A DNA stretch of 37,626 nt from a virus: positions 1-37,626 of the IMG/VR virus record IMGVR_UViG_3300048822_000082, one strand, 5' to 3'. Positions 1 to 37,626 of the stretch are shown piece after piece (the stretch's first letter is position 1; every line of letters starts with the position of its first letter). A model generated the notes under the pieces. That model saw only the letters and a list, made by a program, of their open reading frames with translations. It did not search any database and was not told where the DNA came from. The position numbers and the translations under genes were made by a program.

Positions 1-127
1 AAAACGACAAAGTCATAACTCCTTTTGGCATAGGCACCGTATTAGCCGCTGGATGCACCGGCAAAAGACAGGTAATCACCAATAAAGGGTTAACAGGCAC
101 GCCTAATCATCCTATTTACCATAATGA
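1..127. repeat. Terminal overlap, left copy
   Basis: These 127 bases are identical to 37500-37626. An exact short end overlap is the usual signature of a circular or circularly permuted genome assembled into a linear contig, so the two copies are very probably one locus. The overlap lies inside the intein of TerL, and the reading frame continues without a break across the join. Confidence 0.95.
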
Positions 128-998
128 TAAGTTTCTTCCTTTAACAACACTGACAGATGATATAATATTAGAGAAATTATCATTTGGGAGTTTGTTTAGA
201 TGGCGTCAAAAAATATTATTTTGTTCAATGGCGTTGAATATAGACTTGCACCATCGGCAAGATATTATAAATCTTGCCAGATTGGGCACAAAAATGAATT
301 CCTTCATAGAGCAGTTTGGGAGTTTTATAGCAAGGAAAAAATACCTAAAGGCTATCTCATTCACCATAAAGACCACGATAAACATAATAACAGTTATGAA
401 AACCTTGAATGTTTATCACCGAAAGAACATAGCGCAATACATCTTAAAGGCCCTGTTTCAGATGAAAGGCTTGAAATACTTAAAAGAATGCGTGAAAAAT
501 CTATGGAATGGCATAGAAGCGAAGAAGGCAGAGCAAAACAAGCCGAAGTCGCTAAAAGGGTTTTTAATCCAAACAAAAGAACAGATTGTAGCGTTTGTAA
601 AAATAAATTTATTGCCATTAGATCGCAATCCCATTTGTGCAGCGATGAATGTAAGCGCCAATGGGATAACAAATGGTCAAGAGAAAGACATCGAAGAATG
701 CCATTATTTAAAGCGAATTGCTTGCACTGTAGAAAAGAATTCGAAGCAAAAAGAAGTGTATGCGTCAAGCACAATAGAAAGACATGCTCAAGAGAGTGTG
801 CTAGAAGATATGGGAATGCAATACGTCTACAATCTAAAGATTGATCATGGCGTTTATTATGCGAATGACATTTTATCTTCAAATTGCGACACTTGCTATG
901 ATGCTGTAAAGATAGCGCTCATTGATAAAAATGCTAATCATGAAGCTTATTACAATCCAACATTTATACCAGAGTCATATTCAGGGATGTTCACATGA
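1..998 (+). CDS. terL: Terminase large subunit, C-terminal part (most of intein plus C-extein)
   Basis: Continuation of the TerL frame from the contig end. It is open from base 3 to the TGA at 996-998. Codons up to 884 belong to the intein. From Cys 885 the C-extein reads CDTCYDAVKIAL, 37 residues in all. Joined to THRWDDV it rebuilds the acidic DD..DT..DA motif that ends the TerL nuclease domain, so splicing is needed for nuclease function. The stop overlaps the portal start (ATGA). The middle part of this frame, roughly 190-810, has no family resemblance because a second protein is encoded there in another frame. Confidence 0.92.
   Translation, partial: NDKVITPFGIGTVLAAGCTGKRQVITNKGLTGTPNHPIYHNDKFLPLTTLTDDIILEKLSFGSLFRWRQKILFCSMALNIDLHHRQDIINLARLGTKMNSFIEQFGSFIARKKYLKAISFTIKTTINIITVMKTLNVYHRKNIAQYILKALFQMKGLKYLKECVKNLWNGIEAKKAEQNKPKSLKGFLIQTKEQIVAFVKINLLPLDRNPICAAMNVSANGITNGQEKDIEECHYLKRIACTVEKNSKQKEVYASSTIERHAQESVLEDMGMQYVYNLKIDHGVYYANDILSSNCDTCYDAVKIALIDKNANHEAYYNPTFIPESYSGMFT
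200..844 (+). CDS. HNH homing endonuclease encoded out of frame inside the intein
   Basis: A 214-residue protein in the -1 frame relative to TerL and the intein. It has its own Shine-Dalgarno GGGAG (186-190), 9 nt before the ATG. A TAG codon immediately precedes the ATG in this frame, so it is not entered by frameshifting upstream. The HNH core is LHRAVW (35-40), IHHKDHDKHNN (54-64) and His81 in an EHSAIH segment, as in HNH_3 homing enzymes. Two CxxC...CxxxC zinc ribbons follow (C130/C133/C147/C151 and C174/C177/C196/C200). Its last nine codons also encode intein block F in the other frame, so this is true dual coding. Inferred role: cutting intein-less terL to drive homing. Confidence 0.9.
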   Translation: MASKNIILFNGVEYRLAPSARYYKSCQIGHKNEFLHRAVWEFYSKEKIPKGYLIHHKDHDKHNNSYENLECLSPKEHSAIHLKGPVSDERLEILKRMREKSMEWHRSEEGRAKQAEVAKRVFNPNKRTDCSVCKNKFIAIRSQSHLCSDECKRQWDNKWSRERHRRMPLFKANCLHCRKEFEAKRSVCVKHNRKTCSRECARRYGNAIRLQSKD

Positions 999-3337
999 AA
1001 CCACGCAGCGACGAAGAGACAGTAAAGAAATGCCGAGATTTTATCGAAAAATGGAAAACTTACTTTAAGTTTAACATCGACGAATATCATAATATGCATA
1101 GGTTTGTCATGGCTGCACAGTGGAATGAAGAAGAAACAGATATTCTAAAAAGCTTCAAAAAAGTACCTTTGACTTTTAATAAGCTTTCAACATTAATTAA
1201 TACTCTGCTTGGCGAGCAACAACAGAACACTCCTCAGATTGAAATAGTACCTTTGTCCAATTGCACACAAGAGACTGCCAAGCTACGTCAAATCGTCGTT
1301 AAAGATATCATGCTCTCATCGGATGCTAAGACTGTTTATCAAGTTGCAGCCTCTCAAGCGTTCATAGGCGGTTTTGGTGCGTTTATCATCGATACTGATT
1401 ACACCCACGATAAAAGCTTTGATCAAGATATCGTTTATAGAAGCATCAAAGACGCTACCCGTTGCTATTGGGATATTGGCGCTGAGCATATCAATAAAAT
1501 AGATGGGATGCGTTGCGGCTACATTACTCGGATGACTAGAGACAAATTTAAACAGTTATATGGCGTCGATGTCGAAAATACAGTTTTGGCCGATGATAGC
1601 AAAAAAGCTGTCCCCACAAATAGTGAAATAGCGGCAGCGGTTGAAACTACAATACAAGGTGACTTAGGTTTTGGATGGGCTGATGACCATAGCGTTACAA
1701 TCATCGATGATTATGAGCGCACATTTAAAAAAGACACGCTTTATAAGTTGAGTAATGGCGAAACACTTAATCAAGAAGAAATGGACGAACTCATAGAATC
1801 ATCGCGTGAGCATATTGAGAAAATGAAAGAAGCTCGCATGATGATGGAACAAGCTCAGCAATCCATACAAGCAATGGGTGGTGGCGATTATGGGATGCAG
1901 CCTCAAACCATCCAGCCTCAGCAAATGCAAGGCAATATGGGCATGATGCAAGAAGGCCCGCAAGGCATGGAGCCTCAGCCTATGCCAGAAATGGATATGG
2001 AAGCCGAAGAAGAGGCTGAAGAAGACATAATCCCTCTTTATATGAATGGCGAACTTGTAAGAATCGAAGATGAGCGACCTTCAAAAAAATCAGTATTCAT
2101 ACACAAGAAAATGGCAGGTCATTACATCCTCGAAGAAGAAGAATTTCCCGCTGAGGATTGCCCAGTTATTTTCGTTGATCAAAACTCAACCTATGATAAA
2201 GAAGGCAAGCAGATTTGTCGTTCCTTTATTACTGATGCTGTTGATGCTCAACGCTTCCTGAACTATTTAGGCACACAAATAGCCTATCTCTTAAAGATTA
2301 GTCGTTATGACCAATTCATTGGGAGCAAAGAGAATGCGCGAAGCCCTCAAACACAGAAGATATGGACGAATCCGGCGGCTGTCCAAGGTTTATTAATGTA
2401 TGACGAGTCACCGAATGGTAATAAACCTGAACAGCTTAGACCGCCTGAATTGCCTATAAGCTTAGTTAATCAATATGAGCGCGCTGTAGAGGACATGTAT
2501 ACTTCTACGGGTATGTATCCATCAAGATTAGGCCAACAGGGCAACGAAGTGTCTGGCGCGGCTATTGATGCTAGAACTAGACAAGGTTCTTATCCCACTT
2601 ATGTTGCTTTCAATTCTATTAATCGCGCTATTACAGCTGGCGGTAGAATTGTTAACCAAATGATCCCAAGGGTTTATGATACACAGCGAGTCTTATCATT
2701 AATGATGCCCGACGAAGGTCAAAAGAATATAACGGTGAACGAGCAGCAAGATGAATATGGCGAAAATATTAAAAACGATATCCGCAAGGGATCCTTTGAG
2801 GTCCGCTTACAAGCTGGTCCAAGCTATGAAGGACAGAAGGCTGAAGCACTTCAATCACTTAATTTGGCGCTACAAGGCAACCCGCAAATATTTAACCTTG
2901 TTGCTGACCTCTACGCAGAGAACTTACCGCTTACTAATACTCTTGAAATCAGGAATAGGTTTAAGACTCTTGTGCCCCCTGAAATTATTGAAGCTGGTAA
3001 AAGTGGCAAGATGCCTCAACAGGCTCAAACGCCTAACCCACAAGATCAAGCGGCAATGGCCGAAGCTGAATACAAGAAACATAAGATTGAGCTTGAGAAA
3101 CAAAAAGTTCAAATGGAAATGCAAGAAATACAATCCAAGGCTGAGCTTGAACAAAAAGAAATGCAGTTGAAATACTTACAAGCTGCATCCTCGCTTGAAG
3201 AGGCTAAGCTTAGGTATATGGCAGAAACGGATAGGACACATAGTGACAATGCTATAAGTCATGCAGATAATATAACAAAAATAATGATAGCAAAACAACG
3301 GGAGAATAAGAATGGAAGTCAGTCCGAACGTAGATGA
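995..3337 (+). CDS. Portal protein, P22 gp1-like
   Basis: 780 residues, close to the P22 portal length. The portal is the dodecameric ring at the head vertex through which TerL pumps DNA and to which the neck attaches. The N-terminal half has typical P22-portal segments (around residues 30-200: FKKVPLTFNKLSTLINTLLG and later IGGFGAFIIDTDY). Residues about 265-345 are a Met/Gln/Glu-rich low-complexity stretch. The C-terminal 100 residues are a Lys/Glu/Gln-rich helix of the kind that forms the portal barrel. The ATG overlaps the TerL stop, and the end overlaps the scaffold gene by 26 nt. Confidence 0.9.
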   Translation: MKPRSDEETVKKCRDFIEKWKTYFKFNIDEYHNMHRFVMAAQWNEEETDILKSFKKVPLTFNKLSTLINTLLGEQQQNTPQIEIVPLSNCTQETAKLRQIVVKDIMLSSDAKTVYQVAASQAFIGGFGAFIIDTDYTHDKSFDQDIVYRSIKDATRCYWDIGAEHINKIDGMRCGYITRMTRDKFKQLYGVDVENTVLADDSKKAVPTNSEIAAAVETTIQGDLGFGWADDHSVTIIDDYERTFKKDTLYKLSNGETLNQEEMDELIESSREHIEKMKEARMMMEQAQQSIQAMGGGDYGMQPQTIQPQQMQGNMGMMQEGPQGMEPQPMPEMDMEAEEEAEEDIIPLYMNGELVRIEDERPSKKSVFIHKKMAGHYILEEEEFPAEDCPVIFVDQNSTYDKEGKQICRSFITDAVDAQRFLNYLGTQIAYLLKISRYDQFIGSKENARSPQTQKIWTNPAAVQGLLMYDESPNGNKPEQLRPPELPISLVNQYERAVEDMYTSTGMYPSRLGQQGNEVSGAAIDARTRQGSYPTYVAFNSINRAITAGGRIVNQMIPRVYDTQRVLSLMMPDEGQKNITVNEQQDEYGENIKNDIRKGSFEVRLQAGPSYEGQKAEALQSLNLALQGNPQIFNLVADLYAENLPLTNTLEIRNRFKTLVPPEIIEAGKSGKMPQQAQTPNPQDQAAMAEAEYKKHKIELEKQKVQMEMQEIQSKAELEQKEMQLKYLQAASSLEEAKLRYMAETDRTHSDNAISHADNITKIMIAKQRENKNGSQSERR

Positions 3338-4280
3338 AATGTTACTTGAAGCAATGAGCGGTCAAAAGCTTGAACCACTGCCGGAAAAGCCCCAAGAAGT
3401 TTCACGTGAAACAAACAGCCACGATGCAGCTCAATTAGAGAAAGATATTGGGGCTAATTCGCCCCAATTAGAGGCAGTTAGCCCCAATAAAGAAACAGCG
3501 AAGACGGAAAAGCCAAAGGCTGAGACTAATGAATACGGTGACAAAGCCGAGTCCGTCGGAAAAGCCGACAAAGTCGAATCATCCGAAAATGAATATGGGT
3601 TAGAAACACAACCTGAAAAACTTTACACAAAAGCTGAGCTTGATGAGCATACGAATAGAGTTATGCGTGAGCGTGTAGCTCGATTTGAGCGCAATCAGCA
3701 ACAACAACAGCCTACGCAGCAACAACAACAAACAGCTGCGCAGCAAGGTTTTCAGTACGATGAAAACTCAAACCAGGACTGGCAGCAACAGCTAGAACAG
3801 TTTGTATTGCAAGTTGCTGATAAGCGCGAGCAGACTCAAGCAGCTAGACTGCAGCAAGCTGTAGAGCAAGAGTCTATGCAGAAATTTGAATCTAAGTTTA
3901 AACAAGGTATGAGTAAGTTTAATGATTACCACGAAGTGCTTGGCGGAAAAAGCGTTACTGATGCAATGTTAATGGCTGCAAGCGAAGTTAATGACCCTGC
4001 GGCATTATTCTACGCGGCGGCTAAGCGTATGCCTGATGAATTGGCCAAAATTGCAGAGATTAAAAGCCCTTTAGCACAAGCTGCCGCAATTGGCAGATTA
4101 GATGAAAAATTGAGGAAACAATCAGTGCAAACTAGCAAAGCTCCTAAGCCTATTAGCCCGACTAAGACAGATACAACTACGGTATTTCAGCCTAAAGAGA
4201 CAAGTGGAAACGAGCTGGATGATTTGTTGGTACAGGATAAGAATAGTCGATTAGCTCAATTGAATGCCCGTAGACGCTAA
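3312..4280 (+). CDS. Scaffolding protein, P22 gp8-like
   Basis: 322 residues, acidic at the start, with a poly-Gln stretch near residues 130-150 and long predicted helices. It has no enzymatic motif. Position between portal and coat, length and composition match podovirus scaffolds that template procapsid assembly and then leave. The C-terminus is basic (RLAQLNARRR), as in P22 scaffold, where a basic helix-turn-helix contacts the coat protein. The start is supported by GGGAG about 8 nt upstream. Its stop overlaps by 4 nt the stop of the leftward HTH gene. Confidence 0.85.
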   Translation: MEVSPNVDEMLLEAMSGQKLEPLPEKPQEVSRETNSHDAAQLEKDIGANSPQLEAVSPNKETAKTEKPKAETNEYGDKAESVGKADKVESSENEYGLETQPEKLYTKAELDEHTNRVMRERVARFERNQQQQQPTQQQQQTAAQQGFQYDENSNQDWQQQLEQFVLQVADKREQTQAARLQQAVEQESMQKFESKFKQGMSKFNDYHEVLGGKSVTDAMLMAASEVNDPAALFYAAAKRMPDELAKIAEIKSPLAQAAAIGRLDEKLRKQSVQTSKAPKPISPTKTDTTTVFQPKETSGNELDDLLVQDKNSRLAQLNARRR

Positions 4281-4462
4281 ATAATTTGCTCTACAATCCA
4301 TTCTTCCAATCTGTCGGCAGGGATAAATACTTTTCTTCCGATTTTAATTTTAGGCGGCCCTTCATCGCGTTCCCAAAGATTGTAAAGATGCGCCCTAGAA
4401 ATTCTTAGGCGTTTGATAGCTTCTTCAATCGTTAACAAAATATTACCCACGTATACATCCAT
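4277..4462 (-). CDS. Small helix-turn-helix DNA-binding protein (excisionase/AlpA type)
   Basis: A 61-residue protein with the LTIEEAIKRLRISRAHLYNL helix-turn-helix followed by the PPKIKIGRKVFIPADRLEEW wing typical of the MerR/excisionase-like HTH_17 family. It is the only leftward gene inside the late structural block. A well-formed promoter lies 24 nt upstream of the ATG. That promoter diverges from the coat promoter across an 18-bp inverted repeat, so the protein is a good candidate for a local regulator of both itself and the coat gene. There is no clear Shine-Dalgarno. An excisionase role cannot be excluded, but no integrase was found. Confidence 0.8.
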   Translation of the reverse strand: MDVYVGNILLTIEEAIKRLRISRAHLYNLWERDEGPPKIKIGRKVFIPADRLEEWIVEQII

Positions 4463-4485
4463 TTACGAACTTATATCTATATGGA

Positions 4486-4514
4486 ATTTTATATTATTTC
4501 AAAGACATTGTCAC
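4486..4514 (-). promoter_or_regulatory. Sigma70-type promoter of the HTH gene
   Basis: On the minus strand, GTGACA (4514-4509), a 17-nt spacer, then TAAAAT (4491-4486). The -35 lies inside the left arm of the 18-bp inverted repeat. The expected start would give a leader of about 17 nt before the ATG of the HTH gene. Confidence 0.65.
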
Positions 4515-4561
4515 AGTAACGAAACCCATTAAAAAAATAACTAGGTTTCGTTACTGTGACA
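4509..4561. promoter_or_regulatory. 18-bp inverted repeat, probable divergent operator
   Basis: Perfect arms TGTCACAGTAACGAAACC (4509-4526) and its reverse complement (4544-4561), 17 bp apart. Each arm ends in the GTGACA used as -35 by one of two diverging promoters, so a bound protein would cover both. The layout fits an operator better than a terminator: the stem is only moderately GC and lacks a clean T-run. A hairpin function in read-through transcripts from the scaffold gene remains possible. Confidence 0.75.
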
Positions 4562-4584
4562 TTTTATTAAGTTCGATCTATACT
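4556..4584 (+). promoter_or_regulatory. Sigma70-type promoter of the coat gene
   Basis: GTGACA (4556-4561), 17-nt spacer, TATACT (4579-4584), each hexamer matching consensus at five of six positions. The -35 is the end of the right arm of the inverted repeat. The expected start near 4591 gives a leader of about 135 nt before the coat ATG. Confidence 0.7.
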
Positions 4585-4673
4585 GTTGATAGCGAGTATC
4601 TCTAAGCCTTGGTTTACCGCTACCCAAGCAATTTAGGCGTGTAATTGTGTCTACCGTCGGACAAACGGAAATA

Positions 4674-4691
4674 GTGCTCTAAACAGAGCGT
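4674..4691 (+). other. Hairpin in the coat-gene leader
   Basis: GCTCT-AAAC-AGAGC (4676-4689), with two more wobble pairs outside, 35 nt before the coat ATG. It lies in the predicted 5' leader and may stabilise the abundant coat transcript or shape ribosome access. The function is inference only. Confidence 0.45.
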
Positions 4692-4725
4692 TGTAATCAT
4701 TTGTTCGAAAAAAGGTACAATTACC

Positions 4726-5979
4726 ATGAGTTTGAATACTTTCCAAATTACCCAATATGTTTTGAACGACGTCTTCATTCGCTTCTGGAATAGTTTGAGC
4801 TTCGCTAGAGTCAGCAACAGAAACCTCGAAGGCGACTTCAAATCTCTCAAATACGCTACTGGCCAAACAATTAACTACCGACTTGAAGAACGCTATCTAG
4901 GTGGTGAAGGCGCGACAGCAAGAGAAGAAGCGCGCGTTCAAATCATTCGCCCTTTGACCATCGAAAAGCAATATCATGTAATGCTCGGTTACAACACATT
5001 CGAGCTAACATTCGACCGCGCACGCGATGAACCCTACTTGGAAATGTGCAATGCCCCTCGTGCTAAAACGCTAGGCAATAAAGTAGAAAAATTTATCTGT
5101 CAGTTCAAGTTCCAACAACAAGTTTACCAAGCGGTTGGAACTCCGAATGTAGCTATCGATCAAAGCACAATTTTTGATGCAGATGCTTACATGACCGAAC
5201 TTGGCATCCCGGAAGATGGCAAACGGTACGCCGCTGTTTCTCCTCGTACAGCTGCATCCTTGAACAATGCGCTATATAACGCGTTCAATATGACGGTCAA
5301 CACAGGAGCCCTAATCGATGGATTCATTGGTCACTTATCAGGTTTTGACTTCTTCAAAACCAATTTTCTTGTTCGACAAATTGCGGGTGCTGGTGAGGCG
5401 GGTGCAGGCGCACCGGCGGGCTATCAACTCGCTGGTACAGTCACAAATGGGCCGATAACTTCTGGAAATACTATCAGTGTTACTGGTCTTATTGCATCGC
5501 AAGCAATCGCATTTAATGTTGGCGATATTGTTACTGTTGCCCCTGCGTCAAACGTTTACATGATTAATCCACTGACTTACGAACCGCTTACCACTACTGC
5601 GCAATTCGTCGTAACTGCCGTTGCGGCTTCTAGCGCTGGCGGTACAGCTACTATCACTGTAAGTCCTTCAATCATTACTGACATAACGAGTGCCGAACGT
5701 AATATTTCTGCACCGATTCCGCAGGGCGCTCAGCTATACATGGCTCAAACGCATAACGTTTCTCTGATGTTTCATACCCAAGCGATTGTATTTGCGGCGC
5801 CTCCTATCAAAGAACTACGCGGCGGTGTTGAAGCAGTTACATCTTACTCAGACCTTTACAAGCTGGCTTTAACAGCGACATTGGGTGCTGATATTCGTAA
5901 CTATCAACAGTTAGATCGCGTTGACGTACTTGCCGGTTGCACTATCAACCCTGAGTTCGCGGTAAGAATGATGTCCTAA
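4726..5979 (+). CDS. Major capsid (coat) protein, P22 gp5-like
   Basis: 417 residues against about 430 for P22 coat. It starts MSLNTFQITQYVLNDVFIRF, a start shared by P22-type coats, and has the HK97-fold core. Residues about 225-315, rich in Gly, Thr and Val (for example SGNTISVTGLIAS), match the position of the extra I-domain inserted in P22 coat. It forms the icosahedral shell around scaffold and portal. Its own divergent promoter and a long leader set it apart from the genes upstream. The ribosome site is an AAGG-type sequence in AAAAAAGGTAC. Confidence 0.92.
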   Translation: MSLNTFQITQYVLNDVFIRFWNSLSFARVSNRNLEGDFKSLKYATGQTINYRLEERYLGGEGATAREEARVQIIRPLTIEKQYHVMLGYNTFELTFDRARDEPYLEMCNAPRAKTLGNKVEKFICQFKFQQQVYQAVGTPNVAIDQSTIFDADAYMTELGIPEDGKRYAAVSPRTAASLNNALYNAFNMTVNTGALIDGFIGHLSGFDFFKTNFLVRQIAGAGEAGAGAPAGYQLAGTVTNGPITSGNTISVTGLIASQAIAFNVGDIVTVAPASNVYMINPLTYEPLTTTAQFVVTAVAASSAGGTATITVSPSIITDITSAERNISAPIPQGAQLYMAQTHNVSLMFHTQAIVFAAPPIKELRGGVEAVTSYSDLYKLALTATLGADIRNYQQLDRVDVLAGCTINPEFAVRMMS

Positions 5980-6028
5980 TTTGTGTTTGCCCTTTCGGGC
6001 GGCGCCTATGTAGTTTGCTCGTGGTGCG

Positions 6029-6046
6029 CCCTGGAAGGGTTTTTTT
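6029..6046 (+). terminator. Weak intrinsic terminator after coat gene
   Basis: CCCT-GGA-AGGG stem followed directly by seven T residues (6040-6046). The stem is only 4 bp, but GGCGCC (6001-6006) and GGTGCGCC (6023-6030) could extend the structure. It would reduce transcription past the coat gene while the next gene's GGAGG site follows at once. Confidence 0.45.
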
Positions 6047-6055
6047 GGAGGCTTC

Positions 6056-6316
6056 ATGACTGTTGAATATGTCGTATATCAAGGCCGAAATATACCAAAA
6101 GAAGGTTTTAGAGCTTTTGTATATTCCATTGATGGCCAGCAAAAGCTTGTAAATTCATGGGCCGAATATCAAACCGAAATTCGTTCGGGTCTATGGTTTT
6201 CAAAAAAAGAATTCCCCGTAGAAGCTCAACAAGAAAAATCAGTTATAGAAAATACAACTGTTAAAGCAGCCGAACATAAAAACGATAAGCGCTCTAAAAA
6301 GAAAGGTCGTAAATAA
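6056..6316 (+). CDS. Hypothetical protein between coat and gp4-like gene
   Basis: 86 residues, not recognised. The first half (YVVYQGRNIPKEGFRAFVYS) looks like a small folded domain. The last 25 residues are very basic and end SKKKGRK, suggesting nucleic-acid or capsid-interior contact. The start has a strong GGAGG 4 nt upstream. The stop overlaps the next start (TAATG), so it is translationally coupled to the tail-assembly gene. Head decoration or head-completion is a guess from position. Confidence 0.8.
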   Translation: MTVEYVVYQGRNIPKEGFRAFVYSIDGQQKLVNSWAEYQTEIRSGLWFSKKEFPVEAQQEKSVIENTTVKAAEHKNDKRSKKKGRK

Positions 6317-7044
6317 TGACCACTATTAAGCAATTTCTTGATGATAGTTATCGGCTGATAAACCCAAGCAATCCGACAACGCCTTTGCATGGTAATGATT
6401 TGCAGTTTGGATTAAGACGCTTAAATGATTTATTAACATCATATGCGTCCGATGGCTTAATGATGACAATTGCTTCAACGCAAAGCGTGCCATTGGCTGT
6501 TAATCAAAGAACCGTCACCGCTGGTCCGCCATCAATACCACCTGCACCCAATCTGTATGATATTAACATCGGAAGAATGGCGAACTGGGAAAGCGCATGG
6601 CTAGAACTCATGGGCGTAGATTATCCGCTTGTATTTAAGACTCAAGATCAATGGCATTCTTCGTTTAAATATAATCCCTTAAATGGCTTGCCGAGGTTCA
6701 TTATTCCTTTTCCTGATGTTCTTAGTGTGACATTTAGAATCTATCCAGCGCCTTCGCAATACTTTCAATTTTTCATAAGAGGCAAGTTTCAGCTTCCTAA
6801 TTACACTACTGTTAGCGATACGATGGCGACACTTCCTGGCTATTACAATCGATATTTTCTCTTTGCCGTAGCTAAAGATTTAGCATTATTCAAAGGCCGC
6901 ACAGAGGCTTGGACGGATAAATTAGAAGCTGAACTGATGAAGGCTGAAAAGAATATCCAGGCTAATAGTGAAGTAGACCTAGCAATTGTTGGTGATGAAG
7001 AAAGCTTACTAAATGGGAGTTGGCGGTGCCGTGCTGGTGTTTAA
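6316..7044 (+). CDS. Packaged-DNA stabilisation / tail accessory protein, gp4-like
   Basis: 242 residues. Starts MTTIKQFLDDSYRLINPSNP and continues with a helical region resembling P22 gp4-family proteins, which bind the portal after packaging and form the first neck ring. The position directly before the gp10-like gene matches P22 order. It is longer than P22 gp4 (166 residues), with extra middle beta-rich sequence. No lysozyme-like motif was identified. Confidence 0.7.
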   Translation: MTTIKQFLDDSYRLINPSNPTTPLHGNDLQFGLRRLNDLLTSYASDGLMMTIASTQSVPLAVNQRTVTAGPPSIPPAPNLYDINIGRMANWESAWLELMGVDYPLVFKTQDQWHSSFKYNPLNGLPRFIIPFPDVLSVTFRIYPAPSQYFQFFIRGKFQLPNYTTVSDTMATLPGYYNRYFLFAVAKDLALFKGRTEAWTDKLEAELMKAEKNIQANSEVDLAIVGDEESLLNGSWRCRAGV

Positions 7045-7077
7045 GCTAAACAACTTATATAAAAAGGTAGTGATTCG

Positions 7078-8904
7078 ATGCCTGTAGAAGAGCTTCCCAT
7101 ATTTTCTTATTTTAATGTTGGTCGGTTCACTCAATTCTCTTCATGTGATATAGCCAATTTTTATGGCGTGGCAATGCCCGACTCCAAAAAAGAACAAGCA
7201 CTTTATCCTTGTATGGGTAGAAAACACATAGAATCAGCAGGGCAAAATGTCCTTATTTTCAATGAAGAGCCAAGTCAAGTATTTAAGACTATTAACTTTA
7301 CTTATTTCATTGTTGGTACGCAGGTTATACAGGTCGATCAGTTCTATAATCAAATTGTTATTGGCAATGTTCCTTTTGGCTCTGTTAATTGGTTTTCTTT
7401 TTTGCCGGTCGGTAACGTTATTTATGCTATTTTGACCGCGTTTGTTGGTATTGGTTCGGCTATGAATAATATGTATCTCATTACTGAGACGCCCGGAAAT
7501 CCTGCAACTGTAACAATGACACAAATTATGGATAATAATGCGCCCGCTAATCCTCTTTATGTAGCAACATTCGGCAATAGCATCACTGTAAGCAGCGCTA
7601 ATTCTCCTGACTTTAGGGTGTCAGCTATAAACTTACAAGGCACAATGGCCAATGGCACAATTCTAGGTACTGCATCGCCATTCACAGTGCTTGGTGTGGC
7701 TTTAGCTAATCGTTCATCAGGTGTGATTAGACAAATGTGCACTTTGCATAACCAGCTTTATATTTTTAATGATTTTAATACCGATATTTGGTCTAACATT
7801 GCCACGCAAAGCACTGTTGGTAACGTTACAAGACAATTCCCATTCAAGTTAAACAGTTCTTACAACTGGGATTATGGAATGGCTGACCCATTCAGTCTTG
7901 ATGTAGACTTTGGTCGCATGGGATGGCTAGCTAAAAACACTAGCGGCCTCGTTACATTTATGACAAGCAACGGCCAGCAACCAGAGGATATGTCAACGCA
8001 AGCTATTAACGTATTGCTGCAAAACTCTACTGATACAGCTGACCTCAATCCGTTCATTAATGACCAAGTTGACGGTTTTCTCTATCAATATGAAAATACT
8101 ATATTTTATAGGGTATCAGCTGGTGATTATATTGGATATGGCGAGCTAGATGTTAATTTGAATGATAATGCTATTGCATTGGAATTTAATTTTGATACGC
8201 AACGCTGGGGGCGTGTTATTGAATTAAACGGTGAAAGGAATCGTATTGAAAAGCATGTTTTCTTTAATAACCAGCATTTAGTAACTGTGCAGGGTGACCC
8301 GGCGGTTTATGAAATGGCGGGGAATATTTATCGAAATGAAACGAGAACGCCCAATACTACAATGCAAGATCCAAACGCTTTCACTAAATATCCTATGCGT
8401 TATGAGCTTGTTACTCAACAAATATTCATGCCTGATTATTCAGAGTTTATCACTGATTATGTAGAAATTGATTTCGTTTTTGGCGATAAAGATTTTTATC
8501 GTTTTGATGGTCCTTTTGCCAACACAACCTTTATTATCACTGAAGACCAAGCGCCTGATGGTTCCCCTATTTTTTGCATAGCTGAAGATATCGGGCCAGA
8601 TGGTGTTTCGCCTGTATTTCTTATCACTGAAGATGGCAACACGCCTGGATTTGATGACATCTTTTATAACACGCTATTTAAGCCAAATATCTCCTTGTAT
8701 GCTTCTGATGATGGCGGCGTAACATTTGAATATTATGATTTGCGTGAATTCTCTCAACTTGGTCAATACCGATGGAAAATGAGATGGTATGAAATGGGGA
8801 CATCGCGCAACCGCGTTTACAAATTAATTTGTGTTAGCTCGGCCCCTATAGTGATTCTAGGGGCCTGTCAGTCCCGTCGTAGAAGTTCGGGTGGCGCAAA
8901 CTAA
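7078..8904 (+). CDS. Packaged-DNA stabilisation protein, P22 gp10-like (tail hub)
   Basis: 608 residues, beta-rich throughout. The start region (SYFNVGRFTQFSSCDIANFY) and a later GVIRQMCTLHNQLYIFNDFN segment fit the gp10 neck/hub family, which closes the portal channel and carries the tail fibres. P22 gp10 is 472 residues, so this one is enlarged. Residues about 490-530 hold two near-repeats of a TFIITEDQAPDG / VFLITEDGNTPG type. The stop overlaps the next start by 1 nt (TAATG). Confidence 0.8.
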   Translation: MPVEELPIFSYFNVGRFTQFSSCDIANFYGVAMPDSKKEQALYPCMGRKHIESAGQNVLIFNEEPSQVFKTINFTYFIVGTQVIQVDQFYNQIVIGNVPFGSVNWFSFLPVGNVIYAILTAFVGIGSAMNNMYLITETPGNPATVTMTQIMDNNAPANPLYVATFGNSITVSSANSPDFRVSAINLQGTMANGTILGTASPFTVLGVALANRSSGVIRQMCTLHNQLYIFNDFNTDIWSNIATQSTVGNVTRQFPFKLNSSYNWDYGMADPFSLDVDFGRMGWLAKNTSGLVTFMTSNGQQPEDMSTQAINVLLQNSTDTADLNPFINDQVDGFLYQYENTIFYRVSAGDYIGYGELDVNLNDNAIALEFNFDTQRWGRVIELNGERNRIEKHVFFNNQHLVTVQGDPAVYEMAGNIYRNETRTPNTTMQDPNAFTKYPMRYELVTQQIFMPDYSEFITDYVEIDFVFGDKDFYRFDGPFANTTFIITEDQAPDGSPIFCIAEDIGPDGVSPVFLITEDGNTPGFDDIFYNTLFKPNISLYASDDGGVTFEYYDLREFSQLGQYRWKMRWYEMGTSRNRVYKLICVSSAPIVILGACQSRRRSSGGAN

Positions 8905-9218
8905 TGACAACATTATTCCTAGACAGAATTGACGCAGCACCTTTAGATAACGACGAATTCAGTTATCCATTTAATGCATGGATAGCGAATACTATTGATT
9001 CGCTCAATGAAATTATCATTGATATTCAAAGCCAATTTAACGGGTTTGGTATTCCATACGGCCCGACAGAATTAACTCAAGCTGAGATAGTAGCGCTAGA
9101 TACCGCTGGTCAGCTTAATGATGGCGTGTTTATCTATTGCACAGACCATATTCCACCGTGTTACGTGGGCAAGATAAGTGGCGTATTGGTTCAATTTACA
9201 ACTGCAGCTTTTCCTTAA
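8904..9218 (+). CDS. Hypothetical virion-associated protein
   Basis: 104 residues, not recognised with certainty. The N-terminal half is helical (AWIANTIDSLNEIIIDIQSQ) and the C-terminal half is beta-rich with ALDTAGQLNDGVFIYCTDH and YVGKISGVLVQFTT. It sits where P22 has its tail needle gene but is too short and lacks the long coiled coil of a needle. It is coupled to the gp10-like gene through TAATG. Probably a small tail component, from position only. Confidence 0.7.
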   Translation: MTTLFLDRIDAAPLDNDEFSYPFNAWIANTIDSLNEIIIDIQSQFNGFGIPYGPTELTQAEIVALDTAGQLNDGVFIYCTDHIPPCYVGKISGVLVQFTTAAFP

Positions 9219-9227
9219 GGATTTACT

Positions 9228-9857
9228 ATGGGAATGTTCGATTTAGGTATTGGCGGTCTTTATAAAGGGTTCAAGAGCTTTATGAATCCTGAGAAAGGAT
9301 ATCAAAAAGGCCAGGAACAGCTTGATAAGTATTACCAGCAAGGTCAGCAATACTTGCAGCCTTATACGCAGCATGGTGAAGAAGCCTATGGCGCTTTAAA
9401 TGAAGCACAGAATAACTTGCTTAATCCCTCATCGCTGCATGATAGATGGATACAGGATTACAACCAAAGCGAGGCGTCTAAAATCGCACAGGCTCGCGCC
9501 ATGGAACAAGGTAATAGAGCGGCAAGTACTAATGGTGTACTGGGTTCTACGCCTCACTTGCAAGCCATGCAAGCTGGAAGCGCTGAGATAGGCGCTCAAG
9601 ATATGGAGCATTATATTGACCGGATGATTCAACAGTACTTACAAGGTGCTGGCATAGCGCAGGGTATATATGGTCAAGGTGCTAATGCCGCGGGCGCGAT
9701 GAGCAATAATGCTAATCAGATGGGGCAGAACAGTGCTGAGATGGCTTATGGTAAGCAGAATGCTCCTGGGAATATGTTCAATGATTTATTAAAGACAGGT
9801 GCTTATGCATTTACTGGTGGTGCTAAAAACCCATGGACAACGAAGGGCGGTAAATAA
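9228..9857 (+). CDS. Ejection (internal virion) protein, gp7-like
   Basis: 209 residues, rich in Gln, Ala, Gly and Asn, with repeated KGQEQLDKYYQQGQQYLQPY-type helices and later GAGIAQGIYGQGANAAGAMS. It is the first of three genes in the gp7-gp20-gp16 position of P22 ejection proteins, which leave the head first and form a channel for DNA entry. Low-complexity Gly/Ala stretches are usual for this class. The stop overlaps the next start (TAATG). Confidence 0.65.
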   Translation: MGMFDLGIGGLYKGFKSFMNPEKGYQKGQEQLDKYYQQGQQYLQPYTQHGEEAYGALNEAQNNLLNPSSLHDRWIQDYNQSEASKIAQARAMEQGNRAASTNGVLGSTPHLQAMQAGSAEIGAQDMEHYIDRMIQQYLQGAGIAQGIYGQGANAAGAMSNNANQMGQNSAEMAYGKQNAPGNMFNDLLKTGAYAFTGGAKNPWTTKGGK

Positions 9858-10891
9858 TGGGTACTAGGATTCCATTACCAGACAATAAAAGAAGCGGCTT
9901 ATTTGAAGGCTTAATGGCTGGCAATAAAAGACAAGACGAACAACAGAACATGGAAAGACAATGGCATCAGCATGAAGAGAATAAACAGCTTCAATATAAG
10001 CAGCTTGAGCAGTATTTAATGCAGCATATGCAACAGCAAGCTATTCGTGAGCAGGCAGAAGCAAGACATGCCGCAGAATTTGAATTTAACAAATCAAAGC
10101 AACCCCTTGATTTAGAGCTTTTGAGAGAAAAAATAGAATATGAAAGAGCAAAGCAAGAAAAAGCTAGAAGAGAGCCTTCGTCCAATGCTAAGCCTAGCGA
10201 AGCTGAAAGAATGGCGGAAGCATTGTCAGGGGGCGATCCAGAAAAGAAAGCTGAAATACTATCAGAAATTGGCGCTACTAAGTATGGCATAACAATGCCT
10301 GGAACTGAAAATTTACCAGTGGGAAGCCAAAGCTTTAAATCATTACCTAAAAATCTGCAAGCCCAAGAAAATGCAGATCAAATAAAAATGCAAACTAGTG
10401 TTAATAACGCATCTAAAGCAATGCATGATTTAGATGAGATGCAAAAAATCATAAAATCCCATCCTAATATGGCAAGAGATTTATCATATTTGTTAGGAAA
10501 CCCTGAAGATAAATCATTTTTAGCCAATTTATCGAGAAGGTATTTAGACAAGAAAGAATTAGCTGCAATCGAAAAGTTCACTAAATATTCCAATGACTTT
10601 GTGTTGTCTGCCGGGGACAGCCTTGGGAATAACTTCACAGATGCCAAACTTAAGGCTCTTCAGTTATCAAAAATGCATGCTGGTAATACTGATGAATCAA
10701 ACAAGGCCATTATCGCCAATTATAAAAACCGATTAAAACCAATGATTAATTACGGTAAAGAGCTTAAAAAGGCTAGAGGTAAATATACTTTGCCTTATTT
10801 TGAGCAAAGTTATACCGATGAGGCGCTTGGAAATCGTTCTATTGAAGATTTAAGCGATGAAGAGCTGGAAGCATTGAGTGGGGGCTATTAA
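9857..10891 (+). CDS. Ejection (internal virion) protein, gp20-like
   Basis: 344 residues. The first 110 are strongly charged helix rich in Gln/Lys/Glu (NMERQWHQHEENKQLQYKQL). The rest is helical without a recognisable enzyme motif. The middle gene of the ejection set, it is coupled by TAATG to both neighbours. Assignment rests on position, composition and size rather than on a specific motif. Confidence 0.62.
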   Translation: MGTRIPLPDNKRSGLFEGLMAGNKRQDEQQNMERQWHQHEENKQLQYKQLEQYLMQHMQQQAIREQAEARHAAEFEFNKSKQPLDLELLREKIEYERAKQEKARREPSSNAKPSEAERMAEALSGGDPEKKAEILSEIGATKYGITMPGTENLPVGSQSFKSLPKNLQAQENADQIKMQTSVNNASKAMHDLDEMQKIIKSHPNMARDLSYLLGNPEDKSFLANLSRRYLDKKELAAIEKFTKYSNDFVLSAGDSLGNNFTDAKLKALQLSKMHAGNTDESNKAIIANYKNRLKPMINYGKELKKARGKYTLPYFEQSYTDEALGNRSIEDLSDEELEALSGGY

Positions 10892-12834
10892 TGTACTCAA
10901 GAGAGGAAATCGAAGCAGAAAAAAAGCGTCGCGCTAATTCGAAAGTGAAAAATATAAATTCGCAAATGGAACAATCTTCAGAATCTCCCGATATGCCATT
11001 TCCCGAACATCAAGAACATCCTTTTATGTCTGGCGTTACTGGATTTAATACAGCTATTGAACGTCCTGTGCAAGGTTTAATGCAATTATTTACCGGCGAC
11101 AACTGGAAAGCCCTTCAGGAGACTGCTAAAAAACGCGAAGCTGATTATGGGCGCTCATCAGCAACTAATCCAGGCTCAACAATGTTTGGCGATATTTTAG
11201 GCAATGTAGGATTAGGTGCTGCTACAGGGGGAGGGTTTAGCGCTTTGGCTGGCAAGCTGGCTCCCGTGGCTAAAAGCAGTCCTTATCTTAAAAATATCTT
11301 GGCTGGCATGCTGGGTGGTGGCGCATTAGGGGGCGCTCAATATGTTGAGCCTAATGAATCTAGGTTAGAGAATACATTAGAGGGTGCTGGCATAGGTGGC
11401 GGAATTAGCGCCGTTATCCCTGGCCTTGGGAGAGCCATTCCTATGATAGGTCGAGGCATATCGAGAGCTGTCGGCAACACAAATCGAATTATGGAAGATT
11501 TTTTAAAGAAATTTACTCCTGATGAGATGAGGTTAGCACTTGAGAAAAATGTCGCCTCTCAAAGATTGGGCACAAAACTGACACCTTCGGAAGCTGGGGA
11601 AAATAAAATAGCATCCAAGTTGGAAGGCAAGCTAGGAACGTCTGAAGAAGGCGAGCGAAGTTTGTATGAATTCAAGAAGAGCCAAAAGGATTTAGAAGAT
11701 GAAGCCATTCAAAAAATGATAGCTTCAATTAATCCTAATCCTGAAAATGCATATGAACAAATAAGAAATAGCGCTAAAAAAATAATAACAAAGAAAGAAA
11801 AAGCTTTACAAAATAGGGCTCGCCCTCATTATGAAGCTGCTGAAAATATGGAAATATCTCCAAATAAATTAAACAGCCTAACGAAAGATGGCAATATAAA
11901 CAAATATTATAAAGAAGTTCTGAATGATGAGGCTTATCAATCAGAAATAGAAGGTTTTGCCCCTAATTCTATTAAAGTGTTAGATGAAGTGAAAAAACGT
12001 TTAGATGGCGCTATTGGCGCGGCAACCCGTTCTGGCGATAAGAATCTTGCTAGAATTCTTAGAAATTCAAAAGAAAAACTTGTCACTGGGCTAGATGATA
12101 TATCTTCAGATTACGCAAAAGCGAGAGGAATATATTCTTCAGATTCTCCACTTATTGATATGGTAAGAAAAAGACAAATCGGAAAGATTGCAAAACTTAA
12201 TGATGATCAAATAAAACAAGTTGGTAATGTTATCTTTGATGCTGGCGAATTAGACAATAACGCCCTAAAGCGCATGGCAACTGAGTTCAATAAAGAAAAT
12301 CCTGAAGCATGGTCACGTATTATTAGAAATTATATGGAAAACAAATTAGCAACAAATTATGTGGGAAGAACTGGTTATCACGGGACAAATTTCTATAATC
12401 AATTTTTAGCAAATGACAAAATATATAATAAACTTCATACAGCTTTGGAACATAACCCAAGCGCTCAGCAAGCATTAAAAGATATGAGGTTGGTATTTAA
12501 AGATACGATCAATCAGCCAACAATCAAAGGCACTGCGGCTCGCTCAGCCTCGCATGTTGATATTAGTAGAAATTGGCTAGGCGAAACTAAGAAGTTCTTT
12601 GAAAATGCTACAGGTGGCCATTATGACAAAGCCATGGTTGATATTATCACTACTGATAAATGGTCTAAAGCTTTTGAAAAAGCTTTGAATGCACCTACAA
12701 AAGAAGCCAAAACAGAAAATGTAATAAAATTATTAGATCATATAACAAATATAGGCGGAAAAGCCGCCGCATCTAAAGGGACAGCAACTAAAGGCCCATT
12801 CATGGAAACTGAACATTATGAATTTTATGATTGA
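10891..12834 (+). CDS. Large ejection protein, gp16-like
   Basis: 647 residues, matching the size of P22 gp16 (609). Residues about 105-190 hold Gly/Ala-rich hydrophobic helices (GLGAATGGGFSALAGKLAPV, LAGMLGGGALGGAQYV, GIGGGISAVIPGLGRAIPMI), the type of membrane-active segment expected for a channel that crosses the envelope. The remainder is long charged helix. It is the last gene of the uninterrupted late block. A leftward microprotein frame overlaps its final 10 bases. Confidence 0.7.
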   Translation: MYSREEIEAEKKRRANSKVKNINSQMEQSSESPDMPFPEHQEHPFMSGVTGFNTAIERPVQGLMQLFTGDNWKALQETAKKREADYGRSSATNPGSTMFGDILGNVGLGAATGGGFSALAGKLAPVAKSSPYLKNILAGMLGGGALGGAQYVEPNESRLENTLEGAGIGGGISAVIPGLGRAIPMIGRGISRAVGNTNRIMEDFLKKFTPDEMRLALEKNVASQRLGTKLTPSEAGENKIASKLEGKLGTSEEGERSLYEFKKSQKDLEDEAIQKMIASINPNPENAYEQIRNSAKKIITKKEKALQNRARPHYEAAENMEISPNKLNSLTKDGNINKYYKEVLNDEAYQSEIEGFAPNSIKVLDEVKKRLDGAIGAATRSGDKNLARILRNSKEKLVTGLDDISSDYAKARGIYSSDSPLIDMVRKRQIGKIAKLNDDQIKQVGNVIFDAGELDNNALKRMATEFNKENPEAWSRIIRNYMENKLATNYVGRTGYHGTNFYNQFLANDKIYNKLHTALEHNPSAQQALKDMRLVFKDTINQPTIKGTAARSASHVDISRNWLGETKKFFENATGGHYDKAMVDIITTDKWSKAFEKALNAPTKEAKTENVIKLLDHITNIGGKAAASKGTATKGPFMETEHYEFYD

Positions 12835-12935
12835 GCAAAACATAAAATGCCGGCGATTATTCCCAGCAAAGGGTGAATGCCAAAAGCGCCGACAACAATA
12901 GGTATAAGAATTGCAAAAGATAGAATGGTACTCAT
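12825..12935 (-). CDS. Candidate leftward membrane microprotein
   Basis: A 36-residue frame, MSTILSFAILIPIVVGAFG then HPLLGIIAGILCFAQS. Almost the whole length is hydrophobic, enough for one or two short membrane helices. AAGG lies 9 nt before the ATG. It lies in the 179-bp gap before the tail fibre and runs against all neighbours, so expression needs its own promoter, which I could not identify. A holin-like or small exclusion peptide is conceivable. It may also be a chance frame. Confidence 0.4.
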   Translation of the reverse strand: MSTILSFAILIPIVVGAFGIHPLLGIIAGILCFAQS

Positions 12936-12978
12936 ATAAGTTAGCCTTAAAGATAAACGAATAAAGATAGGATGCCAG

Positions 12979-13014
12979 ATGAAACGAATTAACACAATTG
13001 CAGGTACAAGCTAA
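12979..13014 (+). CDS. Possible 11-codon leader peptide of the tail-fibre gene
   Basis: ATG with AGGA 6-7 nt upstream, encoding MKRINTIAGTS, whose TAA overlaps the tail-fibre ATG (TAATG). The tail-fibre gene has only a poor AGG 11 nt upstream of its own start, so coupling to this leader would explain how its ribosomes are supplied. It is very short and unsupported by conservation. Confidence 0.3.
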   Translation: MKRINTIAGTS

Positions 13015-15161
13015 TGACCATCGGAACTCAATTCGTACGCGGCTCTAACCCGGTCTGGTATTTCGTAGATTTAGTTGGCAACCAAACTGACGGGAGCTTC
13101 TACCTTTGGACATTAACAAATACGATACCTTACATTCCTCAAGCGGTGTTCCATGATGTCAACGGCCTCATTCCTTGGACTGACCCTATAGAATTCTTAG
13201 CGAATGGCACGCTACCGATAGATATCTTCTTTGATGACACGCAGGTCTATCGATTAGAGATAAGGCAAAACAACGGCCTTGCGCCCCCTTCACAGGCTGA
13301 TGCGCTCATCTATCTGGTAGAAAATTATATCCCCAATGGTTCAGGTGGTGGCATTACGCCATTTGGCTCAGGAATCATTAGCGGTAATGAGATAACTAAC
13401 CCACAATTTTCCTTGGTTAATTTCTCATTACCGCTTTTATTCACGACTGCCGGAACTACTGAGATTGCGCCAGGATGGTTCTTAACATTGACGGGTTCGG
13501 GTTTAATGACTGTTACTAGGATCCCATTAAATACAACATTCCCGAATCCGACAAATGCGCCTTATGCGCTGAGCTTTAATTCATCAGGATGGTCAAACCC
13601 TCCTGTGCTAAGCCAACGCTTTTATCAAAACGGGATGAATTGGCAAAATAAGACGGTTGCTACATCGATTACAGCACGCATAGATAATGCTTCTCAAAAC
13701 ATTTTAGTTAGATTAACTGCTTCAAATGGTAATAATATCGCAGTTTTAATCAACGCGCCCCTGACGAATACTTTCACAGAATTTCAAGGCAATGATTTAA
13801 TACCAACATTTGCTAATTTAAATCTACCGCCCAACGCTTATATCGATTACCAAATAATTTTACCTCAAAACGGAGTATCTTATGTCACTAGCGTGCAAGT
13901 TACGGAATCGGCGACGGTTGGTAATGTTGAATATATACAAGACACGATTAACAGACAATTAGATTACACATTCCATTATTACATGCCTAAATTAGAATAT
14001 AAACCTATTCCAAGTTGGCTTGTGGGTTGGGATTTTCCTTTAAACCCCGCGCAGATTTTAGGATCAACGGTAGCCACTCAAGCATTAGGAGCTAACACAG
14101 GTTTTTATGCTTGGGATCAAACAATTGTTTACCAAGATGTGACAAGCGCCGTTAGTGTTTCTCGCGCGACAAATGGCGGAATAACATTAACCTCTAATGG
14201 CGTAGGCCAAGTAGCTTTAATACAATATTTAGATCAAGCGCGGGCTCGCAAGATTTTAAGCGACAGAATAAGCGTTAATATTAATGGCTCAACAACCTCC
14301 GCGGCTGGAAGTTTAGCAGGGAATGTTACTTTGTGGGCTACTACTGATGCTAATGCGCCATCCCTACCAACAACGTTTATTACAACAATTGGCGCCAATG
14401 GTGTTCCTTTCACAGTTTCGGGAGCATGGGTGCAAGTTCCTAACCTGTGGCAGAATACAGCATTCACCTTAGAGCCTGCATCGACCACAAATTCTGAAAA
14501 TGCAGATATCATGCTAAACGGCTGGGATGAGCAAGGTGCAGCTATTTGCAATACAGCAACCTTCTTTGCAATTGTTGTAGGCTTATCAGTGTGGGCAGAT
14601 TTAGACACTGTCACATTCAATAGTATTAGTTTATGTTCGGGAGATATCGCAACCAGACCCGCACCTAAAACACATGACGAAACTTTGAGAGATAGCGAAT
14701 ATTTCTACGAAAAGAGTTATCAGGCATCCACTATACCAACTGCCGGATCATTTCCAGCAAATACAACTTATAATGCATTGTCAGCGCCCATGATGGCAGC
14801 TATTCCGGCTAGTGGCTCTCCGTATACAACCTATGTTTTAGAAGCTCCTTTTACATTCGAATTTCGGACATTAAAAAGAGCGCCGACAACGCAAACATAC
14901 CCCTCAGTTACCATTTACTCCGAAGCAACAGGGGCCGCTAATAATGTAAGTTTATCTGCTGTTAATGCTGGCGTCACAGCCGTCATTGGAGATGATGCTA
15001 TTGCAACATGGGGAACAAAATATATTGGTAACAAATTTGCTACCTTCTTGCCAACTACTAATTCGGCATTAACATCACCGGCATTTAATGCAACCACACC
15101 CCCATTATTTTATATTAGATATCATTACGTGGCTGATGCTCGTATTGGCGTCGTCAATTAA
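13014..15161 (+). CDS. Tail fibre / spike with head-binding N-terminus
   Basis: 715 residues. The first 110 residues (VRGSNPVWYFVDLVGNQTDG, then FLWT-type and IPYIPQAVFHDVNGLIPW) resemble the virion-anchoring domain of podovirus fibres. A GSGGG linker near residue 115 follows. The long remainder is beta-rich, with carbohydrate-binding-like jelly-roll segments. It would attach to the gp10-like hub and recognise the host surface. No endosialidase, endorhamnosidase or other depolymerase motif could be read. It is the first gene of the host-range block. Confidence 0.75.
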   Translation: MTIGTQFVRGSNPVWYFVDLVGNQTDGSFYLWTLTNTIPYIPQAVFHDVNGLIPWTDPIEFLANGTLPIDIFFDDTQVYRLEIRQNNGLAPPSQADALIYLVENYIPNGSGGGITPFGSGIISGNEITNPQFSLVNFSLPLLFTTAGTTEIAPGWFLTLTGSGLMTVTRIPLNTTFPNPTNAPYALSFNSSGWSNPPVLSQRFYQNGMNWQNKTVATSITARIDNASQNILVRLTASNGNNIAVLINAPLTNTFTEFQGNDLIPTFANLNLPPNAYIDYQIILPQNGVSYVTSVQVTESATVGNVEYIQDTINRQLDYTFHYYMPKLEYKPIPSWLVGWDFPLNPAQILGSTVATQALGANTGFYAWDQTIVYQDVTSAVSVSRATNGGITLTSNGVGQVALIQYLDQARARKILSDRISVNINGSTTSAAGSLAGNVTLWATTDANAPSLPTTFITTIGANGVPFTVSGAWVQVPNLWQNTAFTLEPASTTNSENADIMLNGWDEQGAAICNTATFFAIVVGLSVWADLDTVTFNSISLCSGDIATRPAPKTHDETLRDSEYFYEKSYQASTIPTAGSFPANTTYNALSAPMMAAIPASGSPYTTYVLEAPFTFEFRTLKRAPTTQTYPSVTIYSEATGAANNVSLSAVNAGVTAVIGDDAIATWGTKYIGNKFATFLPTTNSALTSPAFNATTPPLFYIRYHYVADARIGVVN

Positions 15162-15170
15162 GGAAAAATT

Positions 15171-15527
15171 ATGGCTAGTATTACCGTACCCTACAATAAT
15201 AATTTTAATGACACTACAACGTTTTCTAATACTACAGTGCAAATGGCGCTGGCGACAGGCGTAGCACAAACTTATACATTGCCAGGCGTTGAAACTGACA
15301 AATATCAAGTGCGTTTTGCATATGCTTCAACTTCTAATGTTTTTGTAGGTTGGAATGCCACTGCCGCGACTCCTGGCGCGGGATTGCAAACCACCACATC
15401 TTATTTAGAATTCAGACCTGGTGGCGATGGAAGTAAACGCTATGCAAATGGCGCGGATGTGTTATCGTTTATTACACCTGATGCGGATGCTTATGTCGGT
15501 ATCGCATTAGAGCTATTGCCAGGCTAA
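15171..15527 (+). CDS. Small beta-rich fibre-associated protein
   Basis: 118 residues, all beta-type sequence: MASITVPYNNNFNDTTTFSN, then a YQVRFAYASTSNVFVGWNAT segment and ADAYVGIALELLPG at the end. It looks like a single jelly-roll domain. It lies 9 nt after the fibre gene with an AAGGA site. It may be a fibre chaperone, cap or decoration protein. Its specific family is not recognised. Confidence 0.7.
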   Translation: MASITVPYNNNFNDTTTFSNTTVQMALATGVAQTYTLPGVETDKYQVRFAYASTSNVFVGWNATAATPGAGLQTTTSYLEFRPGGDGSKRYANGADVLSFITPDADAYVGIALELLPG

Positions 15528-15536
15528 GGAAAAACG

Positions 15537-17684
15537 ATGCCTATATTTAACCTGTTTACTAGAAAATTCAGCCAGTTTGTAGCACAAAATGTTGCCGAAC
15601 CTGTTGGTTTAACCGGGGGTGCAAACTCAATCGGCCCAGCTGGTGGAGGCGGGGGAGCTGCTATAACCTATACTTTCACGCAGTCAACAGCGGTTGTGCC
15701 TGCTCTTTATTTGGGTGCAGCTGTTAGGGTAGATGTAGCCACTGATTTATGGATGTGTACATTAGCTACGACTCCACTGGGTGCAGAATTTTACGGGTTT
15801 ATTGTCGCTATAGCAGGTGATGTTTATACAGTACAGTTTGCTGGTGTTGTGCCAACAGGCACACCGTTACTTACGGGGCTGGTTGACGGTACTCCTTACT
15901 ATTTATCAGATACTGTGGCTGGCGGCATAAGCGCAATACCACCCGCCGTAATGGGCGAAGTAAATCTGCCGGTTCTCTGGGCTATGGATAACGGTAACTC
16001 TGTTATCAAGATGTCGCGCGGATTTATCGAAGGCAATGGCTCTGGTGGCGGCGGTGGCGGTGGTGGAACCCCAAATAACGTAGTTAATATTACACAAAGC
16101 ATTTCTTTTGCGCTTGGTGATGTGCTTTATCTAGAAGCTGATATGACTTTTGCTAAAGCTATTGCTACGTCTCTTGCTACCTCGCAAGCAGAATGGATGG
16201 TTACAGCTGTTGTGACGCCTGGTAGTGTTTATACAATTCAGCAAGGAGGTCAGGTTAAAGGGGCTGTTATAGCTGACGATAACGCCGACCCAATAGATAG
16301 CGGCGAAATTTATTATGTTTCACCGACTGTCGCAGGGAAATTAACAAAAGTAATGCCCACGTCGTCAGGGCTTTATATTAAACCTTTTTACGTGCAGCAA
16401 GTTGCATCAAGTTATACTGGATGGCTCTTAGATCAAGTGCCGTTAGCAGCTAATCAAAATAGTGTTCCCTGGATTAGGACCATTGTGCAAGCCAATACAT
16501 TCAACGTGGGCCAGTGGGTTTATGTGTCAGGCGATACTAGCGCCCCTAATTCGTACGAATTGGCGTGGGGTATAACACTAGCCACATCCCAAGTAGCTGG
16601 CGTAATAATAGAGCCAACGAATTCTACAATGTTCACAGTGCAGCAATCCGGCTACATAACAGGTGCGGTAACTGGAACTTATATTGATGCTGGGGGCCCC
16701 GTATCAAGCGGCCCTGTTTATTATTTGTCTTTGATCAATGCAGGAAATTTAACTCTAACCGTACCAACTGCGGGCCAAGTCAGCAAACCATGCTATGTGC
16801 AAGATACGCTCTCTACAAATGGCGGCTGGGTTTTACCGCAAAGACCATTTTTGCTAGCGAGTCCTTCTGCTAATCCTATTTTGCACACGGTTACGCAAAC
16901 TAATACTTTTCAAATCGGTCAATCTGTTTACATCAGTAATGACTTAGCTCTGCCCAATGCTTACAAATTAGCTTTTGCCGATACGCTGGCCCATGCGCAG
17001 GTTGCAGGAATAATTGTGGCTGCAAATTCAGCTCAATTCATTGTTCAGCAATCAGGATATATTACCGGCGCTATCACAGGTACGTATATTGATGGTGGGG
17101 GCCCCCCAGCAAGCGGTGTTGTTTATTACTTGTCTAATGTAACGATGGGAAATCTAACCTCCATAGTTCCTACTACTGGCCAAGTAAGCAAACCTGTTTA
17201 CGTTCAAGATCAAGTGTCTACCTTCACAGGTGAAATATTGCCTCAAAGACCGCTGATAGTTGCTTCAAGTGGTGGGAGCGGTCTTGTTCAAGTAATACAA
17301 AATATATATTCAGGATATTCAGATTACGGCCCAAATAGCCAATTAACTCCTCTTAATACAGTCATAACTTTATCGAGCGCATCACATCGCGTAAAGATAA
17401 CAACAATGATTACTTACTTTACAAATTATGCTGGTGGTTTCAGCATGGCGTTTACTAGAAATGGCACAATTATAACGGGTGGCTCTAGTTTTGGTGTCAC
17501 TGCTTATGGGGATGTTGATACATCATTAAATACTGTGACTTTTACTTATATAGATTCTCCGGGCTCTATAGGCCCTCTTACATATGGTGTTTATATTGTT
17601 GAAACTGGAATTGTTCATATCAACTGGACGGGTACTGTTCAATCAGGAATATCGTCCCTTACCTTAGAGGAGATTTCCGTATAA
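15537..17684 (+). CDS. Large repeat-containing tail-fibre protein
   Basis: 715 residues. Poly-Gly linkers near residues 35-40 and 170-178 separate the N-terminus from four tandem copies of an approximately 105-130-residue beta domain. The core pattern is V..TQ...F..GQ.VY, then FTVQQSGYITGA, a PVYYLS step, and VPT.GQVSKPVYVQD ending in QRP. Copies 3 and 4 are closely similar and copies 1 and 2 diverged. The last 130 residues form a different beta-sandwich, probably the receptor-binding tip (NGTIITGGSSFGV). It is coupled to the next gene through TAATG. Confidence 0.78.
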   Translation: MPIFNLFTRKFSQFVAQNVAEPVGLTGGANSIGPAGGGGGAAITYTFTQSTAVVPALYLGAAVRVDVATDLWMCTLATTPLGAEFYGFIVAIAGDVYTVQFAGVVPTGTPLLTGLVDGTPYYLSDTVAGGISAIPPAVMGEVNLPVLWAMDNGNSVIKMSRGFIEGNGSGGGGGGGGTPNNVVNITQSISFALGDVLYLEADMTFAKAIATSLATSQAEWMVTAVVTPGSVYTIQQGGQVKGAVIADDNADPIDSGEIYYVSPTVAGKLTKVMPTSSGLYIKPFYVQQVASSYTGWLLDQVPLAANQNSVPWIRTIVQANTFNVGQWVYVSGDTSAPNSYELAWGITLATSQVAGVIIEPTNSTMFTVQQSGYITGAVTGTYIDAGGPVSSGPVYYLSLINAGNLTLTVPTAGQVSKPCYVQDTLSTNGGWVLPQRPFLLASPSANPILHTVTQTNTFQIGQSVYISNDLALPNAYKLAFADTLAHAQVAGIIVAANSAQFIVQQSGYITGAITGTYIDGGGPPASGVVYYLSNVTMGNLTSIVPTTGQVSKPVYVQDQVSTFTGEILPQRPLIVASSGGSGLVQVIQNIYSGYSDYGPNSQLTPLNTVITLSSASHRVKITTMITYFTNYAGGFSMAFTRNGTIITGGSSFGVTAYGDVDTSLNTVTFTYIDSPGSIGPLTYGVYIVETGIVHINWTGTVQSGISSLTLEEISV

Positions 17685-18034
17685 TGGCAGTTTACACAGC
17701 AATAGAATTTGGCAGCGGGCAGCTTAATTTTTTCGACGTTAGCTCAAATACTCTGATGATTTCTAACAATGGATATGATGTTCTCGTTGATTCAACACTA
17801 ACAATGCCCGCCACATCAGTAAGAGACGACATTTTAACAATTACTAACTTTGATGCAACAGGATTCACTATTCAATGCAACGTAGGCGAAACAATATTTG
17901 GACTTAACGCTCAAACCTCACCCGGCGGCACGATTGTTGCAACCGTGCCAGGAACAACGCTTAATTTAGTATGTTTGGTTGCCGAAAGTGAGTGGCAAAT
18001 ATTAACATCAATTGGCGAATTACAATTTAACTAA
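17684..18034 (+). CDS. Small beta-structured fibre protein
   Basis: 116 residues with alternating polar and hydrophobic strands (DSTLTMPATSVRDDILTITN and TIVATVPGTTLNLVCL). The strand pattern around TLTMP resembles the C-terminal half of the next protein, suggesting a shared fold. It is translationally coupled to the repeat fibre. Likely a separate fibre segment or tip subunit, with the exact role unknown. Confidence 0.68.
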   Translation: MAVYTAIEFGSGQLNFFDVSSNTLMISNNGYDVLVDSTLTMPATSVRDDILTITNFDATGFTIQCNVGETIFGLNAQTSPGGTIVATVPGTTLNLVCLVAESEWQILTSIGELQFN

Positions 18035-18046
18035 AGGAAAACTACC

Positions 18047-18553
18047 ATGGCAGCTGTATACTCTAATCCACTTAATCTTTTCAATCTCACGCTTAAGTCT
18101 GTACCCGTTAGCGCTGACTTACTCCCACTTGGTGATAGCGCCGTCACGGGTGTGCCATTAAAGCAAACCACCGTTGGTGATGTTATTGCTCTAGCCGCCA
18201 CAGGCAATGTTGTTAACGTTACAGCTTCAACTCAAGCGATGGCAGTCAATACAACTTATTACGTAAATTATACAGGGGGCGCATGTACGCTGACACTCCC
18301 CACAGCGGCCACAAGCACGCAAGGTTCGTGGGTACAAATTAGAGGTGGTGAGGCAAATACAGCTGGATTTATTATTGCTTTAAACACATCGCAGCAAGCA
18401 AGAATGTTTTCAAATTTAACTACTGCGACATCTGGCTCTCTAACAATGCCAGGTGCTTTTGATAGTATTCGGCTAGAATGTGATGCGTTGACAGGCGGTT
18501 TAACTTATACCGTCGTAAGCAATCAAGCGTCTGGCTCAATCGAGATTCAATAA
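18047..18553 (+). CDS. Fibre protein with modular N-terminal domain, full copy
   Basis: 168 residues. The first 50 (MAAVYSNPLNLFNLT, then GDSAVTGVPLKQTTV) form a module repeated almost exactly in the next gene. The last 110 residues are beta-rich, with a TLTLPTAATSTQGSWVQI segment like others in this block. The N-terminal module recalls short attachment modules at the start of phage fibre proteins. An AAGGA-type site precedes the start. Confidence 0.7.
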   Translation: MAAVYSNPLNLFNLTLKSVPVSADLLPLGDSAVTGVPLKQTTVGDVIALAATGNVVNVTASTQAMAVNTTYYVNYTGGACTLTLPTAATSTQGSWVQIRGGEANTAGFIIALNTSQQARMFSNLTTATSGSLTMPGAFDSIRLECDALTGGLTYTVVSNQASGSIEIQ

Positions 18554-18554
18554 T

Positions 18555-18770
18555 ATGGCGGCAGTTTATAGTAATCCATTAAATCTGTTTAACTTAACAG
18601 TGAAGTCTACGCCGGTGGGGGCGGATTTAGTGCCTATTGGTGATAGCGCTGTAACAGGTGTGCCGCTTAAACAATGCACTATTACTGAACTTGTTGCCGC
18701 TGGTGGTGGTGGTGGTAGTGGAATAACAATTGCGAAAGCCTACGGTATGGCTTTACTTTTTGGGAGATAA
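18555..18770 (+). CDS. Short paralogue of the preceding fibre protein
   Basis: 71 residues. The N-terminal 45 match the preceding protein in the same order (MAAVYSNPLNLFNLTVKS, then GDSAVTGVPLKQCTI), so the two genes are tandem duplicates. After a GGGGGSG linker it ends ITIAKAYGMALLFGR. It starts 1 nt after the previous stop. Either it is a naturally short form or its C-terminal part was lost when the endonuclease gene next door arrived. The downstream 123-residue protein could be the displaced remainder. Confidence 0.65.
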   Translation: MAAVYSNPLNLFNLTVKSTPVGADLVPIGDSAVTGVPLKQCTITELVAAGGGGGSGITIAKAYGMALLFGR

Positions 18771-18772
18771 TT

Positions 18773-19228
18773 ATGGCTGTAGTTAGATTAGTGAGAACGA
18801 TTCTAGAAAGACAATGTTCGCATTGTCTAGAATTGCTACCACTATTTAAATTTGGCTATCATAAAGCAGGATGGCAACAACGAAGATCTGTTTGTAAGGT
18901 ATGCAATGAGATTAAAAGATATACATACAAAAAGAAAAATAAAGAAAAAGTAATTCAAACAAAAATGAATGGAAATTTAAGAAGAAATTATGGGTTTTCT
19001 GAAAAGCAATATAATGAAATGCTTATCAATCAAGGAAGCAGATGCGCTATTTGTCGTTCATTCCCAAAAATAACTAAAACATGTCATAGATTATCGGTAG
19101 ATCATTGTCATGTCACAAAGAATATAAGAGGTCTTTTATGCAACTCATGTAATTTGGGACTTGGAAAATTCAAGGATAATCCAGATTTAATTGAACAAGC
19201 ATTATTATATTTAAGGAAAAATCCATGA
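18773..19228 (+). CDS. Endonuclease VII-like HNH nuclease
   Basis: 151 residues. An N-terminal CSHC...CKVC zinc site is followed by CAICRSFP and the His-Me finger core LSVDHCHVTKNIRGLLCNSC, ending in NLGLGKFKDNPDLIEQALLYL, the standard ending of recombination endonuclease VII-type proteins. Such genes in fibre operons are usually free-standing homing enzymes. It is more AT-rich and Lys-rich than the fibre genes around it, pointing to transfer. It begins just after the short fibre gene, and its stop overlaps the next start (ATGA). Confidence 0.82.
   Translation: MAVVRLVRTILERQCSHCLELLPLFKFGYHKAGWQQRRSVCKVCNEIKRYTYKKKNKEKVIQTKMNGNLRRNYGFSEKQYNEMLINQGSRCAICRSFPKITKTCHRLSVDHCHVTKNIRGLLCNSCNLGLGKFKDNPDLIEQALLYLRKNP
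18800..18833 (+). other. UUCG-capped hairpin in the endonuclease coding region
   Basis: AGACAATG (18809-18816), TTCG loop, CATTGTCT (18821-18828): eight perfect pairs capped by an unusually stable tetraloop. ATTCT (18800-18804) and AGAAT (18829-18833) add five pairs across a bulge. It begins about 25 nt inside the gene, where it could slow initiation or elongation. Confidence 0.5.
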
Positions 19229-19596
19229 GTGCTCCGAATATGTTGGCATTAACTACAATTACAGGGAGTAATGCTAATCTTGCATTAACTACATCCGCTC
19301 AATCTATAGCTTCCAATGCTGCTTCTTCTTCTCAGGTGTGGAAAATAAATTCATTATATGTAGCAAATACTACTTCTGGCAGTTTATATGTAACTTGCAA
19401 TTATTACAGTGCTGCTGCTTTAGGGGGCACAGCCTATGCTTTAGCTTATCAAATTGTTATCCCAGCAAATTCAACCTTGGTTATTATCGAGAAAGACTCA
19501 AATCTATATTTACAAGAAAATTCTAGCATTGGATTACTTGCGCAATCTGGTACTACTTCTCTAATTGCGACAATAACTTATGAGGTGTGTTCGTAA
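19225..19596 (+). CDS. Small beta-rich fibre-region protein
   Basis: 123 residues: MSAPNMLALTTITGSNANLA, then QVWKINSLYVANTTSGSLYV and an IPANSTLVIIEKDSNLYLQE segment. It is typical of a single virion beta-sandwich, with the middle pattern seen in many phage structural proteins. The start overlaps the endonuclease stop (ATGA) and its own stop overlaps the next ATG (TAATG). Function in the tail tip is inferred only. Confidence 0.68.
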   Translation: MSAPNMLALTTITGSNANLALTTSAQSIASNAASSSQVWKINSLYVANTTSGSLYVTCNYYSAAALGGTAYALAYQIVIPANSTLVIIEKDSNLYLQENSSIGLLAQSGTTSLIATITYEVCS

Positions 19597-20480
19597 TGTC
19601 TAGATGGATCGGTACAAGCCCACCAATAATACCTATCTTTTCCTCTACAAGTGGAACCGTAACTACTAGCGGTGGAAATACAATCATTACCTTTACAGCA
19701 AATGATACTTTTGTTTTGTCATTTGCATATGGTGGCATGAGAAATCTAAAGGATGATTATTCATTTGAAGGGCCTCCCGCTGGAACAACATTATCTGTTA
19801 CAAGCTTAGTTGTAGCTGGCGGTGGCGGCGGTGGTGGTACTGCCGCTGGTGGTAATGCATGCGGTGGGGGTGGTGCTGGTGGCGTTTTAGCAACTAGTGG
19901 CCAATTACTTACAGCGGGTTCATATACAGTCACGGTAGGTCCTGGCGGTGCAGGCGGAGCAAATACAGGGGCGGCCGGAACTAGCGGATCGAATTCTGTT
20001 TTTGGTTCACTAACGGCAACAGGCGGTGGTGGTGGTGGTACTTATCTAGTAGCAGCTAAAAACGGTGGATCGGGCGGTGGTGCAACAAATGGCGAACCAA
20101 CTCCGGGCACTGGTGTTGCTGGCCAAGGCCATAGTGGTGGTACATCAGTCGTTCTTGGTAGTGGTGGAGGCGGTGGTGGAAGTGCTGCCGGTGCTAATGC
20201 GTCAGGCACTACCGCGGGCGCAGGCGGCGCAGGTACTTCTAGTTCAATTACTGGGAGCGCTGTCATTTATGGCGGCGGTGGTGGTGGTGGAGCTTATACG
20301 GGCGGTACGGCTGCCGCTGGTGGTTCTGGTGGGGGCGGAGCTGGTGGAGCTGCCGGCTCGAATGGAAGCAATGCTACAGCTTACGGTTCTGGTGGCGGCG
20401 GTGCTGGTGGTACATCCTCTACAGCGGGGGCTGGGGGCTCAGGATATGCAGGCGTTGTGATCATTAGTTTTGTTGTGTAA
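19596..20480 (+). CDS. Polyglycine-rich tail adhesin
   Basis: I take ATG 19596, which overlaps the previous stop, giving 294 residues from MSRWIGTSPPIIPIF. After an 80-residue beta domain come about 200 residues dominated by Gly-rich runs (VVAGGGGGGG, then repeated GAGG, GSGGG, GGGGAGG blocks). It ends SGYAGVVIISFVV. The glycine-rich domain recalls phage adhesins whose polyglycine helices pack into a rigid tip with variable loops. It is a strong candidate for the host-recognition subunit. The GTG start 9 nt earlier is less likely. Confidence 0.78.
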   Translation: MSRWIGTSPPIIPIFSSTSGTVTTSGGNTIITFTANDTFVLSFAYGGMRNLKDDYSFEGPPAGTTLSVTSLVVAGGGGGGGTAAGGNACGGGGAGGVLATSGQLLTAGSYTVTVGPGGAGGANTGAAGTSGSNSVFGSLTATGGGGGGTYLVAAKNGGSGGGATNGEPTPGTGVAGQGHSGGTSVVLGSGGGGGGSAAGANASGTTAGAGGAGTSSSITGSAVIYGGGGGGGAYTGGTAAAGGSGGGGAGGAAGSNGSNATAYGSGGGGAGGTSSTAGAGGSGYAGVVIISFVV

Positions 20481-20515
20481 AAAAGAATTCTAAACTTAAA
20501 TGAGGATATTAAAAA

Positions 20516-20749
20516 ATGACATTCAAAGCAGGAAATTTAACGCAATGGAACGTTCAACCTGTGCCACCCAAACGCGCCGAATGGAATTCGATAAATAATA
20601 CTATACAGCCCGAATTAAACGCAGCTCATCAAAAACATCAAGCAGCACATGAAGAATGGGTTAAACATGCGACTAGAGCGCATGCAAATGGCTTCGATCC
20701 AGATATATACCCAGACGCACGAAATTTAAAACTACCGGAAGGAAAATAA
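20516..20749 (+). CDS. Small helical protein, fibre region
   Basis: 77 residues. It starts MTFKAGNLTQWNVQPVPPKR, which matches the start of the next protein (F..NNLT.W.V.P), then becomes a His/Ala-rich helix (LNAAHQKHQAAHEEWVKHAT). The shared N-terminal motif suggests both proteins dock to the same partner. A GAGGA-type site precedes the ATG. Family unknown. Confidence 0.65.
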   Translation: MTFKAGNLTQWNVQPVPPKRAEWNSINNTIQPELNAAHQKHQAAHEEWVKHATRAHANGFDPDIYPDARNLKLPEGK

Positions 20750-20753
20750 AATC

Positions 20754-21671
20754 ATGGCTTTTAATCCAAACAATCTTACACTATGGAGCGTTCCACCTCG
20801 TTCTGGCTTCTACGGTCTGCCTCAATGGTGGGGTTATTACACAACTGATGACATGGCAGTTGTAGACGCAAATTATTATTTCAACTTAGGCAATGGTTTT
20901 AAAATACCCGTTGGCGGTAATTCTACTTGGTTCGTCGGTGATTTAGTTTACTGCGTGTGTGCCGACGGTGTCATCCAGCTTCAAATATCCGCCGTAGCCG
21001 CCGATGGAACAGGAGTTGAAACTATTGCGGCTGCGACTGATATCCCAGCTGGCAGCATTACCACTGCTATGCTAGCAAATTTGGCTGTAACCGCCGCTAA
21101 GATTGCTAATAACACTATCACAGCCCTTCAAATTGCCAACGGTGTTATTACTACTACCCAACTAGCTGCAAATGCTGGCATTGTGGGAACTCAATTAGCC
21201 GCAGGTGCTAATATTCTAGGCACTCAAATAGCCGCAAATACGATAGCTAGCGGTAATCTTGCGACTAATTTGATCCAATATGCGACTGTAGCTGGCATCA
21301 ATCCTGCTACGCTATCATCTGTTGGCGCTCAATTAGTTGCTGCGCCTGGTGCAGGTAATGTTATTTTGCCAATTGCAATGAACTTTAATTATATCTACGC
21401 AACCGCTCAATATACATCAGGAGGCGCGATAGGTGTTCAGTATTCTAATACCGCCGCTGCCGGTGGTGAGGCAGTTTCGGCCACTTTAGCAGCCGCTACT
21501 TTCAATGGTTACACAGCTAATCGTATATTTGGATTAGCTCCTGCCGTTGCTGGCTTATCAAGCGGTGCAATAAACTTGCCGTTATATTTAACCGCTGCCA
21601 CAGGAAACTTTGCGACAGGTGCGGGAACAATAACCGCTTACATCAGCTATATTGTAGTGCCCGCAAGCTAA
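20754..21671 (+). CDS. Tail protein with repeat stem and C-terminal beta domain
   Basis: 305 residues. The N-terminal 85 start MAFNPNNLTLWSVPPRSGFY. Residues about 95-180 are a repetitive stem with ITTAMLANLAVTAAKIANNT-type turns, each about 15-20 residues, as in fibre beta-helices or coiled stems. The last 95 residues (from about 210) match the end of the 225-residue protein at 22138-22815. That shared domain is probably the exposed tip or trimerisation unit. Confidence 0.7.
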   Translation: MAFNPNNLTLWSVPPRSGFYGLPQWWGYYTTDDMAVVDANYYFNLGNGFKIPVGGNSTWFVGDLVYCVCADGVIQLQISAVAADGTGVETIAAATDIPAGSITTAMLANLAVTAAKIANNTITALQIANGVITTTQLAANAGIVGTQLAAGANILGTQIAANTIASGNLATNLIQYATVAGINPATLSSVGAQLVAAPGAGNVILPIAMNFNYIYATAQYTSGGAIGVQYSNTAAAGGEAVSATLAAATFNGYTANRIFGLAPAVAGLSSGAINLPLYLTAATGNFATGAGTITAYISYIVVPAS

Positions 21672-21680
21672 GGAATATTT

Positions 21681-21863
21681 ATGGCTAAAGAAAAATGGAT
21701 ACAGGATATGCACATGAAAAAGGGTGCTCTCCACAAAGATTTGCACGTTGCAGCGGATAAAAAAATACCAAAAAAGAAGCTTGAGAAAGCTGCTCACGGT
21801 ACAGGTAAAACCGCAAAAAGGGCGAGATTGGCTGAAACTTTAGAGAAATTCCCAAGGGGATAA
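21681..21863 (+). CDS. Small basic protein
   Basis: 60 residues, very Lys-rich: MAKEKWIQDMHMKKGALHKD, then KKIPKKKLEKAAHGTGKTAK. Short basic proteins of this form recur in phages near structural genes, but the role is unknown. DNA or capsid-interior binding would fit the charge. An AAGGA-type site precedes the ATG and the next gene starts 2 nt after its stop. Confidence 0.7.
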   Translation: MAKEKWIQDMHMKKGALHKDLHVAADKKIPKKKLEKAAHGTGKTAKRARLAETLEKFPRG

Positions 21864-21865
21864 TC

Positions 21866-22102
21866 ATGGCAAAATTTAATATTAACATTCCGCAAGGAAA
21901 ACCAGTTAAACATAATGAACGAAACTGGGATGGTCCTTACGAAGAAGATCCAAAAAAGACTTACGACCAAGAGGGCGGAGCTGCTATGCATGCAAGAAAC
22001 ACACAACGACGTGACACTGACCCTGGCTTGCAAAAAGAGGGTTACCTCGATGTTTCAGACTTAGACAGATTGCGCCGTAGAAAGATTTACACAACAGTAT
22101 AA
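21866..22102 (+). CDS. Small hypothetical protein
   Basis: 78 residues, charged, no membrane segment. It begins MAKFNINIPQGKPVKHNERN and ends with a VSDLDRLRRRKIYTTV helix. It starts just after the basic 60-residue protein, so both are likely made from one transcript with the tail genes. No family recognised. Confidence 0.68.
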   Translation: MAKFNINIPQGKPVKHNERNWDGPYEEDPKKTYDQEGGAAMHARNTQRRDTDPGLQKEGYLDVSDLDRLRRRKIYTTV

Positions 22103-22137
22103 AAGAATTTTTATTATAAACTTTAGGAGAAACTAAA

Positions 22138-22815
22138 ATGACAGTTTACACAAGCGGAATCACAAATATTAGCCGCGATTGGGGTAATATTCCCTGCATT
22201 GTGCGTATTACTTCCCTTGATTCTTTGGCGATGATTACGACTCCTGGTTATCTATTAACCCAGGCTTCACAAATCAATGCTATTAACATGGGTTATTTTC
22301 AGTGGCAAACTGGCGATATCGCATTGATATCTTATGCGGGGGGTGAGGGGTTTTTCAAAGTAGATTTCTTAGTTAATTTTGATTTCACTCCTTTGAGTTC
22401 AACCGCCGGAAGCTTTACTATTACTAATGCAGAATTGTTAACCATGGGCGTTACACCTTTGCTTATGATCCCTGCTGCTGGTCCTCATACGTGGATTGTG
22501 CTAAACACACCAATTGCAGTTGAGTATGATTATAGCGGTGCGGTAACCGCTGGTGGTGGCGCTTTTGGCTTGCAATATGGAAATACTACCTTGCTGGGAG
22601 GAACCGCCGCAAGCACAACCGAAGCCGCTGCTACTATCAATGGATTCGGCGCTGATAATGGATTTACGCTGAACGCTGCCGCTACTGGCACAATGGCATC
22701 CATGGTTAACACTGGTATTTATGTTGGTAATGCTACGGGTAACTTTACTAATGCCGGTGGTGCTGCAACAATTACAGTTAACTACACGTACAACGTTTAC
22801 AGTACAACTGCTTAA
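22138..22815 (+). CDS. Beta-rich virion protein, last gene of tail operon
   Basis: 225 residues. The first 120 (SGITNISRDWGNIPCIVRIT and later SYAGGEGFFKVDFLVNFDF) form one domain. The last 100 (AFGLQYGNT, then AATINGFG and NATGNFTNAGGAATITVNY) are homologous to the end of the 305-residue protein upstream. It has a GGAG site 7-8 nt before the ATG and a strong terminator just after the stop. Decoration or tail-tip protein by context. Confidence 0.72.
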   Translation: MTVYTSGITNISRDWGNIPCIVRITSLDSLAMITTPGYLLTQASQINAINMGYFQWQTGDIALISYAGGEGFFKVDFLVNFDFTPLSSTAGSFTITNAELLTMGVTPLLMIPAAGPHTWIVLNTPIAVEYDYSGAVTAGGGAFGLQYGNTTLLGGTAASTTEAAATINGFGADNGFTLNAAATGTMASMVNTGIYVGNATGNFTNAGGAATITVNYTYNVYSTTA

Positions 22816-22821
22816 TAATGC

Positions 22822-22845
22822 GAGGGGTGAAATCCCCTCTTTTTT
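22822..22845 (+). terminator. Intrinsic terminator of the tail operon
   Basis: GAGGGG (22822-22827), loop TGAAAT, CCCCTC (22834-22839), then six T residues (22840-22845). Six GC-rich pairs and a clean T-run make this the best terminator in the window. It begins 6 nt after the stop of the last tail gene. Confidence 0.9.
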
Positions 22846-22870
22846 AATTTAAACATAAGGATTAACTAAA

Positions 22871-22960
22871 ATGGCTAAAGAAATGAAACACGAAAAAGAA
22901 AAGAAGAAAATGAAAGAGAAAAAGATGGAAAAGAAAGGCAAAAAGAAAGATTGCCCTTAG
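22871..22960 (+). CDS. Lysine-rich 29-residue microprotein
   Basis: MAKEMKHEKEKKKMKEKKME followed by KKGKKKDCP: more than half of the residues are Lys or Glu, one continuous charged helix. An AAGG site lies about 10 nt upstream, and the stop overlaps the next GTG start (TAGTG). It lies beyond the tail terminator, so it depends on read-through or an unseen promoter. Similar tiny Lys-rich frames occur near tail genes of other phages. Function unknown. Confidence 0.55.
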   Translation: MAKEMKHEKEKKKMKEKKMEKKGKKKDCP

Positions 22961-23046
22961 TGTCTTTTGAGAACATCATTTGGCTAACGATGGGTGCTAC
23001 GGCATCCATCCTGCTGTTAACTATATGTTTTCAACTTTGTAATTAA
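22960..23046 (+). CDS. Single-span membrane microprotein, GTG start
   Basis: 28 residues: MSFENIIWLTMGATASILLL then TICFQLCN, one transmembrane helix from about residue 6. The GTG overlaps the stop of the Lys-rich frame, so it would be made by coupled translation. An ATG at residue 11 is possible. Its stop overlaps the stop of the leftward 59-residue gene. A lysis-associated role is a hypothesis only, prompted by the lack of recognisable lysis genes. Confidence 0.45.
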   Translation: MSFENIIWLTMGATASILLLTICFQLCN

Positions 23047-23222
23047 CCGTCTTTCCTATCGTCTAGCCTAATGCAGACATGTTCGGCTGTATGGCCTCTA
23101 CACTCTGAATAATCAATCCATTTGACATCATAGTGATCGTATCTTGATGTTAATAAGCACTTTATATCACCGCGTGTATCTTTGATTTTCTGCAAAACTT
23201 CTATCATTTCAGTTATTTTCAT
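23043..23222 (-). CDS. Small hypothetical protein, end of leftward operon
   Basis: 59 residues from MKITEMIEVLQKIKDTRGDI. The pattern of a start helix ELI..L followed by a short beta segment (VKWIDYSECRGHTAEHVCIR) is common in small phage proteins of unknown role. A longer frame begins at 23294, but that part is a shadow of the upstream gene. I prefer ATG 23222, which overlaps that gene's stop. Confidence 0.62.
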   Translation of the reverse strand: MKITEMIEVLQKIKDTRGDIKCLLTSRYDHYDVKWIDYSECRGHTAEHVCIRLDDRKDG

Positions 23223-23460
23223 TATTGCGCGCACTCCATGCCCAAGCAACACTATATTGATGTTCATTTTTGTCAAAAATTGTATTAACAACATAGTCCA
23301 GGTTTGTTAATTCTTTCATAACACTATTCGATAATGATTTAAAATATACTATACTTCTTCCTTGCTCTGCAGCTCCTCTGATAGCGCTAAAAACACTATT
23401 TAATTCCTCTAAATTTAATGAACATTTATGTGTCAAATCTGCTGCTTCACTAGCTTTCAT
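23209..23460 (-). CDS. Hypothetical protein
   Basis: 83 residues, MKASEAADLTHKCSLNLEEL and later VMKELTNLDYVVNTIFDKN. Mixed helix and strand, no motif recognised. Its ATG overlaps the stop of the upstream 111-residue gene by 4 nt and its end overlaps the downstream gene by 14 nt, consistent with one tightly packed leftward transcript. Confidence 0.65.
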   Translation of the reverse strand: MKASEAADLTHKCSLNLEELNSVFSAIRGAAEQGRSIVYFKSLSNSVMKELTNLDYVVNTIFDKNEHQYSVAWAWSARNNENN

Positions 23461-23792
23461 AATTTATCAATCATCTCCTCAATACTATCTAAAATATATT
23501 GCAGTTTATTTTTTTCCTCATTCACATCTTCATAGTCATGTAATTTTTGACAAATAATATCTGAAATGGTGTGCCATTTATCATAAAAAGGCATATGTGT
23601 TTTATCATTTATTTCTTGAAGATCCTGGTCAGAAATATTGGCAGTATTTTCTAAATATGTAGGGTTCTTTTTAAATAGTTCAATATAGGTATTTAATACT
23701 AAAGAAGAATGACAAAATGCCAAAAAAAACAATTCTTCAAATACGTCAAGTGGTTCATCGCTGTCAATTAATTCTTCTTCAGTTATCTTCAT
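23457..23792 (-). CDS. Hypothetical acidic protein
   Basis: 111 residues, acidic and helical: MKITEEELIDSDEPLDVFEE and later KLQYILDSIEEMIDKL. No recognised family. A perfect 16-bp palindrome lies 3 nt before the ATG. A 17-codon frame with an AGGAG site runs through the palindrome into this start, so initiation may be coupled to it. Confidence 0.65.
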   Translation of the reverse strand: MKITEEELIDSDEPLDVFEELFFLAFCHSSLVLNTYIELFKKNPTYLENTANISDQDLQEINDKTHMPFYDKWHTISDIICQKLHDYEDVNEEKNKLQYILDSIEEMIDKL

Positions 23793-23794
23793 TT

Positions 23795-23810
23795 TTTGGA
23801 GTACTCCAAA
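23795..23810. promoter_or_regulatory. Perfect 16-bp palindrome
   Basis: TTTGGAGTACTCCAAA reads the same on both strands and lies directly upstream of the 111-residue leftward gene. It could be an operator, or a hairpin hiding the GGAG element within it from ribosomes. No second copy was noticed in the window. Confidence 0.5.
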
Positions 23811-23845
23811 TATCGCTGATGTTCTTTATCATTACTCTCTGTCTC

Positions 23846-24076
23846 CTACTCATGGGAATGTGGGAAATAACCTAACAAATCTTCGTCCGTATCGTCGCTT
23901 TTGTCGCAATAATCATCAAAAGTAAGGATATCGATACTATAACTACAATACCTATGTTTCATTATAAACCTAAAGGAATCTATAATATCCGCATTTCCCG
24001 TTCCCCATGCTTGCGATGAAAAGCCGCCTCCTGTTTTATCACATTTTTTACAGAAGAATTTATAATCTACACCCAT
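23846..24076 (-). CDS. Hypothetical protein with zinc-binding start
   Basis: 76 residues. CKKC appears at residues 9-12 (KFFCKKCDKTGGGFSSQAWG), half of a possible zinc site. The C-terminal half is acidic with two further Cys (YCSYSIDILTFDDYCDKSDD). It ends LLGYFPHSHE. No family recognised. Confidence 0.62.
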   Translation of the reverse strand: MGVDYKFFCKKCDKTGGGFSSQAWGTGNADIIDSFRFIMKHRYCSYSIDILTFDDYCDKSDDTDEDLLGYFPHSHE

Positions 24077-24079
24077 AAT

Positions 24080-24352
24080 TTAAAGCCCCTCTTCATATTC
24101 CACCAATATTGCTATAAATTTGTCAACATCAAGAAAACTCAAGCTTACCGGCTGTGAAGCTAATTCCATCAAGGGATTGTGTTCAATAATGGCATCAACT
24201 TGTCTTTTCATTGATTCCCAAGAACCCTCTCGAATAACTGTATAAGTTTTAATTCTTAAATCTTCACTGCAAGCTTTAAGAATATTATTTATATAGTCGT
24301 TCTCTTCTTTTAGCAGAACCGTTTTTGCCATCACTGCAAGACTATCTGTCAT
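24080..24352 (-). CDS. Hypothetical protein
   Basis: 90 residues from MTDSLAVMAKTVLLKEENDY. I choose ATG 24352 over the upstream 24373 because GGAGA lies 5 nt before it. The short overlap with the upstream gene is typical of this operon. Helical with a conserved-looking LSFLDVDKFIAILVEYEEGL end. Function unknown. Confidence 0.62.
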   Translation of the reverse strand: MTDSLAVMAKTVLLKEENDYINNILKACSEDLRIKTYTVIREGSWESMKRQVDAIIEHNPLMELASQPVSLSFLDVDKFIAILVEYEEGL

Positions 24353-24548
24353 GCGTCTCTCCATAGATCTCAAAAAGTTTATCTGTAACTTGCCCTTTCA
24401 TTTTAGAAAAGAATTCATCAAGGTTACCTATTTTTAACTTTTTGAGCAAGTGATAGGCATTTTCTAACCTTCCGTTTATGATCGCCATTTCAATATCTAT
24501 CAGGACGCGAATCATATCATGAAGATAAATATTGCTTTCTTTAAGCAT
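24342..24548 (-). CDS. Hypothetical helical protein
   Basis: 68 residues: MLKESNIYLHDMIRVLIDIE, then NGRLENAYHLLKKLKIGNLD. Entirely helical, no membrane segment. It sits 1 nt after the upstream 70-residue gene. The pattern of paired helices recurs in the next two genes upstream, which may be distant relatives. Confidence 0.6.
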   Translation of the reverse strand: MLKESNIYLHDMIRVLIDIEMAIINGRLENAYHLLKKLKIGNLDEFFSKMKGQVTDKLFEIYGETHDR

Positions 24549-24549
24549 T

Positions 24550-24759
24550 TTAAACCTTATTGAAGAAATATTTTGTTTGCTCTTTCATTATTGCAAGCTG
24601 AATTTCTAAACATTGATCAATCATGGCCTCTAAATCTTTAATGGGTTCCCTAAGGTCTCCAATAATCCATCCTTCATCTGACGATAACGTATCGCCAACT
24701 ATCTTATCTAGCTTTTTCTTTATGTTCTGCAAATCTTGCAAAAAGTTTCTATTACCCAC
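24550..24759 (-). CDS. Hypothetical helical protein, non-ATG start
   Basis: About 70 residues containing GNRNFLQDLQNIKKKLDKIV and ending AIMKEQTKYFFNKV. There is no ATG at the front. GTG at 24759 has AGGA 9 nt upstream and overlaps the previous stop. A TTG at 24765 is the other option. Two long helices around a GWIIGDLREPIKDLE turn. No family recognised. Confidence 0.55.
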   Translation of the reverse strand: MGNRNFLQDLQNIKKKLDKIVGDTLSSDEGWIIGDLREPIKDLEAMIDQCLEIQLAIMKEQTKYFFNKV

Positions 24760-24973
24760 CTTCAAATTTCCTTATTGCGCTCTCAAGTTGAAAATTTAGC
24801 GCTTGTGTAATCATTAAAAGACTCTTTAATGAATATATATATTCATGATGGTTGGGCCATTCAATACTAATATCACCTTTACTGGCAAATCTTTGGTTTA
24901 GCACCGTTAAATTAAAAGAAATGGCCTCAAAACAATCTTTTGCAGAATCGGACTCATCTAGTTTTTTACCCAT
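24752..24973 (-). CDS. Hypothetical helical protein
   Basis: 73 residues: MGKKLDESDSAKDCFEAISF, then HHEYIYSLKSLLMITQALNF. AAGG lies 8 nt before the ATG. Its size and two-helix pattern resemble the next two genes downstream. It follows the 30-residue membrane microprotein after 9 nt. Confidence 0.6.
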   Translation of the reverse strand: MGKKLDESDSAKDCFEAISFNLTVLNQRFASKGDISIEWPNHHEYIYSLKSLLMITQALNFQLESAIRKFEGG

Positions 24974-24982
24974 ATAATTACC

Positions 24983-25075
24983 TTATTTTTTATTTCCCAT
25001 GTTCGATAAAACAAAATAAATACTTATACCAATAGCGCTACCTACAATCTTTACCCACATTTCAAAGTCTTTCAT
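24983..25075 (-). CDS. Single-span membrane microprotein
   Basis: 30 residues: MKDFEMWVKIVGSAIGISIY then FVLSNMGNKK, with a membrane helix at about 7-24 and a basic tail. The ATG overlaps the stop of the lipoprotein gene (ATGA), so the pair are co-translated. That pairing with an outer-membrane lipoprotein is the arrangement of some lysis or exclusion gene pairs, but the sequences match no known family I can name. Confidence 0.5.
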   Translation of the reverse strand: MKDFEMWVKIVGSAIGISIYFVLSNMGNKK

Positions 25076-25257
25076 GAGCAAAAAGCCTCATTATCATCTA
25101 ACATTATACAGCTCATGAAATGTTCATCCATTTCTCTATCTGGTATTTCAGCGCAGCCAAATATTAATGATAGACAAATCATTATGAAAAAAAGTATAGC
25201 AATCATTCTTACGACATTTCTTATGGCTCTAATAGTGTCAAGATTCTTTAGATTCAT
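25072..25257 (-). CDS. Small lipoprotein
   Basis: 61 residues. Basic start (NLKNLDTIRAIRNVVR), hydrophobic core IAILFFIMICLSLIFGC ending in a lipobox-like LIFGC, then a 27-residue mature part CAEIPDREMDEHFMSCIMLD with two more Cys. The sequence predicts signal-peptidase II processing and a lipid-anchored periplasmic peptide. Possible roles are Rz1-like spanin or superinfection exclusion. It lacks the proline-rich composition usual in Rz1. Its 3' end overlaps a membrane microprotein gene. Confidence 0.65.
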   Translation of the reverse strand: MNLKNLDTIRAIRNVVRMIAILFFIMICLSLIFGCAEIPDREMDEHFMSCIMLDDNEAFCS

Positions 25258-25546
25258 TTTCCATGGCCTTGTTTAAAACTTCATTCACGAACTCTTTTAT
25301 TACAGGATCTACCACCTCTCTAACCATTAATACATAAGGATGAGCTTCAAAATACTCTTCATCATTGAGACACCCCGAAATATAAGACATTCCTGCTTTT
25401 CTAATTTTATTTAAATATTCATGTTCATTTTTTGATAACGGTTCCATTTTGCGCTGTTCATTTTTAAAAGCTATCACGTTCAAGTATCTTTTAAATACAT
25501 CCTCGCAATGAATAACCCATTTAGGAATTTCTTCTTCATTCTGCAT
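25238..25546 (-). CDS. Hypothetical protein
   Basis: 102 residues, charged and helical: MQNEEEIPKWVIHCEDVFKR, then LNKIRKAGMSYISGCLNDEE. Its start lies in the repeated junction sequence that also begins the next gene upstream. No enzymatic motif visible. Confidence 0.62.
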   Translation of the reverse strand: MQNEEEIPKWVIHCEDVFKRYLNVIAFKNEQRKMEPLSKNEHEYLNKIRKAGMSYISGCLNDEEYFEAHPYVLMVREVVDPVIKEFVNEVLNKAMENESKES

Positions 25547-25718
25547 ATTTCACCATGGGCTGCTCATAGAAATAATCACCCCGAAAGGATGAGATGCAAA
25601 TGCAACCGAAAGGTTGCCAACCTTTTTGTATTTGCTCGTTAACAAATTTATTGAAATTTTCTTGAAATTTAACATTATGGCAAATAACTTTATATTCAAT
25701 TATTTTATTATTCTGCAT
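25536..25718 (-). CDS. Small GWQP-motif protein, copy 1 (DUF1737-like)
   Basis: 60 residues: IIEYKVICHNVKFQENFNKF, then VNEQIQKGWQPFG and the end YEQPMVKYAE. The pattern of a strand, a helix with VN..I..GWQP, then a terminal M.MVK strand is that of small DUF1737-like proteins of unknown role. The next two genes upstream carry the same domain, so this is a tandem family. Confidence 0.65.
   Translation of the reverse strand: MQNNKIIEYKVICHNVKFQENFNKFVNEQIQKGWQPFGCICISSFRGDYFYEQPMVKYAE
25544..25556. repeat. Junction repeat, copy 1
   Basis: CATATTTCACCAT on the + strand. On the coding strand it encodes MVKY at the end of one gene and holds the ATG of the next. Identical copies occur at 25716-25728 and 26032-26044, each at a gene junction of the tandem family. 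Confidence 0.8.
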
Positions 25719-26034
25719 ATTTCACCATTACTTGATAGAGAATATTTTTTCCTTGCCATTTACTTGTTTCAGGTCCAATTTCGCTCCACGTTCCATCTTT
25801 TAAACGCCATCCTATTTTAAGCATTCTATTTATAGAAGAAATGAAATCATCATAACAATCACTTACTAAAAGTTCATATTCAACAATCTTTCTTTCGCTT
25901 GCTATCAGTTTGGCAATATTAATCAACCTATCATTAATCCTACGAAGTTCTAGCCAATTCATATCACCAAGAGGAAGTATTTCTTTAGCTGCTTTTATTC
26001 TTTCTTGCATATTTTCTTCTAATAGATCACTCAT
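25708..26034 (-). CDS. GWQP-family protein, copy 2 with N-terminal extension
   Basis: 108 residues. The first 45 are a helical extension (MQERIKAAKEILPLGDMNWL). The rest repeats the family fold: KIVEYELLVSDCYDDFISSI, then MLKIGWRLKDGTWSEI and the end YQVMVKYAE. The usual GWQP is GWRL here. Its last codons and the next start share the repeated junction sequence. Confidence 0.65.
   Translation of the reverse strand: MSDLLEENMQERIKAAKEILPLGDMNWLELRRINDRLINIAKLIASERKIVEYELLVSDCYDDFISSINRMLKIGWRLKDGTWSEIGPETSKWQGKNILYQVMVKYAE
25716..25728. repeat. Junction repeat, copy 2
   Basis: Second exact copy of CATATTTCACCAT, between copies 1 and 2 of the tandem GWQP family. Confidence 0.8.
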
Positions 26035-26284
26035 ATTTCACCATAGGAACGTACAGCCAATTATTTTGGAAAAACGGTTGCCCCAATGGTTGCCATCCTG
26101 CTTCTATTAAAAACGGCATTTCTATGTGCATTTCTTTTGTATTGCCAAAATCATAAATTTGAAACTCGGTAATTTTTATATGCTCAAACTGTTTTTTGAA
26201 GTCATAATAATATTTCTGAGCCATGGTATGAGCTTTTATTTGATCCCTCGTTTCTTTTTCTATTAAACTCATTTCTTCACTCAT
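26027..26284 (-). CDS. GWQP-family protein, copy 3
   Basis: 85 residues. Helical start MSEEMSLIEKETRDQIKAHT, then the family domain KITEFQIYDFGNTKEMHIEM with EAGWQPLGQPFFQNNWLYVP and the end MVKYE. It is the upstream-most of three tandem relatives on this transcript. Its start overlaps the previous stop by 8 nt. Confidence 0.65.
   Translation of the reverse strand: MSEEMSLIEKETRDQIKAHTMAQKYYYDFKKQFEHIKITEFQIYDFGNTKEMHIEMPFLIEAGWQPLGQPFFQNNWLYVPMVKYE
26032..26044. repeat. Junction repeat, copy 3
   Basis: Third exact copy of CATATTTCACCAT, at the boundary of GWQP copy 3 and copy 2. Confidence 0.8.
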
Positions 26285-26459
26285 GCAAAGCCTCTCTTAT
26301 CTTAACGACTTCCTCAATCAGTACTTGCAGCAATTCACTATTCTTCTGGTTTATTATCGTCAAATCAGCCAAGTACTTTAAATTGTGCAAACACTTTAGG
26401 GCGCTGATAATTATCCATTTTTCCTCCTCTTCGAGAATAGGCTCTTCGTCTTCATTCAT
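26277..26459 (-). CDS. Hypothetical acidic helical protein
   Basis: 60 residues: MNEDEEPILEEEEKWIIISA, then a Leu-rich helix KCLHNLKYLADLTIINQKNS. Overlaps its neighbours by 8 nt on both sides. No family recognised. The charge and size recall small phage inhibitors, without direct evidence. Confidence 0.6.
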   Translation of the reverse strand: MNEDEEPILEEEEKWIIISALKCLHNLKYLADLTIINQKNSELLQVLIEEVVKIREALHE

Positions 26460-26688
26460 TTTCTTTCGCGCCCATCAATTCAGCCAATTTATGACAAGAT
26501 TCCATTTGCCCTTTTAACATGCCATGGATAACACCTTGATCGAACCCATATTTAACGCATAACTCTAATATCTCATGTATGATCAAAAATGTAGGCTCGC
26601 TTAATTGCTGTGTCCGTATAATTGGTATCAATAAATTTATTATGGACATCGATTCTTTTAACATTTCCTCACGGTTTTCTATATTCAT
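26452..26688 (-). CDS. Hypothetical helical protein
   Basis: 78 residues: MNIENREEMLKESMSIINLL, then EILELCVKYGFDQGVIHGML. The ATG overlaps the stop of the RepL-like gene (ATGA), so it is translated with it. All helix, no motif. Confidence 0.62.
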   Translation of the reverse strand: MNIENREEMLKESMSIINLLIPIIRTQQLSEPTFLIIHEILELCVKYGFDQGVIHGMLKGQMESCHKLAELMGAKENE

Positions 26689-27161
26689 TTTTGTTTATTT
26701 TTCCTGTAATTTTTTAGTGATTTTTCTCTTTCGCCGTTCCAAAAATATTCAGGATTTAAAAGATAACATCCCCGAACGCCGCTTTCGGTGTCTTTATCTA
26801 TTATCTCTTTTTCAACCAATTTCTTTATGGCTAATGATACTCTTACGGGATCTATATCTAATTCATTTGCTATTTTCTTTTGAGATATATTAAAGCTGTT
26901 ACCATTTTTTAGAATGCTTAAAATATATAACAATACCGATAAAGGCTGCCCCCTAAGTTCTTTGTCTTTTGCTAACTTGCTTGTAAAACTTTGATCGCCC
27001 ATATAAAAACCTGTCTCTTTTTTCAAATATTCATATTCATAAGGAATTATTCTACCAACTATTTCGCTAGTGGCTTCATCCATTGCAAGCGTTTTTTTAA
27101 ACTTCCCTTTAGAGTATTTGCCCATTTCTATACTTAATGTTTTTATTAAGTCTGGCATCAT
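26685..27161 (-). CDS. RepL-like winged-helix protein
   Basis: 158 residues. The C-terminal 90 resemble the RepL family of plasmid replication proteins: QPLSVLLYILSILKNG, then a winged helix with ISQKKIANELDIDPVRVSLA, a recognition helix followed by KLVEKEIIDKD, and the wing GCYLLNPEYFWNG, ending in a basic tail. A replication-initiator or transcription-regulator role is plausible. RepL proteins are best known from small plasmids, so its presence in a P22-like phage is notable. The promoter in the upstream gap is unclear. Confidence 0.62.
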   Translation of the reverse strand: MMPDLIKTLSIEMGKYSKGKFKKTLAMDEATSEIVGRIIPYEYEYLKKETGFYMGDQSFTSKLAKDKELRGQPLSVLLYILSILKNGNSFNISQKKIANELDIDPVRVSLAIKKLVEKEIIDKDTESGVRGCYLLNPEYFWNGEREKSLKNYRKNKQK

Positions 27162-27279
27162 ATAACATAACTTTGGCTTTGTATAGATTATGTTTTATTT
27201 GTCCGAACCCTTGAATTCATTGGGCTCTCAGGGTGTCTCTCTTTATTATATCCAGATATTTCGCCTACGGCAGTTGCTC

Positions 27280-27300
27280 GCTCGGCAGACCTCGCCGAGC
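27280..27300. other. GC-rich hairpin in the gap between RepL-like and ERF genes
   Basis: GCTCGGC, loop AGACCTC, GCCGAGC: seven perfect GC-rich pairs, 13 nt beyond the ERF stop codon. The 27190-27312 gap is clearly richer in GC than its surroundings from about 27260 on and has no supported gene. For leftward transcription the hairpin could stabilise the ERF transcript or slow polymerase, but there is no T-run. Confidence 0.55.
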
Positions 27301-27312
27301 TTGCTTTGCAGG

Positions 27313-27918
27313 TCACACACTCGCATATCTAGTTTGGCACTCAGCTGCTATCTCTTTAGCCTGCGAATTAGTAAGCTGCTCAAAAGATGTCACGCCATAC
27401 TTGGTGCAAATTGCTTTGCTGTCCAACTTTGCCTTAAAGACAGTCTCAGAGAGTTTAAACACTTGGTCCTTAGTTAGAAATTGCGACACGATAGGCGTTG
27501 CTGCCACCTGCTGAGCTTTCTTAGACTCATCACGATTATCGTGACTGTCTATGTCGTCGCTATCATCTATTGCGAAAAGGCCATTTAGGGCGTATTTACG
27601 GGCATAGGAACTGGCAGCACCTGTGCACATAGCCGCATCCATCCCCTTCTTTTCAGTAGATTCTCTTGCATAGGCAGTAACAACAACCGCTTCTTCACCG
27701 CAATAGAAAGTCGCAGTGGCTTTAACGTAGAATCTATCGCCAACCAGCCAAATATCATCAGAGAGCGTTACAGCGCAGTTTTCTGGCATTACTTTTTTGA
27801 CGGCTTCAACGATATCTTCACAATTGCGATAATTATAATTACCGAAATTATTGCGCCTATTCTTAGGCGCGTTTAATTCTTTTTGTACTTTGCTTAATAT
27901 GCTTGCTGCTTGTTTCAT
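27313..27918 (-). CDS. ERF-family single-strand annealing recombinase
   Basis: 201 residues, like P22 Erf (204). The ERF core spans residues about 1-130: NFGNYNYRNCEDIVEAVKKV, then a WLVGDRFYVKATATFYCG strand pair and the signature AAMCTGAASSYARKYALNGL. An acidic linker with DDSDDIDSHDNRDES follows, then a C-terminal helical domain. Such proteins anneal complementary strands during phage replication and circularisation. Its start overlaps the stop of the partner gene upstream (ATGA). Confidence 0.88.
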   Translation of the reverse strand: MKQAASILSKVQKELNAPKNRRNNFGNYNYRNCEDIVEAVKKVMPENCAVTLSDDIWLVGDRFYVKATATFYCGEEAVVVTAYARESTEKKGMDAAMCTGAASSYARKYALNGLFAIDDSDDIDSHDNRDESKKAQQVAATPIVSQFLTKDQVFKLSETVFKAKLDSKAICTKYGVTSFEQLTNSQAKEIAAECQTRYASV

Positions 27919-28229
27919 TTTGAAATCCTTAAAGTTCTCGCGCCTGGCGTTATTTTAACAAAATCCGCATATAAAGCTGAATCAAATTCTTTAAACTTTT
28001 TAGCGTCAAATCGTTCGGTATCTTTTGCATACTTCCAGGTTGCTACTTCTTTTTCAATTCCATGTTCGTCAACGGTTATGAACCTGTCATGCTCATTAAC
28101 GATATTGTAAAGCCGCTGAACAAGATATTTCTCCTGCTCAGCTACGCTTTCTTTGTACGCTCGAACCCTTTTAATTTCAGCTAATAATTCAACCACTTCA
28201 TTATTCGCAATCATTGTAGCGTTGGTCAT
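27915..28229 (-). CDS. Recombination-module accessory protein
   Basis: 104 residues from ATG 28229, chosen because AGGAG lies 9 nt upstream. A TTG at 28235 is weaker. A long helix (VVELLAEIKRVRAYKESVAE) leads to a C-terminal segment with ATWKYAKDTERFDAKKFKEF, then LYADFVKITPGARTLRI. That TWK...RFD...FK...LY..F....R.LRI pattern is recurrent in small phage proteins encoded next to annealing proteins or YqaJ-type exonucleases. Its task is not established. Confidence 0.68.
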   Translation of the reverse strand: MTNATMIANNEVVELLAEIKRVRAYKESVAEQEKYLVQRLYNIVNEHDRFITVDEHGIEKEVATWKYAKDTERFDAKKFKEFDSALYADFVKITPGARTLRISK

Positions 28230-28357
28230 CCCCAAATACTCCTAACTTCTTGACGCATATCGTCAGCACGTTCATTGCAATCGTCTCGATATTGCTGCTC
28301 TTCATCGCTGAGCAGCCTATCATCTTCATAGTCAAAAGGAATGTCATCACAGGTCAT
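28226..28357 (-). CDS. Small acidic protein
   Basis: 43 residues: MTCDDIPFDYEDDRLLSDEE, then QQYRDDCNERADDMRQEVRS and IWG. Strongly acidic. The TGA overlaps the ATG of the accessory gene downstream, and it starts 2 nt after the stop of the upstream gene, so it is a regular operon member. Confidence 0.62.
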   Translation of the reverse strand: MTCDDIPFDYEDDRLLSDEEQQYRDDCNERADDMRQEVRSIWG

Positions 28358-28359
28358 GA

Positions 28360-28548
28360 TTAAAACTCCCTCATTATGAGAAATAAAGCTTTATTAAGGG
28401 GATCGTTTCTTAATGTAGTTGCGCTTAATCCATGCTCTTGAGCAAAATCGATTAATAACTCTAAAGTTCTATGCAAAAGTCTTACATCTTCATGATGAAC
28501 ATGAATAGCTGTAACTTCACCGTCTTTTTTATCTATATATACACTCAT
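28360..28548 (-). CDS. First gene of the leftward early operon, hypothetical
   Basis: 62 residues: MSVYIDKKDGEVTAIHVHHE, then DVRLLHRTLELLIDFAQEHG. Two strands and a long helix, no recognised family. It is the first gene after the leftward promoter and has a GAGAGA-type site before the ATG. Confidence 0.68.
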   Translation of the reverse strand: MSVYIDKKDGEVTAIHVHHEDVRLLHRTLELLIDFAQEHGLSATTLRNDPLNKALFLIMREF

Positions 28549-28590
28549 TATTCTCTCTCTTATTCAAAGTCAATCACAATTCACAAAACT

Positions 28591-28619
28591 ATTATATGTA
28601 AAATATTTACGTATTACAA
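28591..28619 (-). promoter_or_regulatory. Leftward early promoter
   Basis: On the minus strand, TTGTAA (28619-28614), 17-nt spacer, TATAAT (28596-28591), a near-ideal sigma70 promoter. Its -35 is one half of the palindrome shared with the rightward promoter. It should drive the whole 23-28.5 kb operon. Confidence 0.78.
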
Positions 28620-28628
28620 CGCTTGTAA
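28614..28628. promoter_or_regulatory. Operator palindrome between divergent promoters
   Basis: TTACAACGCTTGTAA, a TTACA-N5-TGTAA palindrome. Each half is the -35 of one of the two diverging promoters, so a bound repressor would block both. The first gene to the right encodes a ribbon-helix-helix protein, the natural candidate ligand. A second site of the same form lies at 34786-34800. Confidence 0.72.
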
Positions 28629-28650
28629 ATAAAAATAATTCTGCTATTAT
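28623..28650 (+). promoter_or_regulatory. Rightward early promoter
   Basis: TTGTAA (28623-28628), 16-nt spacer, TATTAT (28645-28650). It leads into the ribbon-helix-helix gene, which has AGGAG 6-7 nt before its ATG at 28670. Confidence 0.68.
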
Positions 28651-28669
28651 TGTCTAAATAGGAGATTTT

Positions 28670-28855
28670 ATGTTCATAAAGAAAGATAAGTTGCCTGACA
28701 AGACGCCAAAATCGCAGACTAAATGTAGGGCTATAAATATACGGGTAACTGAAGCAGAACATGTGCGGATTCGCAAATTCGCCGAGAGTCAAAAGCTTAA
28801 CATTACGCAATTTATGGAAAGATTAATATTCGGCGAAGAGGCTTGTAAAAAATGA
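28670..28855 (+). CDS. Ribbon-helix-helix repressor-type protein
   Basis: 61 residues. After a basic tail (KKDKLPDKTPKSQTKC) comes the ribbon-helix-helix core: strand RAINIRVTEAE, helix HVRIRKFAESQ, turn LNITQF, helix MERLIFGEEA. This is the Arc/CopG-type fold of dimeric repressors, which bind short palindromes through the strand. Position next to the divergent promoter palindrome suggests autoregulation. The last codons overlap the next gene (ATGA). Relaxosome-type or antitoxin ribbon-helix-helix proteins look similar, but no partner gene for either is seen. Confidence 0.8.
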   Translation: MFIKKDKLPDKTPKSQTKCRAINIRVTEAEHVRIRKFAESQKLNITQFMERLIFGEEACKK

Positions 28856-29055
28856 AAGAATGGCACATAAAAGATAAAGTCGTCAAACTCATGGGTTTTA
28901 AGCAAGACAAGGACCAGCTAAGGAGAATGGAAGTAAATAGAGAAATTGCACGTGTTGGCAATTTACTTGCGACTGAATTTGAAATTATACTTGCGCAAGC
29001 AAAGTTGAGAATGATATCTGTGACTCAACAGATATTGAAAGATGAGATAAAATGA
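28852..29055 (+). CDS. Hypothetical helical protein
   Basis: 67 residues: MKEWHIKDKVVKLMGFKQDK, then a long helix with VNREIARVGNLLATEFEIIL. It overlaps the genes on both sides by 4 nt (ATGA), placing it in the same transcript as the repressor. No family recognised. Confidence 0.65.
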   Translation: MKEWHIKDKVVKLMGFKQDKDQLRRMEVNREIARVGNLLATEFEIILAQAKLRMISVTQQILKDEIK

Positions 29056-29177
29056 AAGACGTAATTCTCTTGGGCGCGATAATGATATTAGTTGCAGCTG
29101 CAATTATATCTATCGGCGTGATAGGGGATTATGCGATGAGACATCAATATGAGATTAAGAAAGAGTGTAAGTGTTAA
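29052..29177 (+). CDS. Single-span membrane microprotein
   Basis: 41 residues: MKDVILLGAIMILVAAAIIS then IGVIGDYAMRHQYEIKKECK and C. N-terminal membrane helix (residues 4-24) with a charged cytoplasmic tail ending CKC. ATGA overlap with the upstream gene and TAATG overlap with the next one show it belongs to the operon. Possible inner-membrane exclusion or lysis role, not demonstrated. Confidence 0.6.
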   Translation: MKDVILLGAIMILVAAAIISIGVIGDYAMRHQYEIKKECKC

Positions 29178-29401
29178 TGAAGAAAACTGATCGCGAATAT
29201 GAATATCTTATGAAAAGACTTATTGAAGCAAATATCAAAAAAATAGCTTGGGCTGGAATGGGTGCGGATGATTGTTGCTGGCTGTTAAAGTATGCCGATA
29301 AAGAATTCAATGTAACATTTCATGTTGAAACTAATTATAATATGGTATTGGATTATTTTTATCAGCAAATAATGAGCGAGAAATTTAATGAGGTGAATTA
29401 A
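29177..29401 (+). CDS. Hypothetical protein, paralogue of the 32061-32279 product
   Basis: 74 residues from ATG 29177 (TAATG coupling). The GTG 6 nt earlier is less likely. MKKTDREYEYLMKRLIEANI and the later NMVLDYFYQQIM segment match LIRKLIEASLRKHY and SEVVDYFYKAVLQ of the 32061-32279 product, so the two are related. Function unknown. Confidence 0.65.
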   Translation: MKKTDREYEYLMKRLIEANIKKIAWAGMGADDCCWLLKYADKEFNVTFHVETNYNMVLDYFYQQIMSEKFNEVN

Positions 29402-29663
29402 GCCCCGGCGCACTTCATGGTAGTTGCGTTTAACAGTCGGGGTGTTTATTGGTAGCTGACACCGAGGTTAACTTGATCCTACAATCAGCATTGGCGCTTA
29501 GTATTCACGTCAGGTCTAGTTCCCTGGCATGGTCGGTGAGATTCCGACAGCGCCTCTTTATTGGCGCTCCCTCGTTCTGGTACATCCCCTGAACGGTATT
29601 CTAAAAATTGTGTGGGAGCGCCTTCTTATTACTTGTTTTGAAAAATCGGTAGGAAATCGGTAC
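29402..29663 (+). ncRNA. Structured non-coding segment, candidate regulatory RNA
   Basis: 262 nt without a supported gene, locally GC-rich, in the rightward operon. Stems visible: CCCCG/CGGGG (29403-29407 with 29438-29442), GGTGT/ACACC (29441-29445 with 29459-29463), GTCGG/CCGAC with a 7-nt loop (29532-29536 with 29544-29548). AGCGCC (29549-29554) can pair with GGCGCT at 29493 or at 29563. The second GGCGCT is also part of GGCGCTCCC (29563-29571), which pairs perfectly over 9 bp with GGGAGCGCC (29614-29622), followed by a U-rich stretch. The competing stems suggest a switch or attenuator. No known RNA family was recognised. Confidence 0.5.
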
Positions 29664-29963
29664 ATGAATGAATATCTGTTAGATCAAGATTTGAATAAAA
29701 TATTTCACATAATGATTGGCCGATTAATGAAAAAGTTATCTATTTCTTATCATGAGGAATTTCAAAATAAATCTAAAATATTGAGCGTTAATCATAACAA
29801 TCTTTCTATTTGCAGATTGAACATCGATGAAACATATCTATGTGATTATGGGAATGATCTAACATTAGAAAAATGCGGCGAATTATTAGCAGGAATGTTA
29901 CTGCATACACTTTTGATAAGACATCAAACAGGCGCAAAGCAGTTAGGGAATAATAATGACTAA
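29664..29963 (+). CDS. Hypothetical protein after the structured RNA segment
   Basis: 99 residues from ATG 29664: MNEYLLDQDLNKIFHIMIGR, then NLSICRLNIDETYLCDYGND. A longer frame starts at 29529, but its first 45 codons lie in the structured RNA and do not look like protein. AGGA lies about 10 nt before the ATG. The end overlaps the next gene by 8 nt. No family recognised. Confidence 0.65.
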   Translation: MNEYLLDQDLNKIFHIMIGRLMKKLSISYHEEFQNKSKILSVNHNNLSICRLNIDETYLCDYGNDLTLEKCGELLAGMLLHTLLIRHQTGAKQLGNNND

Positions 29964-30135
29964 CCTAGAACTACAAGAACTATTAAAGCAATATCCTGAT
30001 GGATTGTCTATAATGATTGAGATTTTCAATTCCATGGGTGAGCTAGATTCAATGGATTTGAATATTCATCACATGAATCCAGAAAAAAGAATTGATGCTC
30101 AATATATTTGCATCTCAGGGAAGGGCTTTGGTTAA
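29956..30135 (+). CDS. Hypothetical small protein, possibly shortened
   Basis: 59 residues: MTNLELQELLKQYPDGLSIM, then NSMGELDSMDLNIHHMNPEK and an AQYICISGKGFG end. The first half resembles the start pattern of small phage proteins (L..LL.QYPD). Its TAA is the first codon of a 12-bp sequence that recurs after the next gene, so the 3' end may have been redefined by an insertion. Confidence 0.6.
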   Translation: MTNLELQELLKQYPDGLSIMIEIFNSMGELDSMDLNIHHMNPEKRIDAQYICISGKGFG

Positions 30136-30144
30136 AGCCATTTG
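30133..30144. repeat. 12-bp direct repeat, left of zinc-knuckle gene
   Basis: TAAAGCCATTTG, identical to 30723-30734. The two copies bracket the zinc-knuckle array gene closely. Confidence 0.75.
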
Positions 30145-30152
30145 GTAACTTT

Positions 30153-30725
30153 ATGAAATCAAATTTATGCACCATTGAAGGTTGTGACAAAGTAAAAAGA
30201 GCAAAAGGTTTATGCTCTTCTCATTATAATAAAACGCATCCCCCCATTCCTAAAGAATGTTTTACTGAAGGATGTGCAAAAATTACGTCACTTGGAAGAT
30301 TTTGTAATAGTTGCAGGAATTTAAAAATTTTAAATGATAATCACAGACAGAGATGCTCAGTAGATGGTTGTAACACGGCAGCGCGTACTAAAAATTATTG
30401 TGCTACTCATTATCATAGATATAGAAGAACTGGCGATCTTTTGTGCACTCGCCGAAAGATAGTGAATAAAGGTTTAAAGTGTTCTGTAAATGATTGCGAC
30501 ACAAACGCACGATCAATGGGGATGTGTAAAAAACATTACGCTCGCTCTTTGCGTAACGGCTCTCCTTTAGCCTTTAAAAAAAGAATGCCTTCAATAATTC
30601 CAAGATGCGCCCATTTAGGTTGCAAAAAAACTCAATTTTCAAATGGATTATGTTTTGTGCATCATTTTGATAATAAAATTGAAAATTATTCGATTTCTAC
30701 GAATGAGCTTAAGGACATGTTATAA
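30153..30725 (+). CDS. Zinc-knuckle array protein, probable homing-type DNA-binding protein
   Basis: 190 residues from ATG 30153 (a TTG at 30108 is in frame but overlaps the previous gene). At least four repeats of C-x4-C-x8-C-x2-H are visible: CTIEGCDKVKRAKGLCSSHY, CSVDGCNTAARTKNYCATHY, CSVNDCDTNARSMGMCKKHY and CAHLGCKKTQFSNGLCFVHH, with one degenerate copy. Two carry the RR/R-x-G-D/S-P-L tail seen in phage HNH-associated zinc repeats. No HNH catalytic motif is visible, so this is a DNA-binding array without an evident nuclease. It is flanked by 12-bp direct repeats and is AT-rich, which fits recent insertion. Confidence 0.68.
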   Translation: MKSNLCTIEGCDKVKRAKGLCSSHYNKTHPPIPKECFTEGCAKITSLGRFCNSCRNLKILNDNHRQRCSVDGCNTAARTKNYCATHYHRYRRTGDLLCTRRKIVNKGLKCSVNDCDTNARSMGMCKKHYARSLRNGSPLAFKKRMPSIIPRCAHLGCKKTQFSNGLCFVHHFDNKIENYSISTNELKDML

Positions 30726-30734
30726 AGCCATTTG
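30723..30734. repeat. 12-bp direct repeat, right of zinc-knuckle gene
   Basis: Second copy of TAAAGCCATTTG. Overlaps the stop codon of the zinc-knuckle gene by 3 nt. See 30133-30144. Confidence 0.75.
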
Positions 30735-30735
30735 A

Positions 30736-30762
30736 GCAACTGAAAGTAGTTGTAACAGTTGC
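30736..30762 (+). other. Hairpin downstream of the zinc-knuckle gene
   Basis: GCAACTG (30736-30742) pairs with CAGTTGC (30756-30762). CAACT can alternatively pair with AGTTG at 30748-30752. It lies at the start of a 220-bp gap (30726-30945) that holds no supported gene. A further GAGTC/GACTC pair occurs at 30785-30812. Confidence 0.45.
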
Positions 30763-30883
30763 CCATCTGACCTATACGTAAGAAGAGTCATAATCGGGAA
30801 AGAAAAAGACTCAACGTCATGATGCAACAAATTTATTGGAAAGAGAAGAAGTGATCGGATAGGATTACGGCAATTTAAACACA

Positions 30884-30927
30884 GCGCTTATCTGATTGAC
30901 CCAGCAAAAGTTTGATCAAATAAGCGC
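30884..30927 (+). other. Inverted repeat before the replication-type gene
   Basis: GCGCTTAT (30884-30891) and ATAAGCGC (30920-30927), 8 perfect pairs, enclosing TTGATCAA. It ends 18 nt before the start of the winged-helix gene. It could be an attenuator, an operator or part of a replication origin. Confidence 0.5.
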
Positions 30928-30945
30928 CTACAGAGGTCCGTTTCT

Positions 30946-31701
30946 ATGAAAATAAATCCCCAAGTCACCACAACAAAGAGATCAATTTCTATGGCGCAAA
31001 TTATCACATCAAACGTTAAACAAATCAATAGTCAATTGACCTTTGTTAACGAAGTAACTACACGCATTTCTCGCTTGCCGAAATTAGAATATAACCTTCT
31101 AACGGTCGCCTATGAAGATCATCAAGCTTTGGGATGCCAAGAACGCACCTCGGAAGAGCTCGGTAAGCGTTTCAACAAACATCCTGTCACTATTCGCAAG
31201 GCATGGAAATCTCTTCGTGAGCGCAAACTGATTGACTCTAAAGAGCAGGGAGGCGGCAAACCTTCCAAGATGTGGATAACTTTAGAAGGCTTTTCTTGGT
31301 TAGAAAACCAAACGCTACAGCAAACGCTACAGCAAACTCACCCTATTCCTTATATAGATCTCTCTGAAGAAGAAAAGACTAACTCTAAGATTCTTAAAGA
31401 GCAGCAAAACTGTGAATATCTTGAAGAAACTGACGCAACGTCAAAGCTAGAAATGTTTTTAGAACAGGAAAAAGTTTCACGTGACGACAGAGACAAGATT
31501 AAAAACGCCTTTATTCGCTACCAGATTGGCCCTGTGCGCTCAGAAAGGGTTATTGATAGGATTATGGCCCAAAATAGAAAACGACCCATAGGAGACAAAA
31601 GAAAGTACTTTCAGGCATGCTTGCATAACGAGCTTAAAGAACTTAACAGCCTTGCAATGATTTTTAAAAATAAGCCCATTCAAATTAATTACTATTGCTA
31701 A
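30946..31701 (+). CDS. Replication-type winged-helix protein
   Basis: 251 residues. A winged helix at about 45-110 (RISRLPKLEYNLLTVAYEDH, recognition part KRFNKHPVTIRKAWKSLRER, wing GGGKPSKMWITLEGF) is followed by a TLQQTLQQT linker and a helical C-terminal domain (RDKIKNAFIRYQIGPVRSER). The layout of DNA-binding head and charged tail recalls phage replication initiators of the lambda-O kind, but no specific family was confirmed. A GAGG element lies about 9-10 nt before the ATG. No helicase or polymerase gene was found, so host enzymes must be recruited. Confidence 0.6.
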   Translation: MKINPQVTTTKRSISMAQIITSNVKQINSQLTFVNEVTTRISRLPKLEYNLLTVAYEDHQALGCQERTSEELGKRFNKHPVTIRKAWKSLRERKLIDSKEQGGGKPSKMWITLEGFSWLENQTLQQTLQQTHPIPYIDLSEEEKTNSKILKEQQNCEYLEETDATSKLEMFLEQEKVSRDDRDKIKNAFIRYQIGPVRSERVIDRIMAQNRKRPIGDKRKYFQACLHNELKELNSLAMIFKNKPIQINYYC

Positions 31702-31718
31702 CTTTTACAGGATGAATT

Positions 31719-31811
31719 ATGTCTGAGAATAAAATAGATCCAAATTATTTAACCTCAAAAGAATTGGACAAAATGCATAAAAAATCCAAAAAATTAAACT
31801 ACCATGTTTGA
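31719..31811 (+). CDS. 30-residue hypothetical protein
   Basis: MSENKIDPNYLTSKELDKMH then KKSKKLNYHV. AGGA lies 6-7 nt before the ATG. Basic and helical. It lies between the replication-type gene and the next operon gene in the same direction. No family. Confidence 0.5.
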   Translation: MSENKIDPNYLTSKELDKMHKKSKKLNYHV

Positions 31812-31845
31812 ATGCGAACTATTATACCATTATCAGGGTCGTTAA

Positions 31846-32064
31846 ATGACTAAAATAATCGAATTCCCAACTTACCGCGAAGTTGAACAGACAGATAAAC
31901 AGTTACATAGCATTCTTAAAACGATGCCTTTGAATAGCAGTCAAATATCTAAGATTATGAACGCAGTAGATGTTTACCTAAAGGCTCGCCTTATTCATCA
32001 CAAAGAGGTTTTTGTTAAGCCGCTCCTTTTGGAGAGATTTAAAAATATGATCGAGGACGTATGA
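31846..32064 (+). CDS. Hypothetical protein
   Basis: 72 residues: MTKIIEFPTYREVEQTDKQL, then NSSQISKIMNAVDVYLKARL. The TKIIEFP start is common in small phage or plasmid proteins. It overlaps the next gene by 4 nt. Helical, no motif for an enzyme. Confidence 0.65.
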   Translation: MTKIIEFPTYREVEQTDKQLHSILKTMPLNSSQISKIMNAVDVYLKARLIHHKEVFVKPLLLERFKNMIEDV

Positions 32065-32279
32065 CTTTGTTTGAACCTTTGATTCGAAAACTTATCGAGG
32101 CTTCCCTGCGTAAGCATTATGATGAAAACATGGATTTACGCTGGCATTTAATTTATGACCACCAACTTCATACCAAGCAGTCTTTGATTGATGAGAATAT
32201 GAGTGAAGTAGTAGACTATTTTTACAAAGCTGTATTACAATATGAGCAAGATAAAGAGGCTTTGCAGGAAAGGAAATGA
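32061..32279 (+). CDS. Hypothetical protein, paralogue of the 29177-29401 product
   Basis: 72 residues: MTLFEPLIRKLIEASLRKHY, then MSEVVDYFYKAVLQYEQDKE. Related to the 74-residue product encoded at 29177-29401 through the LI..LIEA and DYFY segments. ATGA overlaps on both sides. Function unknown. Confidence 0.65.
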   Translation: MTLFEPLIRKLIEASLRKHYDENMDLRWHLIYDHQLHTKQSLIDENMSEVVDYFYKAVLQYEQDKEALQERK

Positions 32280-32548
32280 GTAAACCCTACATAGATCACG
32301 CCGAAACATTTGCTAAGCAACAGCGCGCCTTGGAACAAGCTAGAGCAAACTTAGAAAGCCGGGGAATATTCTACCCCCTTAGCGATCTTAGAATCTCTCT
32401 CGAAGAGAATTATCAGCGCTTGATTGAATATTCCGAAATTGAAGCGAGAGAAATCGTTAAATTGCTCAGAGAGCCCAGCGGACCTCGACCCTTGGTGATT
32501 GATAATGTAAGACCCAAACCAAAAGGATGGGAAGGTTATAATTACTGA
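32276..32548 (+). CDS. Hypothetical protein
   Basis: 90 residues: MSKPYIDHAETFAKQQRALE, then DLRISLEENYQRLIEYSEIE and an RPKPKGWEGYNY end. Helical with a Pro-rich tail. Last gene before a hairpin terminator. No family recognised. Confidence 0.65.
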   Translation: MSKPYIDHAETFAKQQRALEQARANLESRGIFYPLSDLRISLEENYQRLIEYSEIEAREIVKLLREPSGPRPLVIDNVRPKPKGWEGYNY

Positions 32549-32592
32549 TTTGTTAATTTATATAACAACGGCCTCTCTTTTTTTTCTTTAGG

Positions 32593-32617
32593 TATGCGCG
32601 CGGCCGCATATATTTTT
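32593..32617 (+). terminator. Probable intrinsic terminator
   Basis: TATGCG (32593-32598), loop CGCGGC, CGCATA (32605-32610), followed by TATTTTT. The hairpin includes a GCGGCCGC core, striking in this AT-leaning sequence. An 11-bp direct repeat TTTAGGTATGC occurs at its left edge and again just after it. Confidence 0.55.
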
Positions 32618-32630
32618 AGGTATGCATATA

Positions 32631-32801
32631 ATGATTAAAAATATTAATCCCCTTAAAAAGCTGTTTTTTCGTGCACAAATTCTCAGCGCACTTAGAAAAA
32701 AGAACCTTAGAAGAATGAATGATTATTTTATGTCTGGTAATGACTATCCTGCAGAATTCGATAAAATCTTAGCAAGGGAATTTTGGAACATATTGGCATG
32801 A
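32631..32801 (+). CDS. Small basic protein
   Basis: 56 residues: MIKNINPLKKLFFRAQILSA, then LRKKNLRRMNDYFMSGNDYP. Basic first half, possibly nucleic-acid binding. Its TGA overlaps the next ATG (ATGA). No Shine-Dalgarno is obvious, and the repeated TTTAGGTATGC lies just before the start. Confidence 0.55.
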   Translation: MIKNINPLKKLFFRAQILSALRKKNLRRMNDYFMSGNDYPAEFDKILAREFWNILA

Positions 32802-33028
32802 ATGACATAAAATCCCGCATTTATCACCATTTTTTCACAAGAAAGAAACATTTTATACTTGGAAAGCCTCCTTTGATGATAAGCCAAGGCAAAGAAATTT
32901 ATTATATTTATGGCGAATTTAAGGACGGTAACCCATGGTTTAGAGTTGATCATGGCGTATCCCATATTTATTTTACTGATATTGATAATACAGTCGATTT
33001 TATTGAGCAACATAAGGAAAAGATATGA
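32798..33028 (+). CDS. Hypothetical protein
   Basis: 76 residues from ATG 32798, coupled to the previous stop. The TTG at 32783 is in frame but less likely. MNDIKSRIYHHFFTRKKHFI, then GEFKDGNPWFRVDHGVSHIY. Mixed strands and helix. The next gene overlaps it by 4 nt. No family recognised. Confidence 0.62.
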   Translation: MNDIKSRIYHHFFTRKKHFILGKPPLMISQGKEIYYIYGEFKDGNPWFRVDHGVSHIYFTDIDNTVDFIEQHKEKI

Positions 33029-33294
33029 CGGACGTGAAAGCAAAAATCTTAGCAGCTAACGAATGTTTAAAATCAATAGCGATATTATTTGCGGAAATAT
33101 ATCCAGGGATGCCCATTGCTGTTGATCCTGCGTTGATTGAAAATACAAATCTAGCCCTTGGCGAGCTTATGAAATGCATCAAGCATTTAGCGCTGAGTCA
33201 AGGTGACATCACCGGAAAAGATTTGATGCCACCTGAAACTTTTGAACCTCCAAAAGTTGTAGCATCTAACGAACAACAAGAAACTGTTAATTAA
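33025..33294 (+). CDS. Hypothetical protein
   Basis: 89 residues: MTDVKAKILAANECLKSIAI, then LALGELMKCIKHLALSQGDI, with a Pro/Glu-rich tail. Helical. It precedes the nuclease gene by 1 nt and is presumably co-translated with it. No family recognised. Confidence 0.65.
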   Translation: MTDVKAKILAANECLKSIAILFAEIYPGMPIAVDPALIENTNLALGELMKCIKHLALSQGDITGKDLMPPETFEPPKVVASNEQQETVN

Positions 33295-33295
33295 T

Positions 33296-33721
33296 ATGAC
33301 TCCCAAAGATAGTGTGAAAATCGTCGGACGCGCAAAGATGACAAAGCAAGATGGCGATCCATCCCACTCACAGCTTTGCAAAGCAATCTGCGATTATATG
33401 CGTACAAAATATCCCGACGTGCTTTTTATACATATTCCCAACGAAGGTAAAAGAAGCCCGCAACAAGGAAAAAAACTAAAAGACGAGGGACTTTTGCCGG
33501 GAGTTTATGATTACTTTTGCGCAAAGGTTAAGTTGACATATCAAGATGGCGCTTTAATAAGCGTTATCCCTGGGATGTGGATAGAAGTTAAAAAGAAAGC
33601 CGATAAACTGACAAAAGCACAATTAGATTTTAAAGAGCGCGCAACGAAAGCGCATTATTCAACGATGGAAGTTTACGATATTGATTATTTTATGAGTGAA
33701 ATTGATGAATATTTAAAGTAA
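33296..33721 (+). CDS. VRR-NUC domain nuclease
   Basis: 141 residues. The PD-(D/E)XK core of the VRR-NUC type is visible: HIPNEGKRSPQQGKKLKDEG, then PGVYDYF with catalytic Asp72, and WIEVK with Glu97 and Lys99, followed by KLTKAQLDFKERATKAHYST. Stand-alone VRR-NUC proteins in phages are thought to resolve DNA junctions or trim branched DNA, which would suit the ERF recombination pathway here. It is the last gene of the rightward operon. A short hairpin follows. Confidence 0.85.
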   Translation: MTPKDSVKIVGRAKMTKQDGDPSHSQLCKAICDYMRTKYPDVLFIHIPNEGKRSPQQGKKLKDEGLLPGVYDYFCAKVKLTYQDGALISVIPGMWIEVKKKADKLTKAQLDFKERATKAHYSTMEVYDIDYFMSEIDEYLK

Positions 33722-33728
33722 GGATATC

Positions 33729-33743
33729 AAGGGAGCGACCCTT
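33729..33743. other. Short hairpin between converging genes
   Basis: AAGGG-AGCGA-CCCTT in the 37-bp gap between the VRR-NUC gene and the leftward C1q-like gene. It could end transcription from either side, though no T-run is present. Confidence 0.4.
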
Positions 33744-33758
33744 AACATCTGTCAGAGA

Positions 33759-34328
33759 CTAGTCAGCCTTTAGCAACGACATTTTCATATACGCCGAATT
33801 GGCTTGCGCATTCGAACCCAATGCCACGCCGGGAGCGCTTAATTGAATTGAAGAAACGGAAGTATTAGCTAAAGTTACAATGTCACCTGCATTCAAATGA
33901 ACGAATACATCAGCGACAATTTCTTGAGCTAACTGAACAGGACTAATTGTCATATTTGCGAATGTTGAGCCAGGAACTAGCACGCCATTTACAAATAAGC
34001 TTAGAGACCAAACTGGTAAAGGGCTTGCAATCGGGTTTAAGTTTGCACAAATTCCCGTCGCGATATCGTACCAACCAGCTTTGTTAACAGTTACTTTACC
34101 GTTTGCCGCAGCTTGTGAGATATCAATATTAGCAGTTGCAAATACTGACTTTTCAAGCTGAACAACTTGTCCAGGCGCATTCGGTGCCAAGGAAGGCAAT
34201 AAAGTTTGATTAGCATTAGAATAAACTTCTGCAAATTCTGGCATATTGTCGACTGGCTTGTTACCACCGCCGCAATTAATAACAATTTTGCATCCGTCAC
34301 AATCTTCGTGATTTAAAGTATCTACCAT
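33759..34328 (-). CDS. C1q/TNF-like jelly-roll protein
   Basis: 189 residues. After a Cys-containing start (EDCDGCKIVINCGGGNKPVD) the sequence follows the C1q/TNF-like jelly roll seen in bacterial and phage surface proteins: VFATANIDISQAAANGKVTV, NKAGWYDIATGICA, WSLSLFVNGVLVPGST, ADVFVHLNAGDIVTLANTSV. No signal peptide is visible. It is either a virion decoration or adhesin made outside the late block, or a lysogeny-type surface factor. It has an AAGGA site about 8 nt before the ATG and is transcribed against its neighbours. Confidence 0.72.
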   Translation of the reverse strand: MVDTLNHEDCDGCKIVINCGGGNKPVDNMPEFAEVYSNANQTLLPSLAPNAPGQVVQLEKSVFATANIDISQAAANGKVTVNKAGWYDIATGICANLNPIASPLPVWSLSLFVNGVLVPGSTFANMTISPVQLAQEIVADVFVHLNAGDIVTLANTSVSSIQLSAPGVALGSNAQANSAYMKMSLLKAD

Positions 34329-34418
34329 GATAATTCCTTAAGTTGTTGAAAAAATGAGGAAGTGTCATTATTAAGGTAAAATACCAATGATAGATACTGT
34401 GTTTAATTCTATTTATTT

Positions 34419-34607
34419 TTAATCACTCTTTGTATGAATATAGTTTGTATATTTTAATATGTGTCCTTCTTGAAAATATCCCGCCATGTCTTCAACCCTT
34501 AGTATTTTTCTGTCATTTTGAAAGGCTATGACCTTATGCCATTCATCAAAGCCGCCTTCAACTTTCACGAGCGTGCCTATTTCTATGTTTCTATTAATAA
34601 CTTTCAT
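34419..34607 (-). CDS. Hypothetical small protein
   Basis: 62 residues from MKVINRNIEIGTLVKVEGGF, ending KYTNYIHTKSD. The longer frame from 34673 runs through the upstream gene and is a shadow. The chosen ATG lies right after that gene's stop. Short beta-type domain resembling small SH3-like folds by strand pattern only. No family recognised. Confidence 0.58.
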   Translation of the reverse strand: MKVINRNIEIGTLVKVEGGFDEWHKVIAFQNDRKILRVEDMAGYFQEGHILKYTNYIHTKSD

Positions 34608-34608
34608 A

Positions 34609-34746
34609 TTAACGAATCTCCCAGCTATATTGTGAACCGCAATATCCCGCATCATAGGCTTTCTCAGATGCATGGGAATGGTCTCTACCCATAAAGCTAT
34701 TAACTATTTCGCCCGTTGATTTTAATCTTACTATTAAAATGCTCAT
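34609..34746 (-). CDS. First gene of the leftward 34.7-kb operon, hypothetical
   Basis: 45 residues: MSILIVRLKSTGEIVNSFMG, then RDHSHASEKAYDAGYCGSQY and SWEIR. AGGGG lies 6 nt before the ATG, a strong site. A promoter with an overlapping palindrome lies just upstream. Function unknown. Confidence 0.62.
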   Translation of the reverse strand: MSILIVRLKSTGEIVNSFMGRDHSHASEKAYDAGYCGSQYSWEIR

Positions 34747-34782
34747 TTTCTTTCCCCTTGTTAATAATTACTTACTGAAATC

Positions 34783-34811
34783 ATTTTACAATGACTGTAA
34801 ATAAATTACAA
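34783..34811 (-). promoter_or_regulatory. Leftward promoter with embedded operator
   Basis: On the minus strand, TTGTAA (34811-34806), 17-nt spacer, TAAAAT (34788-34783). The -35 is the same hexamer as in the early divergent promoters. It would drive the two small genes and the C1q-like gene. Confidence 0.65.
34786..34800. promoter_or_regulatory. Second TTACA-N5-TGTAA operator
   Basis: TTACAATGACTGTAA, the same half-sites and spacing as 28614-28628, overlapping the spacer and -10 of the leftward promoter. It suggests joint control with the early promoters by the ribbon-helix-helix protein. Confidence 0.65.
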
Positions 34812-34831
34812 CACCGCTCGTCTTTTTCTAA

Positions 34832-34937
34832 TTCCCTCGAATAAGGGAGAATTGAGTTATTAGGTATTTCCTAATATCTGAACCGTCCGGAAATCCCGGA
34901 CAGTTGGTGACAAAATGTAACCGACTGGCCAAATGGC
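34832..34937. other. Cluster of five consecutive hairpins in non-coding DNA
   Basis: The 334-bp gap 34747-35080 holds no gene. Within it: TCCCT/AGGGA (34833-34848), ATTAGG/CCTAAT (34859-34875), GTCCGG/CCGGAC (34885-34901), CAGTTGGT/ACCGACTG with one wobble (34901-34927) and GCC/GGC (34928-34937). A weaker GCTAG/CTAGC pair lies at 34976-35014. The dense, evenly spaced structures suggest an origin, a packaging site or a structured RNA between the leftward operon and the late genes. Confidence 0.5.
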
Positions 34938-35032
34938 ATTCACGAATATGAAAATATTTCAAGAGACAGTTTTTAGCTAGATTTAAAGGATTTTCGTCCC
35001 TTGATTTACCTAGCCAATTTTGCTCATTTAGA

Positions 35033-35038
35033 TATAAT
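35033..35038 (+). promoter_or_regulatory. Isolated -10 element before late small genes
   Basis: TATAAT with no good -35 at the right distance. It is the only candidate start signal between the hairpin cluster and the gene at 35081, and could feed the terminase and head operon. An activator-dependent late promoter would look like this. Confidence 0.3.
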
Positions 35039-35080
35039 CCTAAGCCGACTTAACAACCACAACCCTTATGAGGCTTTGCA

Positions 35081-35251
35081 ATGAAAGACATGACCGTAAT
35101 CAACCGAAGAAACTTTAGGCAGGAATACAACTTACTAAGAGCAGAGTGCAACGAAGTTAGGGTTCAAAACCACAGATTGAAAAATGAGTTGATAAAGGTC
35201 ATTTCAATGATGTCAAATAGAAACGTTACAAAAGAACAAATTGTGTGCTAA
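35081..35251 (+). CDS. Small helical protein
   Basis: 56 residues: MKDMTVINRRNFRQEYNLLR, then AECNEVRVQNHRLKNELIKV. Likely a short coiled coil. GAGG lies 8 nt before the ATG. Upstream of the terminase genes in the same direction. No family. Confidence 0.58.
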   Translation: MKDMTVINRRNFRQEYNLLRAECNEVRVQNHRLKNELIKVISMMSNRNVTKEQIVC

Positions 35252-35301
35252 TGTAATGACATATTATGTAAATTTGTTATTTATTCTTGCAAGGAAATAA
35301 A

Positions 35302-35493
35302 ATGGCTATTGATACAAACGTAAAAGATTACACAGAAGCGAAAGAAGATACTCATTACAATGGGGTGCCTTCATGGTATGGAAAGCATGTAAATAAGCAA
35401 AATGCACAACAACCAAAATATTGTGAGCCAGGTGAACCAGAAGAGAATATGAAACGTCCTCATTCTAATGTTCAAATTGGTCCAAAGATTTAA
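35302..35493 (+). CDS. Small hydrophilic protein
   Basis: 63 residues from ATG 35302, with AAGGA 6-7 nt upstream. The TTG at 35287 is less likely. MAIDTNVKDYTEAKEDTHYN, then GVPSWYGKHVNKQNAQQPKY. Polar, few hydrophobic residues, so probably unstructured alone. No family recognised. Confidence 0.6.
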   Translation: MAIDTNVKDYTEAKEDTHYNGVPSWYGKHVNKQNAQQPKYCEPGEPEENMKRPHSNVQIGPKI

Positions 35494-35535
35494 TATTATT
35501 TTATAATCTCATTTGCCTAGCGCAAAGAAAGATAC

Positions 35536-35557
35536 GAGAGCGTCTTAGGGCGCTCTC
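35536..35557 (+). other. Hairpin before the small terminase gene
   Basis: GAGAGCG (35536-35542), loop TCTTAGGG, CGCTCTC (35551-35557), seven perfect pairs, 20 nt before the TerS ATG. There is no T-run, so termination is unlikely. It may be an mRNA stabiliser or a protein-binding site. The P22 packaging site lies within its own small terminase gene, so a pac element nearby is conceivable. Confidence 0.5.
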
Positions 35558-35577
35558 TGCACATTAAAGGATTAATA

Positions 35578-36057
35578 ATGCCTTCTGGAAGACCAAGTAT
35601 TTACACTGAAGAATTAGCCGAATTAATTTGCGAACGCGTAGCAACATCAACATTCGGTTTAAAAAAATTATGTTCTATGTATGACGATATGCCAAATCAC
35701 GATACTGTGTTTGCTTGGCGTTATAAAAATAGAGTTTTTTCCGACCTGTACACAAAAGCAAAGATAGCGCAAGCTGAATTATTAGCGGAAGAAACGCTTG
35801 ATATTTCGGATGATGGCACTAATGATTGGATGGAAACACTACCCGATAAAGATAAACCAGAAGGTTGGAAATTAAACGGCGAGCATGTTAATCGTTCTCG
35901 ATTAAGAATAGAAACACGAAAGTTTCTTGCTGCTAAACTTATGCCTAAGATATACGGCAATCAAGCCGAAAAGTCTGACGATGATAATTCAGCTAAAGAA
36001 ACACAGCGCCTCATCAATGAACGAACATTAGAGCTTTTGAATGCTCAAACTAAATAA
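35578..36057 (+). CDS. terS: Terminase small subunit
   Basis: 159 residues, matching P22 gp3 (162). N-terminal helix-turn-helix-like DNA-recognition region (GRPSIYTEELAELICERVAT, then MPNHDTVFAWRYKNRVFSDL), a helical oligomerisation core (AQAELLAEETLDISDDGTND) and RSRLRIETRKFLAAKLMPKI, typical of this terminase_5-like family. It recognises the packaging site and delivers DNA to TerL. AAGGA lies 7 nt before the ATG. The end overlaps TerL by 17 nt. Confidence 0.88.
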   Translation: MPSGRPSIYTEELAELICERVATSTFGLKKLCSMYDDMPNHDTVFAWRYKNRVFSDLYTKAKIAQAELLAEETLDISDDGTNDWMETLPDKDKPEGWKLNGEHVNRSRLRIETRKFLAAKLMPKIYGNQAEKSDDDNSAKETQRLINERTLELLNAQTK

Positions 36058-37626
36058 TGAGAATGAAGCACAAGCTCAGCTAAAATTTCATTTATTGACA
36101 GATTTTCTTTTTTTTATGAAAACATTTTTCCCGCTGGCTACAGGCAGGGAATTTTTAATAAGTAAGCCTAGAGACCGTGAGTCACACTTTATTACAATTG
36201 CCAACGAACTTACGCTTGCAGCTAACCTGGAAGTCCTTTCTATTTTGTGTAATGTGCCTCCTGGTTCCGGCAAATCAACTATTTGCAGCATGTGGGTTTC
36301 CTGGACGATGGCACGCTGGCAGAACAGTCAATATCTTTATGTTTCATATGGAAAGACCTTGGCTACAAAACACACAGACTTCACTAAAAGAATAATTCAA
36401 CATCCTTATTACAAAGCTATGTTTGGAGTGGAAATAAGACATGATAGTAAAGCTAAAGATCACTTCCAAACAATTCAAGGTGGTTCAGTTAAAGCGTTTG
36501 GTTCAGCGGGCGCAATCACTGGTCAAGATGCTGGATTGCCAAATTGTAATCATTTCACAGGGGCGATAATACTAGATGACCTACATAAACCCGACGAAGT
36601 ACATTCCGACACAATTAGACAAACAGTCATTGATAACTACCGCGAAACTATATTACAACGCCCTAGAGGCCCGAATGTCCCCATCATATTTATCGGACAA
36701 CGATTACATGAGGATGACTTACCCGCATATTTCCTTAGTGGTAAAGATGAACGAACCTGGAAGCCAATAATACTCAAAGGCATTGATGATAATGGGAACG
36801 CACTGTATCCAGAGGTCAATAGCTTGGCATCATTATTGGACAAGCAAGAGAAAAACCCTTATGTATTCGCTTCACAATATCAACAGAACCCCATTCCTGC
36901 AGGGGGAGCTCTCTTTAAAGATAACTATTTCTTAAAACTTCCCGATGAACCTGAGCTTATATGCACTTTCATCACGGCTGACACTGCTGAAACATCTAAA
37001 AGCTACAACGATGCAACAGCTTTTAGCTTTTGGGGCGTTTACTACGTTGAGGAAGGTAATCACAAAACAAATAGATTAGCTTTGCACTGGATAGATTGTG
37101 TAGAGATTAGAGTAGAACCCAAAGATCTTAAAGATGAATTCATGAGCTTCTATGCTGAATGTATGACACATAAGAATAAACCTCTATTTGCAGCAATTGA
37201 AAAGAAATCAACAGGCGCAACCCTGGTAAGCGTATTATCTGACATGCGCGGCTTAGAAATCAGGGAAGTTAAACGCACAAAAGTAGATGGCTCTAAAGCT
37301 ACCAGATTCTTAGAGATGCAACCTATTTTGGCTAGTAAGCTTGTAACATTTACTGAATACGCAAAACATACAAAATTATGCATCGATCATATGCTTAAGA
37401 TCACGGCGAATGATACCCATCGTTGGGACGATGTTTGTTTCATAACTAATACTAGAATAGCAACTCCTAACGGTTATCGCAATATCCAAGACATAAAAGA
37501 AAACGACAAAGTCATAACTCCTTTTGGCATAGGCACCGTATTAGCCGCTGGATGCACCGGCAAAAGACAGGTAATCACCAATAAAGGGTTAACAGGCACG
37601 CCTAATCATCCTATTTACCATAATGA
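36041..37626 (+). CDS. terL: Terminase large subunit, N-terminal part, with intein start
   Basis: DNA-packaging motor ATPase and headful nuclease. The chosen ATG overlaps the small-subunit stop by 17 nt, and the frame stays open to the contig end and continues at base 1. Visible motifs: Walker A PPGSGKST (residues 73-80), Walker B AIILDD (175-180), and an RNase-H-type nuclease strand ITADTAET with the first catalytic Asp near residue 314. The N-extein is 465 residues and ends in THRWDDV. The intein begins at the Cys codon 37436. Removing the intein gives a 502-residue protein, normal for this family. An alternative start is ATG 36116, residue 26. The gene is split only by linearisation of the contig. 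Confidence 0.95.
   Translation, partial: MLKLNNENEAQAQLKFHLLTDFLFFMKTFFPLATGREFLISKPRDRESHFITIANELTLAANLEVLSILCNVPPGSGKSTICSMWVSWTMARWQNSQYLYVSYGKTLATKHTDFTKRIIQHPYYKAMFGVEIRHDSKAKDHFQTIQGGSVKAFGSAGAITGQDAGLPNCNHFTGAIILDDLHKPDEVHSDTIRQTVIDNYRETILQRPRGPNVPIIFIGQRLHEDDLPAYFLSGKDERTWKPIILKGIDDNGNALYPEVNSLASLLDKQEKNPYVFASQYQQNPIPAGGALFKDNYFLKLPDEPELICTFITADTAETSKSYNDATAFSFWGVYYVEEGNHKTNRLALHWIDCVEIRVEPKDLKDEFMSFYAECMTHKNKPLFAAIEKKSTGATLVSVLSDMRGLEIREVKRTKVDGSKATRFLEMQPILASKLVTFTEYAKHTKLCIDHMLKITANDTHRWDDVCFITNTRIATPNGYRNIQDIKENDKVITPFGIGTVLAAGCTGKRQVITNKGLTGTPNHPIYHN
37436..37626 (+). mobile_element. Intein in TerL, N-terminal splicing segment
   Basis: The intein starts at Cys (37436-37438). Block A reads CFITNTRIATPNG followed by an IQDIKENDKV stretch, the standard Hint-domain start (Cys, then TxxG and DI..GD-type turns). 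This is a protein-splicing element: it excises itself from the TerL precursor and joins the exteins. The insertion point, just after RWDDV, lies in the most conserved nuclease motif, as is typical for inteins. The segment continues at base 1. Confidence 0.93.
37500..37626. repeat. Terminal overlap, right copy
   Basis: Exact copy of 1-127. Joining the two gives a circle of 37,499 bp and restores an uninterrupted 818-codon TerL frame. Circular permutation would fit the headful packaging expected for a P22-like terminase, but the exact overlap alone shows only circularity of the assembly. Confidence 0.95.

What the first reader, a model, noticed from the sequence alone, without database searches (positions are those of the whole stretch)
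200..844. HNH homing endonuclease nested out of frame inside an intein
Seen: a 214-codon HNH gene with its own GGGAG site lies entirely within the intein of TerL but in the -1 frame. The intein frame stays open across the same DNA, and the last nine HNH codons also encode intein block F. A TAG directly before the ATG in the HNH frame rules out a simple upstream frameshift fusion. Known: intein endonucleases are normally in-frame domains of the precursor. Inference: here the nuclease is made separately while the splicing frame is kept open over a stretch with no recognisable fold. With random uniform codons, about 215 codons without a stop has a chance of roughly 3 in 100,000, so openness is probably selected. 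This would be a distinct architecture for a mobile intein.
Basis: partly seen in the sequence, partly recalled or inferred. Interest (0 to 1): 0.92.

Follow-up and report, generated by a model that had tools for sequence, protein, structure and literature searches.

The report
Endonuclease gene hidden inside intein
A phage packaging gene carries a self-splicing protein insert (an intein), and a complete DNA-cutting homing enzyme is written in another reading frame over the same DNA; this looks odd but recurs in about 145 phage sequences, whose insert frame is free of stop codons while unnested relatives of the enzyme carry the usual number.

Summary
The contig is circular (ends share 127 bp). 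TerL with its intein is one open 818-codon frame across the join; removing the 316-residue intein restores the joint of intein-free relatives exactly. An HNH_3/zinc-ribbon endonuclease (200-844) lies wholly inside it, one frame off, with its own Shine-Dalgarno, start and stop.

It is neither an indel nor unique. Sixty-seven loci (window, 4 phage records, 62 viral contigs) have the arrangement; a scan for intein ends, not HNH, found it in 77 of 79 fetched loci, and prokaryote genomes gave 13 more. No HNH of this family was in frame with an intein. Sixty-three nested HNHs have 0 stops in the intein frame against 151 expected from synonymous shuffles; 18 free-standing relatives have 117 against 118. 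Hence openness is kept by selection. In a relative, AlphaFold folds the Hint halves (pLDDT ~97) but not the overlap (<50); the window HNH models at 92.

Most likely: the intein splices in cis, with the overlap as a disordered linker; the nuclease is translated separately and drives homing. Splicing, separate translation and cutting are inferred. Precedent exists: a 2015 brucellaphage paper mentions an out-of-frame intein HNH in TerL, and a 2025 paper describes out-of-frame HNHs in methylases.

The parts
36041..37435 (+). TerL N-extein (ATPase and most of the nuclease domain), ends ...THRWDDV
   Evidence: PHROG 38 terminase large subunit E 3e-74; joint with C-extein matches intein-free relatives L004-L007
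37436..37626 (+). Intein N-terminal Hint part, begins CFITNTRIATPNG; continues at window 1 because 37500-37626 repeats 1-127
   Evidence: Hint_2 E 3e-4, NCBIfam intein_Nterm E 0.03; own Hint-N profile 102 bits (the window was among the sequences used to build it); Cys1
1..127 (.). Terminal overlap identical to 37500-37626: the contig is a closed circle of 37,499 bp
1..199 (+). Intein Hint N part, continued (block B with TxxH motif GTPNH)
186..190 (+). GGGAG, Shine-Dalgarno-like site of the nested gene; the HNH frame is closed by TAG at 197-199
   Evidence: duplex energy -6.8 kcal/mol
200..844 (+). Nested HNH endonuclease gene, 214 aa (HNH_3 core about 305-442, zinc ribbons downstream), frame -1 relative to the intein
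   Evidence: Pfam HNH_3 E 1e-12; PHROG 15471 HNH E 3e-20; invariant H36 H55 H56 D58 N63 N64 H77 C130 C133 C147 C151; AF2 pLDDT 92
201..815 (+). Same DNA read in the intein frame: open linker without a known domain, no stop
   Evidence: equivalent stretch of L024 has pLDDT < 50
816..884 (+). Intein C-terminal blocks F and G (YVYNLKIDHGVYYANDILSSN), overlapping the HNH 3' end
   Evidence: own Hint-C profile 47 bits; geometry shared with relatives
885..998 (+). TerL C-extein, begins CDTCYDAVKIAL (last conserved Asp of the nuclease)
   Evidence: 92-97% identical to intein-free TerL of L004-L007

Best explanation
A mobile TerL intein whose homing endonuclease is a separate gene overprinted on it. 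(1) The ribosome reads TerL-intein-TerL as one chain; the Hint halves (about the first 88 and last 40 residues) fold together and splice in cis, and the ~185 residues between them are a disordered linker at the usual endonuclease insertion position. (2) The HNH is started independently at its own RBS and ATG in the -1 frame. (3) It cuts intein-less terL near the catalytic-Asp codon of the nuclease domain, and repair copies intein plus HNH into the gap. The HNH probably descends from free-standing HNH genes that sit beside terL. A captured gene that keeps its own start and stop cannot lie in frame with the intein, since its stop would truncate TerL; of the other two frames, HNH+1 holds about three times fewer stops and is easiest to open, which explains why nearly all cases use it. 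Selection on the linker is essentially only that no stop arises. Shown: anatomy, exact empty site, recurrence, stop depletion, purifying selection on the HNH. Inferred: splicing, separate translation, cutting, homing, capture.
For: Exact restoration of the TerL joint. 63 nested loci with intein frame = HNH+1: 0 stops vs 151 expected from synonymous shuffles and 213 from TerL codon usage (56 loci); the 4 loci that use HNH+2 have 0 stops there (about 46 expected) but 39 vs 31 expected in +1; 18 free-standing relatives 117 vs 118; 10 split-intein loci 89 vs 81. HNH-independent sampling by the intein C-end: 77 of 79 newly fetched loci carry the HNH, all in frame +1, none in frame 0. All 67 nested HNHs have an in-frame start; SD of -5 kcal/mol or better in 54% vs 17% in a matched control (maximum 33% of 1000 draws). 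Substitutions concentrate at HNH third positions in nested and free pairs alike, and intein-frame identity barely exceeds that of the non-coding frame. HNH pLDDT 92; intein-frame Hint ~97, overlap < 50; Hint matches intein crystal structures. Splice residues: Cys1 in 63/65, Asn in 65/65, +1 Cys/Ser in 65/65, TxxH in 63/65 (Asn and the +1 residue were also used to place the end, so those two counts are not independent). Free-standing relatives of the HNH lie beside terL or terS.
Against: No expression, splicing or cleavage data. The window intein ends SSN, without the penultimate His, and its block-F His is displaced by one (Ser is penultimate in 15 of 65 relatives), so its splicing rate is uncertain. 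The window HNH sits on a long branch (2.27). 46% of nested genes lack a clear SD; many of these look like Bacteroidota phages, which do not rely on SD (my inference). Foldseek gives no significant match for the HNH (best I-HmuI, E 0.56). Loci were not thinned of near-copies.
Confidence: 0.8

Rival explanations
1. The HNH is made by a programmed -1 ribosomal frameshift from the intein frame, giving an N-terminal TerL/Hint-HNH fusion rather than a separate protein.
For: HNH is always reached by a -1 (or, in four loci, +1) shift from the intein frame.
Against: Slippery heptamers in the possible shift stretch are at background (10 vs 7.7 expected); start codons are always present and SD sites enriched; in the window a TAG just before the ATG limits any shift to within the HNH ORF.
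Confidence: 0.06
2. The HNH is a terminase helper (like the HK97 gp74 class needed for packaging) rather than a homing enzyme; the overlap is a fixed functional partnership.
For: Free-standing relatives also sit next to terL/terS; the brucellaphage authors raised this link.
Against: It lies inside an element that is cleanly absent in close relatives; the profile matches homing enzyme I-HmuI; nested, free and split copies are interspersed on the tree; mini-intein L214 has no HNH and L170 only a remnant, so it is dispensable.
Confidence: 0.1
3. The nested HNH is a decaying relic whose openness in the intein frame is accidental.
For: A single locus could stay open by luck; some GC-rich loci expect under 1 stop.
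Against: 0 vs 151 stops over 63 loci; catalytic and zinc residues invariant; third-position bias shows purifying selection on the HNH.
Confidence: 0.01
4. Assembly or sequencing indels separate an originally in-frame HNH domain from the intein.
For: None beyond the possibility for any single contig.
Against: Same frame relation in ~145 contigs from many datasets, complete ORFs in both frames, own start and stop in the HNH frame.
Confidence: 0.005

Closest known systems
Out-of-frame HNH in the brucellaphage large terminase (PMC4422536, Virol J 2015)
   Different: One remark; in the passages read, no splice motifs, stop statistics, relatives or mechanism are given. I could not fetch these records to check.
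ShiLan domain: hidden out-of-frame HNH in a phage methylase (PMC11855218, Genes 2025)
   Same: Full HNH with own start and stop inserted in another frame while the host frame stays open; disordered when read in the host frame.
   Different: No intein or intron: the insert stays in the protein. Here an intein removes it. The same group cites a preprint (bioRxiv 10.1101/2025.01.02.630785, 'Non-Canonical Architecture') that I could not read and that may describe nested inteins.
Canonical mobile inteins with in-frame endonuclease domain, including mycobacteriophage TerL inteins (PMC5050341)
   Same: Hint splicing domain, homing-type nuclease at the same loop, TerL host.
   Different: There the nuclease is part of the spliced polypeptide and the TerL sites lie in the ATPase domain; here it is a separate frame and the site is the last nuclease motif.
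Fractured genes: split inteins with a free-standing endonuclease between the halves (Dassa et al. 2009, known to me from citation and memory only)
   Same: Nuclease gene located between Hint N and Hint C; the Hint here most resembles gp41-1, which from memory is one of those split inteins.
   Different: There the intein is split into two ORFs; here it is continuous. Relatives of this very HNH show the split form in 20 loci.
I-HmuI (HNH homing endonuclease of a group I intron)
   Same: HNH core matches in sequence profile (PDB 1u3e, E 2e-4).
   Different: Different DNA-binding parts (zinc ribbons here) and an intron host.

Membership tests
Intein (Hint, class 1) | Cys1, block B TxxH, terminal Asn, +1 Cys/Ser/Thr | tested here: met
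   Window C1, TPNH, N316, C+1; 63-65 of 65 relatives
Intein (Hint, class 1) | Block F and penultimate His | tested here: not met
   Window ...HGVYYANDILSSN: His displaced, Ser penultimate; Ser is common in the family (15/65). A usual, not a strictly defining feature: inteins without it can splice (own knowledge)
Intein (Hint, class 1) | Exact removal restores the host protein of intein-free relatives | tested here: met
   RWDDV^CDTCYDAV vs RWDDI CDTCYDAV in L004-L007, no indel
Intein (Hint, class 1) | Hint fold | tested here: met
   Tested on relative L024: 1-90 and 275-314 at pLDDT ~97, matches intein structures; the window copy spans the contig join and could not be folded whole
Intein (Hint, class 1) | Protein splicing | not testable with these tools
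   needs expression
HEN-containing intein, canonical | Endonuclease in frame within the intein polypeptide | tested here: not met
   HNH in the -1 frame; no in-frame case of this HNH family among the nested loci
HNH homing endonuclease (HNH_3) | HNH catalytic core and zinc ribbons | tested here: met
   Pfam HNH_3 E 1e-12; invariant residues
HNH homing endonuclease (HNH_3) | Cuts the empty site and drives homing | not testable with these tools
   needs cleavage assay; patchy presence only suggestive
Fractured gene / split intein with free-standing endonuclease | Hint N and Hint C in separate ORFs | tested here: not met
   Single 818-codon ORF in the window; met in 20 relatives
ShiLan-type out-of-frame HNH insertion | Full HNH ORF in another frame with host frame open | tested here: met
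ShiLan-type out-of-frame HNH insertion | No splicing domain in the insert | tested here: not met
   Hint N and C flank the HNH
Programmed frameshift product | Slippery site in the overlap | tested here: not met
   10 vs 7.7 expected over 63 loci

The most novel reading that the evidence does not exclude
A large clade of TerL nuclease-site inteins carries its endonuclease as an overprinted independent gene as a rule, formed repeatedly by capture of terL-adjacent free-standing HNH genes, with frame choice dictated by stop density and the gene's own stop codon; split (trans-splicing) inteins with a central HNH are the alternative outcome of the same capture. This would be the intein counterpart of the proposed origin of mobile group I introns.
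Probability: 0.5. Interest if true: 0.8.

Novelty: new member of a known kind. Interest (0 to 1): 0.64.

Why it matters
It indicates that an intein does not need its endonuclease as a domain: splicing and mobility can be two proteins from one stretch of DNA. It gives a large natural set of fully nested overlapping genes in which one frame is constrained in sequence and the other almost only to be free of stops, with unnested relatives as a built-in control. It makes the question of how endonucleases enter inteins testable, because free-standing, nested and split states of one HNH family coexist. Annotation consequence: such nucleases are hidden inside 'terminase large subunit' entries, and family databases appear to hold translations of the wrong frame (PHROG 30251 and 35162 match the linker).

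Tried and rejected
tblastn of the intein frame against phages: no match. Single-protein scans reached few relatives; alignment queries were needed. First genome-contig query too diverse. Brucellaphage records not held under the accessions tried; one guess was a Burkholderia phage. Gorbalenya 1998 not held; the 2025 preprint is not in the library. Foldseek of the HNH gave nothing significant. L003 is only a distant HNH and was left out. Frameshift fusion tested and not supported. An indel artefact was rejected on recurrence. L059, first suspected to be an HNH in TerL without intein, proved to be a free HNH after an intact terL, followed by a duplicated terL 3' end.

Full report
Anatomy. The window's first and last 127 bases are identical, so the contig is a closed circle of 37,499 bp and the terL gene runs across the join: 36041-37499 plus 1-998, 818 codons without a stop. 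The part before 37436 is TerL (PHROG 38, E 3e-74). The intein starts at CFITNTRIAT (37436) and ends ILSSN (884); cutting it out gives RWDDV-CDTCYDAVKIALIDKN, the uninterrupted sequence of four intein-free relatives (RWDDI CDTCYDAVKIALIDKN, L004-L007) without a single-residue gap. Inside it, 200-844 is a complete HNH gene, one frame back, with GGGAG nine bases before its ATG and a TAG just before the ATG in its own frame. Its product has the HNH_3 core (E 1e-12) and zinc ribbons.

Is it chance or an error? Neither. tblastn of the HNH led to three named phages whose annotated 'terminase large subunit' hides the same thing: Acinetobacter phage Highwayman, Tetrasphaera phage TJE1 and Rhodobacteraceae phage LS06-2018-MD07, plus a faecal scaffold, MT838676. 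An alignment scan of IMG/VR returned 80 loci. With the phage records and the window, 96 loci were classified by profiles for Hint N, Hint C and HNH: 63 nested with intein frame = HNH+1, 4 nested with HNH+2, 10 with Hint N and Hint C in different ORFs around the HNH ('split'), 18 free-standing, 1 partial. None has the HNH in frame with an intein. A second scan used only the intein C-end and TerL junction, not the HNH: of 79 newly fetched loci, 73 have Hint N and C in one ORF with the HNH in frame +1 and 4 more are cut by the contig edge but show the same; one (L183) is cut too short to tell, and one (L214, a 135-residue mini-intein) lacks the HNH; L170, counted among the 73, keeps only a remnant. 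This second sample leans towards the lineage of its query. Prokaryote genomes gave 13 nested, 10 split and 7 free loci and 2 partial. Together with the window and four phage records this is about 145 distinct contigs (62 + 66 + 13 + 5), not thinned of near-copies.

Selection on openness. For each HNH I shuffled synonymous codons among its own residues and counted stops in the other frames. The 63 nested genes have 0 stops in the intein frame; 151 were expected (213 with TerL codon usage in 56 of them). The 4 genes in the other phase have 0 stops in that phase (about 46 expected) but the ordinary number in +1 (39 vs 31). The 18 free-standing relatives have 117 vs 118, the split loci 89 vs 81. 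'Nested' is defined by a shared ORF, but among the 77 loci with both Hint halves the counts are bimodal: 67 with none and 10 with 5-14, nothing between.

Which frame carries the protein? In the related pairs compared, nested or free, differences concentrate at HNH third positions, and identity in the intein frame is only slightly above that in the unused third frame. So the HNH is under ordinary purifying selection and the overlapping intein stretch is hardly constrained beyond having no stop. Structure prediction agrees: the window HNH reaches pLDDT 92; a relative's intein (L024) has a Hint fold at ~97 in residues 1-90 and 275-314 and below 50 in almost all of 91-272, and matches intein structures. 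Splice residues are kept in nearly all.

Expression. All 67 nested HNHs have a start codon in frame where the conserved protein begins; 54% have an SD site of -5 kcal/mol or better, against 17% in matched draws from internal starts (never above 33% in 1000 draws). Slippery heptamers are at background. This favours independent initiation; it does not prove it.

Origin. Free-standing relatives stand beside terL or terS. On an HNH tree nested, free and split copies are interspersed; well-supported branches force at least 6 changes of the nested state, and the +2 state is separate (the bootstrap had not settled, so take the supports as rough). The exteins are large terminases by PHROG profiles and insertions cluster within a few residues of the last conserved Asp of the nuclease, at more than one exact position (DDV^CD, DNH^CIDA, DNHYIDA^CRY). 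My inference: a neighbouring HNH gene was captured by the intein more than once, keeping its own start and stop. Such a gene cannot sit in frame, since its stop would truncate TerL. Free-standing genes carry 117 stops in +1 and about 370 in +2 (summed), so +1 is the easier frame to clear. Where it is not cleared, the intein can survive only as two pieces, which is what the split loci look like.

Prior knowledge. The Virol J 2015 brucellaphage paper mentions an out-of-frame intein HNH in TerL. The Genes 2025 ShiLan paper describes out-of-frame HNHs in methylases without an intein and points to an unread preprint on non-canonical phage inteins. Mycobacteriophage TerL inteins lie in the ATPase domain. 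The conserved endonuclease loop is the canonical site (PMC6801210). I therefore file the window as a member of a kind already noticed, but hardly studied. To my knowledge the statistical evidence for dual-frame openness, the absence of in-frame forms, the frame rule and the link to split forms are new; priority must be checked against the preprint.

Noticed in passing
L018 (Lactobacillus phage CL2) 2490-2774; L010, L029, L032, L033, L070, L097; genome loci L113, L118, L123-L126, L128-L131: TerL appears split: Hint N ends the annotated terL, the HNH follows, and a small ORF (unannotated in CL2) holds Hint C plus the catalytic-Asp end of TerL. Likely trans-splicing split inteins with a central HNH.
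   Followed up: partly
L059 about 1250-3715: Intact terL, then a free HNH of this family, then a second copy of the terL 3' end (DAMRYACMW...), as if the HNH inserted while bringing a replacement tail.
   Followed up: partly
L084, L089, L090, L099: Four nested loci use the other phase (intein = HNH+2), open despite the higher stop density of that frame.
   Followed up: yes
L109, L111: Nested copies in genomes labelled archaeal (a Methanomethylophilaceae MAG contig and a Thermoplasmatales chromosome).
   Followed up: no
window 3-998 in the intein frame: PHROG 30251 (annotated terminase, 799 aa) and 35162 (unknown function) match the overlap read in the intein frame; such families appear to hold translations of hidden HNH DNA.
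   Followed up: partly
L214 and L170: A mini-intein without HNH and one with only an HNH remnant at the same kind of TerL site: probable loss stages.
   Followed up: no
window 394-882, minus strand: A third open frame (162 aa) opposite the HNH, probably a by-product of codon usage.
   Followed up: no
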